Shown piece by piece: positions 1 to 64,000 of a stretch of DNA of 64,000 nt (position 1 is the stretch's first letter; every line of letters starts with the position of its first letter). The DNA lies in contig NZ_CP039865.1 of assembly GCF_005160265.1 (NCBI RefSeq), forward strand, positions 4,364,828 to 4,428,827, in the 5' to 3' direction. The notes under the pieces are model-generated. The model ran no database searches, was not told where the DNA came from, and worked only from the letters and a program-made list of their open reading frames with translations. Position numbers and translations under genes: made by a program. Source of the DNA: Phreatobacter aquaticus. GTDB taxonomy: Bacteria > Pseudomonadota > Alphaproteobacteria > Rhizobiales > Phreatobacteraceae.

Positions 1-829
1 CGGCCTTGGCGAGCAGTGTGCGCAACGTCCCTGCCCGCTCCACATCCAGCGTGCCACTGCGCGCCGAACCCTTCGCTCCCTCGGCAATGGCGAAGATCGC
101 GCCATGCAGGGTCGCGAGATCCTGCCGGCTTGGGCTCATCCGCATGATGATGTTGCGCAGGTTGGTGACCATGCTGTCGCGCTTCTCGAGCGGCCGGTAG
201 AATTCGACGCGGTCGAGTTCGCGTTCGACCATCTCGAAGAAGGCGCGGGTCTGCGCCATGCTGGCGGGCTCGGAGCGCTCGACCATCTCGAACGGCAGAT
301 TGCCCTCATGCGTCTGCGAGAACCATTCATAGCCCAGCACCAGCACGGCTTGGGCCAGGTTCAGCGACGAGAAGTCCGGATTGACCGGATAGGTCAGGAT
401 CGAATGGGCGAGCGCAACCTCGCCGGCCAGCAGGCCATTGCGTTCGCGCCCGAAGACCACCCCGACCTGTTCGCCGGCGGCAATCCGCGGCCGCATGGCC
501 GTGACCGCCGCTTTTGGCCCGACAACCGGCTTGACCTGGTCGTGGGCGCGCGCAGTGGCGGCGAAGACGAGGTTCAGATCGTCGATGGCGGCCTCGAACG
601 TCGGAAACAGCTCGGCCTCATCGAGGATGCGGTTAGCACCCGATGCCGAGGGATAGGCCCGTCCATTCGGCCAGCCGTCGCGCGGCGCGACCAGCCGCAA
701 CCGCGACAGCGCGAAATTCGCCATGGCGCGCGCTGCCGTGCCGATATTCTCGGCCATCTGCGGCTCGACCAGAATGATGACGGGCGCGCCCTTTTCCTGG
801 GCGAGGCGGGTGATGTCGATGCCGGGCAT
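1..829 (-). CDS. trmJ: tRNA (cytidine/uridine-2'-O-)-methyltransferase TrmJ, C-terminus cut by window edge
   Basis: The reading frame is open from an ATG at 829 to the window start, giving about 276 residues with no stop, so the C-terminus lies outside. The N-terminus reads MPGIDITRLAQEKGAPVIIL, followed by VEPQMAENIGTAARAM, the SPOUT/TrmH-family signature, and later GVVFGRERNGL and LNLAQAVLVLGYE, the knotted SAM-binding elements of the TrmJ/LasT group. The family methylates the ribose 2'-OH of tRNA position 32. A Shine-Dalgarno sequence GAAGGA lies just upstream of the ATG. It is divergent from icd. Family assignment is firm; the exact nucleotide specificity is inferred. Confidence 0.85.
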   Translation of the reverse strand, partial: MPGIDITRLAQEKGAPVIILVEPQMAENIGTAARAMANFALSRLRLVAPRDGWPNGRAYPSASGANRILDEAELFPTFEAAIDDLNLVFAATARAHDQVKPVVGPKAAVTAMRPRIAAGEQVGVVFGRERNGLLAGEVALAHSILTYPVNPDFSSLNLAQAVLVLGYEWFSQTHEGNLPFEMVERSEPASMAQTRAFFEMVERELDRVEFYRPLEKRDSMVTNLRNIIMRMSPSRQDLATLHGAIFAIAEGAKGSARSGTLDVERAGTLRTLLAKA

Positions 830-1031
830 GGTCGTCCTTCGAAGGCGGGCGGCGTCGCTATAGACCGCCTTGGCGCCGATGTCGCGCGCGCCTCATTCTT
901 TGTGGGCACTTATCGCTGCGCTTCGCGTCTGCTAAGAGGCCCGCGCCAGTCGCGGGCGCACCGGATGTCGAGCGCAGTCCGGATGCACCGAGGCTGAGTC
1001 CCCTCTGCCAATGCGCTCTACAGGCCGAACC

Positions 1032-2252
1032 ATGTCGAAGATCAAGGTCGCGGGCACCGTCGTCGAACTCGACGGCGATGAGATGACCCGCATCATCTGG
1101 GATCTCATCAAGAAGAAGCTCATCCACCCCTATCTGGATGTGAATCTCGAATATTACGACCTCTCGGTCGAACACCGCGACGCCACCAACGACCAGGTGA
1201 CGATCGATTCGGCCAATGCCATCAAGAAGCATGGCGTCGGCGTGAAATGCGCCACCATCACCCCGGACGAAGGCCGCGTGAAGGAATTCGGCCTGAAGGA
1301 AATGTGGAAGTCGCCGAACGGCACGATCCGCAACATCCTCGGCGGCGTGATCTTCCGCGAGCCGATCATCTGCAAGAACGTGCCGCGCCTCGTCCCCGGC
1401 TGGACCCAGCCGATCGTGGTTGGCCGTCATGCCTTCGGTGACCAGTACCGCGCGACCGACTTCAAGTTCCCGACCGCCGGCACGCTGACCATCAAGTTCG
1501 TCGGCGACGACGGCAAGGTGATCGAGCGCGAAGTGTTCAAGGCCCCTGGCTCAGGCGTTGCCATGGCCATGTACAACCTCGACGAATCGATCAAGGACTT
1601 CGCCCGCGCCTCGTTCAATTACGGCCTGGCCCGCTCCTACCCGGTCTATCTGTCGACCAAGAACACCATCCTGAAGCAGTATGACGGCCGCTTCATGGAA
1701 ATCTTCCAGCAGATCTTCGACGCCGAGTTCAAGGCCGAGTTCGACAAGAAGAAGATCACCTACGAGCATCGCCTGATCGACGACATGGTGGCTTCCGCCC
1801 TGAAGTGGTCCGGCGGCTATGTCTGGGCGTGCAAGAACTATGACGGCGACGTGCAGTCCGACATCGTGGCCCAGGGCTTCGGCTCGCTCGGCCTCATGAC
1901 CTCGGTCCTGCTGACGCCCGACGGCAAGACCGTCGAGGCCGAGGCCGCCCACGGCACGGTGACCCGTCACTACCGCGAGCACCAGAAGGGCAAGGAGACC
2001 TCGACCAACTCGATCGCCTCCATCTTCGCCTGGTCGCGCGGCCTCGCCCATCGCGCCAAGCTGGACGACAACGCGCAGCTGAAGCGCTTTGCCGACGAGC
2101 TCGAGAAGGTCTGCGTCGACACGGTCGAGTCCGGTTTCATGACCAAGGACCTCGCCCTGCTGGTCGGCGCCGAGCAGAAGTGGCTCTCCACCACCGGCTT
2201 CCTCGACAAGGTCTCCGAGAACCTGTCGGCCGCCATGGGCAAGTGGAACTGA
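1032..2252 (+). CDS. icd: NADP-dependent isocitrate dehydrogenase
   Basis: A 406-residue protein starting [20 protein letters not shown] and ending in GKWN. It is the dimeric, eukaryote-like type II enzyme (about 405 aa) that oxidises isocitrate to 2-oxoglutarate with NADP in the TCA cycle. [17 protein letters not shown] carries the substrate-binding Ser/Thr/Asn/Arg stretch, [26 protein letters not shown] the metal-binding aspartates, and [17 protein letters not shown] the NADP-binding loop. I chose the ATG at 1032 rather than the in-frame start 21 bases earlier because homologues begin MSKIKV. A hairpin lies shortly after the stop. Confidence 0.95.
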
Positions 2253-2281
2253 CGGAAGGCTGACGCCTTTCGCACGAACAG

Positions 2282-2311
2282 GGGGCCGGCCAGCGCAAGC
2301 TTTCCGGCCCC
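2282..2311 (+). terminator. Hairpin downstream of icd
   Basis: Arms GGGGCCGG (2282-2289) and CCGGCCCC (2304-2311) with a 14-base loop, about 30 bases past the icd stop. There is no clear T-tract, so intrinsic termination is only plausible. Confidence 0.4.
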
Positions 2312-2407
2312 TGCCATGTCCGGCTGAGGCGGCAGGAGACATGCTGATGCGCCCGATGCCGGAGGCTTGGGCGTTTCAGACATGCAAGTGCGGTGGGGAG
2401 CGGCCGG

Positions 2408-2731
2408 TCAGGCGAGGAAATCGAGCAGCGATCCTGAAGACGAGCTCGATGAATCACTCAGGAGCGAATCCACTGGCGTTGCCCAGGCGACCTTGGCCAT
2501 CGTCACGGTGGAATTGGCCTGATCGAGTTCGGCGGTGATGCTGAAAAGGCCATCTGCCGAGGTCGCATCGGAACCGAACAGCGCTCCAGCCGCGTCTGTG
2601 GAGGGATCCGCTCCGAAAATAGATGAGGACATGGTCGAGGCAGCCGACATAGCGCTCGCGTTGGCGTAGGCGCGCTGCTGCGAATATTGCTGACCCACGC
2701 TGTAGGCGCTGGACCCGTAGCTCGAGATCAT
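2408..2731 (-). CDS. Small Ser/Ala-rich hypothetical protein
   Basis: A 107-residue protein, MISSYGSSAYSVGQQYSQQR at the N-terminus and ending SGSLLDFLA. It has no signal peptide or membrane segment. It is rich in Ser, Ala, Tyr and Gln, and a run of six Ser precedes the C-terminus. The ATG at 2731 is preceded by AGGAAAGGA at good spacing, which decides the start over an upstream in-frame ATG. Convergent with icd, divergent from the acetyltransferase pair. I do not recognise the family; the low-complexity ends suggest a flexible protein. Confidence 0.6.
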   Translation of the reverse strand: MISSYGSSAYSVGQQYSQQRAYANASAMSAASTMSSSIFGADPSTDAAGALFGSDATSADGLFSITAELDQANSTVTMAKVAWATPVDSLLSDSSSSSSGSLLDFLA

Positions 2732-2896
2732 CGCGGAAATCCTTTCCTGCCGGCATAGTGCGCCTCGGCCGGTTAAGGGAAGGTTGCGAACCGCCGGATC
2801 GGCCATCGATTTGTGTCATCGGCTGGATCACCAATCGGCGATGGACGCGAACCTTCCCGTCGGCACACTGACGCGTCCCGCCAGGAGAATGCCGCC

Positions 2897-3340
2897 ATGC
2901 CCGTCGAGGTTCGTCCCCTCACACCCGTCGACCGTGGCGGCTGGGAGCCACTCTGGCGCGGCTACCAGACCTTCTACGGCCGCGACCTGCCGCAGGCGAT
3001 GATCGACCTGTCGTGGCAGCGCTTCATGGACCCTGCCCTCCCCCTCGATGCCTTCGGCGCCTTTGCGGGCGGCCGCATGGTCGGCATGGCCCATACCGTC
3101 CGTCACCTCGCAACCTCGTTCGAAGCCCCGTTCTGCTATCTGAACGACCTGTTCGTCGATCCGGAAACACGCGGCACCGGCGCGGGCCGTTCGCTCATCG
3201 AGGCGGTCTATGCGTTCGCGCTCGCCCAGGGCTGCGGCCGCGTCTACTGGTCGACGCACGAGACCAATGCCACTGCCATGCGCCTCTACGACCAGATCGC
3301 CGAGAAATCCGGCTTCCTGCTCTACCGCCACATCCTTTGA
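2897..3340 (+). CDS. GNAT family N-acetyltransferase (copy 1)
   Basis: 147 residues, MPVEVRPLTPVDRGGWEPLW. The acetyl-CoA pyrophosphate loop is visible as LFVDPETRGTGAGRSLIEAVY (R-G-T-G-A-G-R), followed by a strand and WSTHETNATAMRLYDQIAEKSGFLLYR, typical of GNAT motif B. The substrate is unknown. A CAGGAGA ribosome-binding site precedes the ATG. The next gene, 21 bases downstream, is a close paralogue, so the two form a tandem duplication and probably one transcript. Confidence 0.85.
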   Translation: MPVEVRPLTPVDRGGWEPLWRGYQTFYGRDLPQAMIDLSWQRFMDPALPLDAFGAFAGGRMVGMAHTVRHLATSFEAPFCYLNDLFVDPETRGTGAGRSLIEAVYAFALAQGCGRVYWSTHETNATAMRLYDQIAEKSGFLLYRHIL

Positions 3341-3361
3341 ACCCTCCGCAGGGCCCAAGCC

Positions 3362-3805
3362 ATGACCGCAAATGTCCGCCTGCTGACACCCGCCGACCGC
3401 GCCGAATGGGAACCGCTCTGGCGCGGCTACCAGGCCTTTTACGAGACCAGCATTCCAGCCGCGACCACCGACGTCACCTGGCAGCGGTTCCACGACCCGG
3501 CCGAGCCCATGGTCGCCTTCGGTGCCTTCGACAAGGGCCGGATGGTCGGCATCGTTCACGCCATCCGCCACCGGTCCTGCTGGACCGTCGATGACTACTG
3601 CTACCTTCAGGACCTGTTCGTCGATCCGGCGACGCGCGGCACCGGTGCCGGCCGGGCCTTGATCGAGGCGGTTTACGGCTGGGCGAAAGGCAATGGCTGC
3701 GGCCGGGTCCACTGGCTCACCCAGGAGAGCAATGCCCAGGCCCGATTGCTCTATGACCGCATTGCCGACCGGCCGGGCTTCATCCAGTACCGGAACATCT
3801 TCTGA
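3362..3805 (+). CDS. GNAT family N-acetyltransferase (copy 2)
   Basis: 147 residues, the same length as the upstream copy and aligning throughout: LTPADRAEWEPLWRGYQAFY against LTPVDRGGWEPLWRGYQTFY, and LFVDPATRGTGAGRALIEAVY as the acetyl-CoA loop. The two differ most in the middle (residues 30-80), where substrate contacts would be expected, so the copies may have diverged in specificity. Convergent with the K+ channel gene, whose stop lies 12 bases past this one. Confidence 0.85.
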   Translation: MTANVRLLTPADRAEWEPLWRGYQAFYETSIPAATTDVTWQRFHDPAEPMVAFGAFDKGRMVGIVHAIRHRSCWTVDDYCYLQDLFVDPATRGTGAGRALIEAVYGWAKGNGCGRVHWLTQESNAQARLLYDRIADRPGFIQYRNIF

Positions 3806-3817
3806 GCACCGCGCGGG

Positions 3818-5026
3818 TTAAGACCGCGGCGGCTGCTCGAGTTCCTCGCGAACGAGGTCGCCCTGCGGTTCTACCAGTTCCTGGCTGAGCCGCTGGCTGG
3901 CGGTTGCCCGCACCACGGCATCGATCGAGGGAAACAGCAGCATCAGGTGGTGGAGGTCGGTGGCATCCAGCGCCAGGAGCTTCACCCGGCCCCGGGCAAT
4001 GATGGTCGCCGATCGCTCGACCCGGTGCAGCACCGCGATCTCGCCGAAAAACTGCCCCTTCGTCAGCACCAAGGTGCGTTTGGGCAGGCGCACCTCCACC
4101 TCGCCCTCGGCGATCAGATACATCGAATGGGCCGGGTCCGAGCGTCGGCAGATGACGGCACCGGGTTCGAAGGTCGCGCTCTTCAGGACCCGCATCACCT
4201 CGGCAATGGAAGCCGCATCCATGCCGGCGAACAGCGGCACCCGCGCCACCATGCTCCAGGTCACCACGAAATCATGCCGCTGGATCTCGCGCGTGAAGGC
4301 GGTGGCAATGATGCCACCAGGCAGCGCCAGCATGACCAGACCGAACATGGCCGTGATTGTGGCCACCAGCTTGCCGAGCGGGGTCACCGGATAGACATCG
4401 CCATAGCCGACCGTCGTCAAGGTGATGGCCGCCCACCACATGGTCTCCGGGATCGAGCCGAACTTCTCCGGCTGGGCTTCGTGCTCGACGAGGTGCATGG
4501 CCGATGCCGCAACGATCAGCGCGCCGAGGAAAATGACGAGACAGGCGACCAGCGCCCGGCGCTCCGACCAGAATGCGTCGGCAAGGCTGGATAGGCCGGG
4601 CGAATAGCGCGCGAGCTTGAAGAAGCGCAGCAGCCGGAGCAGCAGGATGACGCGCAGATCGGCCGGCACCACCAGGGCGAGATAGAACGGCATGATCGCC
4701 AGGAGGTCGATCAGCAGGCTCGGCGAGACCAAGGCGGCAAGGCGCGCCCGCCAGGGGGCTCGGCCGGCAAGCGGCACATGCTCCACCGAGGACCAGAGCC
4801 TCGCCGCATATTCGAGGGTGAACACCGCGACCGAGAAGGCCTCTATGGCGGTGAAAGCCACAGCGTAGTGGAGCCGCAGCGACGGCACCGATTCCAGCAC
4901 GACGGCCGTGACATTGACCAGGATGAGGAAGACCAGCGTCCTGTGCACCAGCACAGCCACGCGATCCCCGACCATGCCCTGGTCAAGGATCTCATAGGTC
5001 CGCCTGCGCCAATGCGCCTTGTCCAT
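3818..5026 (-). CDS. Voltage-sensor-type K+ channel with C-terminal cyclic-nucleotide-binding domain
   Basis: 402 residues with six predicted membrane helices. The S4-like segment has spaced arginines (DLRVILLLRLLRFFKLARYS, residues 123-142). The K+ selectivity filter TVGYGD is at residues 205-210, followed by the S6 helix. From about residue 270 a cNMP-binding fold follows: AEGEVEVRLPKRTLVLTKGQ and FGEIAVLHRVERSATIIARG, the phosphate-binding cassette. The architecture is that of the bacterial CNG-like channels typified by MloK1 of Mesorhizobium loti. The inner membrane is the expected location. Gating by cAMP or cGMP is inferred from the domain. The short cytosolic tail after the domain is Glu-rich. 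Confidence 0.88.
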   Translation of the reverse strand: MDKAHWRRRTYEILDQGMVGDRVAVLVHRTLVFLILVNVTAVVLESVPSLRLHYAVAFTAIEAFSVAVFTLEYAARLWSSVEHVPLAGRAPWRARLAALVSPSLLIDLLAIMPFYLALVVPADLRVILLLRLLRFFKLARYSPGLSSLADAFWSERRALVACLVIFLGALIVAASAMHLVEHEAQPEKFGSIPETMWWAAITLTTVGYGDVYPVTPLGKLVATITAMFGLVMLALPGGIIATAFTREIQRHDFVVTWSMVARVPLFAGMDAASIAEVMRVLKSATFEPGAVICRRSDPAHSMYLIAEGEVEVRLPKRTLVLTKGQFFGEIAVLHRVERSATIIARGRVKLLALDATDLHHLMLLFPSIDAVVRATASQRLSQELVEPQGDLVREELEQPPRS

Positions 5027-5073
5027 CGCCCCCCGCTCCGGCCGGTTAGGGCCGGTGCGCCCTCAACGTCCGG

Positions 5074-7731
5074 TCAGGCGGCAGCCAGCGCCGCCTCGAT
5101 CGCTTTCAGCGCATCCTCCGCAGACGCCCCTTCGGGACCGCCGGCCTGCGCCATGTCGGGCCGGCCACCGCCACCCTTGCCGCCGAGAGCCTCCGAACCG
5201 ACGCGCACCAGCTGGACCGCATCGAACCGGCCGACCAGATCAGCGGTGACACCGACCACCAGGCCGACCTTGCCATCGGCGCCGGTATTGGCGAGCACCA
5301 CAACGCCGGAGCCGACCTGTGCCTTGCCGGCATCGGCCAGGCCCTTCAGGTCCTTCATCTCGACGCCGGAGACGCTGCGCGCCAGCAGCTTGACCGAGCC
5401 GACCGTCTTGACCGGATCGGCGCCCCCTGCCCCGCCGCCCATGGCGAGCTTCTTGCGGGCGTCCGTCAGCTCGCGCTCGAGCTTGCGGCGCTCCTCGACC
5501 AGCGCCTCGACGCGCGCCTCGACATCGGCGACCGAGGTCTTCACCAGACCTGCCACCTGTTCAAGCTTGCGCGCCTGAGCGGCCAGATGATGCCGGGCAG
5601 CAGAGCCGGTCATCGCCTCGATGCGCCGCACGCCAGCGGCAACCGCGCTCTCGCCGACCACGGTGACGAGGCCGATATCGCCGGTGCGGCCGACATGGGT
5701 GCCGCCGCAGAGCTCGACCGACCAGCCGGATGAGTTGGAACCAGCGGGCGGCGCCCCCATCGAGACCACGCGGACCTCGTCGCCATATTTCTCGCCAAAC
5801 AACGCGCGGGCGCCGGAGGCAACCGCATCATCGACGCCCATCAGGCGGGTGACGACCGGTCCATTGGCCAGCACGATCGCATTGGCGATGTCCTCGACCT
5901 TCGCCAGATCCTCGTCCGAGATCGGCTTGGGGTGGGCGAAGTCGAACCGAAGGCGCTCAGGCGCAACGAGCGAGCCCTTCTGCGCGACATGGTCGCCAAG
6001 GACGAGACGCAACGCCTCATGCAGGAGATGGGTCGCCGAATGGTTGGCGCGGATGGCGCTACGACGGCCGTGATCGACGTCAAGCTGCAAGGCCTGGCCG
6101 ACGGCGAGCTTGCCCTCGTCCACGGTCACAACATGCACGAACAGGTCGCCGAGCTTCTTCTGGGTCTCGGTCACGGTGGCGCGGACGCCCTCGCCGGTCA
6201 TCAATCCGCGGTCGCCCTGCTGGCCGCCGGACTCGCCGTAGAACGGGGTCTGGTTGAGCACGACAAGGCCGGTCTCGCCGACGCCAAGCGAACTCACTTC
6301 AGCACCCTCCTTGACCAGCGCCAGAACCTGACCCTCGGCGGTCTCGGTGTCATAGCCGAGGAAATCGGTCGCGCCGGTCTTCTCCTTGACCCCGAACCAG
6401 ACGGTATCGGTGGCAGCCTCGCCCGAACCGGCCCAGGCGGCGCGTGCCATGGCCTTCTGCTGCTGCATGGCGGCATCGAAGGCGGCCGTGTCGACCGTGA
6501 TGCCGCGCGGGCGCAGTGCATCCTGCGTCAGGTCGAGCGGGAAGCCATAGGTATCGTAGAGCGTGAAAGCTGTATCGCCGGAGAACACCGCGCCTTCGCC
6601 GAGATCGCGGGTGCCATCGTCAAGAATGGCGAGACCGCGCTCCAGCGTGCGGCGGAACCGCTGCTCCTCAAGCTGCAGCGTCTCGGCGATCAGCGCCTCG
6701 GCGCGCTGCAATTCGGGATAGGCCTGGCCCATCTCGCGCACCAGCACCGGCACAAGCTTGTGCATCAGCGGGTCCTTGGCGCCGAGCAGCGAAGCATGGC
6801 GCATGGCGCGCCGCATGATGCGCCGGAGCACATAGCCGCGGCCTTCGTTGGACGGCAGAACGCCATCGGCCACCAGGAACGAGGAGGCCCTCAGATGATC
6901 GGCGATCACCCGGTGCGAGACCTTGTGAGGACCGTCCGGTTCGACGCCGGTGGCCACCGCGCTCGCGCCGATCAGCGCGCGCATCAGGTCGATCTCATAA
7001 TTGTCGTGGGTGCCCTGGAGCACCGCGGAGACACGCTCCAGTCCCATGCCGGTATCAATCGAGGGACGCGGCAGCGCGGTGCGGATACCGCCCGCCTGCT
7101 CCTCGTACTGCATGAAGACGAGGTTCCAGATCTCGATGAACCGGTCACCATCGGCATCCGCCGAGCCCGGCGGACCGCCCCAGACCTTGTCGCCGTGGTC
7201 GTAGAAGATTTCCGAGCAGGGGCCGCAAGGGCCGGTATCGCCCATGCGCCAGAAATTGTCGGAGGTCGGAATGCGGATGATCTTGGAATCCGGCAGGCCC
7301 GCGATCTTCTTCCACAGGCCGAACGCCTCGTCGTCCTCGGAATAGACCGTGACCAGCAGCCTGGACACCGGCAGCTCATATTCCTTGGTGATCAGGTTCC
7401 AGGCGAGCTCGATCGCGCGATCCTTGAAATAGTCGCCAAACGAGAAATTGCCGAGCATCTCGAAGAAGGTGTGATGCCGGGCCGTGTAGCCGACATTGTC
7501 GAGATCGTTGTGCTTGCCACCGGCGCGCACGCACTTCTGCGCGGTGGTCGCCCGGCTGTAGGGCCGCTTCTCGACGCCGGTGAAGACGTTCTTGAACTGC
7601 ACCATGCCGGAATTGGCGAACATCAGGGTCGGATCGTTGCGCGGCACGAGCGGCGAACTCTCGACCACGGCATGGCCGTTGGTCTGGAAGAAGTCGAGGA
7701 AGGTCTTGCGGATCTGATTGACGCCGGTCAT
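5074..7731 (-). CDS. alaS: Alanine--tRNA ligase
   Basis: 885 residues from [15 protein letters not shown]. The class II catalytic core is N-terminal ([43 protein letters not shown]), then the editing domain with the zinc-site motifs HSATHLL and CGGTHV, then a coiled linker ([20 protein letters not shown]) and the C-Ala/DHHA1 domain ending [10 protein letters not shown]. It charges tRNA-Ala and edits Ser/Gly misacylation. An in-frame start 42 bases upstream is possible, but MTGVNQIR fits the family. It lies downstream of recA with a hairpin between, a common rhizobial gene order. Confidence 0.96.
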
Positions 7732-7890
7732 CGCCTGAACTGCAGGTTGCGGCGGATGGGATCCGCCAGTCACGTTGGCCGGAGTTCTAGAGCATTTCCG
7801 CGCCTTGTGTGAACCTCGATTCGTGCGTGGCCTTCCCGGTGTGACGTCATGCGTCCCGCGCGGCCTCGACTGGACCTGTCCGAAACGGCA

Positions 7891-7913
7891 AAGGCCGGGA
7901 CAAGCCCGGCCTT
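7891..7913 (-). terminator. Intrinsic terminator downstream of recA
   Basis: Perfect 9-bp stem AAGGCCGGG / CCCGGCCTT with the 5-base loop ACAAG, 34 bases past the recA stop. In the recA direction the stem is followed by a short T-rich stretch. Confidence 0.75.
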
Positions 7914-7946
7914 CATTTGTCAGCCTGGTGGATGGCCGTCAGGCCC

Positions 7947-9026
7947 TCACACGGGCTCCTCCCCCTCGGCGTCAGCCTCGGGATCGCCGAGGATCTTGTC
8001 GGCGATCAGGCCGGCATTCTGGCGGATCGCGACCTCGATCTTGGCGGCCATGTCGGGGCTCTGCTTCAGGAAAGCCTTGGCATTCTCGCGGCCCTGCCCG
8101 AGGCGCTGGCTGTCATAGGAGAACCAGGCACCGGACTTCTCGACCACGCCGGCCTTGACGCCGAGGTCGATCAGTTCGCCCATCTTCGAGACGCCTTCGC
8201 CATACATGATGTCGAATTCGACCTGCTTGAAGGGAGGCGCGAGCTTGTTCTTCACAACCTTGACGCGGGTCTGGTTGCCGACAACCTCCTCCCGCTCCTT
8301 GATCGCGCCGATCCGGCGGATGTCGAGACGGATGGACGCATAGAACTTCAGCGCATTGCCGCCGGTGGTCACTTCCGGCGAACCATACATCACGCCGATC
8401 TTCATACGGATCTGGTTGATGAAGATGACCATCGTGTTGGAGCGCGAGATCGAACCGGTGAGCTTGCGCAAGGCCTGGCTCATCAGGCGGGCCTGCATGC
8501 CGGGCTGATTGTCACCCATCTCGCCTTCGAGTTCAGCCCGCGGCGTCAGCGCAGCAACCGAATCGACCACCAGCACGTCAATCGCACCCGAGCGCACCAG
8601 CGTGTCGCAAATCTCGAGCGCCTGCTCGCCGGCATCGGGCTGCGAGATCAGGAGATCGTCGAGCTTCACGCCGAGCTTGCGGGCATAGATCGGATCGAGC
8701 GCATGTTCCGCGTCGATGAAGGCGCAGACACCGCCCCGCTTCTGCGCTTCCGCGATCGTGTGCAGCGCCAGCGTCGTCTTGCCCGACGATTCCGGTCCAT
8801 AGATCTCGACGACGCGGCCGCGCGGAAGGCCACCGATGCCCAGGGCAATATCGAGCCCGAGCGACCCAGTGGACACGGTCTCGATCTCCACCGCCTTCTC
8901 GTTCTTGCCGAGACGCATGATCGAGCCCTTGCCGAAAGCCCGCTCGATCTGGGAGAGCGCTGCATCCAGCGCCTTTGTCTTATCCATGGAAGAACCTTCG
9001 ACGAGTCGCAACGCAGACTGACTCAT
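7947..9026 (-). CDS. recA: Recombinase RecA
   Basis: 359 residues. The start is [20 protein letters not shown], chosen because AAGGAGG lies 7 bases upstream. Walker [35 protein letters not shown] (Walker B), loop L1 [21 protein letters not shown], and loop L2 around [20 protein letters not shown] are all present, and the acidic C-terminus ends [10 protein letters not shown]. It forms the ATP-dependent strand-exchange filament and triggers LexA cleavage. Its upstream region carries an SOS box and is the insertion site of the casposon-like element, so all transcription signals beyond about 100 bases upstream of the start are now element DNA. Confidence 0.97.
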
Positions 9027-9109
9027 GGCTGAGCCTCCTTCAGGCTGGCAAGGGGTCCGGGGCGAATCCGGTGATAAATCGACCGTACACGTTTTGTTCT
9101 TAACAACAA

Positions 9110-9124
9110 GTTCTTTTTTTGTTC
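9110..9124 (-). promoter_or_regulatory. Alphaproteobacterial SOS (LexA) box of recA
   Basis: GTTC-TTTTTTT-GTTC on the plus strand (GAAC-A7-GAAC towards recA), matching the GTTC-N7-GTTC LexA operator known for alphaproteobacteria. It lies 84 bases upstream of the recA start. A further GTTC half-site is at 9096-9099. The outer half of the box lies inside the target-site duplication. Confidence 0.85.
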
Positions 9125-9129
9125 TCATG
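9116..9129. repeat. Left target-site duplication (14 bp)
   Basis: TTTTTGTTCTCATG, identical and in the same orientation to 23042-23055. It abuts the left terminal inverted repeat exactly and overlaps the recA SOS box. Confidence 0.92.
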
Positions 9130-9170
9130 GGGGTATAGCGACAGCTCGCCCGTTGAGCCGGTTCTGACCA
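9130..9170 (+). repeat. Left terminal inverted repeat of the casposon-like element
   Basis: Tip GGGGTATAGCGAC (9130-9142), 11 variable bases, then TGAGCCGGTTCTGACCA (9154-9170). The right end reverse-complemented gives the same tip, the same 11-base spacing and the same inner block with one mismatch; 32 of 41 positions agree overall. Confidence 0.92.
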
Positions 9171-9404
9171 TGTCGTCAGGGAGTGAATTCTCTCTGACCC
9201 GCCTATTGGTGTTCTGCGGCCCCTTCGAACGGTTCGGCAATGCGCAATTCCCCCTCAGCCAGGCTCGCTGCTGAGGGACCGATCTGAACAGAACAAGACC
9301 TGCACATTGACCAGCACTCCAAAGACGCTTAACGATTGTAAACTTACGCTCCTTGACAAAAAAAAGCCCTCCCTCTCGAATAAGCACTTTGAGTCGTCTA
9401 ATCG
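9171..9404. other. Left-end noncoding segment with a hairpin
   Basis: No gene is apparent between the left repeat and the first kinase. It contains an inverted repeat CCCTCAGC (9252-9259) / GCTGAGGG (9270-9277), which may be a terminator or regulatory hairpin blocking readthrough at the element end. The bases before 9405 should hold the kinase promoter, but I cannot place it with confidence. Confidence 0.45.
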
Positions 9405-10499
9405 ATGAACAAGAGTCCATTCGACGAGATCTACGAGGCAACTCCGGACGCCGTCGTAGTCATTGACCGCAGCGGTCACATACTTTTCGCAAACAAGCGA
9501 GTAGAGGCACTGCTCGGTTATGCTCCGCGGGATCTCGTCGGAAAGCCTCATGGTGTGCTTATGCCAGCGCGGTATCACGACACCCATACAGCTCACGTGC
9601 AACGGTTTATGATCGAACCCAAACCGCGCATTATGGGCCCAGGACTTGATCTCTACGCACTTCGCAAGGACGGGAGCGAGTTCAAGACCGAGATTAGCCT
9701 TAGCCCATATCAGGCGCCTGACGGCTTGGTCGTTATTGCGGCCATGCGGGATCGCGAGGCTTTGGTTCCCAGCAAGAGCGCTCTCGAGTTTGAGAACGCT
9801 GCCCTGCGGGATACGTTGTCACGAACGCGGCTCGATTCCTCGCGCCTGCTGGAGCAGGCTGGGATAGAAGCTGCCGAGCACGAAGCGAGCCAGCGATTGC
9901 AGCGTCTTCTGTTGGAAGAGTTGCATCATCGTATGAAGAATATGCTGGCAACGGTCGTCGGGATCGCCTCGCAAACATTGCGCGCATCCGAAACCCTTGA
10001 AGAAGGGCGGCAAGCTGTTTCAAGCCGCCTTGTCGCTATGGGCAGAGCACAAGATCTCTTGCTCCGGGCCAATGAAATCAGCATCGAGCTGGCTGATCTT
10101 ATTAGTGCTGCCATCGAGCCCTTCGATATCCACGAGGTCCGACGGTTCGTTGTTCAGAATACGCTGATCGTGATCGGACCAGGGGCGATCCTTCCGCTCA
10201 CCATGTCCCTCAACGAGTTGTGTACCAATGCAGTCAAGTATGGCGCATTGTCGAACGAGACTGGGCGCGTCAACATCACCTCCACGGTCGACGAAGAGAC
10301 CCAGTTATTCAGTCTGACGTGGACGGAAACAGGTGGCCCAGTGGTGCAGGAGCCGGTTCGCCGCAGCTTTGGCACACGCCTGCTCGGCGCGTTGGCCACT
10401 CAACTTCACGGCGATGTTCGGTTGCGATACGAGCCGCAGGGCGTCGTTTACCAAATCGACATTCCTCTTGCCCTCTTGCGAACACTTCGCGCCAGTTGA
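9405..10499 (+). CDS. PAS-domain HWE/HisKA_2-family sensor histidine kinase
   Basis: 364 residues, soluble. A PAS domain covers roughly residues 5-115 (IYEATPDAVVVIDRSGHILF ... ALRKDGSEFKTEISLSPYQA). A coiled linker leads to the dimerisation/phosphotransfer helix LLLEELHHRMKNMLATVVGI with the conserved His near residue 175. The ATPase domain has the N-box LNELCTNAVKYGAL, the W-x-E motif (LTWTETGGP) and the G-box SFGTRLL. All key residues are present, so it should be active. It heads a three-gene signalling group at the left end of the element. GC is lower than in the flanking chromosome. Confidence 0.88.
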   Translation: MNKSPFDEIYEATPDAVVVIDRSGHILFANKRVEALLGYAPRDLVGKPHGVLMPARYHDTHTAHVQRFMIEPKPRIMGPGLDLYALRKDGSEFKTEISLSPYQAPDGLVVIAAMRDREALVPSKSALEFENAALRDTLSRTRLDSSRLLEQAGIEAAEHEASQRLQRLLLEELHHRMKNMLATVVGIASQTLRASETLEEGRQAVSSRLVAMGRAQDLLLRANEISIELADLISAAIEPFDIHEVRRFVVQNTLIVIGPGAILPLTMSLNELCTNAVKYGALSNETGRVNITSTVDEETQLFSLTWTETGGPVVQEPVRRSFGTRLLGALATQLHGDVRLRYEPQGVVYQIDIPLALLRTLRAS

Positions 10500-10700
10500 A
10501 AGGGCACTGAGGGCTCGTGTCCAAGCGCGGCGGCGCTCGACTGGAGCAGTTCCATTCAGAATCGGCGGGTTCACTGGGAACAAGACGGGGGAGCAGCAGT
10601 TTCGCATATGCTAGGCGCGCCGTGAACACATTCAAGGTGGGGCGCTGGGTGTTCTACCCGACCTGACTTCCTCAGTGGCCATGCATGGAGCCGATTGAAC
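10500..10700. other. Intergenic spacer between the two kinases
   Basis: About 200 bases with no convincing gene. GGAG at 10687-10690 probably serves as ribosome-binding site for the downstream kinase. I see no clear EcfG-type (GGAAC-N-CGTT) promoter here. Confidence 0.35.
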
Positions 10701-11756
10701 ATGCCGCAAATGCCACCCCGTTCTGAGACGCAGGACGAGGCAGCGGCCGACGTCGAAGGCTTCAAAGAAGACCTCGGACCTTTCGTCGTGGCTGCCGAAA
10801 CCACCCGAATGCCGATGGTGTTCACGGATGCCAAACAGGCCGAAAATTCGATCATCTTTGCCAATGACAGCTTCATTTCCCTCATCGGGTACGAACGCAA
10901 CGAGGTCTTAGGGCAAGGCTTCAACTTTGTCTTGGCAAGCGCGACCGATGCTGAACCGCTCGCTGCGATCAAGGCCGGGTTTGAAGAAGGCTTCTATCGG
11001 GGACCGGATGTTTGTTGCCGCCGAAAGGATGGCAGCGCGTTCTGGGCCGGTATCTACATCAGCCCAGTGCGTGACGAGAGCGGCGACACCGTCCAGCACT
11101 TCGCCTCGCTCGTCGATCTGACCCGCTACAAGGATGAGCAGGCGCGATCGGGAGCGCTTATCGACGAATTGAATGATCGCGTCAGAAACATGCTCGCGGC
11201 TGTTCAATCAATCGTCACTCAAGCCTTCCGCAAGGGCACTGATCCAACAGCAACCCGAGAATTCATTGCCTTACGCATTGCCGCGCTGTCCCGGTCCCAT
11301 GCCTTGCTGGCCCATGGAGATTGGGGAAGGGCTGGGCTGCGCGACATCGTTGACAACGCGTTGGAGCCGTTCACCAGCGGTGGTGGTCGATCCGGACGAT
11401 ATGTTGTCACCGGTGACGACATCCGCTTTTCGCCAAAGCGCGCATTGGCCTTGGGCATAGCGCTGCACGAGCTCGTCCTGAACGCGGTGATCCATGGAGC
11501 GCTCTCCAACGATTCGGGATCGATCATGGTGTCTTGGAGAAGAGTCTCGAAACCAGCTGGCGATCGGTTGATCCTGGTTTGGCACGAAAAAGACGGCCCC
11601 TCCGTCACGCCTGCCTCGAAGAAGGGCTTCGGCTCAAGGGTGATCGAAGACGGCCTTGCCCATGAACTGGAAGCCACGGTGCACTTGGACTACCCAAGCC
11701 AAGGCGTAGTCTGCACCATCGACATGGCATTTCCCCGCGATCACCGTGATGAGTAA
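10701..11756 (+). CDS. LOV-like HWE-family kinase with degenerate sensor and phospho-acceptor sites
   Basis: 351 residues. The PAS domain (about residues 35-145) aligns with LOV domains: MVFTDAKQAENSIIFANDSF, IGYERNEVLGQ, RRKDGSAFWAGIYISPVRDE. But the LOV core, normally G-x-N-C-R-F-L-Q, reads GQGFNFVLA, with Phe in place of the flavin-adduct Cys (near residue 74). In the H-box, normally ELxHRxKN, the sequence is ELNDRVRNMLA, with Asp in place of His (near 159; codon GAT). The N-box LHELVLNAVIHGAL and W-x-E (VWHEKDGP) are kept. It therefore looks like a pseudokinase. Its stop overlaps the response-regulator start, so translation is coupled. A TTG start two codons upstream is also possible. Confidence 0.85.
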   Translation: MPQMPPRSETQDEAAADVEGFKEDLGPFVVAAETTRMPMVFTDAKQAENSIIFANDSFISLIGYERNEVLGQGFNFVLASATDAEPLAAIKAGFEEGFYRGPDVCCRRKDGSAFWAGIYISPVRDESGDTVQHFASLVDLTRYKDEQARSGALIDELNDRVRNMLAAVQSIVTQAFRKGTDPTATREFIALRIAALSRSHALLAHGDWGRAGLRDIVDNALEPFTSGGGRSGRYVVTGDDIRFSPKRALALGIALHELVLNAVIHGALSNDSGSIMVSWRRVSKPAGDRLILVWHEKDGPSVTPASKKGFGSRVIEDGLAHELEATVHLDYPSQGVVCTIDMAFPRDHRDE

Positions 11757-12120
11757 GCTCTTCGCAGGTCGCCGGATTTTGATCGTCGAGGATGAAATGC
11801 TTGTCCTTATGGAGACCCAGGACATGCTTGCCGATCTTGGCTGCGACTCCGTCATAGTGGCCGCCACAAATGAGCAGGCCATTGCCCTCGTGGAGGCCCA
11901 ACACTTTGATGCCGCCCTGCTCGACCTGAACCTGAATGGCGTCAGAAGTTACCCCGTTGCGGACTTCCTGGCGGCCCGCGGCGTGCCCTTTGCGTTCACA
12001 ACGAGCTATGGCGGGCACGGCCTACGGGACAGCGATCGGGAGCGGCCGTTGCTCGTGAAGCCCTTTGAAGTTGCTGCCTTGGGACGGCTGCTTACGAGTC
12101 TGCTTTCGCCACCAAGATAG
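11749..12120 (+). CDS. Single-domain response regulator
   Basis: 123 residues, one receiver domain only: RRILIVEDEMLVLMET (acidic pocket), DAALLDLNLNG (phospho-acceptor Asp), TTSYGG and LLVKPFE (conserved Lys). There is no output domain. It overlaps the upstream kinase by 8 bases (ATGAGTAA). A LOV-kinase gene next to a single-domain receiver resembles the LovK-LovR pair of Caulobacter, which tunes the general stress response. By analogy it may act as a phosphate sink or partner for the intact kinase. A GTG one codon earlier could also be the start. Confidence 0.85.
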   Translation: MSKLFAGRRILIVEDEMLVLMETQDMLADLGCDSVIVAATNEQAIALVEAQHFDAALLDLNLNGVRSYPVADFLAARGVPFAFTTSYGGHGLRDSDRERPLLVKPFEVAALGRLLTSLLSPPR

Positions 12121-12198
12121 ACCAGATTGCGGAAGACCAACGGCGCGGCAAAAGTAAGAGAAAGAGGCGCATGAATGGAGCCGCCATTTTGTCGGCGC

Positions 12199-14058
12199 CT
12201 AAATTGCCTTTAGGGGAGACGGCGCGACCGTCGACACGGAGATGCGTCGATTGAACATGCGCCTCGCCATGGCGCGATGGGTGATGGTGACAAGTGCCGA
12301 TCCAGGCAGGGCTTGCGCGATCAACTCGAACAATTCGTTCTCGGCCTGTGGCGACAGCGCGCTCGAAGCATCGTGAATTAGAATCCAGGCCGGGCGGTGC
12401 AACAGCAGGCGAGCAAAGCCCAGCCTTTGCTGGTCCTCGATGCCGAACTCCTGTTCCCAGAGCGCCATCGTGGCAAGGCGAGGCACCACCTGAGCCAGTC
12501 CGACGTCCACCAGGGCCTTGGCGACAGACTCCGGGGCGAAGTGGTCCGGCGATTGCGGTTCTGCCAGCACTTCGAGCAGCGTCGCCTCCGGCAAGTAGGG
12601 CCTGTCGGCCATGAAGAAGGGTGCGCTTCCGTTGGGCAACTCGATCTGCCCGGCGCCGGAGACCGACAATCCGGCGATCGCCCGGAACAGGGCATCTGCC
12701 GCCTGCGGGGTCGCCTCGACGAGGACACGCTCGCCGAGACGGATCTCGGCGCTGAAATGCTCCAGCATCACTTCGCCTGCCTGGGTCACCACGCTGAGAT
12801 CGCGAAACGCCAGCAACGGTCCTTCTGCCAGCACGCGCGACAGGGTGGCAGGATCCGTCTCAGTGCGTCCTTGCAGATCCTCTACTGCCTCCTGCAGCCC
12901 GAGCACGCGGGCCGCCGACGCCTCCCATTGCGCAATGCTGGAATAGTTGCCCGACAGCCACGACAAGGCTGCGGTCACCTGGCCGAAGGCGATGGTCACC
13001 TGCATCAGCGTCCCGAGGCTGATCTCACCGTGCAGATAGCGGGGTGCGAGGATTAGCAAAGGCAGGACACTGGTGAGCATGGTGTAGCCGGACGAAAAGA
13101 CGATAAGGTTTCGAAAGGAAGCGGTTTGCACCGCCCAGGCATGCTTGATCCCGTCGAAGGCGTGCGCCAGCCGACGTCTCTCGCCGGTCTCAGCCCCGGT
13201 CAGCGCAATCGCCGGCGCATGCGCGATGACATTTACAAGACGGGCCCGATAATCGGCCTCGGCCGCCTACCGCCGATCGGTCGCCCTCACCAGCGGGTGT
13301 CCGACGAGCGTGATGATGGCGGCGCCGATGGCGGCATAGCCGAGCGCCACCCAAACCATATGTCCGGGCAGGGTGAAGGAAGCCTCGCCGACGGCGATGG
13401 TCAGCGGTCCGGAATGCAGCCAGAGAACGCCGACAAACAAGGCCAGTTGGATGAACGCATAGAGCAGCGAGACCAGGAACTCGACCACCATTTCGCAGAC
13501 CACGCGGACGTCTTCGGTGAGCCGGCCGTCCTCGTTGTCGTGTTCGCCTGTGCTCATCCGCAAGCGGTAGTAGCGGCCCTCCGACATCCATGCGTCCCGG
13601 ACGATGCGCGTTAGGTGGCCCCGCAGCACCATCTGCAACTGCATCTTGGTCTGCAGGCTCAGGCCCTGCAGCGCCATCATGCCCGTGACGATGGCCAGCA
13701 AAACCCATATCTGATTGACCAGGCTGGCGAAGGACTTGGCTTCCAGGGCATTGAAAAAGTCGGCGTTCCACGTCGCCAGCCGCAGCACTACTAGCACCTC
13801 GGCCACCGTCACGGTGCCGACGAGGCCCCCCAACATCAGCGCCTTCCAGCGCGCCGGCGTCGCCAGGATGGCTCCGAGCAGGCGAAGCATCCGGACTGCC
13901 GCCGGGCCGGGATGCAGCCGTCCGAGAAAGCGGGCACGTATGGCGGCATTCTCGGCAAGTTGCTGCCGGAGGTTGGCGAGATCGTGAAACAGCATTCCGG
14001 CGGCTCCGATGAGCAATGTTACTTCGCGGGATGGCGCCGCCGAAGAGGGCATCGTCAT
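12199..14058 (-). pseudogene. YddA/SbmA-type ABC permease-ATPase gene split by an in-frame amber codon
   Basis: One reading frame of 619 codons interrupted only by TAG at 13269-13267. The 262-residue N-terminal part has the ABC_membrane_2 permease (WNADFFNALEAKSFASLVNQ; GRYYRLRMSTGEHDNEDGRL; TEDVRVVCE). After the TAG homology continues in frame (AEADYRARLVNV) into helices and an ATPase-like domain (RPYLPEATLLEVL; QQRLGFARLLLHRPAW). That ATPase domain is itself degenerate: the Walker A loop reads EATPQAADA, the LSGGEQQR signature is FGIEDQQR, and Walker B DEATSALD is HDASSALS. The TAG probably replaced CAG (Gln). The gene is inactive or makes two pieces; amber readthrough cannot be excluded. 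Confidence 0.85.
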
Positions 14059-14085
14059 GAAAGCAAGACTACGGTTTTGTGATAG

Positions 14086-14104
14086 CTGAGACGGCTCGTC
14101 TCAG
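14086..14104. promoter_or_regulatory. Perfect palindrome between cas1 and the ABC pseudogene
   Basis: CTGAGACG-GCT-CGTCTCAG, 8-bp arms with a 3-base centre, 27 bases upstream of the ABC start and 42 past the cas1 stop. Both genes run on the minus strand. It could be an operator for the ABC gene or a compact terminator after cas1; no T-tract follows. Confidence 0.5.
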
Positions 14105-14146
14105 AATCTCCAATTGACCCGATCGGAACGCTCCCGCTTGGGCGCA

Positions 14147-15247
14147 TCAGGCTAGGTCTAGTCCCGCTAAACTTAGTCCCACACGAGCGTTTTCGATAGC
14201 CTTACGCGCATGTGCAACCGCCACTTTCGCGAATTGCGGATTGAGACGACAGACGCCGTCGCTTCGCAGAACGAAATCGCTCGCGTGCAATGTCTCAGAA
14301 CGCAGCAGCGAAATCACTGCGCGATCCACCTCTGACCGATAAGGCTCAATCGCATCGAAAATGAACGGCGTCGCTCCAGGCGACTGCTCATGCATGATGC
14401 CGATGGTCGGATCAAATCCTTCCGTGACAGCCTGAATGTGCACCTCGCTTTGTAGCACCGTGTAGGCGTAGTTCAGGATCGCATTGACCGGATGCCCCGC
14501 ATTGCGATTTCCCGCTAGTGCAAAGGGTGACGTTCGAGCCCCCATCGTGAGCCATGCTTCAGGTATGGGCCTGCTGCCAGTCCCCTTCCATCGCAGTCGA
14601 ATGGGGCGCCATGCACGGAAGTAGGCCGCAGCACTATTTGCTTCAATCGTTCGCAGCGTCTGGATGTCGCGCGGAGGATCAAGCTCCAAACGGGACAGGT
14701 CCGCATAGGCCCGCTTCATGGCAAGTTCCCAGGCCGGCGACCTAGGAATGACCTTTTCGAGCGTCTTGATGGAACCTTCGATTTTCCGAGAAATCAGCGC
14801 ATTGCACCACGCCATACGCTTCTGCGGATCGGATCGCATTTCGACCTGCCATTGAGCGCGGTAGCGGTTTGCCGAATATCCGATATTGCCGATCGCGCAT
14901 ACAACGTTGCCGCGCCAATCGATGCGGACAAGCACGATACCTTGAGCCGAAATCCAGTCCAGCACGTCGAACGAGATGGTGCCCGAGCAATCCAGCAGGA
15001 TGATGCGCTCTGGAAGATCCGGTGCGCCGGGAAACAGGCGAAATTCCTCGCGCTTCTGCGGATAGTGGGTGAAGCCGTTTCGAACGAGGAGTGTGCCAGC
15101 ATCGATCCGCAACGACGCCCCATGACCGCATAGAACGAGTGGCTGAGATCTGCGCCCTCGACGAACGCCCTTTTCATGTGGACGATTGGCCCGCTCACTC
15201 CAATAAACGCTGCGTTGGTACCAATCGCAATCGTTGGAATTGAGCAC
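14147..15247 (-). CDS. cas1: Cas1-family integrase of the casposon (casposase)
   Basis: 366 residues. The N-terminal beta domain has VLCGHGASLRIDAGTLLVRN and a WISAQGIVLVRIDWRGNVV block. The catalytic alpha domain has IEANSAAAYFRAW (metal-binding Glu near 202), AILNYAYTVLQSEV, then GFDPTIGIMHEQSPG (His near 286) and FIFDAIEPYRSEVD (Asp near 298, Glu near 301). These match the Glu-His-Asp/Glu metal site of Cas1, so it should be catalytically competent. No cas2 or CRISPR array is nearby; the partners are PolB, HNH and HTH genes, as in casposons, where Cas1 integrates the excised element. The start is GTG with AGG upstream. Probably co-transcribed with the MerR-like gene 75 bases upstream. Confidence 0.9.
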   Translation of the reverse strand: MLNSNDCDWYQRSVYWSERANRPHEKGVRRGRRSQPLVLCGHGASLRIDAGTLLVRNGFTHYPQKREEFRLFPGAPDLPERIILLDCSGTISFDVLDWISAQGIVLVRIDWRGNVVCAIGNIGYSANRYRAQWQVEMRSDPQKRMAWCNALISRKIEGSIKTLEKVIPRSPAWELAMKRAYADLSRLELDPPRDIQTLRTIEANSAAAYFRAWRPIRLRWKGTGSRPIPEAWLTMGARTSPFALAGNRNAGHPVNAILNYAYTVLQSEVHIQAVTEGFDPTIGIMHEQSPGATPFIFDAIEPYRSEVDRAVISLLRSETLHASDFVLRSDGVCRLNPQFAKVAVAHARKAIENARVGLSLAGLDLA

Positions 15248-15322
15248 GAGAACACCTGAATTGGAGCCAACACGACGGATTCTAGGTCGATATCGGTCCG
15301 CTGAACAGCCCTTCAGCGCCTA

Positions 15323-16219
15323 TCAGCGATTCGATTTTGATGCCTCTGGCGCCTTCAGATAAGCCGCGAATGCCAGAATCAGAGCCGCTTGGCGGCCCGG
15401 TGGCTCGGCGCGCAATCGAGCCAATGTTCTCGCATGGACATCCGGGATTGGAATCGCGCCATTCTCATCCGAAACGACGTGTGTAGCGAATTGCGAGTTG
15501 AGGAATTGGGTCTTTGCGCGAATGATCCCATCGGGCCACTGCGCGCTCAGAAATTTCGTGAAATCACGAAAGCGATTTTGCCGCGCGATCACGTTCAAAT
15601 TCTGGGCACACGCCTTCACCGACAATTTCCCAGCAATCGGCCGCAGCGCTTCATTCAAATAGGGCGCAACGTCTTTGGAATGAATATTCAGCTCTCTGCC
15701 GGCTGCAATCTGAAATAGGATATCCGCAAATGCGGGAAAGCGTTTCGCACCTATGTCCTTTCGGATATTTCCAAATGTTTTCGAGGTCGACTTCACTCGA
15801 AATAGCAAATTGGTGATGTTGCTGAACTCAGAGTCGTCGTCGCTATCCAGCGCATTTTTTGCCCGTGCCTTCACACTCTTGATGGTCTCTGCTGCGTTCC
15901 TAAAGTGAGGAAATATCAATTCATCAGAGACCGAAAAATCCCTCAGCCACAGGTGCCAGCCAATATCCGCAAGCGACTTGATGGTCTTTTGGAGTTCCAA
16001 GATTGCCAAAACCTGCTGCACGGAACTGGCAGGATACTGGCCGTCGTCGCGACCAAGACCTCTTCCCAATCCTGGCTGTCTCACTGCCTTCGACAAGATG
16101 CCTTCAGTCCGCCAACGCTCAAGCTGAGAGTCGGACACCACTGCCCCCCAAGATTCGAGACTCGCGGCAAGGTCAGATCGCGAAATCGTTGCAATATCAG
16201 CATTTTTCGGGGTGGACAT
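15323..16219 (-). CDS. MerR-like helix-turn-helix protein upstream of cas1
   Basis: 298 residues from MSTPKNADIATISRSDLAAS. Residues about 10-80 resemble a MerR-type winged helix: SDSQLERWRTEGILSK, then a Gly/Arg-rich wing and YPASSVQQVLAILELQKTIK. The remaining 220 residues are helical and unrecognised. The gene precedes cas1 in the same direction and is divergent from the HTH-HNH-PolB operon, so it may regulate both or help Cas1 bind the element ends. The ATG at 16219 has a poor ribosome-binding site; an upstream in-frame start would overlap the divergent gene. Confidence 0.75.
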   Translation of the reverse strand: MSTPKNADIATISRSDLAASLESWGAVVSDSQLERWRTEGILSKAVRQPGLGRGLGRDDGQYPASSVQQVLAILELQKTIKSLADIGWHLWLRDFSVSDELIFPHFRNAAETIKSVKARAKNALDSDDDSEFSNITNLLFRVKSTSKTFGNIRKDIGAKRFPAFADILFQIAAGRELNIHSKDVAPYLNEALRPIAGKLSVKACAQNLNVIARQNRFRDFTKFLSAQWPDGIIRAKTQFLNSQFATHVVSDENGAIPIPDVHARTLARLRAEPPGRQAALILAFAAYLKAPEASKSNR

Positions 16220-16301
16220 CTTACAGCCCCGCGCCAAGCGCCCAGTCTGCCTTGAGCTGCCCGAGTCATTTTTTGTGGAACCCGAATCGGAGGTTTCCAC
16301 C
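16220..16301. promoter_or_regulatory. Divergent promoter region of the casposon core genes
   Basis: 82 bases separate the MerR-like/cas1 pair (minus) from the HTH-HNH-PolB operon (plus), so both promoters must lie in or overlap this short region. CGGAGG at 16288-16293 is the ribosome-binding site of the plus-strand operon. I cannot assign -35/-10 boxes securely. Confidence 0.5.
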
Positions 16302-16877
16302 ATGGGCCGCTCACGAGACTATCACGCCGAATACCGCCGCCGCATTGAGCGAGCGGCAGTGCGTGGCTTGTCGCGCTCTCAAGGCCGGGGCCATGCCAGA
16401 CAGGGCGAAGCCACAGTACGCCCCTCGAAGCCGGCAGGCGAAGCCAGAGAGCGCCTTGAGGCAGCCCTCCGCATCCTTAGGACCAAAGGCAATCAACGGG
16501 ATGCTGCGCGAGAAGCTCGCGTCTCAGCCGAGCGCTTACGACGCTACCTGGCAGACGAGAAGCTTGCTGAGCGCCGGGGTCGGATATGGGTCATCACTGA
16601 TCGCCGCCATCGCGAAATCGTCGCGATCACGACGACTGGCCGCGCCAGGCTGACAGTCACCGCTTTCGAGCCTGCATCGCTGATCGGGCGACACCTCGCG
16701 GCCGTCACAACCTTCCTGGACACGAACGACGCGTCTCTGTTGGCCCCATTCATCGGTGCCACCGTCAAGGATGTGCGCGGCAAAACCCACATCCTCGAAA
16801 CAAGCCCCAACGCCCTCTATCGCCTCGCCGCCGCCGGAGGCGAGGGGTTCGAACAGATCTACCGGCTCATCAACTGA
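16302..16877 (+). CDS. Helix-turn-helix protein, first gene of the HNH-PolB operon
   Basis: 191 residues, MGRSRDYHAEYRRRIERAAV at the start. A basic N-terminal region is followed by an HTH at about residues 50-85 (ALRILRTKGNQRDAAREARV then SAERLRRYL). The C-terminal part contains RGRIWVITDRRHREIVAITT and THILETSPNALYRLAAAGGE, of unknown fold. Small HTH proteins are regular members of casposons and are thought to regulate or bind ends; here that role is inferred. Strong CGGAGG ribosome-binding site at 8-base spacing. The HNH gene follows after 13 bases. Confidence 0.75.
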   Translation: MGRSRDYHAEYRRRIERAAVRGLSRSQGRGHARQGEATVRPSKPAGEARERLEAALRILRTKGNQRDAAREARVSAERLRRYLADEKLAERRGRIWVITDRRHREIVAITTTGRARLTVTAFEPASLIGRHLAAVTTFLDTNDASLLAPFIGATVKDVRGKTHILETSPNALYRLAAAGGEGFEQIYRLIN

Positions 16878-16890
16878 ACAGGAGAAAGTC

Positions 16891-17277
16891 ATGAACTTTG
16901 ATGGACTTGGCGCGGAACGCCGACGCCAAAAGGCATTCGAACGATTGGGTTCGAATGAAGCCCGCTGCATGCGCTGCGGCGAGGACGATCCCGAATGCCT
17001 GGAGAAACATCACCTCGCCGGGCGAGCTTTCAGTGATGACCTGGTGGACGTTTGCCGGAACTGCCACCGAAAGCTGAGCAGCAAGCAGAGGGATCACCCT
17101 CGCACTCCGATCTATCCGCCTGGTGACCCGCCAGATCCAATCGTCGTCATCGCGAAATTCCTGCTCGGGATCGCCGATCTCTTCGAGGTCCTGATCGGCA
17201 AATTCCGCGAGTTCGCCCTTCATCTCATCAACCACGCACACAACGCAGCTGCACAGTCAGCAGAGGAACAGTCATGA
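16891..17277 (+). CDS. HNH-type zinc-binding nuclease-like protein
   Basis: 128 residues. ARCMRCGEDDPECLEKHHLA ... DLVDVCRNCHRKLSSKQRDH shows a CxxC/CxxC zinc frame with the His-His, Asn and His of an HNH/beta-beta-alpha-metal core. The C-terminal third (IVVIAKFLLGIADLFEVLIG) is hydrophobic or amphipathic and unusual for an HNH protein. HNH genes are frequent in casposons beside polB. The stop overlaps the PolB start (ATGA), indicating coupled translation. A CAGGAGA site precedes the ATG. Confidence 0.82.
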   Translation: MNFDGLGAERRRQKAFERLGSNEARCMRCGEDDPECLEKHHLAGRAFSDDLVDVCRNCHRKLSSKQRDHPRTPIYPPGDPPDPIVVIAKFLLGIADLFEVLIGKFREFALHLINHAHNAAAQSAEEQS

Positions 17278-20200
17278 CCATTCTTGCTGAAATCAAAGGT
17301 TTCATCGGCTCCGTCGTTCGTCAGGCTATGAGCATCCAAGCTCGCGCATACGCGACGAAAGAGAGCTCTGAGCGGAAAGCAAACCCCAATCTGAAACAGC
17401 CACCGGAGGCCGGCCCATCGGGATGGACGGTAATCTTCGACACTGAGACGGGCGTGGACCATGCACAGGCTCTGCGGATTGGGGCCTATGAGGTTCGCCG
17501 CAATGCCGACCTGTACGAGCGGGGCGCATTCTATGAACCGGCAGCGCTATCGGAGGAGGAGCTGCAACGTCTGAAATCCTACGCGGCGGACCACGGCTTG
17601 GTCTGTCGTACGACCCGCGAGTTCGTCACCCAGATTTTCTATGGGATTGGATACGACCTCCGCGCGGCCATCGTCGGCTTGAACCTGCCGTTCGATATCT
17701 CAAGGCTCGCCATCGACCACGGCAATGCTCGAGGGCCGGTGATGCGGGGCGGGTTTTCATTCAGGCTGTCTGAAGACCCCCATCTTCCGCGCCTTCAGAT
17801 CCGGAACCTTTCCCGCCGCGCTGCGATGATCCAGTTCACGGCCACCCGTAAGCGCCAGGACAATCGCCGCGAGCGCCAGGCCAAGAAGTCACCACCCGTT
17901 CGGCGCGGATATTTCATCGATATCGGGACCGTCGGTGCCGCTTTGATGAGCCAAACGTTCTCGTTGGATCGGCTGGCAAAAGCTCTCGGGGTCGAATCTC
18001 AAAAGGGTGATCCAGGTCAGCACGGCGCAACGTTGACCGCAGACTATATCGCCTATGCCGTGCAGGACGTGCGTGTGACCTGGGAGTGCTACCGGGCTCT
18101 CCGGGTCAAATTCCTGGGGCACAATCTCGATAAGAGTCATATGCACCGCGTTCTCTCTGAGGCGAGCCTGGGCAAGGCCTATTTGAAGCAGATGGGGATC
18201 GTGCCTTGGCGCAAGCTCCAGCCCGACTTTCCGAACGAGACGCTCGGCGTCATCATGAGCACCTACTACGGCGGGCGCACTGAGGTGCGGCTCCGGCGGC
18301 AAATTGGGCAGGTCCTTTATTGCGACTTCCTATCCATGTATCCGACCGTTTGCACTCTCATGAACCTCTGGCGGTTTGTAATCGCAAAGGGAATTGATTG
18401 GAGCGATGCGACGGAGGAGACGCGCGGGTTCCTCGAAACCGTCACCGCCGCGGACCTTCAGAAGCAGACGACTTGGCGGTCGCTCACGACGCTTGTCCAG
18501 GTCATGCCGGATGACGATATTTTGCCTGTTCGAGCCAAATATGGTGATGCGCAACAGGCAACCATTGGCCTGAACTATCTGAAGGGCGACAAGCCACTTT
18601 GGTACACATTAGCCGACTGCGTCGCGTCAAAGCTTCTCATCGGGAAAGCGCCGCGCGTCGTCCGGGCACTTCGGTTCAAACCGAAGGGCAAACAGACGAA
18701 CCTAGCTCCTATCGCGATCGCTGGCAGTCCGGACCACCTCGTCGATCCGCGCACAGACGACTTCTATCGCCGTGTCATCGACCTTCGGAGCAAGGTGAAG
18801 GCCGCGAGGCGTAATGCAGACCTCCTGACTCGCTATCGGCTCGAATTCGAACAGTTGGCGCTCAAGATTCTCGCAAACGCCACGAGCTACGGGATTTTCG
18901 TCGAGTTGAACGTCGAGGAGCTCGACGAACCTGAAGACGTCCGATGCCATACCGGCTCGGGAGAGGCCTTTGATGTGCAAACTGCCAATCTGGAGAAGCC
19001 CGGCACCTACTTCCATCCGCTGCTAGCCACGCTGATAACTGGCGCCGCAAGGCTCATGCTTGCACTGGCCGAAAAGCGCACGATCGATGCGGGTCTCGAC
19101 TGGGCCTTCTGCGATACTGACAGCATGGCGATCACCAAGCCGGACGCCATGGAGCAGGACGAGTTCTTCAGGCGTGCGAAGAGCGTGTGCGATTGGTTCG
19201 TGCCGCTCAACCCCTATGAGGCGAAAGGACCGCTGTTCAAGATTGAAGATGTGAATTTCGCAGAAGGGACAGAGAGCCTCGAACCGCTCTTCTGCCTGGC
19301 GATTTCGTCAAAGCGCTACGTCCTGTTCAATTTGGACAGCCAGGGGCTACCCGTCATTCGCAAGGCATCTGCCCATGGCCTGGGTCACCTTCTGCCGCCC
19401 TACCAGAACTCAGTCGTCCTGAAGGGGAACGCTGACGAAGCGGCCATCCTGCAATCGGCTGAAATCGAGGCTTGGCAATATGACCTGTGGTTCCACATCA
19501 TCCAGGCAATGCGCGAAGGCCACCCCGAACAGGTACGGCTCGACTATCACCCAGCGCTGAAGCAGCCAGCCATCAGTCGTTATGGCGCGACCACCCCTGC
19601 CCTCCTGAAACTGTTCGACCACTTCAACAGAGGCCGCAGCTATCGCCAGAAGGTGAAGCCGTTCAATTTCATGATCGCGCTCTATGCAAATGCGCTTTCC
19701 TGGACTTCCAACCTGCCCAAGTTCCCTACGACGACCGGTCGGGGCAAGGGCCTAAAGACCCCAGAATTAGGTTTGCGACCTGTCGCACCGTTCGCCCGCA
19801 ATCCGAGCGATGCAGCGTCAAAGGCTTTTGACCGCATCACAGGGGGACCAGTCCCGGCAAGCGTCCTCAAGACCTATCGGCAAGTCCTGGCCCAATACCA
19901 TTTGAGCCCTGAGATGAAATTCGAAAACGGTGATTTCACCGAAAGCGGAGTGACGAGGCGCCGCCACGTCGAGTTCATCGAGGTGGTCTCGATCGGCAAA
20001 GAAGCCAATAAACTTGAGGAGCAAATGTTTATGGGCGCGGATGCAGATGCCCATATTGAATATGGCGTTGGCGCAATTGGCCAAAATCAGCGCGTTGCGG
20101 AATTACGGAAACTGGCCGCGAAAATTGGCCGACGCGAGGTATCTGAAATCACTGGCGTTTCTCGGGGGACAATTGACCGCCTGCTGAACTCAGCAGAATT

Positions 20201-20471
20201 ACCAATTGGGCCACGTACCGCGACGAAATTGGCAAAAGGCCTTGAGAAATTGCGCAGCGAGGCAGTGTCTCGGGATTTCAAAGACCGCGCTTTGCGGCAA
20301 ATGGTGGTTTCGAGGCTCGAAGAAATTGGGCTGAGGCCGTTTGCAGCGGAATTGGATTTCAATCCATCCAATTTGCGCAAAGTCGCAATCGGACATCGCG
20401 ACATTTCCGTGGGACTTAGAACCCGCCTGCAAGCGTACTTTTCGCGAACTGGGCGATCAAAGGCGGCATAG
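17274..20471 (+). CDS. polB: Family B DNA polymerase of the casposon
   Basis: 1065 residues. The 3'-5' exonuclease motifs are FDTETG (residues 55-60), GLNLPFDISRL (about 135-145) and YAVQDVRVTW (261-270). The polymerase motifs are DFLSMYPTV (motif A, 351-359), KILANATSYG (motif B, 531-540) and FCDTDS (motif C, 612-617). All catalytic acidic residues are present. The last 130 residues carry two HTH-like segments (KIGRREVSEITGVSRGTIDR and LEEIGLRPFAAELDFNPSNL), an unusual appendage that may target the enzyme to element DNA. It should replicate the element or fill the gaps left by Cas1 integration. Translationally coupled to the HNH gene. Confidence 0.93.
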   Translation: MTILAEIKGFIGSVVRQAMSIQARAYATKESSERKANPNLKQPPEAGPSGWTVIFDTETGVDHAQALRIGAYEVRRNADLYERGAFYEPAALSEEELQRLKSYAADHGLVCRTTREFVTQIFYGIGYDLRAAIVGLNLPFDISRLAIDHGNARGPVMRGGFSFRLSEDPHLPRLQIRNLSRRAAMIQFTATRKRQDNRRERQAKKSPPVRRGYFIDIGTVGAALMSQTFSLDRLAKALGVESQKGDPGQHGATLTADYIAYAVQDVRVTWECYRALRVKFLGHNLDKSHMHRVLSEASLGKAYLKQMGIVPWRKLQPDFPNETLGVIMSTYYGGRTEVRLRRQIGQVLYCDFLSMYPTVCTLMNLWRFVIAKGIDWSDATEETRGFLETVTAADLQKQTTWRSLTTLVQVMPDDDILPVRAKYGDAQQATIGLNYLKGDKPLWYTLADCVASKLLIGKAPRVVRALRFKPKGKQTNLAPIAIAGSPDHLVDPRTDDFYRRVIDLRSKVKAARRNADLLTRYRLEFEQLALKILANATSYGIFVELNVEELDEPEDVRCHTGSGEAFDVQTANLEKPGTYFHPLLATLITGAARLMLALAEKRTIDAGLDWAFCDTDSMAITKPDAMEQDEFFRRAKSVCDWFVPLNPYEAKGPLFKIEDVNFAEGTESLEPLFCLAISSKRYVLFNLDSQGLPVIRKASAHGLGHLLPPYQNSVVLKGNADEAAILQSAEIEAWQYDLWFHIIQAMREGHPEQVRLDYHPALKQPAISRYGATTPALLKLFDHFNRGRSYRQKVKPFNFMIALYANALSWTSNLPKFPTTTGRGKGLKTPELGLRPVAPFARNPSDAASKAFDRITGGPVPASVLKTYRQVLAQYHLSPEMKFENGDFTESGVTRRRHVEFIEVVSIGKEANKLEEQMFMGADADAHIEYGVGAIGQNQRVAELRKLAAKIGRREVSEITGVSRGTIDRLLNSAELPIGPRTATKLAKGLEKLRSEAVSRDFKDRALRQMVVSRLEEIGLRPFAAELDFNPSNLRKVAIGHRDISVGLRTRLQAYFSRTGRSKAA
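20075..20355 (+). repeat. Cluster of eight AATTG motifs within the 3' end of polB
   Basis: AATTG begins at 20075, 20123, 20171, 20204, 20227, 20248, 20324 and 20350; six are AATTGG. The first three are exactly 48 bases apart. They fall in two codon phases (xxA-ATT-G and xAA-TTG), so the enrichment is at nucleotide level and not one repeated peptide. Confidence 0.6.
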
Positions 20472-20480
20472 CTTTACCAG

Positions 20481-20508
20481 AAGCGGCGGGACAAATGCTC
20501 TGCCGCTT
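20481..20508 (+). terminator. Hairpin downstream of polB
   Basis: AAGCGGC (20481-20487) / GCCGCTT (20502-20508) with a 14-base loop, 9 bases past the polB stop and before the convergent lipoprotein gene. There is only a weak T-rich tail. Confidence 0.5.
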
Positions 20509-20653
20509 ATCCGCTAATTTGCCTTCGCCTACGCTCCGGTCGCAAAGGCTTGGCAGATTTGTCAGCATTGGCAATAGAGCCAAAGAGGTCCAGCATGGGA
20601 ATTCCGATAGTGACAGCCAACCGATTCCCGCGGTCCGATGTTCGATTACGCAC

Positions 20654-21181
20654 CTACTCGACAACGCCTAAGCACACAGCTCGGTATGATCGGTTGGTAC
20701 CAAGCGATTGAACACCTTCGATTCGCGCAAGATTTAGCCAACTAAGCATTTCACCGGGGCACAATTGTCTACGGGCCTCCTCCCTGGGCGCCGAAGCGCT
20801 CCCGACCCAATCGCAAGCAACCGCAGGCCAAGTGGTACTCAAGGGCCGCCCCCGAGCACTCCGAGTGACCTGCACTGCGAAACGGTTAGGCGCGTAGCGA
20901 ATTAATGACCCGTTGACTGATAGTCCAACTTGATTCGCCCGATGCCTAATTCGTTCCATGACTTGTGTCTCGCAGGAAGCATCACCGTCGGCGCACCCGG
21001 ACACAGCGCAAACTGGCGCCAAAATAGTTTCCGACGCAACGTTAGGTGGGACATCGCGCCCCCCTCGCGAGGCCGCCTGATCCTGCTGGTTGACCACAAT
21101 AACCACCAATGTTGTCGGAGCCTGGCAAGCGCCAAGACACAACACAGTAACCAATGCAATCCAGCGCTCCGACGTCCTCAT
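20654..21181 (-). CDS. Putative lipoprotein, casposon cargo
   Basis: 175 residues with a short signal peptide and lipobox (ALVTVLCLGAC, Cys at residue 19), so it is probably a membrane-anchored lipoprotein. The mature part has six further Cys (VCAVSGCADGDASCE; AVACDW; LCPGEM; AVCLGV). I do not recognise the family. It overlaps the upstream 478-residue gene by 4 bases (ATGA), so the two are translationally coupled and probably work together. Confidence 0.7.
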   Translation of the reverse strand: MRTSERWIALVTVLCLGACQAPTTLVVIVVNQQDQAASRGGRDVPPNVASETILAPVCAVSGCADGDASCETQVMERIRHRANQVGLSVNGSLIRYAPNRFAVQVTRSARGRPLSTTWPAVACDWVGSASAPREEARRQLCPGEMLSWLNLARIEGVQSLGTNRSYRAVCLGVVE

Positions 21182-22614
21182 GTACTAGGACCAAATGATG
21201 CCGGAAGAGCCATCGTATTCTGAGTCATGAATTCCCTAACGGCGTTATTTTCAAACCCCGTGTTCTTTGTCGCAACGTAGCCAAGTATTCTAATATTTTC
21301 GTCACCGTCGGAAATAACAAGTTCATGCCCACGCTTTTCAATTTTTTGACTTTTTTCATGGCGGCTATAACCACCTCCACCACCGAAATCTACGCCCCAA
21401 ACGCGCGCAGATGCAGATCCACTAGCTGAAAAATCCCTCTCATAGTCATGAACCCAATTTTGATCGGACATGAACTTAATATAGAGCCCCCTGGCCACAA
21501 TCAGGTGCGTTGGGTAGTATCTTAGACTACCTTTTGAGCCTAAATACCTCTCAAAAACACGTCGATTGCGCAGAATAACCGGATTATCAAACAATGCCGG
21601 TGTAAACCACCCACCTGGAGCGAGCTTTATCGCCATAAATGACTTCGCTCCGACTTCTATGTTTTGCACATGGCTAAAATCATCTTTGACTACTTGATGA
21701 TCAGAAACATTTGTCTTTAACGAAAATGCTCCGTAACCAACACTACCGCTATGATTCCAATCTGTTTCAATTCGGCTTGTCTCGGCACTTTTTTTAGCAA
21801 TCTTCTCTGAAAATCCGCCAATTGTCGACGATTCTATATTTTGTAACGACTGATCTGGTGTGATAAGATAATGGTTGGTGAATTGGCTCGATTCACCGTC
21901 AGACAAGCTCGCGAAATATACCACATTAAATTTTTTCGCCTCATCGCCATACATCGTATCCGGATATCGCGGATAACGCATTCGGGACGCCGAGCTCAAA
22001 ATCGTTCCATAGCCATCGTGAAGTGCAGCATGATTTGGATCAGCATATTGTTGATCCCGAAGAGCTGATTGCATCGCCAATTTTCGAAATTGCTCTTCAC
22101 TTAGCTGCTTAATTCGAGCAGAGGATACCTGCCCGTCCGACCAATGAGCGTAACGAGACAAGTCACCTGGATCAGTTCTGGTGGCACGGCAGTGAGCATC
22201 CCAAAGCGCGGTACGCTCCAACTCCAAACGTGACGCCTCGGTGCTTAAATTTCCAATCTCAGCTTCGAGTAGCGTTATCTCTCTGACGATCTCAGGAGGA
22301 AGCTCTTTGGTCTCCACAAGAGACAGTCCAAGCGCAACCATTCCTCGGAAATTTTGAGAAAGGCGATTGTTCGGTGCAACCACTAAACTATCGGAAACGG
22401 GAGTAGGGTTTAAAGAAACATCGAAATAATTCTGGAGCACGCCATAAGAAAACCATGGGTAATCTTTGCTATTTATATCCAATGGGAGTGCTGTCAGTTG
22501 CAACTGAATATATTGATTCAGCTGCAAGTTTCCAAGCTGACTCTTTATTACACTATAAAAATGATTAGCCGTCAAATTATAATCTGCGAGAGCATCTACC
22601 TCAGTGATAGGCAT
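21178..22614 (-). CDS. Unrecognised 478-residue protein, low-GC casposon cargo
   Basis: 478 residues without signal peptide or clear membrane helix. Visible features are a short coiled coil at about 105-140 (VREITLLEAEIGNLSTEASR), a central stretch rich in aromatic and Ser/Asn residues, and a Gly-rich loop near 405-420 (GSASARVWGVDFGGGGGYSR). Base composition is clearly more AT-rich than the rest of the window, a sign of separate acquisition. GGGAGAAGAG precedes the ATG. The coupled lipoprotein suggests a surface or envelope role, possibly a toxin or defence module, but no motif proves this. Confidence 0.7.
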   Translation of the reverse strand: MPITEVDALADYNLTANHFYSVIKSQLGNLQLNQYIQLQLTALPLDINSKDYPWFSYGVLQNYFDVSLNPTPVSDSLVVAPNNRLSQNFRGMVALGLSLVETKELPPEIVREITLLEAEIGNLSTEASRLELERTALWDAHCRATRTDPGDLSRYAHWSDGQVSSARIKQLSEEQFRKLAMQSALRDQQYADPNHAALHDGYGTILSSASRMRYPRYPDTMYGDEAKKFNVVYFASLSDGESSQFTNHYLITPDQSLQNIESSTIGGFSEKIAKKSAETSRIETDWNHSGSVGYGAFSLKTNVSDHQVVKDDFSHVQNIEVGAKSFMAIKLAPGGWFTPALFDNPVILRNRRVFERYLGSKGSLRYYPTHLIVARGLYIKFMSDQNWVHDYERDFSASGSASARVWGVDFGGGGGYSRHEKSQKIEKRGHELVISDGDENIRILGYVATKNTGFENNAVREFMTQNTMALPASFGPST

Positions 22615-23000
22615 TTCTCTTCTCCCACGTTAACCCACATAATAGTGATTTGATGTGGAATTGGAGTCAATAGGACTCTCGCTGAAATGCATATGCGCAA
22701 CATTAGGGTTCAATCAGCGTTCCATTGCGCTGGCATCAAGTGAAAATTGTTAAATATTATAGATGCTTAGCGTACATAGACGCCATGCCGTAAATTCATT
22801 AGATGGAGAAAATAGAAGGCTGACTTAGCCACAAGCTGCAGAGTTTGCCACAATAGGCACAACGAGGTTGACACCACAAAATCAGTGGTACCGAGGAGCG
22901 GCCTTTGCCCGTCGGAGGCATCCCCTGCTCAAAAGCAACCACCAGCCTGATGACCGCAACTGGCACGCGGCCTGCCGATCCGATGTTCACACTTTGACCG
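22615..23000. other. AT-rich right-end noncoding segment of the element
   Basis: 386 bases without a convincing gene. It is AT-rich near 22620-22800 and carries the promoter side of the 478-residue gene. GACC-GT-GGTC (22996-23005) is a short palindrome just inside the right terminal repeat. The 63-codon ORF on the minus strand at 22799-22990 has no supporting features. Confidence 0.5.
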
Positions 23001-23041
23001 TGGTCAGAAGCGGCTCACACAGAGGGGCGTCGCTATACCCC
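23001..23041 (-). repeat. Right terminal inverted repeat of the casposon-like element
   Basis: Reads TGGTCAGAAGCGGCTCA (23001-23017), 11 bases, then GTCGCTATACCCC (23029-23041). This is the reverse complement of the left end with a perfect 13-bp tip and 16 of 17 in the inner block. It abuts the right target duplication exactly. Confidence 0.92.
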
Positions 23042-23055
23042 TTTTTGTTCTCATG
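23042..23055. repeat. Right target-site duplication (14 bp)
   Basis: TTTTTGTTCTCATG, identical to 9116-9129 and in the same orientation. It begins at the first base after the right terminal repeat. It carries only one GTTC half-site of the recA SOS box. Confidence 0.92.
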
Positions 23056-23074
23056 ACAATCTTAGTCTTGGAAG

Positions 23075-23122
23075 CTGTCTCTGATGCTTCTGACCACGAG
23101 CAAAGCATGAACTTCGGACGGG
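23075..23122 (+). repeat. TIR-like relic outside the right target duplication
   Basis: About 36 of 48 bases match, without gaps, the reverse complement of the element's right end (22975-23022). The core GCTTCTGACCACG (23086-23098) is identical to the complement of 22999-23011. Measured from the target duplication, the block lies at the same offset as in the true terminal repeats. Confidence 0.65.
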
Positions 23123-23194
23123 CAGCACCACAGCCGCGGCGCCGCTCTCGCGCGGGGACGCCAGCGTCTCGACACACGGATCATCGAACGGAAA

Positions 23195-23218
23195 TGCCGC
23201 GGGGCCGCCCCCGCGGCA
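23195..23218 (-). terminator. Terminator of the ligand-gated channel operon
   Basis: Perfect 10-bp stem TGCCGCGGGG / CCCCGCGGCA with a 4-base loop, 26 bases past the channel stop, followed in the minus direction by TTTCC. Confidence 0.8.
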
Positions 23219-23243
23219 GTCCTGATTCAAACCTCTCGCGGCC

Positions 23244-24317
23244 TCACGCCGTCGCGCGCAGCACCAGCGCCGACCAGTAGACGAACACCGAGCCGGGGAG
23301 CCCCCATCGCACGAAGCCGCTGAGTTCCAGATAGATGTTCGGGTGTCGCTTGGCCCAGGCGAGGTCCTTGTTCAGCAGGAGCATGCTGAGGATCAGAACC
23401 GACACGACATAGAGATAGCCGATCGACAGGATCTGGGCGATCGGCGTGCCGGTGGACATGGAGCCCGGGAAATTCGACTCGAAGGTGAAGCTCAAGGCCA
23501 CCAGCGCCAGCAGCGTGGTGAAGGCGAGAGCCCCCTTGGGCGCCAGCGGCATGGTCGTGTCGGGCGTCCACAGGATCACCAGCGTGCTCGACATCAGCAT
23601 CAGGAACGGGATGAAGATGCGGATCAGGTACTGGCCGTAGAGCCGCTCGGTCACCACCGATACCGACATGCGGCTGTGCGGCTCGCCGTTCCACCCGACA
23701 TAGCTGGCATTGCGGAAATTGAGCGCACGGATCCTCCACAGCGGCGTCTGCAGCCGCTGGGCAAAGGAGGAATGCATCTCGTCGGCCTCGGTGTGGACCA
23801 GCAGCACCTCACGCTGGCCATAGCGGTTGGAGGTCAGGTCCAGGTCCAGCGTCTGCACGTCGAAGGGAAACGACGACATGTCGATGCTGACGCGGAACGT
23901 GGCGTCCAACCGGCGCACCAGCGTGATCGCGCCGGTCGACTCGATCACCAGGCCCAGCTGGTCCTGGCGCGGGGCACCCGACAGGTTCTCGATGTCGATC
24001 GCAGGCGTCCACATCTGGCGCAGGCGCGCGGTCGCGGCCTCGCCGAAATAGTCCTTATGCGACACCGCGGCCTTCACCGCGTCGAAGGCCTGGCGCGAGT
24101 CCGTCCAGCGATAGGTGAGCTCCACCCGGGCATTGAGCTGCCCGGTGGTCTCCATCACCTGGGCAATATCCAGGATGCGCGTTGCCACAGCCACGCGAAC
24201 CGGCAGCTGATCGCCAACCGGCAGGTCCGTCAGCTCGGCCGCAGCGGCAGCGCCGCCGAGCGAGGCGACCGTCAGGACGATCGCCGCGAGACGTCGAAGC
24301 AGGGTTCCCGCGGCCAT
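23244..24317 (-). CDS. Pentameric ligand-gated ion channel (Cys-loop-receptor homologue)
   Basis: 357 residues from the ATG at 24317. The signal peptide ends near AAAAEL. The extracellular beta-sandwich includes WTPAIDIENL (loop near WxP) and DMSSFPFDVQTLDLDL (the prokaryotic Cys-loop equivalent, without the Cys pair). Four membrane helices follow (M1 IRIFIPFLMLMSSTLVILWT; M2 ALAFTTLLALVALSFTFE; M3; M4 at the C-terminus). This is the GLIC/ELIC-type architecture of the inner membrane, with ligand binding in the periplasm. The ligand is unknown. It overlaps the upstream Cache gene by one base (TGATG), so the two are co-translated. A GTG one codon earlier is an alternative start. Confidence 0.88.
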   Translation of the reverse strand: MAAGTLLRRLAAIVLTVASLGGAAAAAELTDLPVGDQLPVRVAVATRILDIAQVMETTGQLNARVELTYRWTDSRQAFDAVKAAVSHKDYFGEAATARLRQMWTPAIDIENLSGAPRQDQLGLVIESTGAITLVRRLDATFRVSIDMSSFPFDVQTLDLDLTSNRYGQREVLLVHTEADEMHSSFAQRLQTPLWRIRALNFRNASYVGWNGEPHSRMSVSVVTERLYGQYLIRIFIPFLMLMSSTLVILWTPDTTMPLAPKGALAFTTLLALVALSFTFESNFPGSMSTGTPIAQILSIGYLYVVSVLILSMLLLNKDLAWAKRHPNIYLELSGFVRWGLPGSVFVYWSALVLRATA

Positions 24318-25408
24318 CACGAGGTCACCTTCTCGCGCAGACGCTTGACGCTCGCGATCAACGCGTTGACTTCGGCGACCGTGCCGGCCTTGGGCAGATC
24401 GACGGCAGCCGCCCCTTCGGCAGCGGCCTCGGCGGCCTTGGCGACAATCGCCACCGGACGCAGCACCATGCCGCGGAAGACCAGCAGGATGATCGCGACG
24501 ATGCCGATCTCGGCGATGATGCCGCCGGCGATCAGCGAGATCGCCAGCTGGCGCAGCGAGCGGCCATTGGCGTTGAACGACTTGGCCGCCACGACAACGC
24601 CGATCTCCGAGCCGGAATAGTCCAGCAGCGGCGACGACACCGAGCCATAGGTCATTCCGTTGAGCGTGGCGAAGCTGAATACCGGCTCCTTCACCAGGGC
24701 GATCTTGCCGAGCTCGGACAGTTTCGCGACCAGCGGCCAGTTGGTGCCGCTGTCGCCGCGCAGATTGCCGAACACATTGGCCTCGGGCGTGCCCGGGCGA
24801 ACGTTCAGCAGACGGCGGTCGATCACGACAGCGAAATCGGCATTGGTGCGGGCCTTCAGCGTCTCGAGCAGGGGCCCGAGCTCCTGGCCAAATTCGATGC
24901 TGCCGACCAGCGTGCCCTCATGCGAGACGGGGGCCGCACCGCGCACGCGCACGCCGGACGATCCGATCTCGATGCCGCTCTGCGGCTGCAGGCTGGCATG
25001 AGCCGCGACGATGATCCGCCGCGATCTGGTGAAGTCGTCACCGCGGACGGCCGGTTCATGGAAGCGGAACAGCACATTGCCGTTCACACCGTTCACCTGG
25101 CCAACGGCGACGCCATATTTCTTGGCCAGCACGGCGTAGCTCTCGCCCATAAGCGCGGTCAGTGCCTCGGGCGTCCCGGCGGCCACGGCCCTGCCGAGGG
25201 GCGGCATGTGGGCGGCCAGTTCCGCCTGCGCCGCCAGGGTTTTCGCTGACGTGTTGATCTCTTCGCTGACCTGCGCGACCAGGCTGCGCAGCGCCTCCTG
25301 CTCGTCGACCTTCAGGGTCGCGGCGACATGGGAAAAAGTGAAGGTGAGAAGGATGGCGATGATCGCCGTCGACAGGGCGACGGTGAAGGCGAATGCGCGG
25401 CTATGCAT
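24317..25408 (-). CDS. Membrane Cache-domain sensor lacking an output domain
   Basis: 363 residues: an N-terminal membrane helix (about 7-29), a periplasmic region of about 250 residues resembling a double-Cache/Cache_3 sensor (YGVAVGQVNGVNGNVLFRFH; VIDRRLLNV), a second helix near 305-325 (ISLIAGGIIAEIGIVAIILL), then a short HAMP-like stretch (GMVLRPVAIVAKAAEAAAEG) and the end. No methyl-accepting, kinase or cyclase domain follows. Cache modules bind amino acids, amines or carboxylates. Its fate as partner of the overlapping ligand-gated channel is an inference from the operon. Confidence 0.82.
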   Translation of the reverse strand: MHSRAFAFTVALSTAIIAILLTFTFSHVAATLKVDEQEALRSLVAQVSEEINTSAKTLAAQAELAAHMPPLGRAVAAGTPEALTALMGESYAVLAKKYGVAVGQVNGVNGNVLFRFHEPAVRGDDFTRSRRIIVAAHASLQPQSGIEIGSSGVRVRGAAPVSHEGTLVGSIEFGQELGPLLETLKARTNADFAVVIDRRLLNVRPGTPEANVFGNLRGDSGTNWPLVAKLSELGKIALVKEPVFSFATLNGMTYGSVSSPLLDYSGSEIGVVVAAKSFNANGRSLRQLAISLIAGGIIAEIGIVAIILLVFRGMVLRPVAIVAKAAEAAAEGAAAVDLPKAGTVAEVNALIASVKRLREKVTS

Positions 25409-25556
25409 GAACAGACATTTCCAAGATAGGCGGCCGATCCGCCCCTGACGGCTGAACGCTTATCCCAGCGTTACCTGATACGGAAGGCTGGGGAGCATTG
25501 CGCTGTTGTGTGACCGCCGTCGCACTGCTCGCGCCGAGAGGCCACCGGTCAACGCA

Positions 25557-26486
25557 TCAGCCGACCAGGCCAAACACCGCATCGGCCGTGCTCTTCAGCT
25601 TCTGACGCAGCCAGCGATGGCCGATATCGCGCTCATTGCGCTCGTGCCAGATCATGTAGAGCGACTGGCTGGTGATCGGCATCGGCGTCTCGTACAGAGC
25701 GAGATTGAAGCCGTCGGCCAGTTCCTGCGCGAAAGTGCGCGGCAGGATACCGATGAGGTCGGTGCGGCCCGCCATGGCGGCGATCGACCAGAGCGAGTTG
25801 GTCATGTAGGGCACCCGCCGGCGCACGCCGCCCTCGACGATGTCGCGCTCGATATTGGTCGCCGATTTCAGCTCGTTGATGAAGGTGACATGGCCGAGGC
25901 GCGCGAAGGTCTCCGCGTCGAGGGTGCCGGCAATGCCGGGGTGCTCGCGCCGCGCCACGGCCACCACGTCGATCGGGCAGAGCAGTTCGATGACCAGGCC
26001 CGGCGCGCTGGCGAAATAGGTGAAGCAGGCGAGATCCAGCGTGCCGGCATTCAGCTCGGTGACGATCTGGGTCTGCGAGGGCGGCCGGCTCTCCACCACG
26101 ATGCCCGGCGCATGGGCGTCGATCTCGCGCACCAGTGGCGGCATGATCGAGGGCTCCAGCGGATCGGCGATCACGACCCGGAACAGCCGCTTGTAGATGG
26201 CAAGATCGATCTCGGCCCCATCCTCCAGCTGTTCGCCGATCAGCCGCAGCGCGTCGCGGACCGGCCCGATCATCTGCTGCGAGCGGATCGTCGGCTTCAC
26301 GCCCCTCACATCGCGAACGAACAGCGGGTCGCCGAAATGGTCCCGCAGCCTGGCGATCGAGTTGGAGACGGCCGGTTGGGTCAGGGCCAGCTGGCGCGCG
26401 GCATGGCTGATATTGCCAGCCGAATAGACCGCCTCGAAGACGACCAGCAGGTTGAGGTCGAGGTTGCGGATTGGCTTCTGCATCAT
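25557..26486 (-). CDS. LysR-family transcriptional regulator
   Basis: 309 residues. The N-terminal winged HTH is LDLNLLVVFEAVYSAGNISH then AARQLALTQPAVSNSIARLR, followed by FGDPLFVRDVRGVKPT, the canonical LysR linker. The C-terminal co-inducer domain follows (VIADPLEPSIMPPLVREIDA; LDLACFTYFASAPG). The NodD/SyrM-like spacing LDLNLLVVFEAV is typical of that branch. It is divergent from the autotransporter 337 bases away and may control it; the effector is unknown. Confidence 0.9.
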   Translation of the reverse strand: MMQKPIRNLDLNLLVVFEAVYSAGNISHAARQLALTQPAVSNSIARLRDHFGDPLFVRDVRGVKPTIRSQQMIGPVRDALRLIGEQLEDGAEIDLAIYKRLFRVVIADPLEPSIMPPLVREIDAHAPGIVVESRPPSQTQIVTELNAGTLDLACFTYFASAPGLVIELLCPIDVVAVARREHPGIAGTLDAETFARLGHVTFINELKSATNIERDIVEGGVRRRVPYMTNSLWSIAAMAGRTDLIGILPRTFAQELADGFNLALYETPMPITSQSLYMIWHERNERDIGHRWLRQKLKSTADAVFGLVG

Positions 26487-26823
26487 GGGCCGGGAGGTTG
26501 GCTGCGGCCTCTCCGGCCGCCATCACCATTCAGAATGATGGAGATCAGTCCAGCCATCCAGAGAAAAGATCAGCCGGCGGACATGCGGCTCAATGGAGGA
26601 TCTGATTCTCTTTCGCGCTTTTGTTCTCGCCTGAGATACGAAACGAGTGGAACTCTCTCGGATTTCGAGGATGAAGAGGCCGATATTGCGCTTCTTCAGC
26701 ATCATTCCATCTGGTGATATCCGATCATATGAAATCAGAATTTCGCGGCAGGGAAGGCGCGGCCTAGGGTCCCGCCCGGCCGGGCCTGCGCAGTGCAGCG
26801 CCCGGCGCCATGCCGAGGCCACC
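26487..26823. other. Intergenic region between lysR and the autotransporter
   Basis: 337 bases, more AT-rich than the neighbours around 26560-26760, and therefore the likely promoter region for both divergent genes. An in-frame GTG at 26647 could extend the autotransporter by 59 codons, but that extension does not look like a signal peptide. No clear LysR T-N11-A box could be assigned. Confidence 0.4.
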
Positions 26824-29535
26824 GTGATCCAGTCCGCCCTGTCCCGCCCGTCCCATGCCCTGACCACCCATCGGCGGCTGATTCCCCATCTGATGGCGGG
26901 CCTGTCGGCCGTGTCGCTCACGCTTGCCGCGCCGGAGGCCAGGGCCACCGACATCCTCTGGACCGGCGGCAATGGCGAATTCTTAACCGGCAGCAATTGG
27001 GCGGGCGGCGTTGTTCCACTTGGCACTGATGCTGGGGTGTTTGGCGATGTATTGGCCAGAACCGTGACGGTGACTGTCGCGCCGGCAACATCGGCAGGCA
27101 CCGGAGACCTCAAGTTCAATGCGGACGCCGGGCAGGTGACCTTCAATCTGGGCTTAGGCGCCGGATCCAGATTTGCGATCGTTGGCCGCGTCATCACCGA
27201 CGCTGCGGGCCAGGCCCCCATCTTCAATGTGCAGGCGGGCGGCACCCAGTTGGTCTTCCAAGCCGGCACCGCATCGGCTGGCAATGCCACCATCAACAAC
27301 CAGGGGACAGTGACTTTCGAAGGCACTTCCTCTGCCGGCACGGCCATCATCAACACCACCAATGGCGGCCTGCTCTATATCGGAGGGAACTCGCAAGGCG
27401 GTTCAGCGGTGCTGAACGCCACCGACAGCACTATCCGCGTTGAGACAGGGGCACATACTCAGAACGCAACGATCACGCTGAACGGAACAAGCGCGCTGCG
27501 GTTTCAGGGCGGGGGCGCAAGTGCCAGTGCGGCTTCGATCACCGCCAATAGCGGCTCGCTGGTCGAGTTCACTGGCTACACCTTCGGCGGCACGGCCAGC
27601 CTCGACATCAAGAGCGGCGCGACGCTCGAGATGCAGAACAGTAGCAACCCCACCCTGGCCTTCAGCTCGCTGATTGCCAACGGCACGGTCAATATGGGCT
27701 CCACGAACCTCACCGTCGGCTCGCTCTCGGGCGCCGGCACGATCGACACGGCCAGCGCCGGCGGGCCGACGATCACGGTTGGCGGCGGCAATGTGTCCTC
27801 GTCATTCTCGGGCACGATCACCGGCACGACCCTCGGTCTGGTGAAGAACGGCACGGGCACCTTCACCTTCGGCGGCACGATGGCGACCTCCGGACTGACC
27901 CAGGTGAATGTCGGCACCCTGCAGGTCGACGGATCGATCGGCGGCACGGGCGGTGTGTCGGTCGCCTCTGGCGGTACGCTGGCGGGCGCTGGAACCGTCT
28001 CCGGCTTCACGGTTGCGTCCGGCGGCTTCGTCGCGCCGGGCAGCGGCGGCATCGGCACGCTGAACGTCACCGGCAATGCCACGCTGAATGCCGGCAGCAC
28101 GACCGTCATCGAGGTCTCGGCGGCCAGCGCCGACAGGCTCGCTATCTCCGGCACGGCGAGCCTCGCCGGCGGCCTTCGGCTGGTCACGGTCGGCACCGGC
28201 TTCTCGTTCGGCACCAATTACACGATCCTGTCCGCGGCGGGCGGCCTCACCGGCACGTTCAACCCGGTGAACATCGTCGGTTCCTTCGGCCCCGGCATCG
28301 GCACCAATCTCAGCTATACCGGCACCGACGCCATCCTCTCGCTGTCGGCCAATGCGCTGCTCCCGCTGCTGCCGACCGGCATCGCCACCAACCCTCGCAA
28401 TGTCGCAACCGCCATCGACCGCGCGGTCGGCGGCGGGGCCGACGGCTCCGCCTTCTTCGGCCTCTATGCGCTGAACCCCTCGGCCATGCCGGGTGCGCTC
28501 TCGGCCCTGTCGGGCGAGGCCGCGACTGGGACCCAGCAGACCGCCTTCAATGCCGCAGGCCTGTTCCTCTCCATGATGCTCGACCCGATGACCGGCGCGC
28601 GCGGCGCGACCGCGGCCTCGGCCAGCCCCTCGCTGGTCCAGATGGCCGATCCGCCGGTCGGTGGCCGGGCGGTTGCGGTCGATGCCGGCTGGAACGTCTG
28701 GACCAAGGCCTATGCCCAGTCGGGCGCGACCAATGGCGATGCCGGCACAGGTGCTGCCTCATCCACCGGTAGCCTCTATGGCGTGGCGGCCGGCGCCGAC
28801 AAGCGCCTCACGCCGGATACGCTGGTCGGCTTCGCCCTGTCGGGCGGCGGCACGTCCTTCGGCCTCGGCCAGGCCCGTGGCTCGGGCACCGGCGACACGT
28901 TCCAGGCCGGTCTCTATGGCTCGACGCGGCTGGGCGACGGCTATGTCTCGGCGGCGCTTGCCTATGGCTGGAACAGCTTCTCCATCTCGCGCACTGTCGC
29001 CGCCGCTGGCCTCAACGAGACCTATGCATCACGCGTCACTGCCCAGACCTATGGCGGCCGCCTCGAGGCCGGCTGGCGCATGGGTGTCCGGGCCTATGGC
29101 CTGACCCCCTATGCCGCGCTGGAAGCCATCGGCTATCAGGCGCCCGGCTATGCCGAGACCTTCACGGCCCCCACCACCGGCGCTGCCGCGCTCGCCTATG
29201 CCGGCAAGTCCTCGGCCTCGATCCGCAGCGAGCTCGGCCTGCGCGCCGATGCCCGTACCGAACTCGCCCCCGGCCAGACCCTGATCACCTATGGCCGCCT
29301 CGCCTGGGCCTATCAGGCGCGTCCCGACCGCTCGGTCGATGCGAGCTTCCAGGGCCTGGCCAATTCCGGCTTCACAGTGTTCGGTGCCCGCGCCTCGACC
29401 CACACGGCGCTGGCGTCGCTTGGGGCGGAACTGCAGATCGCCGCCGGCACGCGGCTGTCGTCGTCGCTCGATGCCGAGCTTGGCGACCGCCATCGCTCCA
29501 TCCGCGCCAATCTCGGCCTGCGCCACAGCTGGTAA
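26824..29535 (+). CDS. Autotransporter (type Va secretion) outer-membrane protein
   Basis: 903 residues from a GTG at 26824. The signal peptide is IPHLMAGLSAVSLTLAAPEA with cleavage after RA. The passenger is a repetitive beta-helix rich in Gly, Thr, Ser and Asn with typical autotransporter-strand repeats (LVKNGTGTFTFGGTM; TLQVDGSIGGTGG; TLAGAGTVSG). The C-terminal 280 residues form the translocator barrel (AWNVWTKAYAQSG is the start region) and end in the aromatic residue Trp (LGLRHSW). The passenger has no recognisable enzymatic domain, so adhesion is the likeliest role. Confidence 0.88.
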   Translation: MIQSALSRPSHALTTHRRLIPHLMAGLSAVSLTLAAPEARATDILWTGGNGEFLTGSNWAGGVVPLGTDAGVFGDVLARTVTVTVAPATSAGTGDLKFNADAGQVTFNLGLGAGSRFAIVGRVITDAAGQAPIFNVQAGGTQLVFQAGTASAGNATINNQGTVTFEGTSSAGTAIINTTNGGLLYIGGNSQGGSAVLNATDSTIRVETGAHTQNATITLNGTSALRFQGGGASASAASITANSGSLVEFTGYTFGGTASLDIKSGATLEMQNSSNPTLAFSSLIANGTVNMGSTNLTVGSLSGAGTIDTASAGGPTITVGGGNVSSSFSGTITGTTLGLVKNGTGTFTFGGTMATSGLTQVNVGTLQVDGSIGGTGGVSVASGGTLAGAGTVSGFTVASGGFVAPGSGGIGTLNVTGNATLNAGSTTVIEVSAASADRLAISGTASLAGGLRLVTVGTGFSFGTNYTILSAAGGLTGTFNPVNIVGSFGPGIGTNLSYTGTDAILSLSANALLPLLPTGIATNPRNVATAIDRAVGGGADGSAFFGLYALNPSAMPGALSALSGEAATGTQQTAFNAAGLFLSMMLDPMTGARGATAASASPSLVQMADPPVGGRAVAVDAGWNVWTKAYAQSGATNGDAGTGAASSTGSLYGVAAGADKRLTPDTLVGFALSGGGTSFGLGQARGSGTGDTFQAGLYGSTRLGDGYVSAALAYGWNSFSISRTVAAAGLNETYASRVTAQTYGGRLEAGWRMGVRAYGLTPYAALEAIGYQAPGYAETFTAPTTGAAALAYAGKSSASIRSELGLRADARTELAPGQTLITYGRLAWAYQARPDRSVDASFQGLANSGFTVFGARASTHTALASLGAELQIAAGTRLSSSLDAELGDRHRSIRANLGLRHSW

Positions 29536-29632
29536 GCCAGCGCAGGCGGCGCGTTGATGGAACGGGATACCGCCGGATGAGTTCAACGAGCTGGTTGACT
29601 TCACACCGCGATTCCCATTCCGATAGCGGATC

Positions 29633-30115
29633 ATGTCGATTGCTCTCGTCACAGCCGACCTGCCGGTTCACCAGCTGTTGAAGGTTGGCTACGCGGCCTG
29701 GGCCCGTGGCGACATGCGCCCCCTGCTCGCCATGGCGGCGCCGGCCTGCGAACTCACGATCGCCGGCAATCCCGCGCTCAATGCCGGTACCGGCACCTGG
29801 ATCGGTCCGGCCGCGATCGTCCAGGCCTTTGCCCAGATCCGGTCGGCGCTCATCCTGCGCGACATGACCATCGAGAGCATGCTGGTCGATGAGACACGGG
29901 CCTTCGTCCATCGCCATGCGGTGCACGAGGTCATCAGCACCGGCCGCACTCACGAGACCCAGTTCGTCGATGTGCTCGACCTCAGGCGCGAGCAGATCAC
30001 ACGCGTCCAGATCTTCTACGACACGGCAACCATGGCACTGATGATGGGCCAGGTGCGGGTTGCGACCGTCACCACCACCGGGGCGAGCGATCCCAAGAGC
30101 AGCCTCGGCGGATAA
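29633..30115 (+). CDS. SnoaL/NTF2-like protein
   Basis: 160 residues. VHQLLKVGYAAWARGDMRPL LAMAAPACELTIAG is the helix-strand opening of NTF2-like folds, and TGTWIGPAAIVQAFAQIRSA and RAFVHRHAVHEVISTGRTHE continue it. Ketosteroid-isomerase-like proteins of this type have diverse or unknown functions. There is no signal peptide. It is convergent with the radical-SAM gene. Confidence 0.75.
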   Translation: MSIALVTADLPVHQLLKVGYAAWARGDMRPLLAMAAPACELTIAGNPALNAGTGTWIGPAAIVQAFAQIRSALILRDMTIESMLVDETRAFVHRHAVHEVISTGRTHETQFVDVLDLRREQITRVQIFYDTATMALMMGQVRVATVTTTGASDPKSSLGG

Positions 30116-30145
30116 TATGAGCCGGCTGATAACTGGCTTGCCGGA

Positions 30146-31369
30146 TCAGGCGGCAGCGCCGGCCTTGGCCTTCTCGGCCTCCTGCAGCGACATCACCAGC
30201 GTCGGGGCGATCCGGTCCCAGATATGGGTGAAAATGTGCTTCCAGCTGCCGCAATAGACGCTGGGGTTGTCGAAGCCGCGCTCGGTCGACCAGCGCTGCG
30301 CGAGGTGGCCGCCGCCGCAGGCATCCATGAACTCGCACGCCTTGCAGACATCGGCCAGCTGCGTGCTGGAATCATAGGCTGCGCGCCAGCGCGGGTCCTG
30401 CTGCACGGCCTGCAGCGCGTTGGTCAGCACGCTGGAATCGGTGCGCGTGGACCCGTCACCGACGATCCGCAGCACGTCCAGCGGCTCCAGTGAGCCATCG
30501 GTCATCAGGGTCACGACTTCCGTCGGCCCGAGCCCGATCGTCTCGGAGACCGCGGCCTGCCCCACCAGCCCCTGGATCATCGCATCCAGCGTGCCGATCC
30601 GGACGCCGCGCTCGGCGTAGCGGTCGAACCAGACGTCGAAAAGCTTGGTGAAATAGGTGCCAATCTCGGGGGGATTGTCGAGATGGGTGGCATCCGGCGG
30701 CAGGATGTCGAACTGGGTGATGCCCAGTTCATCGACCACATAGGAGATGATCCGCTCCGGATCGGTCGCCGGATTGCACACCGAGATCAGCCCGGGCTCG
30801 ATGCCGGCTTCGCGCAGGAACTCGATGCCGCGAATGGTCTCCGCGTGGGTCCCCTTGCCCTTGAAATCGATGCGGTTGGCATCGTGGATATCGGGCGGAC
30901 CATCGACGCTGACGCTGATGCCGATCTCGTATTCGACGAAGATCTCGGCCCATTCCTTGTCGATCAGGATGGCATTGGTGCACACGCCGCGCTCGATCAG
31001 GCAGCCGGTGCGCTCCTCGATCTTGTTCAGCTTCTCCTGCAGCGCCACGAAGCGCCGCTTGGGGAACAGAAGCGGCTCGCCGCCGTGGAACACCAGCATG
31101 AAGGAGGTGAGCCCGTGCTGCGTGATGTGTTCTTCCAGGCGCTGGCAGAAGGCGTCCTCCACCTCGTCGGTGAGTACGGCGGGCTTCTTGTAGACGTCGG
31201 CGTCGCGGAACCAATAGCAGTAGGTGCAGGCGATGTTGCAGCGAGACGCGAGCTTCACCAGCACGAAGGAGAAGACATGGCCATCCTGCGCGGGCGTCCG
31301 CATGGCGGCGGCCGCCGCCGAGGTCAAGCCTGTCGAAGGGGCTGCAGACGAACCTTGGGCAACCTGCAT
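30146..31369 (-). CDS. Radical SAM/SPASM peptide maturase (GrrM/OscB-like)
   Basis: 407 residues. The radical-SAM motif CNIACTYC (Cys 44, 48, 51) is followed by YWFRDADVYKKPAVLTDEVE and FHGGEPLLFP. The C-terminal SPASM region carries CKACEFMDACGGGHLAQRWS and VYCGSW, ligating auxiliary clusters. The family matures ribosomal peptides, often by joining aromatic side chains to nearby residues (three-residue cyclophanes). The precursor gene lies 155 bases upstream on the same strand. The assignment to the GrrM-like branch is by sequence appearance. Confidence 0.85.
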   Translation of the reverse strand: MQVAQGSSAAPSTGLTSAAAAAMRTPAQDGHVFSFVLVKLASRCNIACTYCYWFRDADVYKKPAVLTDEVEDAFCQRLEEHITQHGLTSFMLVFHGGEPLLFPKRRFVALQEKLNKIEERTGCLIERGVCTNAILIDKEWAEIFVEYEIGISVSVDGPPDIHDANRIDFKGKGTHAETIRGIEFLREAGIEPGLISVCNPATDPERIISYVVDELGITQFDILPPDATHLDNPPEIGTYFTKLFDVWFDRYAERGVRIGTLDAMIQGLVGQAAVSETIGLGPTEVVTLMTDGSLEPLDVLRIVGDGSTRTDSSVLTNALQAVQQDPRWRAAYDSSTQLADVCKACEFMDACGGGHLAQRWSTERGFDNPSVYCGSWKHIFTHIWDRIAPTLVMSLQEAEKAKAGAAA

Positions 31370-31524
31370 CGGGGGCCTTTCCAGGTCGAATTAAGATAAG
31401 CCGGCAAAGTCACTGCGGCGCCAAATCTTGGCTGAAAACGCGATAGTCCACCATAAAAAAGCTGTGGCAGATGAGCTTGCGCCCACCTGCCACCGGCCTT
31501 GACGACAATCCGTCGCGCCCGCAA

Positions 31525-31911
31525 TCACCAGCGGCGATAATAGCGGAAGCGGCGGTAGAAGAAACGGGAATAGCGGCGGTAGAAGAACCGGCGATAGACG
31601 AAACGGCGATAGTAAAACTGCGCGTTCTCGATCTGCGGTTCGCCGGTCTCGGCGCCCTCGCCGGCCTGCATTTCGGCGCCAGGGCTGTCCTGGATGATGC
31701 CGTTGAGGGCGGCATTGGTCGACGAGATGCTCATCGACGGCGCCGCTTCGGCACCCTTTGTCCCGATCACGCCGACGGCGCTGGCGGCACCGAAGCCGAT
31801 ACCCAGAGCCTTCAGACGGTCCAGAAGTCCGCGGCGGGACATGCCCGTCGTGTTCAGCTCGCTCTGCAGGTCCTTGGCGGCCTGTTCGCGCTTGTCCAGT
31901 TCATCGCTCAT
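31525..31911 (-). CDS. Putative RiPP precursor with YRR repeats
   Basis: 128 residues. Residues 24-57 resemble a leader with basic and hydrophobic parts (GMSRRGLLDRLKALGIGFGA then ASAVGVIGTKGAEAA), like GrrA/OscA precursors. The last 30 residues hold five YRR units at 101, 106, 111, 119 and 125, each followed by an aromatic residue (F, F, Y, F, W), as in FVYRRFFYRRY. The usual Gly-rich core of GrrA is absent. It sits directly upstream of the radical-SAM/SPASM gene, which would be its modifying enzyme. GGAG precedes the ATG by 6 bases. Confidence 0.8.
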   Translation of the reverse strand: MSDELDKREQAAKDLQSELNTTGMSRRGLLDRLKALGIGFGAASAVGVIGTKGAEAAPSMSISSTNAALNGIIQDSPGAEMQAGEGAETGEPQIENAQFYYRRFVYRRFFYRRYSRFFYRRFRYYRRW

Positions 31912-32240
31912 CTTCGACTCCGCTACCGGTTGCCGCCGTTACGGCAGGACCGTCAAGGGCCCCATGGCCTCTCATGGGATACGGACAGAAACAGTTCCGT
32001 TGGGACAGGCTAGCAAAGCCACCCCCCTGCGACAAGATGCCCCGAAGGGCCGAAAATGCGAAAAATCCCACATTCCCCAATACGGTAACCCAATGCCTGA
32101 CCGCTTCGCTTCAGGTGGAGGAATGTTGCGGGTCCAGAAACGATTCCCCGATGGCAACCTCGGCACGGACGCGCGAACGCCCGGCGCGAAGGCCGGGCGT
32201 TGCGGTCAGCTCGGGGGCGACTGGACGCCCGACCGAGAGC
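31912..32240. other. Intergenic region upstream of the RiPP precursor, with a hairpin
   Basis: 329 bases without a gene. AACGCCCGGC (32176-32185) / GCCGGGCGTT (32192-32201), a 10-bp stem with a 6-base loop, lies 39 bases past the DUF1236 stop and is its probable terminator. The AT-richer stretch near 32050-32100 is the likely precursor promoter. Confidence 0.6.
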
Positions 32241-32588
32241 TTACTGGATGACGTGGACGACGCGACGATTGGCCGGGTTCACCAGATAGAGGTTCTGGCC
32301 GACCACGATGTAGCGATACTCGGTCATGCCCATGTCGTTCGGCAGCGGGCGCAGCTCGACGCTGTCAGGCAGTGTGTCACCGGTGGAGACATTGACGCCG
32401 TTCGGCATCTGCACGGCCGCATGCGGCGTCCGGCGCCAGTAATCGCGGATCATCGTCTGCTGCTGGGCCGTCGGCGGAGCAACAACGGCGGAGTTGGCGC
32501 CGGGCGCCGTCGGCAAGGTACCGGCCTGCGCGAAAGCAGACGTGGCGGAAGCCAGAGCAATGGCGGAAGCCAGAAGGAGCTTTTTCAT
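32241..32588 (-). CDS. DUF1236 family secreted protein
   Basis: 115 residues from MKKLLLASAIALASATSAFA, a clear Sec signal peptide cut after AFA. The mature part has the DUF1236 pattern LPDSVELRPLPNDMGMTEYR YIVVGQNLYLVNPANRRVVHVIQ, common in Rhizobiales periplasmic proteins of unknown function. An upstream in-frame ATG exists, but the signal peptide decides this start. Confidence 0.82.
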   Translation of the reverse strand: MKKLLLASAIALASATSAFAQAGTLPTAPGANSAVVAPPTAQQQTMIRDYWRRTPHAAVQMPNGVNVSTGDTLPDSVELRPLPNDMGMTEYRYIVVGQNLYLVNPANRRVVHVIQ

Positions 32589-32861
32589 GAATTGATCCTC
32601 GTTCATCAACAAATCCGAGCGGATAACCGGCGGAAGAGACAAGCCATAAGCTTGACGGCCAGCAGGCTATTGCTGGAGATGAAACGGGGGCGGACGGCAA
32701 TCGTTCCGGGCCAACGTTCAAAAAGGGCCCGTCAGCTCTGATGAACGGAAACCCGGCCGTGACGGCGCCCCTATGGGAGCGCCGCCCGGAGATTTTGTGG
32801 AACAGGACGGAGTTCTCGTTCCGGCCAGCAGGGCGTGCCGGAAAGAACAGGCCGTATCAAT

Positions 32862-33959
32862 TTACCACCTGGGATCGGGCCGTTCTATGGCGAGGTCCAG
32901 CGAGAGGTCGTCATGGTCGAGAGCCGCCTCCAGCGCATCGAGCCTGGAGGTGAACGAGGCGGTCATCGCCGCCTTCTCGTCGTCGCTGAGCCAGCTTGCC
33001 GCCACGCCCGCGAGACTGAGTTTGCGCGCCTCGGCCACGTGCCAGCCATTGGCGGCAAACAGCGTGCGCCAGCAATGGCCCATGGTCGTCTTGAACATGG
33101 TGGGATCGTCGGTGCCCAGCACGATGTTGAAGCCGGCCTCGTACATGCGCTTGATGCGCTGCTGGCGCGGAATGCGGTTCGGCACGATCGACGACCAGCA
33201 GGCCATGGTGAAGGGGATCTGCTCGCGGGCCGCGCGGGCCGTGATCTCGGCATCGGCCAGGATGTTGTAGCCATGGTCCAACCGGTCGCATCCCAGCGCA
33301 TCGCGGCAATGGGTGTAGTGAACCGGCGGTCCCTCGAAGAGCGTCTGGTTGTCCTCGCAGATATGGGCCGTGCGCTTGTAGCCGGCGCGCCCTGCCCGCC
33401 TCCAGGCCTCCACCCAGACGAGCGGCGGACCGGCGCGCTCGGCGCCATCCAGCCCGACGCCCACCACCCGCTCGCGCGGATGCTCGGCCATCCAGTCCAG
33501 CATCTGCAAGGCTTCCGACGGCAGGCAGACCGAGCGGTCGATGCAGGCGATCATCCGCGACGTCACGCCAAAAGCGCGCTCGGCCTTCTCAAGCCCTTCG
33601 ATCAACCCATCGACGATCTCCGGATAGGTGGCGCCGTTCGGGGTGTAATAGTGCGGGTTGAAGAAGATCTCGATGTGCCGGACATGACCGTGGCGGTGCA
33701 TGTCCTCGACGCATTCGAAGGCGACACGAGCGAAATTCGCCTTGGACCGGACCGCCAGCGCGCCGAGCCGCAGCACTTCCAGGAAGCCGTAGAAATCCTG
33801 CCACTGGTAGAGCGTCTCGGCCGGACGCGGCAGCGCCACGCCATTGGCCACGGCCAGTTCCACAAGTGTGGTGGCCCTGACGGCACCCGCGATATGGCAA
33901 TGCAGCTCGACCTTGGGGACAAGGTCGAGATAGTCGGAAAAGCTGATCCTGCCGGTCAC
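32862..33959 (-). CDS. Adenosine-deaminase-family hydrolase
   Basis: 365 residues from a GTG start. Metal-binding and catalytic motifs of the adenosine/adenine deaminase superfamily are visible: KVELHCHIAGAV (HxH), CDRLDHGYNIL (HG motif) and IVLGTDDPTMF (catalytic Asp pair). The conserved HxHLDG appears as HCHIAGA, so the substrate may not be adenosine. It overlaps the upstream substrate-binding-protein gene by 4 bases (GTGA), so uptake and deamination of the same compound is a reasonable inference. Confidence 0.82.
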   Translation of the reverse strand: MTGRISFSDYLDLVPKVELHCHIAGAVRATTLVELAVANGVALPRPAETLYQWQDFYGFLEVLRLGALAVRSKANFARVAFECVEDMHRHGHVRHIEIFFNPHYYTPNGATYPEIVDGLIEGLEKAERAFGVTSRMIACIDRSVCLPSEALQMLDWMAEHPRERVVGVGLDGAERAGPPLVWVEAWRRAGRAGYKRTAHICEDNQTLFEGPPVHYTHCRDALGCDRLDHGYNILADAEITARAAREQIPFTMACWSSIVPNRIPRQQRIKRMYEAGFNIVLGTDDPTMFKTTMGHCWRTLFAANGWHVAEARKLSLAGVAASWLSDDEKAAMTASFTSRLDALEAALDHDDLSLDLAIERPDPRW

Positions 33960-35521
33960 GATGCGCGCCTCAGGCCCCAGAGGAACATGGCGGGGCCAAC
34001 CGGCACGTTGGCCAGTTCGGCGCGCCAGGCCGAGGGCCCGACGAACTGGCCAAGCGGCATGTAGAACCCGGCCTCCGCCGCCCGCTTGTGGATCGCCTCC
34101 GCGATGGACTTGGCTTCCGCCTCGCTGGAGGTCGCGGCGAAGGCTGCGCGGAGTTTCTCGACCTCCTCGTCCTTCGGCCAGCCGGCAAAGCCCGCAGGCG
34201 CGCCAACGCCGCCCATATAGACGTTCTGCAAGGGCGTCTGCATGTCGGGCACGGTGTTGGTCGTGTGGAAGATGTGCCAGCCCTCGGGGCGCGTGCGCCG
34301 GCCGAAGAACGTGTTCAGGTCCATGGTGGCGAGTTCCACCTTGAAGCCGAGCTTGGTCAGCAGGTCCTGCGTCACGAGGCCAAGCGCCGCGATACCCGGC
34401 GCATCGGCCGGGTGCAGGATGACCACCGGCTTGGAGAGATCGGCGCCGCTCGCGGCGATCTCGCGCTTGGCGGCCTCGAAGTCGAAGGCCGGCATGCCGG
34501 CACTCGTCTCATAGGTGGTGCCGCAGCCATACATGCTGCGGCATTCGCGGCCGAACTCGGACCTGACGGCGACGGCGGCCAGATAATCCGCCTGGTTGAC
34601 CGCCTGCATGACGGCGCGACGCACCTTCACATTGTCGAAGGGCGCGGCCACATGGTTGAACCGCATGATGCCCTGATAGCCATAGGGGCTGACAACCTGC
34701 ACCTTCACCAAGCGGTTGCGCTCGAGGATCGGCAGGACATCGGGCGGCAGGCGCTCCAGATAGTCGACCTCGCCGGTGAGCAGGCCCGACACCTGGGTCG
34801 AGACATCCGGCATGGAGATCAGTTCGACGCGCTCAAAATGGGCGACCTTGGCCCCGCTTGCCCAGACGGAAGGCTCGCTGCGCGGCTTGTAGGCGGCATG
34901 GCGCTTCAGAACGATGCGGTCGCCCGGCCGGTACTCCTCCTTGACGAAGCTGTAGGGGCCGGAGCCCACGGGATCGATGATCGGCCGGGTCGGCGGCGTA
35001 TCGGCCAGCCGCTTCGGCATGATCATCGGCACCATGGCGCCGGGCTTGGAGAGGGCCTGGAGGACAAGGCCATAGGGCTCCTTCAGCACCAGTTTGAAGG
35101 TCTTGGCGTCCACCGGCTCCAGCGTCTGCGCGGCTTTCAGCAGGGCCGCGCCCATCGTGTCGCGGGCGCCCCAGCGCCTGAGGCTCGCCACGCAATCTTC
35201 CGAGGTGACGGCAGTGCCATCGTGGAAGGTCAGGCCATCGCGCAGCGTGAAGGTCCAGGTCGCGCCATCGGCGCTCTTGGTCCAGGTATCGACCATCTGC
35301 GGCTTGACCTGCCACTTGTCGTCGACGGCAAACAGCGTGTCGAAGACCAGATAGGAGAAGTCGCGGGCGGTGAAGCTCGTGGTGAAATGGGGATCGAGGA
35401 TGGTGGTCAGCGTTTCCGGCACGACGCGCAGCGTCTGGGCCCGGCTGACGGTCTGGGCGCCGGCAGAGGCCGACAGGAGGAACGGCGCCGACAGTCCGGC
35501 GAGAAAAGAACGGCGGTGCAC
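33956..35521 (-). CDS. ABC transporter substrate-binding protein, family 5 (peptide/nickel type)
   Basis: 521 residues with signal peptide (RRSFLAGLSAPFLLSASAGA, twin-arginine-like). TWTFTLRDGLTFHDGTAVTS EDCVASLRRWGARD and GSGPYSFVKEEYRPGDRIVL are hallmark family 5 solute-binding blocks, and NHVAAPFDNVKVRRAVMQAV follows. Periplasmic binding of peptides or related ligands is expected. No permease or ATPase genes are adjacent, so it must use a transporter encoded elsewhere. Operonic with the deaminase-like gene. Confidence 0.9.
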   Translation of the reverse strand: MHRRSFLAGLSAPFLLSASAGAQTVSRAQTLRVVPETLTTILDPHFTTSFTARDFSYLVFDTLFAVDDKWQVKPQMVDTWTKSADGATWTFTLRDGLTFHDGTAVTSEDCVASLRRWGARDTMGAALLKAAQTLEPVDAKTFKLVLKEPYGLVLQALSKPGAMVPMIMPKRLADTPPTRPIIDPVGSGPYSFVKEEYRPGDRIVLKRHAAYKPRSEPSVWASGAKVAHFERVELISMPDVSTQVSGLLTGEVDYLERLPPDVLPILERNRLVKVQVVSPYGYQGIMRFNHVAAPFDNVKVRRAVMQAVNQADYLAAVAVRSEFGRECRSMYGCGTTYETSAGMPAFDFEAAKREIAASGADLSKPVVILHPADAPGIAALGLVTQDLLTKLGFKVELATMDLNTFFGRRTRPEGWHIFHTTNTVPDMQTPLQNVYMGGVGAPAGFAGWPKDEEVEKLRAAFAATSSEAEAKSIAEAIHKRAAEAGFYMPLGQFVGPSAWRAELANVPVGPAMFLWGLRRAS

Positions 35522-35659
35522 GGCGTGGATCCTCCATCACAACGAACGGTTGCGGCAACCGACCGAGCAAGTGCCGTGCCGGGATGCAACGCGGCGGGAG
35601 TGTAGAGCGGCCCCGCGCCACAAGGCGAGGGCCAGACGCGCATGCGTGCCGGTCAGCGG

Positions 35660-36121
35660 TCAGGCGCCGCCGCCGCCCTGGCTTGCGACGCGCGTGAGCG
35701 CTGCCCTGAGGCCGTCGGCCATGTCTGCCGGCAATTCCCGCTCCAGCGCCGCATGTTCGGCCCGCCAGATCGGCACGGCGGCGTGGAGCACATCGTGGCC
35801 TGCCTCGGTCAGGGCGAGCAGCCTTGCCCGCTTGTCGGTGGCATCCGGTCCACTGCGGGCGAGACCGCGCCGCTCCAGCGCCTTGAGGGCCGCGGTCAGC
35901 GTGGTGCGGTCCATGGCCAGGAACTCCGCGAGATCGCCGAGCCGCATGGTCCCTGCCCCGCCGAGCGCCATCATCAGCGAGAACTGGCCATTGGTCAGCC
36001 CGACCGGCTGGAACGCCCGGTCGAAGCGGCGCGCCAGCGTTCGCGCCGCGCGCTGGGTCGCCAGACACAGGCAGGCATCACGGACATGATGAACGACGTC
36101 GAGTGCTACGGGCTTTGACAT
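35660..36121 (-). CDS. MarR-family transcriptional regulator
   Basis: 153 residues. The winged HTH is visible as LTNGQFSLMMALGGAGTMRL GDLAEFLAMDRTTLTAALKA LERRGLA with the wing DATDKRARLLALTEAG. It probably represses itself and the divergent DUF1428 gene through the GTTGAT-ATCAAC palindrome between them. Effector unknown. Confidence 0.9.
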   Translation of the reverse strand: MSKPVALDVVHHVRDACLCLATQRAARTLARRFDRAFQPVGLTNGQFSLMMALGGAGTMRLGDLAEFLAMDRTTLTAALKALERRGLARSGPDATDKRARLLALTEAGHDVLHAAVPIWRAEHAALERELPADMADGLRAALTRVASQGGGGA

Positions 36122-36132
36122 GGTGGCTATAG

Positions 36133-36144
36133 GTTGATATCAAC
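36133..36144. promoter_or_regulatory. Probable MarR operator
   Basis: Perfect 12-bp palindrome GTTGATATCAAC, 11 bases upstream of the marR-family start and between two divergent genes. MarR-family sites commonly contain TTGATATCAA-like palindromes. Confidence 0.7.
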
Positions 36145-36204
36145 TCAATGGGGATAAGTCCACAGGAACCACGATGGCCCCCGCCATCACCAGGGAGCAA
36201 GCGC

Positions 36205-36555
36205 ATGTATGTCGTCGGATTCGTTGCCGCCGTGCCGACCGCCAATCGGGAGGCTTTCCGCCTCCATGCCGAGGCCGCGGCCGTGATCTTCAAGGAGCAC
36301 GGCGCCCTGCAGGTGGTGGAATGCTGGGGCACTGATGTGCCCGAGGGCACGGTCACCTCGTTCCCCATGGCCGTGAAGCGCAAGGACGACGAGACCGTGG
36401 TGTTCTCCTGGATCACCTGGCCGGACAAGGCGAGCAGCGATGCCGGCATGGGCGCCCTGATGACCGACCCGCGCATGTCGCCCGAGACCAATCCCATGCC
36501 CTTCGACGGCCAGCGGATGATCTTCGGCGGCTTCGAGGCGATCGTCGTCCACTGA
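36205..36555 (+). CDS. DUF1428 family protein
   Basis: 116 residues from MYVVGFVAAVPTANREAFRL, ending FGGFEAIVVH. The pattern (VECWGTDVPEGTVTSFPMAV; KDDETVVFSWITWPDKASSD; DPRMSPETNPMPFDGQRMIF) is that of the small dimeric alpha/beta-barrel DUF1428/YbaA family of unknown function. CAGGGAG precedes the ATG. It is divergent from the MarR gene and probably controlled by it. Confidence 0.85.
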   Translation: MYVVGFVAAVPTANREAFRLHAEAAAVIFKEHGALQVVECWGTDVPEGTVTSFPMAVKRKDDETVVFSWITWPDKASSDAGMGALMTDPRMSPETNPMPFDGQRMIFGGFEAIVVH

Positions 36556-36625
36556 AGCGTTCAACGTCCGGAGCGCCATCAGTCCGGCGCAAGAATGAAG
36601 AGCCCTTCAAACACGATCGGCAGAC

Positions 36626-37015
36626 GTGAGCGCGTCAACGGCAATGGCACAATGTCCGACCATCGACGCTTACATTGTGGCATTGCCTGAGGCCGTGCGA
36701 GACGTTGCCTCGTCAGTGCGAGAGACAATCAAGAAGGCAGCTCCGGGTGCGCTCGAGGCGATGAAATACGGCATGCCCGTCTTTCAGAAGGCTGGCGCCT
36801 CGTTCATATACTTCGCAGTTTGGAAGAAGCACGTGGGCTTGTACCCCATCTATAGAGGTACTGACGATTTCGAAGAAGCAATCGGACCCTACCGAGTGAA
36901 GAAGGATACCGTTCAGTTCCCCCTCGACAAGCCCCTGCCGAACGAACTGATCGCCAGGATTGTCCACTCGCAGCTGGCAAGACTGAGGTCGGACAACGCC
37001 AATAACGACGCATAA
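36626..37015 (+). CDS. DUF1801 (YdhG/YjbR-like) protein
   Basis: 129 residues from a GTG; an ATG six codons later is an alternative. PTIDAYIVALPEAVRDVASS VRETIKKAAPGALEAMKYGM and KKHVGLYPIYRGTDDFEEAI match the DUF1801 fold. GC is lower than in the neighbours. Function unknown in the family at large. Confidence 0.8.
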   Translation: MSASTAMAQCPTIDAYIVALPEAVRDVASSVRETIKKAAPGALEAMKYGMPVFQKAGASFIYFAVWKKHVGLYPIYRGTDDFEEAIGPYRVKKDTVQFPLDKPLPNELIARIVHSQLARLRSDNANNDA

Positions 37016-37144
37016 GGGCTTGTCTGCTTCAGCCTGTCAGCCGGCTTCATCCTTCGCACGGCACGCAAGACAGGGCTGAACTTCCCGGATTCTGCAGCGC
37101 GCCGAATTGACGCTGTCTGAAGGTCCTGACTAGGGTGCGCGGTG

Positions 37145-37534
37145 ATGTTGAATCGTCTCCGCAACCCGGACCTGCGTCCCATTCTCGCCGCTCTCTATGC
37201 AGTGGCGATGCTGTGGCTGGGCTTTGCACATCATATGGGCCAGCCGGGTTCGGCCGCGGCCGCCGGTCTTGAACGGATCGTCCTGCCCGATGGATCGGTG
37301 GCCGAATTCTGCCTTCCCGGTGCCGACCACAAGCCGGGTGGCACGACCGGAAAGTCAGCGCTTCCCTGCGATGCCTGCCTTCTGACCGCCATGGGCGGCG
37401 TGGTCGGCGAGGCTCCCGGCCTGCCGCGCCCGGCCGAGATCGGCGCCAGCCTCACCTTCGTCCTCGAACCCGCCATCGTTGCGCAACAGCGCGCCGAACG
37501 CGCCCGCTCGCGCGGTCCCCCCAGCCTCGTCTGA
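37145..37534 (+). CDS. DUF2946-like membrane protein upstream of a TonB receptor
   Basis: 129 residues with an N-terminal hydrophobic segment (RPILAALYAVAMLWLGFAHH) followed by conserved FCLPG and LPCDACLLTAMG, the Cys pattern of DUF2946-like proteins, which are often found beside metal-uptake TonB receptors. It precedes the receptor gene by about 115 bases in the same direction. A role in metal homeostasis is suggested by context only. Confidence 0.7.
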   Translation: MLNRLRNPDLRPILAALYAVAMLWLGFAHHMGQPGSAAAAGLERIVLPDGSVAEFCLPGADHKPGGTTGKSALPCDACLLTAMGGVVGEAPGLPRPAEIGASLTFVLEPAIVAQQRAERARSRGPPSLV

Positions 37535-37648
37535 TCGTCGACCCGGCGACAGTGTTCGCCGGATCTCCTGCCGCATGGCCCCAGGGGCCCTGCGCGCGAA
37601 CCCGTCCGACAATCCAGACCAAGACGCCGCACAGGCGAGGCAACACCC

Positions 37649-39790
37649 ATGTCCAGAACCCTTCTTCGCGCGCTGCTCGCCAGCACCGCGCTATCCGCCC
37701 TTGCACCGCTTTCCGCGGCCATGGCCCAGCAGAGCCAGCCGACCGCCCTGCCCCAGGTCGACGTCCAGTCGACGCAACAAGATGGAGCCGGCACCGAGCG
37801 CACCACAGCCGGCCCGGTCCAGGGCATCCGCGCGACCACCAGCCAGAGCGCGACCAAGACCCAGACACCCATCGAGCAGGTGCCGATCTCGATCCAGGTG
37901 ATTCCGCGCCAGCTCATCGACCAGCAGGGCGCGCTGTCGCAGACCGAGGCTTTCCAGAACCTTGCGGGCTTCCAGGCGCTGCCGGTGATCAATTACGGAC
38001 AGCAGAATCACAAGGTGCGCGGCTTCGCCGCCGAGCGGCTGACCGACGGCCTGCCCAACTACTTTGACGCCGGCGCGCGTGACCTGCTGGTCAATGTCGA
38101 ACGCGTCGAGCTGCTGCGCGGGCCTCAGGCCCTGCTCTATTCCGGCGGCGCCAATGCCATCGGCGGCGTGCTCAACGTCATCTCCAAGCTGCCGACCGAT
38201 CGTCGCTTCGCCGAATTCGGCATCACGGCCGGCGGCCGCAGCTTCTATTCGCCCTGGTTCGACATCAACCAGCCGCTGAATTCCGAGGGGACCGTCCTGT
38301 TCCGCATTACCGGCCAGTTCGAGGGCACGCGGTCCAACATTGACGTGCTCGACCGGCAGAGCCTGTCGATCAGCCCGACGCTCACCTTCACCAACAATAC
38401 CGGCACGTCGCTGACCGTGCAGGGCCATTATTCGCGCCGGGCCCAGCAGGATTACAGCGGCCTTCCGACCGTCGGGACCATCGACCGGTCGACGATCTCG
38501 ATCCGCGACACGCTGTTCCCCGGCAATCCCAGCGTCCCCAAGGCGACATCGGACCTCGCCTCCCTGACGATGCGCTTCGACCACGCCTTCAACGAGACCT
38601 GGTCGACCTTCACCACCGCGCGCATCGCGACATCGGCCTTCAACGAGCCCTCGCAGGGCCTGGTCTCCAACCAGCCCTCGGCGGCGCCATCCACCTTCGA
38701 CGTCTACAACCTCGTCGTCCGCGAGCGGTTGAACGAGGTGAGCCTCAACTCCAACCTCGTCGGGCGCTTCCAGACCGGCCCAGCCCAGCACCGCCTGCTG
38801 TTCGGCGTCGACTACAACCGCGTGACCGAGCGCGGCGGCATGTGGGGCGATTTCGTCGGCACGGGGGTCAACTATCTCAACCCCGTCTTCCCGACCTACA
38901 CCGAGTCCGGGCCGTTCTGGGGCACCTATATCGCGGCCAACAATGCCTATCGCACGATGGGCGCGACCGTGCAGGTGCAGACCTCGATCTGGAACCGCCT
39001 GCACCTCCTGGCCGGCGTGCGCGTCGCCAATTTGCAGATCAACGACAACGATGCCGCGATCGCCAAGACCCACGAATCCAGCAACACGCGCGTCCTGCCC
39101 CGGGTCGGGGCAGCCTTGGAGGTTCTGCCCGGTTTCTCGCTGTTCGCCGGCTATGCGGAAGGCATGAAGCCGGTGACCTTCTACACGGGCCTTGCCCCGG
39201 CCAAGCCCGAGGAATCCAAGCAGCTGGAAGCGGGCATCAAGCTGCATCCCGGCCACGGCCTGTCGGCAACCATCGCGCTGTTCGAGCTGACACGCCGCAA
39301 CGTGCCGACCTCAGTGGGCTTCCTCTCGGTCCAGACCGGCGAGCAGCGATCGCGTGGCGTCGAGGTCGATGCCACCTGGCAGCCGAACCGCAACTGGTCG
39401 TTCCTGGCGAGCTACGCCTATGTCGACGCCTTTTTGGTGCGCGACGGCAATGCCGCCCTGGTCGGCCAGCCGTTGAACGCAGTGCCGCGCAATTCGGGCC
39501 GCCTGTGGGCCAATTACAAGTTCACCGAAGGCACGCTGGACGGCCTGTCGATCGGCGGCGGCCTCTATGCGGCCTCAGACCAGGTGGTCGAGCTCGGCAG
39601 CGCCTGGCGCACGCCGGCCTTCGTCACCTTCGATGCCCGCGTGGCCTACCAGTACCAGAACTGGACCATCGCGCTGACCGGCAAGAACCTCGCCGACCGG
39701 CGCTACTTCATCCCCTATCCCTACTTCTCGGGACGCGTCGCGCCGGCAGAGGGCCGCACGGCCTATCTGACCGTCTCGACGAAGTTCTGA
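37649..39790 (+). CDS. TonB-dependent siderophore-type receptor
   Basis: 713 residues with signal peptide (ALLASTALSALAPLSAAMAQ). The plug domain is at about 65-200 (QVPISIQVIPRQLIDQQGAL; RVELLRGPQALLYSGGANAI GGVLNVISK). The beta-barrel ends in the aromatic signature AYLTVSTKF. The plug start PIEQVPISIQVIPRQL is typical of FhuA/FecA-like siderophore receptors. It imports a metal chelate across the outer membrane with TonB-ExbBD from elsewhere. Followed by the exported DJ-1-type gene. Confidence 0.92.
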   Translation: MSRTLLRALLASTALSALAPLSAAMAQQSQPTALPQVDVQSTQQDGAGTERTTAGPVQGIRATTSQSATKTQTPIEQVPISIQVIPRQLIDQQGALSQTEAFQNLAGFQALPVINYGQQNHKVRGFAAERLTDGLPNYFDAGARDLLVNVERVELLRGPQALLYSGGANAIGGVLNVISKLPTDRRFAEFGITAGGRSFYSPWFDINQPLNSEGTVLFRITGQFEGTRSNIDVLDRQSLSISPTLTFTNNTGTSLTVQGHYSRRAQQDYSGLPTVGTIDRSTISIRDTLFPGNPSVPKATSDLASLTMRFDHAFNETWSTFTTARIATSAFNEPSQGLVSNQPSAAPSTFDVYNLVVRERLNEVSLNSNLVGRFQTGPAQHRLLFGVDYNRVTERGGMWGDFVGTGVNYLNPVFPTYTESGPFWGTYIAANNAYRTMGATVQVQTSIWNRLHLLAGVRVANLQINDNDAAIAKTHESSNTRVLPRVGAALEVLPGFSLFAGYAEGMKPVTFYTGLAPAKPEESKQLEAGIKLHPGHGLSATIALFELTRRNVPTSVGFLSVQTGEQRSRGVEVDATWQPNRNWSFLASYAYVDAFLVRDGNAALVGQPLNAVPRNSGRLWANYKFTEGTLDGLSIGGGLYAASDQVVELGSAWRTPAFVTFDARVAYQYQNWTIALTGKNLADRRYFIPYPYFSGRVAPAEGRTAYLTVSTKF

Positions 39791-39877
39791 CGGCCCGAGA
39801 CTGCGCCGCCGCCCAGGCGGCGGCGCCCCCTTGTCCCAATCTTCCAGCTGGCGACCATCGCCCCAACAGGACACGCC

Positions 39878-40750
39878 ATGACCATTGATCGCCGAACCCT
39901 GATTGCCGGCCTGACCGGGCCGGCGCTCGCAGCCTCGACGCTGATCGCCGGAGAGCCGGCGGCGGCACAGCAGGCAGGGCACCCCGCCCCCGCCAATCCG
40001 AGCCTCGATGAGCAGAAGGACATGCACGACCGGCACATGGACGCGATGAACAAGGTGCTGGGTCAGGGCCTCTGGGGCCAGGAGGAGATCGCGATGCTCC
40101 TCTATCCGAAGTTCACCGCGCTCGACCTCGTGGCGCCCCACTATTTCTTCGCCTGCCTGTTCGGCGCCAAGGTGCATCTGGTAACGACCGAGACGGATCT
40201 GTCGCCGGTCCCGTCGGATCTCGGCCTGGCGATCCAGCCAACCATCACAATGGCCGATGCGCCCGCCAATCTCGACGTGCTGTTCGTGCCCGGCGGCACC
40301 GAAGGCACACTCTCGGTGATGCAGCGGGCGGATACGATGGACTGGATCCGGGATCGTGGGTCGCGCGCGAAGCACGTCACCAGCGTCTGCACTGGCTCGA
40401 TGATCCTTGGCCGCGCCGGCTTGCTGAAAGGCCGGCGGGCGACCTCGCACTGGGCGGTCCGCCCGGTTCTGTCCGATTTTGGCGCCATTCCCGTCGACGC
40501 CCGCGTCGTGCACGACGGCAATGTTCTGACGGGCGCGGGGGTCACGGCGGGGATGGACTTTGCCATCACGCTGGTCGAACTGCTGCGCGGCAAGCCCTAT
40601 GCCCAGGCCCTGATGCTGCAGGCCGAATATGCCCCGGCACCGCCGATGCTCGGTGGAACAGCTGCCACCACGCCAGCCGACGTCACCGGCATGATGGGCG
40701 AGATGTTCGCACCTCTCCAGACGCAGTTCAGGGCGCTGGCGCCTGGGTGA
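39878..40750 (+). CDS. Exported DJ-1/PfpI-family protein, isonitrile-hydratase-like
   Basis: 290 residues with a twin-arginine-like signal (IDRRTLIAGLTGPALAASTL, Ala cleavage near AAAQQ). The DJ-1/PfpI domain covers about 75-260: LLYPKFTALDLVAPHYFFA, LFVPGGTEGT, and the nucleophile elbow VTSVCTGSMILGRAGLLKGR RATSHW, which closely matches isonitrile hydratases (Cys nucleophile, Asp in ALDLVAP). Export is unusual for this family. It sits 87 bases behind the TonB receptor, so processing of an imported metallophore is a testable idea. Confidence 0.82.
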   Translation: MTIDRRTLIAGLTGPALAASTLIAGEPAAAQQAGHPAPANPSLDEQKDMHDRHMDAMNKVLGQGLWGQEEIAMLLYPKFTALDLVAPHYFFACLFGAKVHLVTTETDLSPVPSDLGLAIQPTITMADAPANLDVLFVPGGTEGTLSVMQRADTMDWIRDRGSRAKHVTSVCTGSMILGRAGLLKGRRATSHWAVRPVLSDFGAIPVDARVVHDGNVLTGAGVTAGMDFAITLVELLRGKPYAQALMLQAEYAPAPPMLGGTAATTPADVTGMMGEMFAPLQTQFRALAPG

Positions 40751-40759
40751 GACCCAGGC

Positions 40760-41647
40760 CTATTCCGCCGGGCCCGGACTGTCGGCCTTGGGCTTTGGCC
40801 GCTGGAAGGTCTGGATGAACTGGCGGAATGGCACCACCATCTGCCCGATGAAATCCTTCGGGAAATCCGGATCGTCGACGCCATATTCCTCGGGCAACTC
40901 GCCCTCCGGCATGTAGAACGTGCCGAACATGTAGTCCCAGAAGGAGAAGGTTGGCGCGAAGTTCTTCTCGCCACCCAGATGGACCGGGCCGTGGTGCCAG
41001 CGGTGGAACACCGGCGTGGCGAAGACATATTTCAGCGGCCCGAGCGTCCAGTTGAGGTTCGAATGGACCCAGGCGGCGGTGAGGATGTCGAAGGGCACCA
41101 GCGCCACCATCACCTCGGGCGAAATGCCAAGCGCCACCATGGTCATCTGCGTCAGGCTGGCGCCGAGCAGGTTGTTGACCGGATGGTTGCGGTAGGAGGT
41201 TGTCCAGTCGACATGCTCGGCCGAGTGATGGACCGCGTGGAACGGCCACAGATTGCGGCCGTGGAAGATCCGATGGGCCCAGTAGAGCATGAAATCGGTG
41301 CCCAGCATGTAGATCGCGCCCTGCGCGACCGGATGCAGCGTGCTGAGCGGCCCGCGGCCCTTGGTCAGGAAATCCTCGACATCGGCGGCACTGGTTACCC
41401 CGCTCGCCAGCGCCACCACCAGCACCACCAGCGCAGTGCGCAGATAGGGCATCAGAACGGGAATGATGAAGAGGTAATGGGTATCGGTCAGCAGGCCGGG
41501 ATTCTTCCACCAGACCTGGCCGGGATTGCAGGCCTGGCTCGGGAACAGCGACACGACCGTGAAGAGCGCGGCAAGCCCGATCGCCCAGGGCAGTTGCGAG
41601 GTCAGGAGATCGGCGAGCTTGTGAACAAGGATGAGGAAAACGTCCAT
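40760..41647 (-). CDS. Fatty acid hydroxylase / sterol desaturase family protein
   Basis: 295 residues from MDVFLILVHKLADLL. Several membrane helices flank the di-iron histidine clusters HRIFH, HAVHH (FHAVHHSAEHVDW), NHPVNN and HRWHHGPVH, the standard eight-His pattern. It is an inner-membrane oxygen-dependent hydroxylase of a lipid substrate (for example carotenoid, hopanoid or fatty acid). Convergent with the DJ-1 gene. In-frame starts upstream do not extend family homology. Confidence 0.87.
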   Translation of the reverse strand: MDVFLILVHKLADLLTSQLPWAIGLAALFTVVSLFPSQACNPGQVWWKNPGLLTDTHYLFIIPVLMPYLRTALVVLVVALASGVTSAADVEDFLTKGRGPLSTLHPVAQGAIYMLGTDFMLYWAHRIFHGRNLWPFHAVHHSAEHVDWTTSYRNHPVNNLLGASLTQMTMVALGISPEVMVALVPFDILTAAWVHSNLNWTLGPLKYVFATPVFHRWHHGPVHLGGEKNFAPTFSFWDYMFGTFYMPEGELPEEYGVDDPDFPKDFIGQMVVPFRQFIQTFQRPKPKADSPGPAE

Positions 41648-41836
41648 GGGCTTGGCGATCTCGGGCTGGCGGGGGAACCGGGCCAACCCTGCGATATCAT
41701 CCTTAACAACCGATGAAATTGGCCCGTTTCGGCGGCAAACGCGGCCATTTCCGTGGGCCATGATGGCCGCTTTGTTAATCCGGACCGGGCATAGTCATGG
41801 CATCGGCCACGTCCTTCGCATCCAGGGGTTCAAGCG

Positions 41837-42664
41837 GTGCCCTCCAGCCTGCCCATCCGTCTCGGCATCCTCACCCTGTTCCTGCTCGCCCTCGGCGTGA
41901 GCGAGGCCGCCCGCACGCTGCCGCCCGCCCCCCCGCGCACGCTGCAGATGCGCGACATGACCTGGCCGGAGGTCTATGCCGCGGTCCAGTCGGGCTCCAC
42001 CACCGTCATCGTACCGACCGGCGGGATCGAGCAGAACGGCCCGCACATGATCCTCGCCAAGCACGACCATATCGTCGGCTTCGCGGCGCTCAGGATCGCC
42101 GAGAAGCTCGGCCGGACCCTGGTCGCCCCCACGGTCTCCTTCGTGCCGGAAGGCAATTATTCGCCGCCGACCGGCAACATGCAGCTGCCCGGCACGATCG
42201 GCCTCCCCGAGGCGGTGTTCGAGCAGGTGCTGGAGGGCATTGCCCGCAGCCTCAAGCTCGCCGGCTTCCGCACCATCGTGTTCATCGGCGACCACGGCGA
42301 GAGCCAGCCGCCACAAGCCAAAGTCGCCGCAAACCTCACCCGTGAATGGGCAGCCGACGGCGTGCGCGTCGTCCAGTCCGACCGCTATTATGACGATGCC
42401 GCCCAGAATGCCCGCCTAAAGGCCGAGGGCGAGACCGAGGCCACCATCGGTTTCCATGCCGGTCTGATCGACACGTCCGAACTGATGGCGGTCTTGCCGG
42501 CCGGCGTCGATCTCGAACGGCTGCAGACCATGCCGCGCAGCCTCGCCCAGATGGGCGCCAGCGGCGATCCGAGCAGGGCAAGCCCAGCCCGCGGACAGGC
42601 CCTCCTGGCGATCCGCATCGATCAGGCTGTGGAACAAATTTCGAGCCTGCGCACCGGCCATTGA
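41837..42664 (+). CDS. Creatininase-family amidohydrolase, exported
   Basis: 275 residues from a GTG with a signal peptide (IRLGILTLFLLALGVSEAAR). Metal-binding motifs are PTGGIEQNGPHMILAKHDHI (Glu and His ligands) and VFIGDHGESQP (with EATIGFHAG later). Creatininase-family enzymes hydrolyse cyclic amides such as creatinine or the formamide in cofactor synthesis. The signal peptide suggests a periplasmic role and a non-standard substrate. Confidence 0.82.
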   Translation: MPSSLPIRLGILTLFLLALGVSEAARTLPPAPPRTLQMRDMTWPEVYAAVQSGSTTVIVPTGGIEQNGPHMILAKHDHIVGFAALRIAEKLGRTLVAPTVSFVPEGNYSPPTGNMQLPGTIGLPEAVFEQVLEGIARSLKLAGFRTIVFIGDHGESQPPQAKVAANLTREWAADGVRVVQSDRYYDDAAQNARLKAEGETEATIGFHAGLIDTSELMAVLPAGVDLERLQTMPRSLAQMGASGDPSRASPARGQALLAIRIDQAVEQISSLRTGH

Positions 42665-42938
42665 AGCCAGCGGGACGCTACGTCCGGCCAGCGCCCGCCC
42701 GCAGTTTCCCAAAGTTTGACGCAAATTGCCCGCTGGCGGTTTACCGCTCGAAAACGCACGCCCGTTAGACACAATCCCCAAGCGCAATAACACTTCATCA
42801 ATCAAACCCGGCCTTGCGCTCGATCATGTCGAGCAAGCCAGACCGGGAACGGAGTTCTGTACGATGAACTGAATCTTACTTCGTCAAACCACAGCGGAAT
42901 ACCTTCCGCCTGACACCGACATCGACTTGGATCCCCCG

Positions 42939-43181
42939 ATGCCAATAGTTCCGTTCCCCGGCGTATCCCACGACAACGACAGCAAACAGACAGGCGATCA
43001 TTTCCAGCAGCTGTGCCAGGATGCGACCGCCAACGCCCGCTCCGCCGCCGACCGGCTGCCGCGCCACCCTGCCCGCCCGCGTCAATGGCTGGAGGTCGAC
43101 ATGCACCTGAAGCTCGCCGGCGACCACCTGACCCGCGCGACCCTGCTCTACCGCCAGCAGTTCGGCGATCCGCCGCTCTAG
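42939..43181 (+). CDS. Small hypothetical protein
   Basis: 80 residues from MPIVPFPGVSHDNDSKQTGD, rich in Arg, Ala and His, ending YRQQFGDPPL. No signal or membrane segment. It follows a gene-free stretch (42665-42938) in which I see no other feature. It precedes fumarase by about 90 bases. Coding is supported by the GC-rich third positions only, so confidence is moderate. Confidence 0.5.
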   Translation: MPIVPFPGVSHDNDSKQTGDHFQQLCQDATANARSAADRLPRHPARPRQWLEVDMHLKLAGDHLTRATLLYRQQFGDPPL

Positions 43182-43274
43182 GGGCGGCTTCGCCGGCATG
43201 CCATCTCCCACCTTGGAACGGCTTCAAATCTCGCCCTGAGTGCCTTATGGGTTCCCCGCACCCAGTCGAGGACC

Positions 43275-44909
43275 ATGTCCATGAACGCTCCGCTCGCCGC
43301 CGGTTCCTATGAGCTGTTCCCGCTCGCCAAGGACGACACGCCCTATCGCAAGCTGACGTCCGAGGGCGTGCGCGTCGAAAAGGTGCTGGGCAAAGAGGTC
43401 GTCGTGGTCGACCGCGAGGCGATCCGCCTCCTGTCGGAAACCGCCTTCATCGACATCAACCACCTGCTGCGCCCGGGCCACCTGGCCCAACTTGCCAAGA
43501 TCATCGACGACCCCGAGGCGACGGCGAACGACAAGTTCGTCGCTTACGACCTCTTGAAGAACGCCAACATTGCCGCCGGCGGAGTTCTCCCCATGTGCCA
43601 GGACACCGGCACCGCGATCATCATGGGCAAGAAGGGCCGCCTGATCTGGACCGAAGGCGAGGACGAGGCAGCCCTCGGCCAGGGCGTGCTCGACGCCTAT
43701 GCCAAGAAGAACCTGCGCTATTCGCAGCTGGCACCGATCTCCATGTTCGAGGAGAAGAACACCCGCAACAATCTGCCAGCCCAGATCGAGCTCTATGCCG
43801 AGGGCGAAGAGGCCTACAAGTTCCTGTTCATGGCCAAGGGCGGCGGTTCGGCGAACAAGAGCTTCCTGTTCCAGGCACCGCCCTCGATCCTCACCCATGA
43901 CCGGATGATCAAGTTCCTCCACGAGAAGATCCTGACGCTCGGCACCGCGGCCTGCCCGCCCTACCATCTCTCCATCGTCATCGGCGGCCTCTCCGCCGAA
44001 CACACGATGAAGACCGCCAAGCTGGCCTCGGCCCGCTATCTCGATGGCCTGCCGACCCAAGGCTCGGAATTCGCCCATGCCTTCCGCGATGTCGCGATGG
44101 AGCAGGAAGTCCACAAGCTGACCCAGGCGATGGGCGTCGGCGCGCAGTTCGGCGGCAAGTATTTCTGCCATGACGTGCGCATCATCCGCATGCCGCGCCA
44201 TGGCGCATCGCTGCCCATCGCGATTGCGGTCTCCTGCTCGGCCGACCGCCAGGCCAAGGGCAAGATCACCCGCGACGGTGTGTTCGTGGAGGAGCTGGAG
44301 CACAATCCGGCCAAGTATCTGCCCGAGATCGACGAGGCGAAGCTCGGCGGCGATGTCGTGCGCATCGACCTGAACCGACCTATGTCGGAAATCCTGGCGA
44401 CGCTGTCGAAGCACCCGATCAAGACGCGCGTCTCACTCACCGGCACGATCATCGTCGGCCGCGACCTGGCGCATGCCAAGATCCGTGACCTGCTCGATAG
44501 CGGCAAGCCGATGCCGCAATATCTGAAGGACCACCCGATCTACTATGCCGGCCCCGCCAAGACGCCCGAGGGCTTTGCCTCCGGCTCCTTCGGTCCGACC
44601 ACGGCCGGCCGCATGGACGGCTTCGTTGATCAGTTCCAGGCCGCTGGCGGCTCCATGGTGATGCTCGCCAAGGGCAACCGCTCCCGCGAGGTGCGCGAGG
44701 CCTGCGCCAAGCATGGCGGCTTCTATCTGGGGTCCATCGGCGGCCCCGCCGCACGCCTCGCACAGGACTGCATCCGCAAGGTCGAGGTGCTCGAATATCC
44801 CGAGCTCGGCATGGAGGCGATCTGGAAGATCGAGGTGGAAGATTTCCCGGCCTTCATCGTGATCGACGACAAGGGCAATGATTTCTTCAAGGAACTGAAC
44901 CTTGGCTGA
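43275..44909 (+). CDS. fumA: Fumarate hydratase class I (iron-sulfur)
   Basis: 544 residues, the length of the single-chain class I enzyme. [17 protein letters not shown] contains a conserved cluster Cys, [20 protein letters not shown] a second, and the C-terminal beta domain has [20 protein letters not shown] and [20 protein letters not shown]. It converts fumarate to malate with an oxygen-sensitive [4Fe-4S] cluster. Tandem ATG codons give two possible starts six bases apart. Confidence 0.93.
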
Positions 44910-44944
44910 CGTGCCACGTTAAGTCATTGCGGCAACGGGATGGC

Positions 44945-44962
44945 TGTTTCCGCACGGAAACA
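44945..44962. promoter_or_regulatory. Perfect hairpin/palindrome after fumarase
   Basis: TGTTTCCG-CA-CGGAAACA, 8-bp arms, 36 bases past the fumarase stop. No T-tract follows, so it may be an operator for the next gene rather than a terminator. Confidence 0.45.
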
Positions 44963-45036
44963 CGTCGTCCCGGCGGCCGAAATCGCTGCGCAACAGCGCC
45001 GGGGCAATGTGCGACCCACGATCAAGGGGACGCGCC

Positions 45037-45600
45037 ATGACCTCCACCAACCCGACCGTGCTGATCACCGAGCCCTTTGCGGCCCAGTCGTTCTCGGCCG
45101 TCCGCCAGACCGCGGCGGACAGTCACACGCTGGCGCTCATCGCCTCGTCGCTGGTGGCGGCAACGATCATTGCCTTCCTCGCCATGGTGCTCACCGCCTG
45201 GCCGGCCAAGGCTTCCGAGCCGATCCGCATGGCGGCGCTGCCCTCGGCCCTGATCCAGAGCGAGACCGCAATGGCCGCTCCGGCCCGCCCGGCGCCGCTC
45301 GCCGGCAACATCCAGACCGCCTCCCTGTCGTCCACGCCGATGCCGCTCGCGGTGAACTGCGCGGACGAGCTTGCCGCCATCGAAACCGAGCTGAACCGGA
45401 CGCTCGCCAAGGCCGAAGCCCTCGACGGGCAGGACATGGCGCTCCAGTGCCCGGCGTTCCGCTCGCACATGGCGGCGCTGTCTACGGCGACGGCCCTTGC
45501 CAGCCGCTGCATGTCCGGCGATGCACGCCGCCTGAAGGTCGGCTTCCTGCGCCAGTCCGCTGCCGAATGGCGCGGCGTGGTGGCGAACGGCTGCCGCTGA
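45037..45600 (+). CDS. Membrane-anchored hypothetical protein, paralogue of the next gene
   Basis: 188 residues. One membrane helix near 30-55 (IASSLVAATIIAFLAMVLTA) anchors the protein. The C-terminal 80 residues form a small domain with four Cys (NCADELAAIETELNRTLAKA; LQCPAFRSHMAAL; SRCMSGD; ANGCR). The downstream gene carries the same domain with the four Cys conserved. I do not recognise the family; disulfide-bonded periplasmic domains are likely. Confidence 0.7.
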   Translation: MTSTNPTVLITEPFAAQSFSAVRQTAADSHTLALIASSLVAATIIAFLAMVLTAWPAKASEPIRMAALPSALIQSETAMAAPARPAPLAGNIQTASLSSTPMPLAVNCADELAAIETELNRTLAKAEALDGQDMALQCPAFRSHMAALSTATALASRCMSGDARRLKVGFLRQSAAEWRGVVANGCR

Positions 45601-45608
45601 TCGGTCCG

Positions 45609-45929
45609 ATGCGCCTGCCCGTCCTCGCCCTGACGATGACGCTTGTCATCCCGATCCCGGTATCCGCCAATCCCGACAGCGACTATTGCGCCGGCGAACT
45701 GGTCCTGACCGAGATCCGCCTGCGCCAGACCCTGGAGCGGCTGCGCGCAACCAACACCGCACCGATGCCGCAGCGCTGCGCCGTCTTTCGAGAGCACATC
45801 CGGGTGATGAGCGGTGCCGCCAGGATCTACGGCCAGTGCATGCGAGGCCATGCCCGCGGCGAGAATGTCGGCCAGATGCAGGGCTCGGTGGCGGACTTCC
45901 GCGAGATCGTGGCGAGGAACTGCCGGTAG
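45609..45929 (+). CDS. Secreted four-Cys protein, paralogue of the preceding gene
   Basis: 106 residues: signal peptide (RLPVLALTMTLVIPIPVSAN) and a domain with YCAGELVLTEIRLRQTLERL, QRCAVFREHIRVMSGAARIY, GQCMRGHARGE and ARNCR. The Cys spacing matches the upstream protein, so these arose by duplication, one anchored and one released. It begins 8 bases after the upstream stop. Function unknown. Confidence 0.7.
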   Translation: MRLPVLALTMTLVIPIPVSANPDSDYCAGELVLTEIRLRQTLERLRATNTAPMPQRCAVFREHIRVMSGAARIYGQCMRGHARGENVGQMQGSVADFREIVARNCR

Positions 45930-46001
45930 GCCGGTTCCCGTGACAGCGCAGATCCTCACCTCTCCCCCACGGGGAAAAGTCGGCGCGTCCGCGGAAAGGG
46001 T

Positions 46002-46373
46002 TCAGAGCGCGTCGTTGGTGGCGCGCAGGCGCTTCACCAGCAAGCCCATGACGTACCAGACAAAATTCGGGACTTCCTCGACCATGAAGCGAAACTTCTT
46101 CTGGTCGATAAGTGCGACCTCGGTATCAACCAGCGCAGTCGCTGTCGCCGAGCGCGGATTCTGGTCGATCATCGAGATCGCCCCCATCGCGCGGCCGCTG
46201 TCGATCTTCTCAATGAATTTGCCGCGGCTGGACATCTCAACCTCGCCACTCAGCACAAAATACATGTAGGTCGGCGTTTCGCCTTCGCGGAACAGCACGT
46301 CACCACTGCGGTAGCGCATCACCACGCCGAGTCCGCGCACCATCTGGCTAAAGTCAGCTGCTTCGTCCGCCAT
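46002..46373 (-). CDS. Stand-alone cyclic-nucleotide-binding domain protein
   Basis: 123 residues: one Crp-type cNMP fold only (YRSGDVLFREGETPTYMYFV LSGEVEMSSRGKFIEKIDSG; AMGAISMIDQNPRSATATAL). The C-terminal HTH of Crp/Fnr proteins is absent. It probably acts as a cytosolic cAMP/cGMP sensor subunit. It lies next to cckA but is separated from it by 138 bases. Confidence 0.82.
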   Translation of the reverse strand: MADEAADFSQMVRGLGVVMRYRSGDVLFREGETPTYMYFVLSGEVEMSSRGKFIEKIDSGRAMGAISMIDQNPRSATATALVDTEVALIDQKKFRFMVEEVPNFVWYVMGLLVKRLRATNDAL

Positions 46374-46511
46374 CGCTCAACCTGCATCCCGTCAGCTGTC
46401 ACAAAAACATAACATTGTCTGCGACGAGACGGGGGTCAAGCACGGGCGATATCTCGTCAGAATCGCGGGCGGGCCTGCCGCGTCAGGAGAGGCTGGCAAC
46501 ACTCTGCCTGC

Positions 46512-49220
46512 TCACGCCCTCAGTTGTTCGCCGACCGCCTCGATCAGCTGCTTCAGCGAGAACGGCTTCGGCAGGAAGGCGAAATGCTGGCCCTCCGGCA
46601 GGTCGTTCTTGAAGGCCTCTTCGGCATAGCCCGAGACGAAGATCACCTTCAGCGTCGGATTGGTCTTGCGCAGCTCACCGAGCAGGGTCGGGCCGTTCAT
46701 CTCGGGCATGACCACATCGGACACGACGAGATCGACACCGCCGCCGCGTTCGGCCATCACCTCCAGCGCTTCGACGCCGGAGCCAGCCTCCAAGACCGTA
46801 TAGCCACGCGACGCCAGCGCGCGTGAGGCGAAGGCGCGGACGGCCTCCTCGTCCTCGACCAGAAGGATCGTGCCGGCCCCGGTATCGTCGCGAACCGGCG
46901 GCGGCGGTGGCTTGACCTCGGGCGCGGGAGGCGGCGCGGCGGGAGCCTCACCGGATGCGGGGGCATCCGACACGAGCAGGACGGCGGGCGCGGACGGCAC
47001 CTCCTGGACCAGCGGCGGCGCGATCGGCGCCGGCTCGGCCACTTCGACATGGCGCGGCAGGAAGATGCGGAAGGTCGTGCCGCGGCCGACAGCGGTGTCG
47101 ACGAACACATAGCCGCCCGACTGCTTGACGATGCCATAGACCGTTGACAGGCCGAGGCCCGTGCCCTTGCCGACCTCCTTGGTCGAGAAGAACGGATCGA
47201 AGATCTTCTGCTTCACATCGTCGGGAATGCCGGTGCCGGTATCGGTCACCTCGATCAGCACGCAATCGGCCGCCGGCAGGTCGACAGCATGCTCCTTCGA
47301 ATCGTAGCGCGCCATGTCGGCGGCCTGGACGTTGAGCGTGCGGATGGTCAGCTTGCCGCCATCCGGCATGGCGTCGCGGGCATTGACCGCCAGATTGAGG
47401 ATGACCTGTTCCAGCTGGGTGACATCGGCGCGGATCGGCCAGAGATCGCGGCCATGGACCATGTCGAGGCCGACACGCTCGCCAAGCGAGCGGCGCAGCA
47501 GCATGGAGAGGTCGGACAACACGTCGCCGAGCTGGATCACCTGCGGGCGCAGCGTCTGCTTGCGCGAGAAGGCCAGAAGCTGACGCACCAGGCTCGCGGC
47601 GCGGTTGGCGTTCTGCTTGATCTGCATGATGTCGTTGAACGACGGATCGGCGGGCCGATGGTTCATCAGCAGGAGATCGGCATGGCCGATCACCGCCTGC
47701 AGCACGTTGTTGAAATCGTGTGCCACGCCGCCAGCGAGCTGGCCGACCGCGTTCATCTTCTGCGACTGGGCGAACTGCTCCTGCAGCTGGCGGAGTTCCG
47801 TCGTCTCCACGCCATAGACGATGACCGCCTCGCCGGGCTGGTCCGGGTCTTCGGTCGGCGCCACAAAGAAGCGCGCGAAACGGTTGGCATCGCCGACAAG
47901 CGCCGCATCGACCGGCACGAGATCGCCGCGTCCCTGGGCTGCTTCCGACAGGACCTGGGCGAGCGCCGTGCGCGAACTGTCCTTCACCAGCGCCATCAGC
48001 GAGCGCTGGTCGCCGTTCGGCAGCAATTCGGCGGTCAGGCGGGCGAAGATCGGATTGGCATGGGCGACCACGCCGGCCTTGTCGACGGTGGCAATCCCGA
48101 GCGGGGAATTGTTGAAGAACCGCGCGAAGCGCACTTCCGCAGCGCGCAGGCTGTCGCCGGCATCCGAGCCACGGCCGCGATGGATCACCAGGGTGCGCGA
48201 GGCGCCGGGCGTGCCATCGGCGGAGAAGGCCACCTTATGCAGCAGGCGGACCGGCAGGGCCTCGCCGCCGCGCTTCTTCAGATCGAGATCGAAGGTCGCT
48301 GTACGCACCTCGCCAGGCGCCGGCGTGACGGTGCGCAGAAGCGCCGCGCCATCGGCGGCCAGCACATCGGCCAGCGCCAGGCCGCCCGGACCGACCTCGG
48401 CGAGGTCATGGTCGAGCCAGCCGGCCAGCGTCGCGTTCATGTAGGCGATCTCGCCATTGGCCTCCATCGAGAAGAAGCCGGCAGGCGCGTGGTCGAGGAA
48501 GTCGATCGCCTTCTGCAGGGTCTCGAAGGCGCTCTCGGCATTCTGCCGGTCCCGCGTGATGTCATCGACCGACCAGACGGTCGCCTTGGTGACGCCGCGC
48601 GGCGCCTCGACCCCGTCTGCGACCAGCGGGCGGACTCTCAGGCGATACCAGCGCGCCGCCTCGATGCCGGCCTGGTGGCGCACCTCTTCCTGGTGGCGGC
48701 GGTTCTCGCGGGCGGCCTGCGACAGACGATAGATCGCCTCGGAGACTTCTGGCGCGCCGGTGAAGGCGCGTTCCACGCCGCGCACGTCATCGTCGCCGGT
48801 CGAGCCGATCAGGTCGAGATAGGCGGGATTGGCATAGAGCACCCGGCCCGAGGCTTCCGTGACCACCATGGCGGCGGGTGCGCCGTCGACCATCGCCTTG
48901 GTGAAATCGTTGCGGCTCTCCTCGGAAGCAAAGCGCAGGATGCCGGCGGCCTGGGCGAACAGCGAGAAAACGCCGACGACCGACAGAAGCGCCAGCAGCC
49001 CGATCACGTAAGGATAGGCGTTCTCGCGGCCGATGGTCAGGAAGAACAGGGCGGCGCCAACCAGCACGAGCGCCACCACCAGCACCATGGTCGTCGAGCC
49101 GGACCTGTCCGCCCGGTCGACGGCGCGCTGCATGCGCCCCTGCCCCGGGGTCTGGCCTGCGGGCGGGAAACCGGCACTTTTGTCGGCACTGGCCATCGGT
49201 TCGGAGCCGTTCTCGGTCAT
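46512..49220 (-). CDS. cckA: Hybrid histidine kinase CckA
   Basis: 902 residues from [14 protein letters not shown]; an earlier in-frame start would add 26. Two N-terminal membrane helices ([34 protein letters not shown]), PAS domains ([38 protein letters not shown]), the HisKA helix [20 protein letters not shown] with the phosphorylated His, the ATPase domain ([33 protein letters not shown]) and a C-terminal receiver ([33 protein letters not shown]). This is the CckA architecture that feeds CtrA in cell-cycle control. A Pro/Ala linker precedes the receiver. Confidence 0.92.
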
Positions 49221-49345
49221 AGGGGCGAGAGCCGGGAATCGCTGAGGAATCCCGGCAGTCTGAACCCTAGTCGTGCCGGTTCGTGGCCCAAGAGGCAAGC
49301 GCGCAGATCAAGGCAAATACGCAACGCTCCGGCCACATGGCGCGC

Positions 49346-49888
49346 TCAGTAGGAGTTCATGTGCAGGAACCAGGGGCCATCGACCTTGCGGAACGCATAG
49401 ACACGCCGGCGCCGTGTCGCCCAGAGCGGATCGAGGTCCGCCTCCATGCTGGATTCGGAAAAATCGCCGGTTTCCGACCAGACATAGGACTTGCCCCGGC
49501 CATTGACCGTCGTCCCCTCGGCATAGACCAGGAAGAAGATCGCGCCGTCGGGGCGAAAGGCGCTGAAGCCGCGCGCGATGCCGAGCGCCGCCATCTTGGT
49601 CCGGTAGAGCGTGATGCGCTCGGGCGTCACGCCGATGGTGGCCGGATTGGTCGGCCGGGTCCAGGTGTCGTCGACCCGTTCGAGCCGCCGGTCGGCGCGC
49701 ACCATGGCGACCAGTTCGTCGAAGGCCTCGCGGTTCTTCGTCAGATTGTCGATCATCTCCGCATCGCTCGGCGCGCCCGCGGCCAGCGATCGCGTCTGGC
49801 CAAGCATCAGCGCCGGCAGGACGAGCGCGCCCGAGACCAGCCCGCGGCGCGACGGCAACATCCGGGACCTGCTGGACATGATCCGCAT
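49346..49888 (-). CDS. Exported hypothetical protein beside flhB
   Basis: 180 residues with a twin-arginine-like signal (LPSRRGLVSGALVLPALMLG). The mature part (NLTKNREAFDELVAMVRADR; DTWTRPTNPATIGVTPERIT; LVYAEGTTVNGRGKSYVWSE) has an alpha/beta appearance and no recognised motif. It follows flhB in the same direction after 9 bases and is likely the last gene of the flagellar operon. Confidence 0.65.
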   Translation of the reverse strand: MRIMSSRSRMLPSRRGLVSGALVLPALMLGQTRSLAAGAPSDAEMIDNLTKNREAFDELVAMVRADRRLERVDDTWTRPTNPATIGVTPERITLYRTKMAALGIARGFSAFRPDGAIFFLVYAEGTTVNGRGKSYVWSETGDFSESSMEADLDPLWATRRRRVYAFRKVDGPWFLHMNSY

Positions 49889-49897
49889 CGGTCGGCC

Positions 49898-50968
49898 TCA
49901 GCGTCCCGTGCGCTTCAGCTGCAGCACGAAGCCGATGACCTCGGCGACCGCCTTGTAATGATCCTCGGGGATCACCTGGTCGATCTCCATCGTGGCGTGC
50001 AGCGCGCGGGCGAGCGGCGGGTTCTCGATGATCGGAACGTCGTTGGCGGTGGCGATCTCGCGGATTTTCAACGCGATGAGATCGGCGCCCTTGGCGACAC
50101 AGATCGGCGCCTGCATGCCGGGCTCGTAGCGCAGGGCCACGGCATAGTGGGTCGGGTTGGTGATGACGACGGTCGCCTTCGGCACGTTCGACATCATCCG
50201 CTTGTTCGAGCGCTCGCGCCTGAGCTGGCGCAGTTTGCCCTTGACCTCCGGATTGCCGTCCGACTGCTTGAACTCCTCCTTGAGCTCCTCGAACGACATC
50301 TTCTGGCGCTCGTGCCAGGCACGGTATTGATAGACGTAGTCGGCGATCGCAATGATCGCGAGGATGGCCACCGACGCATAGAGCACGCTCATGATGAGCG
50401 ACATGGAATGGGGCAGCAGCAGCGCCACATCCATGCGCACCAGCGCATCGATCAGCGGCCGCTCGGGCCAGAGCACCGAGAAGATCACCGCGCCGACCAC
50501 GGCCAGCTTGGCGAGGCCTTTCAGGAAGTTGACCAGCGCCTCCTTGCCGAACAGCCGCTTCATGCCGGCCATCGGCGAGATCTTGGAGAATTTCGGCTTG
50601 AGGCTCTCGCCCGACAGAACCAGGCGGTGCTGCACCATGTTGCCCGCGATACCGGCAAGGAACAGGGCAAGGAACGGCAGGCCAAGCGCTGCCACCATCG
50701 CCAGAATGAGGCTGACGCTCAATTGCATCAGGCCGGTGCGATCGACCTGGATCATGTCGGCATTGGCGATCAGATTTCGCAGCGGCAGACCGAGTTCGGT
50801 GGCCGACTTGCCGGCGAGCGTGCCGATCACCAGTGTGCCCGTGAACAGCAGGAACCAGGCCGACAGATCCTGGCTCTTGGCGACGTCGCCCTTCTTCAGC
50901 GCGTCGTCGAGCTTCTTCTGCGTCGGTTCCTGTGTTTTCGAGTCCTTGTCGTCGTTGTCGCCAGCCAC
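49898..50968 (-). CDS. flhB: Flagellar type III export switch protein FlhB
   Basis: 356 residues: four membrane helices in the N-terminal half and the autocleavage motif NPTH (TVVITNPTHYAVALRYEPGM) in the cytosolic domain, which controls substrate switching from rod/hook to filament. The N-terminus KTQEPTQKKLDDALKKGDVA is the typical FlhB start. Separated from fliR by 3 bases. Confidence 0.95.
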   Translation of the reverse strand: MAGDNDDKDSKTQEPTQKKLDDALKKGDVAKSQDLSAWFLLFTGTLVIGTLAGKSATELGLPLRNLIANADMIQVDRTGLMQLSVSLILAMVAALGLPFLALFLAGIAGNMVQHRLVLSGESLKPKFSKISPMAGMKRLFGKEALVNFLKGLAKLAVVGAVIFSVLWPERPLIDALVRMDVALLLPHSMSLIMSVLYASVAILAIIAIADYVYQYRAWHERQKMSFEELKEEFKQSDGNPEVKGKLRQLRRERSNKRMMSNVPKATVVITNPTHYAVALRYEPGMQAPICVAKGADLIALKIREIATANDVPIIENPPLARALHATMEIDQVIPEDHYKAVAEVIGFVLQLKRTGR

Positions 50969-50971
50969 CGT

Positions 50972-51739
50972 CTATCTCCGGTTGACCGCGAGGTCGTTGA
51001 GCATGGACTCCAGATGGCCCGCGTAATGGGTCATCATCACACCGATGCACAGAAGCAGGATCATGAAGCCGACGCCGATGGTCAGCGGCATGCCGACGAA
51101 GAACACCTGCATCTGCGGCATCAGCTTGGCGAGCACGCCGAGACCGACGTTGAACACAAGCGCAAAGACGAGGAACGGCGCGGAAAGCTGGATCGCCACG
51201 AAGAAGGCGCGGGTCAGCATGCCGGTCAGGAACTGAGCGGCATCGCCGGAGGCTGGCAGCACGCCCGGCCTCAGTGTGGTGAAACTGTCGGAGATCGCCA
51301 TGATCACCAGGTGATGCAGGTCGGTCGCGAAGATGATCGCCAGGCCGACCATCGACAGGAACGTGCCGATGACGGCTCCCTGCGAGCCCTGTGTCGGATC
51401 GACCTGCATGGCAAAGCCGAGGCCCATCGAGGTCGCGATCACCAGGCCCGCCGTCTGCAGGGCCGACACCGCCATGCGTCCGGCCATGCCGAGCGTGAAG
51501 CCGATCGCCAGTTCCTGGAACAGGATCATGATGACGCTGGCCGGGCGCGCGAGATCGATGGTGTAGAGCGCCTGATGCAGCGGATAGAGCGTCGCGGTGA
51601 CCATCAAGGCGACGACCAGCCGGAAACGGGCGGGCATCGAGCGGTCACCCAGCCCCGGCAGCAGCACCAGCATCATGCCGACGCGCGAGAACATCAGGAG
51701 GAAGATGACGGCGAAGGCCGGGCTCAACGTCACGCTCAT
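50972..51739 (-). CDS. fliR: Flagellar export apparatus protein FliR
   Basis: 255 residues from MSVTLSPAFAVIFLLMFSRV with about six membrane helices; RVGMMLVLLPGLGDRSMPAR and VGLAIIFATDLHHLVIMAIS are family-typical. It forms the export gate with FliP and FliQ. An in-frame start 78 bases upstream adds non-homologous residues. Confidence 0.93.
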   Translation of the reverse strand: MSVTLSPAFAVIFLLMFSRVGMMLVLLPGLGDRSMPARFRLVVALMVTATLYPLHQALYTIDLARPASVIMILFQELAIGFTLGMAGRMAVSALQTAGLVIATSMGLGFAMQVDPTQGSQGAVIGTFLSMVGLAIIFATDLHHLVIMAISDSFTTLRPGVLPASGDAAQFLTGMLTRAFFVAIQLSAPFLVFALVFNVGLGVLAKLMPQMQVFFVGMPLTIGVGFMILLLCIGVMMTHYAGHLESMLNDLAVNRR

Positions 51740-51785
51740 CCGGCCCTCCCCATCCCGCGCCAAAACCGGCGGGATCAGACCCGAT

Positions 51786-52052
51786 TCACCCGCCCATGAC
51801 CACCCGCGACATGACACGCGTCATGAGGCCGCTCAGCTGGTCGCCCATGAAGGGCAAGGCAAGCAGCATGGTCGCGAAGATCGCGAGGATTTTCGGCACG
51901 AAGACCAGGGTCTGTTCCTGGATCTGGGTCAGCGCCTGCAGGAGGGAAACCAGCACGCCGACCACCAGCCCGACCACCATCAGCGGGGCGGACACGAGGA
52001 TGACGGCCAGAATGCCGTCGCGGGCAACGTCGAGCACATCCGCGGCGGTCAT
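51786..52052 (-). CDS. fliQ: Flagellar export apparatus protein FliQ
   Basis: 88 residues, two membrane helices (GILAVILVSAPLMVVGLVVG; AIFATMLLALPFMGDQL) joined by the conserved TQIQEQTLVFVPKI loop. It touches the fliE stop at 52052 and is co-translated with it. Confidence 0.94.
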   Translation of the reverse strand: MTAADVLDVARDGILAVILVSAPLMVVGLVVGVLVSLLQALTQIQEQTLVFVPKILAIFATMLLALPFMGDQLSGLMTRVMSRVVMGG

Positions 52053-52360
52053 CAGATCTGCATCCTCATGATTTCCTCATAGGCCTGCACGACCTTGTCG
52101 CGCACAGAAACCAGCGTCTCGACGGCGACCTCGGTCTCGGCGACCGCGGTCACCACGTCGATCAGGTCAGCCCGGCCGGTTGCCATGGCCTGGCTGCGCT
52201 GGTCGGCGGTGCGGGTCGTCTGGCCCAGCTGGTTGACGGCGGAATTGAGCAACTCGCCGAAACCGCCGCCCTGCCCGCCGCCAGCGGCGCGCGGGGTCTG
52301 GTTCGGCTGAAACAGCCGGGCGGCTGTGGCATAGGCATTGGCGGCGATCGAAGACGACAT
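52052..52360 (-). CDS. fliE: Flagellar MS-ring/rod junction protein FliE
   Basis: 102 residues. LLNSAVNQLGQTTRTADQRS and DLIDVVTAVAETEVAVETLV SVRDKVVQAYEEIMRMQI are the conserved C-terminal FliE blocks. It joins the MS-ring to the proximal rod. Gly/Gln-rich linker in the first third. Confidence 0.93.
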   Translation of the reverse strand: MSSSIAANAYATAARLFQPNQTPRAAGGGQGGGFGELLNSAVNQLGQTTRTADQRSQAMATGRADLIDVVTAVAETEVAVETLVSVRDKVVQAYEEIMRMQI

Positions 52361-52365
52361 GACGA

Positions 52366-52782
52366 TCAGGCCCTCAGCATATCGATGGTGCGCTGGAGCA
52401 TCCGGCGCGTCGAGGTGATGACGTTGAGGTTGGCCTCGTAGGACCGCTGGGCTTCGCGCAAGTCGAGGCCCTCGATCAGCGAGCTGACATTCGGCAGCTT
52501 GACGTAGCCACGCGCATCGGCGGCCGGATTGTTGGGGTCATAGCGGGTCTGGAACTCGCCGGCGACCGGGCGGACGGGCCCGAGCTGCACGGTGGTCGCC
52601 TGCAATTCCCGGTCGAAGGAGGTGCGGAAGGTCGGCGCCCTGCGGCGATAGGGGTCGCCGCCCGGCGTCTGCGCCGTCGAATTGGCATTGGCGAGGTTCT
52701 CGGCGACGACGCGCATCCGGCCCGCCTGGGCGCGCATGCCGCCGGCAGCGATCCGGATCGATTTGAGGAAGTCCATGGACAT
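52366..52782 (-). CDS. flgC: Flagellar basal-body rod protein FlgC
   Basis: 138 residues: MSMDFLKSIRIAAGGMRAQA GRMRVVAENLANANSTAQTP is the rod-protein N-terminus and LREAQRSYEANLNVITSTRR the C-terminal helix. Proximal rod component. A second ATG two codons later could also be used. Confidence 0.94.
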   Translation of the reverse strand: MSMDFLKSIRIAAGGMRAQAGRMRVVAENLANANSTAQTPGGDPYRRRAPTFRTSFDRELQATTVQLGPVRPVAGEFQTRYDPNNPAADARGYVKLPNVSSLIEGLDLREAQRSYEANLNVITSTRRMLQRTIDMLRA

Positions 52783-52794
52783 CGTTCACTCTCC

Positions 52795-53205
52795 TCAGGA
52801 CGTCTTTTTGCCGATGGCGGTGCGAATGAGGCCGAGCGAGCGCTGGTAGAGCCCGACCACGGCCTGGTAGTCCATCTGGTTCTGGGCGACCTTGAGCATC
52901 TCGTCCTCGAGATTGACCCGGTTGCCATCAGGGGTTGAAACCGTGCCCCGCGTCTGGTGGGCGCGGAAGGTCGTTGATCCCCCGGCGCCGCCGGTGCCCG
53001 CGATATGGCGGGAATCGGTCCTGGTCGGCGCCGATGCCCCGGCCGTCCTCGTCATCTGGCCGAAATCTGGCGCGCGCACATCGCGGGCCCGGTAGCGCGG
53101 CGTGTCCGCATTCGCGACATTTTCCGCCAGTACCTTCTGCCGGTCCTGGTGCCACTGCATGCGAGTGCGGAGCATCGAGAACAGCGGAACGTCGCTGGTG
53201 GTCAC
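52795..53205 (-). CDS. flgB: Flagellar basal-body rod protein FlgB
   Basis: 136 residues from a GTG at 53205 (CGGAG ribosome-binding site 6 bases upstream). DVPLFSMLRTRMQWHQDRQK VLAENVANADTPRYRARDVR is the FlgB N-terminus. An in-frame ATG at 53322 would add 39 residues without homology. Start of the flgB-flgC-fliE-fliQ-fliR-flhB operon. Confidence 0.92.
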   Translation of the reverse strand: MTTSDVPLFSMLRTRMQWHQDRQKVLAENVANADTPRYRARDVRAPDFGQMTRTAGASAPTRTDSRHIAGTGGAGGSTTFRAHQTRGTVSTPDGNRVNLEDEMLKVAQNQMDYQAVVGLYQRSLGLIRTAIGKKTS

Positions 53206-53442
53206 GGCAATCTCCGGACGTTCGGTTGGGCCAGGGTCGCTTGGGGCCCGAGGCTGATGGGCAAAGAATGCCGACCTCATGGTTAACGAACGGTTAATTG
53301 GAAAGGCTCTTTTAACCTTCATGAGCGCGCGTTAACCATCCGGCGAGGTTGCGCCCGGCAAGCCTTGCCGGGTCCGTTAACCTCAACATAGACTTAACCA
53401 GCGTATTCATGCCCGCCGCCGGCATGCGTGGGATCGTTCTTG

Positions 53443-54630
53443 ATGAATTTTCTGACCAACCTCCTCGGCCCGAACGCGCCGCTCGCAGCGACGTTCATTG
53501 TCGCATTCGCAGCCGTGCTCGTGCTGATCGGCCTGACGGCCTGGGTGTTCCGCCTGATCCGGGGCAAGGGCCTCGGCATCGGCGCCTCCGGCCGTGGCCG
53601 CCAGCCGCGCCTTGCCGTGCTCGACTATGCCGATGTCGACCAGCGCAGGAAGCTCGTGCTGATCCGGCGCGACAATGTCGAGCATCTGCTGCTGCTGGGT
53701 GGTCCGACCGATGTCGTGGTGGAGACCAGCATCGTGCGCGGCGTGCCGGTACAAGCGAGCGCTTTGCGCGAGGCGGCTGCAACGACCGAGGCGCCGCAGG
53801 CACCCGCCCCGGCCCCCGTCGCCGAGCAGCCGCGCATGTCGATGCGCGAGGCCGCGCGTCAGGCCGCCGGCGAGACCACGCCGGCCCGCCCGGTCAATCT
53901 CGACTTCACGCCGCCGAGCAGGCCCGAGCCGCGCGTCGAGACCCGCCCTGCCCCGCCCGAGTCGCCGAAGGTCGAAGCACCGAAGGTCGAGACTCCCAGG
54001 GTGGAGGCCCCAAGGGTGCCCCCGCGTGTCGATCCGCCGCGCACGCCCCCGGTGAGTGCCCCGGTCAGCGCCCCCGTGAGCGCCCCCTTGCCGCCCCGCC
54101 CGGTCACGCCGCCCATCGCGACGCCCACGCCGCCGCCGCCGCGCGTCGAGACCCAGGCCGTCGCCCAGCCGGCCATGGCGCCGCTGCCACCGCGCCCTGT
54201 GACGCCGCCGGCCCCTCCCGTCGCGACACCGGCCGCTCCCGTTGTGACATCGCCCCCTCCCGTTGTGACACCGGCTCCGACGCCGGCCTCCGACGATATC
54301 GCGGCGCGCCTCGAGGCCGCCCTGCGCAAGCCGATCGGCTCCAGCGCGCTTCCGCCGCGTCCCGTGACCCCGCAGGTGTCGAGCCCGCCGCCGGCACCCG
54401 CCACGCCGACCGCATCCAGCCCGCCCTCGGCGCCGGTTGCGCCGGCAGCCCCGCTGCGCACGCCCTCCCCGCCTCTGGCCGCATCCGCCACGGCCTCCGC
54501 CTCGGCGGCATCCTCCAGCGGGCCGACGCCGCCCAAGGCCCTGTCGGCCGACGAGCGCTCGGTCTTCGACAGCCTGGAAGAGGAAATGGCCGCGCTGCTT
54601 GGTCGCGGACCCGCCGCACCCAAATCCTGA
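53443..54630 (+). CDS. fliO: FliO/MopB-like flagellar protein with long Pro-rich tail
   Basis: 395 residues. Only the first 100 resemble FliO: a membrane helix (APLAATFIVAFAAVLVLIGL) and RLAVLDYADVDQRRKLVLIR RDNVEHLLLLGGPTDVVVE. The remainder is low-complexity Pro/Ala/Val (for example PPVSAPVSAPVSAP), far longer than ordinary FliO (about 120 residues). The last 40 residues regain charge (ADERSVFDSLEEEMAALLGR). It precedes fliP, as fliO does elsewhere. Confidence 0.75.
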   Translation: MNFLTNLLGPNAPLAATFIVAFAAVLVLIGLTAWVFRLIRGKGLGIGASGRGRQPRLAVLDYADVDQRRKLVLIRRDNVEHLLLLGGPTDVVVETSIVRGVPVQASALREAAATTEAPQAPAPAPVAEQPRMSMREAARQAAGETTPARPVNLDFTPPSRPEPRVETRPAPPESPKVEAPKVETPRVEAPRVPPRVDPPRTPPVSAPVSAPVSAPLPPRPVTPPIATPTPPPPRVETQAVAQPAMAPLPPRPVTPPAPPVATPAAPVVTSPPPVVTPAPTPASDDIAARLEAALRKPIGSSALPPRPVTPQVSSPPPAPATPTASSPPSAPVAPAAPLRTPSPPLAASATASASAASSSGPTPPKALSADERSVFDSLEEEMAALLGRGPAAPKS

Positions 54631-54710
54631 TCCATCCCCAGAGCCAGGCCGGGCTTGCCCGCTCGGCCTGCTAGACTGCTCCGAACGATTCGGTCGGGGC
54701 TTTGGGTGAG

Positions 54711-55466
54711 ATGAGAATTGGCCAGGTGGTGGCGAGGGGACTGACGTCAGCGGCTGTCGCCGCGGCGCTGATCGCCGTTGCCGCCATGCCGGCGCTGGCT
54801 CAGGACATCTCGATCAATCTCGGCCAGGGCTCCGGCGTCAACGAGCGCGTCATCCAGCTGATCGCGCTGATGACGGTGCTGTCGGTGGCACCCTCCATCC
54901 TGATCATGGTGACCAGCTTCGTGCGGATCACCGTGGTCCTGTCGATGCTGCGCACCGCCATCGGCACCCAGACCGCGCCCCCCAATGCCGTGATTGTCGG
55001 CCTCTCGATCTTCCTCACCGGCTTCGTCATGGCCCCGACGCTGCAGCAAAGCTACGAGCTCGGCGTCAAGCCGCTGATCGACGGCCAGATCGAGATGCAG
55101 CAGGCTTTCGAGCGCGCCTCGGGGCCGTTCCGCGAGTTCATGCTGAAACATGTCCGCGAGAAGGACCTGGCGCTGTTCCAGGAGCTCTCGGGCGAGCCGG
55201 TGCCGGCGACCCCGCAGGAGGTGTCGCTGCGGGTTCTGGTGCCTTCCTTCATGATCTCCGAGCTCCGGCGGGCCTTCGAGATCGCCTTCCTGCTGTTCGT
55301 GCCCTTCCTGGTGATCGACCTCGTGGTCGCCTCCGTCCTCATGTCGATGGGCATGATGATGCTGCCACCGGTGACGGTGTCGTTGCCATTCAAGCTGATC
55401 TTCTTCGTGCTGGTCGATGGCTGGAACCTGATCGCCGGCAGCCTGGTGCGAAGTTTCGGCACCTAG
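54711..55466 (+). CDS. fliP: Flagellar export apparatus protein FliP
   Basis: 251 residues with a cleavable signal peptide (VAAALIAVAAMPALAQD). Four helices and the typical blocks LSVAPSILIMVTSFVRITVV, LSMLRTAIGTQTAPPNAVIV, PSFMISELRRAFEIAFLLFV and MMLPPVTVSLPFKLIFFVLV. It builds the export gate with FliQ and FliR. A TTG start three codons upstream is possible. Confidence 0.95.
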   Translation: MRIGQVVARGLTSAAVAAALIAVAAMPALAQDISINLGQGSGVNERVIQLIALMTVLSVAPSILIMVTSFVRITVVLSMLRTAIGTQTAPPNAVIVGLSIFLTGFVMAPTLQQSYELGVKPLIDGQIEMQQAFERASGPFREFMLKHVREKDLALFQELSGEPVPATPQEVSLRVLVPSFMISELRRAFEIAFLLFVPFLVIDLVVASVLMSMGMMMLPPVTVSLPFKLIFFVLVDGWNLIAGSLVRSFGT

Positions 55467-55475
55467 CCGGCGCCG

Positions 55476-58400
55476 TCAGCCCTGCGTGGCGCCACCGGCG
55501 GCCTGCGTGGTCGGTGCCCTCTGCGGCGCGGGCACTTCGGTCGGATAGCGCTCGCGATAGGTCTTCAGGAAGGCGTCCAGCGTGTCGCGGTCGGCGATCG
55601 ACTTGGCGATCTCGCGATATTCGACGCCGCGCGCCTCGATCGGCGCAGTCACCACCGCGAAAGAGCGCTCGTCCGGCGACTTGGCCATGAACTCGGTCCA
55701 GCGCGTGCGCAGCCGGTCAAGCCCGATCGGCTCGTCGCTCAGCGCGTAGCCGATGGCGGCGCGCAGGATGTGGCGGCGCTCCTCCTCGGTGAGCGGGGCG
55801 CCGGCCCGGCGCGTGCCAAGCCATTTCTCGCTCTGCTCGGCCGAGTCGCGGTATCGCTGCGCGCTCCACATGATGTCGGCGCGCAGGATCTCGCCTTCCG
55901 GTGTGCGGACATCGTCGAGCAGTTCCAGCCCCTGATCCGGGCGGCCGGAATCGGCCAGCGCGCGTGCTTCCAGCAGGTAGCGCTGCATGCGCAGCTCTTC
56001 CGGCAGGTCGGCGATCCGCGTCGTGCGGAGCGACTGGAGGGCTGCGGCGGGCTTCCGGTTCATCAGGTGGAACAGCGCGAGCTTGGTTGCCACCTGCGCG
56101 CGCGCCGCACCCGTCAGGCGCCGGTCAACCTGGTGCTGCAGGAGCGACGCCGCCTGGTCGAGCAGGTCCATGCCGGCGAGCCGATCGGCCAGCCGGCGGA
56201 TGATCTCGTCGCCGCGCCGCCCCTGCGGGGTCATCTCGCGGAAATCGTAATAGAGCGCCAGCGCGTCGATCGGCTTCATCCGGTCGGCATTGCCGTCGAG
56301 GAACAGCGCCTCGAAATGATGGGTCACATCGTCCTGGACGCCGCGCACGGCCTCGGAGCGCGGGAACAGCTTCATGGCGTTGCGGGTGGTGGCAAAGGCC
56401 TCGCGGAACCGGCCCATCTCGCCATAGACGCGCGCCAGCATGGCCAGCGTCCGCGCTTCCACGTCGTCGCCGCGCCAGGCGAAGGACCGGATTTCCAGTT
56501 CCTCGGCAGCCGCCTTGCGGTCGATCTCGCCCATGCGATAGCGGGTTGCGAGACGCCGCTGCTCGGCATCGGCACGCACCGGCTCGTCATGGCCATTGGC
56601 GGCGCGGGCATAGGCGATCAGCGCCTCGCGGTCGCTGCCACGCGCTTCCAGCACACGGCCCCTCAGCAGGGCATATTGCTGCTCGCCGTCGGGCGGCACG
56701 CCGACTTCCTGCAATTCGTTGAGACGTGCCTCGGCGCGGTCGATCGCACCGACATCCAGCGCCACGCCAATGGCCTGGATCAGCATGAAGCGGGCCAGCA
56801 GCGGCGGCAGGGTGGTGATCGGCGCCTCGGCGGATTCGAACGCTTCATGCGCATCGCGCGCCCGGCCGTCGAGCGCCAGCGCCGTGCCGCGCCAGAGCGG
56901 CGCATCCGGTGAGGTCGCCATGGCCGAATGGGTGAGATCGCGCAGGGCATCCTGCGGGCGGCGCATCATCACCGAGACGACCGACCTCAATCCGTGGATC
57001 GAGCCGTCCTCGGCGACGCGCCGGTCCTGCCGCAGGATCGTGTCGATGACCGACTTGGCCTCTGGCCAGCGGTCCTGCGCCATGTAGAAGCGCACCAGGT
57101 CGAGCCGCTTGGCGGTGCGCTGGGTCTCGTGCACGGCGGCGGCATTGGCGATCAGTTCGCTCTCGCGGGCGCGGAACGGGGCCGCGGCATCGGCCGCCCA
57201 CAATTCCGGGTCAAAGCCGATCGAGCGCGCCCGGCGCACCGGCCGGACCGCCGAGTGCTGGCGGGCGTTGCCGGCGGTCAGCGCGACCAGCCCCTGGGGA
57301 CGGCCGACATTGACGCGATCACCGGCGATGGTGACCTGCAGGTCGTCGACCATCGGCTGGAACACCAGGCCATGGCTGCCGGCGAGTGCGTGGAATTCCA
57401 CCATCTCGTAGTTGCGGATGAAGGCGCGCGCCGGGCCCGCGCCGGTCACCACGATCAGGTCGTCGCCGGCCAGCGGATCGCTCAGGCGATGGACGGTGCC
57501 GGCATTGGCGAAATCGAGGCTGGCCACCAGCTTGTCGCCGGCATCGTTCGCGCGCTCCAGCAGCACCGGACGCGGCGGCTCCAGCAGGTTGTCGGCGAGG
57601 GTGATGATCCAGGCCATGCCGTCCCGGCTGGTCGAGGCAAGGCTCTGGCGATCCAGACCGATGCGGATCGCTGTCCCCTCGCGCGAGCGCGAGGCGTCGA
57701 TCGAGGTGAACTCGCCGGTCGATCCCGATTGCAGGCCGGACAGATCGATCGCCTGGCGGGCGTCGAAGACCAGCCAGAGCGTGTCGGCGCGCTGGAACAC
57801 GGCGCCCGGCGTGTCCATGCTGAACGGCACGAGGATGCGGATCGTGTCGCCGGCCCGGCGGGCCTGGACGACCACTGGGCCTTCCTGCGGACGCGCGGCG
57901 GCTGGCGCGGGCTCGGCCGGACGGCTCGCCGCCGGCTCCATGCGCGGCGAGCGCTGGGGCTGGGCTGGCTGTCCCGGCTGGGCTGGCGCCTCGCTCTGCT
58001 GGCTGCGATTGGCCGCAAGACGCGGCTGGGCGGGCGGCGGCGCAGGGATGCCGGCTGGCGTGGTCACCTGGGTGCCCGGCAGCGATGTCACGGGAGGGGC
58101 CGCCGAGGGAACGCGCGAATCCGATCGCGGACCGGGTGCGGTCACCGGGGCCGCGCCGCGCATCGACAGGTCCAGCACATAGGAGTTGTCTTCGCGGAAG
58201 GCGCGCACATCGGCCTGCGGCGAGACGATCAGCTTGAAGGTCAGTTCGGCCGGCGAGGTATCCGCTTCGATCTCGGAGACGAAGGACGGCAGTGCCTCGC
58301 GAGCCTGACGCAGATCGGACGTGAACGGCTTGGCGATGCGGATCGTCAGCGTATCGGCCACCCGATCGAGGCCAACGCCGACCGGCTCCGGCAGGGCGAA

Positions 58401-59126
58401 GACGAAACGGGTGAAGGTCGGATGGTTGCCGACGCGCACCACCACCGGCGGCAGCGCGCGGGCCGCGCGGGCCGTCTCCGCCACTTGCGCCCGGCGCTCG
58501 GCATCGCGGGCGCGGCGGGTCAGTTCCTCGACCACTTCGGTAGGCAGGCCGGGCGGCGGACCACGCCAGGAATCCGGCAGCATGTCGACGAACAGCCGCT
58601 CTCCGGCCTCCATCGAATTGACCGTCACGCGCTGGGCCAGTGCCAGCCGCACCGAGCGGCCATCGGGATCGCGCCTGACGGCGTTGACATAGCCTGCGAG
58701 CTGGCTCGGCAGCGCATTGATCTGCAGCGACACCGGCTTGGAGAACGAGACCACCACCACGCCGCCATTGATCTTGACGTCGGTCGGTACCTGGTGGTCG
58801 AACGAAAACACCATCCGGGCATAGCCGTTGGCGATATTGGCGCTGACCTCGGCCTTGACCTCGACCGCGGGGGTGGCGGGTTGCGACGTGGTGCCGACGG
58901 GAGCAGGAGCCGGAGCTGCACGTTGCGCCTGGGTGGCAGCGGGCCGCTGGGACGGCGCTGCCTGCGGGGCAGGAGCAGCCTGCGGCGTTGGAGCAGCCTG
59001 CGGCGCCTGGGCCGGACGCGGTGCGGGCTGGCCGCCTGCGGGCGATATGACGAGGCAGCAGGCCGCGACGGCCAAGCCGACGCCTCCCCATGCCCTACGC
59101 CCGACGCCCCCAGTCCTGCCGGTCAT
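55476..59126 (-). CDS. Large secreted flagellar-locus protein with AMIN-like and TPR-like parts
   Basis: 1216 residues from MTGRTGGVGRRAWGG. A signal peptide (GVGLAVAACCLVISPAGG) is followed by a Pro/Ala/Gln-rich linker, a beta-rich region (SANIANGYARMVFSFDHQVP; VRVGNHPTFTRFVFALPEPV) resembling AMIN-type domains, a second linker, and a C-terminal helical repeat region from about residue 680 (FYMAQDRWPEAKSVIDTILR; MLARVYGEMGRFREAFATTR), TPR-like. Rhizobial flagellar clusters carry comparable proteins of unclear role. An earlier ATG at 59207 exists but a signal peptide fits this start. Confidence 0.7.
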   Translation of the reverse strand: MTGRTGGVGRRAWGGVGLAVAACCLVISPAGGQPAPRPAQAPQAAPTPQAAPAPQAAPSQRPAATQAQRAAPAPAPVGTTSQPATPAVEVKAEVSANIANGYARMVFSFDHQVPTDVKINGGVVVVSFSKPVSLQINALPSQLAGYVNAVRRDPDGRSVRLALAQRVTVNSMEAGERLFVDMLPDSWRGPPPGLPTEVVEELTRRARDAERRAQVAETARAARALPPVVVRVGNHPTFTRFVFALPEPVGVGLDRVADTLTIRIAKPFTSDLRQAREALPSFVSEIEADTSPAELTFKLIVSPQADVRAFREDNSYVLDLSMRGAAPVTAPGPRSDSRVPSAAPPVTSLPGTQVTTPAGIPAPPPAQPRLAANRSQQSEAPAQPGQPAQPQRSPRMEPAASRPAEPAPAAARPQEGPVVVQARRAGDTIRILVPFSMDTPGAVFQRADTLWLVFDARQAIDLSGLQSGSTGEFTSIDASRSREGTAIRIGLDRQSLASTSRDGMAWIITLADNLLEPPRPVLLERANDAGDKLVASLDFANAGTVHRLSDPLAGDDLIVVTGAGPARAFIRNYEMVEFHALAGSHGLVFQPMVDDLQVTIAGDRVNVGRPQGLVALTAGNARQHSAVRPVRRARSIGFDPELWAADAAAPFRARESELIANAAAVHETQRTAKRLDLVRFYMAQDRWPEAKSVIDTILRQDRRVAEDGSIHGLRSVVSVMMRRPQDALRDLTHSAMATSPDAPLWRGTALALDGRARDAHEAFESAEAPITTLPPLLARFMLIQAIGVALDVGAIDRAEARLNELQEVGVPPDGEQQYALLRGRVLEARGSDREALIAYARAANGHDEPVRADAEQRRLATRYRMGEIDRKAAAEELEIRSFAWRGDDVEARTLAMLARVYGEMGRFREAFATTRNAMKLFPRSEAVRGVQDDVTHHFEALFLDGNADRMKPIDALALYYDFREMTPQGRRGDEIIRRLADRLAGMDLLDQAASLLQHQVDRRLTGAARAQVATKLALFHLMNRKPAAALQSLRTTRIADLPEELRMQRYLLEARALADSGRPDQGLELLDDVRTPEGEILRADIMWSAQRYRDSAEQSEKWLGTRRAGAPLTEEERRHILRAAIGYALSDEPIGLDRLRTRWTEFMAKSPDERSFAVVTAPIEARGVEYREIAKSIADRDTLDAFLKTYRERYPTEVPAPQRAPTTQAAGGATQG

Positions 59127-59251
59127 CAACCACGCCAATCGACACGTTCCGCCGGTGCATGCTGTCCGGCGTCCGGCGGCATCCTGCCTCCGGTCAGCCT
59201 GCATCATCGGGGCTTGTGATTAACAGGCCGTTTCGGCGACCGCAGAGCGGG

Positions 59252-60028
59252 TTAACGGGTGGGCCGGCCTTCGATTTTCGGCAGTTCGACAGCGGCCGTC
59301 GGGCCGGTCTGGCCGGGCCGGCGCGCAAGCTCGGTGGTCAGGCGCTTCGCCGGGTCGGCCTGCATCTGCGCGATGATGTCGGCGAGCTTCGGCGGGCGCA
59401 TGGCGCGCGCCACTTCCAGAAGCACGGTCAGGTCGAGGCTGTCGAAGATGCGCGCCGCATCCTTCGGGCGCATGGTCTCGTACATGCTGACCACGCCGCG
59501 GAACCGGGTGACCTCCGCCTCGTCGCGACGCTGCTCCAGCCCGGTGATGCGGGCTTCGAGCTCGCGCAATTCGGTGACCCGCTGCTCCATGCGCCGCTCG
59601 GTGGCGCGCAGGAGATCCTCGCGCATGTCGAGTTCGCGCTGGCGGCCATCGAGTTCCTGGCGGCGTTCCTGCAGGCGCTCGAGAATGGCGCGCTCGGCGG
59701 CGGACACGGTGGATTGCGGCGCGATCGGCTGGCCGGTCGCGGCATTGCGGACGGTTGGCGTCGCGGTCGGTGCCGGGGCGGCAGGTGCGGCCGGAGCCGG
59801 CGTCGGGGTCGAGCCGGTGGTGAGGCCGGCATCGGAGCGCTCAAGCCCGGGAATGCCACTCGGCGCCAGCGGGTCGGTGAGCGACTGCGCCTGTCCCGCC
59901 AGGTCCTGCGCACGCGCCGGGCTTGGCCCCGAACGGGCGAAATCGCCGCTCAACAGGCCCACCGCCTTGAGGAACAGCAGAGCTCCTGCGGCAACGGTGA
60001 CGATCGGCAACAGGCGAATTTCGCGCAT
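59252..60028 (-). CDS. motE: MotE-like (MgtE N-domain) flagellar protein
   Basis: 258 residues from MREIRLLPIVTVAAGALLFL with a membrane helix, a Pro/Ala linker, a coiled coil (ERAILERLQERRQELDGRQR to LEARITGLEQRR) and a C-terminal MgtE-N-like domain (YETMRPKDAARIFDSLDLTV; KLADIIAQMQADPAKRLTTE). Rhizobial MotE is a chaperone of MotC; the match is by architecture. GAGGA lies 8 bases before the ATG. Confidence 0.75.
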   Translation of the reverse strand: MREIRLLPIVTVAAGALLFLKAVGLLSGDFARSGPSPARAQDLAGQAQSLTDPLAPSGIPGLERSDAGLTTGSTPTPAPAAPAAPAPTATPTVRNAATGQPIAPQSTVSAAERAILERLQERRQELDGRQRELDMREDLLRATERRMEQRVTELRELEARITGLEQRRDEAEVTRFRGVVSMYETMRPKDAARIFDSLDLTVLLEVARAMRPPKLADIIAQMQADPAKRLTTELARRPGQTGPTAAVELPKIEGRPTR

Positions 60029-60038
60029 CGGTCTGTCC

Positions 60039-60536
60039 TCAGGCGGCGCGCGTCTGGAGACGGGCGGCGAAGGCAGTGGCAGCGGCAAGCGTCGAGGCGG
60101 CGCTGGCCTGGCCGGCAAGGCCGCTGTCGCGCGGCGCAATCGTCACCGGCTCGATGGGCGCCATGTGGCGGATCGGCTCGGGCATGGCCAGCCTGGTGGG
60201 AGCGGGCCGGGCGGCCTCGGTGATGCGGGCGACCTTCTGGACCACGTCCTGGCCGGCCTTCACCTCGCGGTCGATATCGGCGAGGAACCGCTCGGCGGTG
60301 CGCAGGCGCTCGCCCAGCGTCCCGTCGCATTCGCGCACGGTGACCTTCAGGCCCTGGATGGCGCGCTCGGCGATCTCGGTGGCGGTGATCAGTTCGGCGA
60401 TGGTCGCCTTCAGCGACTGCTCGTCGGCCCTGAGCCGCACCAGGCGGCGGTTGAGCAGCATGCAATAGCCGATGGTGACGGCCAGCAGGCCAGCGACCAG
60501 GAGCTCGACGACGAGGGAAACGGCAAAGCTCGACAT
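60039..60536 (-). CDS. DUF6468-like membrane protein of the flagellar cluster
   Basis: 165 residues: N-terminal helix (SLVVELLVAGLLAVTIGYCM), then a charged helical stretch LNRRLVRLRADEQSLKATIA ELITATEIAERAIQGLKVTV, and an Ala-rich tail. It overlaps fliM by one base and is followed by motE, so it is co-translated with the motor-switch gene. Function unknown; the DUF number is my recollection of this rhizobial family. Confidence 0.7.
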   Translation of the reverse strand: MSSFAVSLVVELLVAGLLAVTIGYCMLLNRRLVRLRADEQSLKATIAELITATEIAERAIQGLKVTVRECDGTLGERLRTAERFLADIDREVKAGQDVVQKVARITEAARPAPTRLAMPEPIRHMAPIEPVTIAPRDSGLAGQASAASTLAAATAFAARLQTRAA

Positions 60537-61696
60537 TATGCTTCCTGGCCCCCTGAAGAAACCTGTTCGAATTGCGCGAGCGTCGTGCGGCCGCGGCGCA
60601 GCGGACGCTGCACCCTCACCGCCACCCTGTCGCCCACGCGGCCCATCCGGCCCTCGGTGAGGATCTGGTCACCGCAGCGCACCTTGACCAGCGCATCCGG
60701 CTTCATGTCGAGGACCAGCGTGTCGCCGACCTTCAGGTCCATCAAGCGGCGCAGCGGCAGTTCGTCTTCGTAGAGCACGGCCTCGACATGGGTGCGGGCC
60801 TGGAAAATCTCGGTCGACAGGTGGCGCTCCCAGACCGGATCCCGGCCGAGCTTCTCACCGACGAAGGTCTGCATGAGCCGGTCGCGGATCGGCTCGAGCG
60901 TCGCATAGGGCAGGAGGATCTCGACCGAGCCGCCGCGCTCTTCCATGTCGACGCGCAGGCGGACCAGGATCGCGGCATTGTTCGGACGCGAGATCGCGGC
61001 GAAGCGCGGATTGGTCTCCAGCCGGTCGATGCGAAAATTGACCGGCGCGATCGGCCGGAAGGCGAGCTCGGCATCGGCGAGGATGACCTCGACCATCCGC
61101 TTCACCAGGCCCATCTCGATGGTGGTGTAGGGGCGGCCCTCGACGCGGATGGCGGTGACGCCGCGGCGGCCGCCGAGCAGCACGTCGATGATCGAGTAGA
61201 TCAGGCTGGAATCGACGGTGGCGATGCCGAAATTGTCCCATTCCTCGGCCTTGAAGATCGACAGGATGGCCGGCAGCGGAATGGAGTTGAGATAGTCGGC
61301 GAAGCGGACCGCGTGGATGCGGTCGAGCGAGACTTCGACATTGTCCGAGGTGAAATTGCGCAGCGACGTGGTCAAGAGGCGCACCAGCCTGTCGAACACG
61401 ATGTCGAGCATCGGCAGGCGCTCATAGGCGACCATGGCCGAGTCGATGATCGCGCGAATGCCGCCACTGTCGGTGAGGGCCAGATCCTCGACCGAGAAGC
61501 CAAGGAGATTGTCGATCTCTTCCTGATTGAGGATGCGCTCGGCACCGCCCTTGGCGGCGGCATTGGCATGGGTGACGCCGTCCTCGCCGACCGTGGTATC
61601 CCACGCCTCGGCGGCATCGGGGGTCGCACCCTGCTCCTCGAGGGCCATGCCCCACTCAGCAGCAAGGGCGTCCTGGTCGATGTCGGTCTGCGCCAT
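60536..61696 (-). CDS. fliM: Flagellar motor switch protein FliM
   Basis: 386 residues. LNQEEIDNLLGFSVEDLALT is the CheY-binding N-terminal motif; the middle CheC-like domain (MLDIVFDRLVRLLTTSLRNF; GIATVDSSLIYSIIDVLLGG) and the C-terminal SpoA/FliN-like domain (VLYEDELPLRRLMDLKVGDT) follow. It forms the C-ring that reverses or stops rotation. Confidence 0.94.
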   Translation of the reverse strand: MAQTDIDQDALAAEWGMALEEQGATPDAAEAWDTTVGEDGVTHANAAAKGGAERILNQEEIDNLLGFSVEDLALTDSGGIRAIIDSAMVAYERLPMLDIVFDRLVRLLTTSLRNFTSDNVEVSLDRIHAVRFADYLNSIPLPAILSIFKAEEWDNFGIATVDSSLIYSIIDVLLGGRRGVTAIRVEGRPYTTIEMGLVKRMVEVILADAELAFRPIAPVNFRIDRLETNPRFAAISRPNNAAILVRLRVDMEERGGSVEILLPYATLEPIRDRLMQTFVGEKLGRDPVWERHLSTEIFQARTHVEAVLYEDELPLRRLMDLKVGDTLVLDMKPDALVKVRCGDQILTEGRMGRVGDRVAVRVQRPLRRGRTTLAQFEQVSSGGQEA

Positions 61697-61707
61697 GGTC
61701 TAGAGGC

Positions 61708-62211
61708 TCACTGCACGACGATTTCGCGGAACAGCACCGCGTTGACGCGGGCCGGATGGACGGCGGTATTCACCCGGCGGGTCAGCTCGTCGCGCAGACG
61801 GAAGATCCCGGCCGAACCCTCGATGTCGGCAGGCCGCATCTCACGCAGGTAGAGCTGGAAGGCATCGACGACGCGCGGCATGATCGGCTTGATCTGGTCG
61901 GCGACCTTGGCGTCGGTCACCTCCAGCGCGACCTTGACCCGCAGATATTGCGGCCGGTCCTGGCCGACCGACAGATTGACCGTCATGTCCGGCAGATCGA
62001 CGAAGGCGACCGGCTTGGCGACCTCGACGGGGGCCGCCTGGGTCGCTTCCGGCTTCTTCTTCATGAAGAAGAACCAGCCGCCGCCACCACCAGCCAGCAC
62101 GAGCACCGCGCCGGCGATCATGATCAGCTTCTTCTTGCCGCCACCTGCGGGGGCCTCGGCGTGTTCGCCGTCTTCGCCCTCGCCTTCCGGCGTTTTCGGT
62201 TTCTTTGCCAT
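61708..62211 (-). CDS. fliL: Flagellar basal-body-associated protein FliL
   Basis: 167 residues from MAKKPKTPEGEGEDGEHAEA: a cytosolic charged N-terminus, one membrane helix (IMIAGAVLVLAGGGGGWFFF) and the periplasmic FliL domain (FVDLPDMTVNLSVGQDRPQY LRVKVALEV; VNTAVHPARVNAVLFREIVV Q). It supports stator torque. Divergent from flgF. Confidence 0.92.
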   Translation of the reverse strand: MAKKPKTPEGEGEDGEHAEAPAGGGKKKLIMIAGAVLVLAGGGGGWFFFMKKKPEATQAAPVEVAKPVAFVDLPDMTVNLSVGQDRPQYLRVKVALEVTDAKVADQIKPIMPRVVDAFQLYLREMRPADIEGSAGIFRLRDELTRRVNTAVHPARVNAVLFREIVVQ

Positions 62212-62534
62212 CGACTTAACAGCCCCACGGACTCGACTGAGCGAAGATGGCGCCTCAATAGTTAACGACCCGTTTATTTTCGTAAACAACCGGCAAGAAT
62301 TGCCGGGGTGGCTCGGCAAAACCCGCCCCAAAGCAGGACTGGCGTTAGGACCTTGCAATCGTAACCCCTTGAAATTGCTCACACCGACACGTTGGCATGG
62401 TTGATGCCAAGTGAAGGTTGGTCCTGAGGCCGTTTGGGAGAACGGGTTTGGGGCCGATGCTGGGGAGCACCCGGTGACCTGATCGCCTTGGGAGAGGCAG
62501 GAAGGGTTTGCCGGACACAATTGGGGTCGGTCCG
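62212..62534. promoter_or_regulatory. Divergent fliL/flgF regulatory region
   Basis: 323 bases between divergent flagellar operons. It contains the inverted repeat TTGGCAT-GGTTG-ATGCCAA (62392-62410), a likely regulator site, and AT-rich stretches near 62260-62280. The repeat resembles a sigma-54 -24 box in one arm, but a -12 element is missing. Confidence 0.5.
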
Positions 62535-63284
62535 ATGGAGAATATCGCTCTCGTCGGTCTTTCGCGGCAGGTCGCCCTGCGGCGGGAGCTGGACGTTATC
62601 GCGAACAACATGGCGAACTTGAACACCACGGGGTTCAAGGCGGACGATGTTGTGTTCCAGGAATATCTCATGCCCGGCGCCCGGGATGAGACCTTTCCGC
62701 GCGGCTCCGACCGCAACCTGTCCTTCGTCTGGGACCGCGCCACCACCACCAACATGAGCCAGGGCTCGGTCGAGCAGACCGGCAACACCCTCGACACCGC
62801 CATTGGCGGCCGCGGCTTCTTCGTGGTGCAGACGCCCGAGGGCGAGCGCTACACCCGCAACGGCTCCTTCGAAATCAACGCCCAGGGCCAGATGGTCACC
62901 AAGCAGGGCCATCCGGTCCTCAGCGAATCCGGTGTCATCAATTTCGAGCCGACCGATACCCCGCCAGTGATCGCCCGCGATGGCCAGATCTCGGTGGCCG
63001 CCGGCCAGCGCGGCAAGCTGCGGATCGTCGACAACCCGGCCAACCGCGCCTTCGAGAAGGTCGGCGACAATCTCTACCGGCTGACCGAGGGCAACCAGGC
63101 AACGCCGGTCCCGATCACGGATGTCCGCCAAGGCTATATCGAGAAGTCCAACGTCTCCCCCGTCAACACCCTGTCCCGGATGATCGAGGTGACCCGCGCC
63201 TACGCGGAACTCGCCTCCAGCCTGGACCGTCACGATCAAATGCGCCGCGAAGCAATTCGCTCGCTCGGCAATCCGGCGACCTGA
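62535..63284 (+). CDS. flgF: Flagellar basal-body rod protein FlgF
   Basis: 249 residues from MENIALVGLSRQVALRRELD; VIANNMANLNTTGFKADDVV is the rod N-terminus, TAIGGRGFFVVQTPEGERYT the core D1 motif and KSNVSPVNTLSRMIEVTRAY the C-terminal helix. Proximal/distal rod junction. The ATG at 62535 is preferred over an alternative 27 bases upstream. Confidence 0.94.
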   Translation: MENIALVGLSRQVALRRELDVIANNMANLNTTGFKADDVVFQEYLMPGARDETFPRGSDRNLSFVWDRATTTNMSQGSVEQTGNTLDTAIGGRGFFVVQTPEGERYTRNGSFEINAQGQMVTKQGHPVLSESGVINFEPTDTPPVIARDGQISVAAGQRGKLRIVDNPANRAFEKVGDNLYRLTEGNQATPVPITDVRQGYIEKSNVSPVNTLSRMIEVTRAYAELASSLDRHDQMRREAIRSLGNPAT

Positions 63285-63296
63285 GGAATCTGACCC

Positions 63297-64000
63297 ATGC
63301 GCGCTCTGCACACAGCCGCCACCGGCATGAAGGCCCAGGAGCTGACCGTCGAAGTCATCTCCAACAACATCGCCAACATGCGGACCACCGGATTCAAGCG
63401 CGTGCGCGCCGAATTCCAGGATCTGCTCTACGACAACCAGCGCCGCGCCGGCACCCAGAACTCGCAGCAGGGCAACATCCTGCCGGTCGGCATCGCGATC
63501 GGTACCGGCGTCAAGGCTGCCGCCACCTCGCGCATCATGAGCCAGGGCAACGTGACGGCCACCGAGAAGGACTATGACATCGCCATTCGCGGCGAGGGCT
63601 TCTTCCGCATCCAGATGCCCGACGGCCGCACCGCCTATACCCGCGACGGCTCGTTCGAGCTGAACGACCAGGGCCAGCTCGTGACGGTCGACGGCTATCT
63701 CGTCGATCCCGGCATCACCATCCCCAACAACGCCACCTCGGTCACCATCAGCCAGGCCGGCATCGTCCAGGTCACCCTGCCCGGCCAGACCGCCACCCAG
63801 ACCGTCGGCACGCTGCAGCTCTCGCGCTTCGTCAACAAGGCCGGCCTGGAATCGATCGGCGACAACCTGTTCGTCGAGACGCCCGCCTCCGGCCAGCCGA
63901 CCACCGGCGTGCCGGCAGCGCTCGGCATGGGCACGCTGCTCCAGAAGAATCTCGAACAGTCGAACGTCACGGCGGTGAGCGAAATCTCCGACATGATCGC
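63297..64000 (+). CDS. flgG: Flagellar distal rod protein FlgG, cut by window edge
   Basis: The frame opens with MRALHTAATGMKAQELTVEV and stays open to the window end, giving about 234 of the usual 262 residues. ISNNIANMRTTGFKRVRAEF, YDIAIRGEGFFRIQMPDGRT and LLQKNLEQSNVTAVSEISDM are FlgG-specific. It follows flgF by 12 bases in one operon. Confidence 0.93.
   Translation, partial: MRALHTAATGMKAQELTVEVISNNIANMRTTGFKRVRAEFQDLLYDNQRRAGTQNSQQGNILPVGIAIGTGVKAAATSRIMSQGNVTATEKDYDIAIRGEGFFRIQMPDGRTAYTRDGSFELNDQGQLVTVDGYLVDPGITIPNNATSVTISQAGIVQVTLPGQTATQTVGTLQLSRFVNKAGLESIGDNLFVETPASGQPTTGVPAALGMGTLLQKNLEQSNVTAVSEISDMI

Follow-up and report, generated by a model that had tools for sequence, protein, structure and literature searches.

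The closest named relative of the system described here is YhhA/YhhB (NF041707). For its maturase, YhhB, two kinds of bond to Arg Cbeta are reported, one from Tyr C3 and one from His C2 (PMC11002830). The YhhA precursors are about 60-84 aa long, with one YDR, one HHR, no repeats and no Tat-like signal; the plasmid-annotated ones end in SYDRMHHRHNRS, and we infer that Y-D-R and H-H-R are i to i+2 pairs. FxsA/FxsB (TIGR04269) also has a SPASM cyclophane maturase; its short precursors of the FxsA type bear F-x-S motifs and no YRR repeats. In GrrA/GrrM (OscA/OscB, TIGR04261), a repeat-bearing precursor lies beside a SPASM maturase. A radical-SAM Arg-Tyr macrocycle is also attributed to RrrB of Streptococcus (Caruso et al. 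2019, cited in PMC11002830). Bufferins are MNIO RiPPs with Sec signal peptides, and Sec signals were called a rare feature there (PMC12452194).

Here we describe a precursor-maturase pair from the window, that is, the whole stretch of 64,000 nucleotides of Phreatobacter aquaticus DNA that was analysed (Table 1). It resembles YhhA/YhhB in its Tyr-x-Arg core (SYDR in YhhA), in an NPAL/NPAI-like leader motif and in its enzyme, for which YhhB is the nearest named maturase. But the annotated YhhB used for comparison is extended at its C-terminus to 711 aa, against 407 aa in the window enzyme, and the window precursor is longer, repeat-bearing and fitted with a Tat-like signal. With RrrB it would share a radical-SAM Arg-Tyr cross-link, but enzyme family and locus are different as far as that citation goes. 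With bufferins it would share a general export signal built into the precursor; bufferins differ in enzyme class, are Cys-based and use Sec, not Tat.

Table 1 Features of the window locus and of the nitrilase-fold genes at related loci
Feature	Position	Strand	Remarks
Precursor gene, 128 aa	31525..31911	-	Homologues at L002-L005, L023, L024
Tat-type signal region, residues 25-51	31759..31839	-	SRRGLLDRLK + 17 uncharged residues ALGIGFGAASAVGVIGT; profile match to solute-binding protein signal
Core, residues 99-128	31528..31617	-	FYYRRFVYRRFFYRRYSRFFYRRFRYYRRW; five YRR + one YSR
Terminator-like hairpin	31464..31493	-	Between precursor and maturase; 13-pair stem, 4-base loop, T-run
Radical-SAM/SPASM maturase, 407 aa	30146..31369	-	YhhB/FxsB-like; below both family cut-offs
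Nitrilase-fold gene	L002:7192-8214
Nitrilase-fold gene	L003:7226-8278
Nitrilase-fold gene	L004:7261-8307
Nitrilase-fold gene	L005:5932-6969
Nitrilase-fold gene	L024:4235-5305	-

Results

A precursor and maturase pair in seven loci

The five YRR reported in the earlier note were found exactly where it had placed them, at residues 101, 106, 111, 119 and 125 of the precursor, and the residues after them are F, F, Y, F and W. That the ORF is a real gene is shown by homologues (46-52% identity) that share its position and strand at six other loci, and by a GGAG upstream of its ATG. The precursor consists of a 24-aa N-tail, a Tat-like signal, a spacer with an STNxxLxxI motif and a basic aromatic core. 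The six further distinct loci with this pair turned up when genome contigs and whole genomes were scanned. Four of them (L002-L005) are MAGs labelled Rhizobiales, Beijerinckiaceae or Rhizobium, and L023 and L024 are in the family of genome G154. The system is rare, with 5 positives among 347 genomes in the family of G154 and one among 12 in the window's own family, namely the window genome. An empty-site comparison in the genus gave no clean site, since the adenosine deaminase gene that flanks the locus is missing from the other 11 genomes as well. Judging by isolate names, some YRR loci come from lakes.

The adjoining enzyme had rightly been called radical-SAM/SPASM: it matches Pfam Radical_SAM and has a CxxxCxxC motif and conserved C-terminal cysteines, and its best solved relative was the ChlB radical SAM domain (8.1e-64, profile vs PDB). 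The three top-scoring families, YhhB, FxsB and then XyeB, are all cyclophane-forming, but neither the score against YhhB (285 bits, 7.7e-85; cut-off 445) nor that against FxsB (257 bits, 2.1e-76; cut-off 370) reached its cut-off. By these scores the maturase belongs to the cyclophane-forming SPASM group, yet lies within no curated NCBIfam family. Grr systems, which had served as the yardstick, were the wrong one: GrrM scored 120 bits (cut-off 310), and GrrA/GrrM membership was rejected on this score and on core composition. The Gly-rich GrrA core is indeed missing, as had been noted.

When 22 maturases were placed in a tree, the seven from the YRR loci formed one clade (100/99). Nearest to it were the enzymes of Blastococcus (L006) and Gemmatimonadota (L007), with the FRR enzymes (L008-L011) next, and these 13 enzymes together were separate from YhhB and FxsB (100/99), although deeper joins of the tree are unsure because of long branches. 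Beside the related maturases, the Gemmatimonadota locus has a precursor ending in FDRCFNK repeats (L007:3432-3674), and the Blastococcus locus one with FDR/YSR/YDR (L006:5672-6007). The loci L008-L011, from another family of the order, have FRRGG-repeat precursors of the form MPITTLKVL...SDHQGIEALLSDLRGQ...FRRGGF, which matched no NCBIfam family. Their enzymes fall in the same larger clade and they share aromatic-Arg-Arg repeats with the window precursor, but they have F for Y, are Gly-rich and lack a Tat-like signal, and no nitrilase-like gene was seen beside them.

The neighbour genes of the window pair include neither a protease nor an exporter, in agreement with the earlier note. A convergent SnoaL-like gene lies downstream and a DUF1236 gene upstream, and neither suggests a role in export or proteolysis. 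The hairpin between precursor and maturase had a fold z-score of -3.98, and several relatives likewise have hairpins with T-runs between precursor and maturase genes; the hairpin of the window is possibly an attenuator.

The leader and its putative Tat-type signal

The Tat-like leader had not been mentioned in the earlier note. Its motif begins 24 residues into the precursor, where inspection by eye and by script showed an S-R-R-x-F-L-type motif and, after it, an uncharged stretch. SRR is invariant in all seven leaders, with D-R and K at fixed places and then G-x-G-F-G-A, which gives the consensus SRRxFLDRLKxxGxGFGA. In the five leaders measured, 13-19 uncharged residues follow the motif. L003-L005 and the window show a clear AxA-like end (AEA, AQA), L002 and L024 a less clear one. 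When the whole window genome was searched with a precursor profile, the one other match was MNEQELRGLINEVKDGTVSRRAFIQRLAAVGLAAP in an SBP_bac_5 protein, limited to the Tat-type signal, and no second YRR protein was found. The N-terminus of the family-5 solute-binding protein (MNEQELRGLINEVKDGTVSRRAFIQRLAAVGLAAPLATQLLSFAGVAHAQ) passes TIGR01409 with 17.0 bits (cut-off 16.7); some relatives of the window precursor reached about 9-10 bits and the window precursor gave no match, but this profile is not decisive, since it also misses an obvious Tat-type protein of the window, MHRRSFLAGLSAPFLL at 35521(-). TatC is present. From this layout, all seven leaders seem to carry a Tat-type signal, and if it is real, Tat and signal peptidase would stand in for the missing exporter and protease. 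The motif's position 24 residues in and the scores under the cut-off count against it.

Alternatively, cross-linking could be right while SRRxFLDRLK serves as a helix by which the enzyme or the nitrilase-like partner recognises the precursor, and the peptide stays inside or takes another exit. Conservation running beyond the Tat motif (D-R-x-K and GFGA are invariant) is more than a signal peptide needs, and the low TIGR01409 scores point the same way. But the sister FRR precursors lack the SRRxFLDRLK stretch although their enzymes are related, the solute-binding protein of the window's genome has the same leader layout, and behind SRRxFLDRLK come uncharged residues and, in most leaders, an AxA-like site. 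We consider a recognition helix unlikely, if far from negligible, and prefer a Tat-type signal.

The spacer after the putative signal is acidic in most members and carries STNxxLxxI. In L002 and L024 the leader reads TNPALDGI, like the NPAL/NPAI of YhhA leaders, and STNxxLxxI, which resembles the same YhhA motif, is a candidate recognition site for the maturase. Homology between YRR and FRR leaders was rejected, as hhalign paired STN..L..I with SDH..I..L without significance.

The core and the aromatic-x-Arg motif

The 30-residue core is composed of 12 R, 8 Y, 7 F and few other residues, none of them Gly, and has a net charge of +12. Its tail is tiled as FY[YRR]FV[YRR]FF[YRR][YSR]FF[YRR]FRY[YRR]W. 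The earlier count of five YRR holds but overlooked Y114-S-R116, the sixth of six disjoint Y-x-R triplets, so the predicted loss of 2 Da for each of five YRR should be widened to allow six such triplets and ten overlapping aromatic-x-Arg sites. Those ten sites compare with 4.2 expected (p about 1e-4), and 27 of 200,000 shuffles of the core's own letters produced five YRR; no comparable YRR cluster was seen in any other frame of the window. The YRR repeats are not due to chance. Six further loci of the same order have the same pair, with YRR/YGR tails and enzymes of one clade.

The tiling is even longer in L003, whose tail YW[YRR][YGR]VW[YRR][YGR]VF[YRR][YGR]VW[YRR]VF[YRR]W holds eight Y-x-R triplets. 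In L004 and L005 it is broken by YRP and YRRR stretches, and the enrichment at +2 was weaker (p 0.02 and 0.008). Beyond the YRR loci, Arg or Lys stands at +2 for 3/3 aromatics of the Blastococcus precursor (GFDR, GYSR, SYDR) and 7/7 of the Gemmatimonadota precursor (FDR/FNK repeats), and the FRR precursors have 5-6 sites against 1.4-2.0 expected. Judged by sequence, aromatic-x-Arg/Lys is a motif common to the maturase's whole clade, across four precursor types and three phyla.

The window precursor thus has repeated aromatic-x-x triplets, as in triceptides, beside a SPASM enzyme whose nearest families form cyclophanes. By these features the locus is a new variant of triceptide-type RiPP, with predicted cross-linking and predicted Tat export. 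Tyr(i)-Arg(i+2) cyclophanes are the likely product, mainly by the clade-wide motif and the published bond of YhhB, so the earlier idea of a RiPP pair with Tyr-Arg crosslinks is retained while its comparison with Grr is dropped. The linkage could differ from that of YhhB, because the window enzyme is only 33% identical to an annotated YhhB, the score is below the cut-off and the clade is separate in the tree. The ring register is not certain either, because an aromatic residue often precedes YRR and likewise has Arg at +2.

A core cross-linked in another register or by another bond (the aromatic of [FWY]-Y-R to Arg, ether, C-N or aromatic-aromatic) would fit the two overlapping aromatic-x-Arg triplets held by each [FWY]YRR, and related SPASM enzymes do make ether and C-N links, namely DarE (PMC9055067) and the dynobactin enzyme (PMC11002830). 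But the YGR/YSR units of the relatives have no second overlapping aromatic triplet, the FDR/YSR/YDR of Blastococcus allow a single register, and YhhB makes Tyr-Arg C-C links, so that we give another register or bond only a small share of the probability and keep Tyr(i)-Arg(i+2) rings as the preferred product. That the enzyme alters, for example, Arg or Tyr alone and leaves an unringed surface tail or polymer-binding tail is very improbable: radical-SAM/SPASM enzymes are diverse, but the three best-scoring families all form cyclophanes and the i,i+2 motif is held over four precursor types and three phyla.

A nitrilase-like gene beside the maturase

Directly downstream of the maturase, with a gap of about 40-80 bases, a carbon-nitrogen hydrolase gene was found in five of the seven loci (Table 1), and the best structural relatives of its product were nitrilases. 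Glu48 and Lys134 are retained, but Gly (L002, L003, L024) or Ser (L004, L005) takes the place of the catalytic Cys in the LNCWEH motif, which leaves the Glu-Lys-Cys set of nitrilases incomplete in all five. The partner protein is thus probably not a working nitrilase. A structure model of it was discarded for a mean pLDDT of 46. The window's genome has no orthologue, with remote matches only (best 27%, 3.6e-5), and in L023 no such gene was seen in the 670 bases remaining on the contig. The partner may be helpful yet not required, or its role may be filled otherwise. In the Blastococcus and Gemmatimonadota loci, a 2OG-Fe(II) oxygenase-type or PhyH gene lies beside the maturase instead.

Discussion

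We propose, with slightly less than even confidence, a two-gene RiPP locus with a hairpin-limited enzyme, Tyr-Arg cyclophanes made in the cytoplasm and Tat export. On the usual reading of such hairpins, part of transcription would stop between the genes, leaving the precursor in excess over the enzyme. The enzyme would bind the spacer in the cytoplasm, with STNxxLxxI as likely recognition site, and in one Y-x-R triplet after another would bond the Tyr(i) ring to the Arg(i+2) Cbeta. By analogy with YhhB and by the clade-wide motif, up to six three-residue cyclophanes could form per precursor, each with a loss of 2 Da. The cross-linked precursor would then reach the periplasm through the general Tat system by its SRRxFL-type signal and be cleaved by signal peptidase, so neither an exporter nor a protease would have to be encoded at the locus. 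The product peptide would follow an acidic spacer and be rigid, aromatic and strongly basic, and it is speculation that it acts in the periplasm on envelope polymers or competitors. The Cys-less nitrilase-fold protein is probably a binding or scaffold partner in the five loci that have it, and the window genome does without.

That the loci together form a Tat-exported poly-cyclophane family, with five to eight successive Tyr-Arg rings made in the cytoplasm before Tat export and usually a dead-nitrilase partner, is a more tentative proposal, which we hold at well under even confidence. The type of ring chemistry is known. Among the papers searched, we found none on YRR, nitrilase-linked or Tat-linked cyclophane RiPPs, and the substrate family, export tag and partner protein seem not to have been described, the 2022 triceptide landscape paper (JACS 2022, 144, 11580) aside, which may list YRR precursors. 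One enzyme installing several successive Tyr-Arg rings on an unusually basic peptide would widen the substrate range of cyclophane maturases, and with an aromatic-x-Arg/Lys rule that spans the clade, predictions of the product can be tested in three phyla. A Tat-borne RiPP precursor, if true, would link cross-linking to export of a pre-formed structure, and general export signals are rare in RiPP precursors, as PMC12452194 states for Sec signals. The conserved loss of the active site raises the question of what a dead nitrilase does for a peptide maturase.

Other genes in the window

At 23244-25408 (-), the window encodes a bacterial homologue of neurotransmitter-gated ion channels (Neur_chan_LBD, 1.8e-16), which overlaps an upstream dCache_3/HAMP-type sensor gene by four bases, so that channel and extracellular sensor apparently share one operon. 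An autotransporter with a repeat-rich passenger (Autotransporter beta-domain, 2.6e-45) is encoded at 26647-29535 (+).
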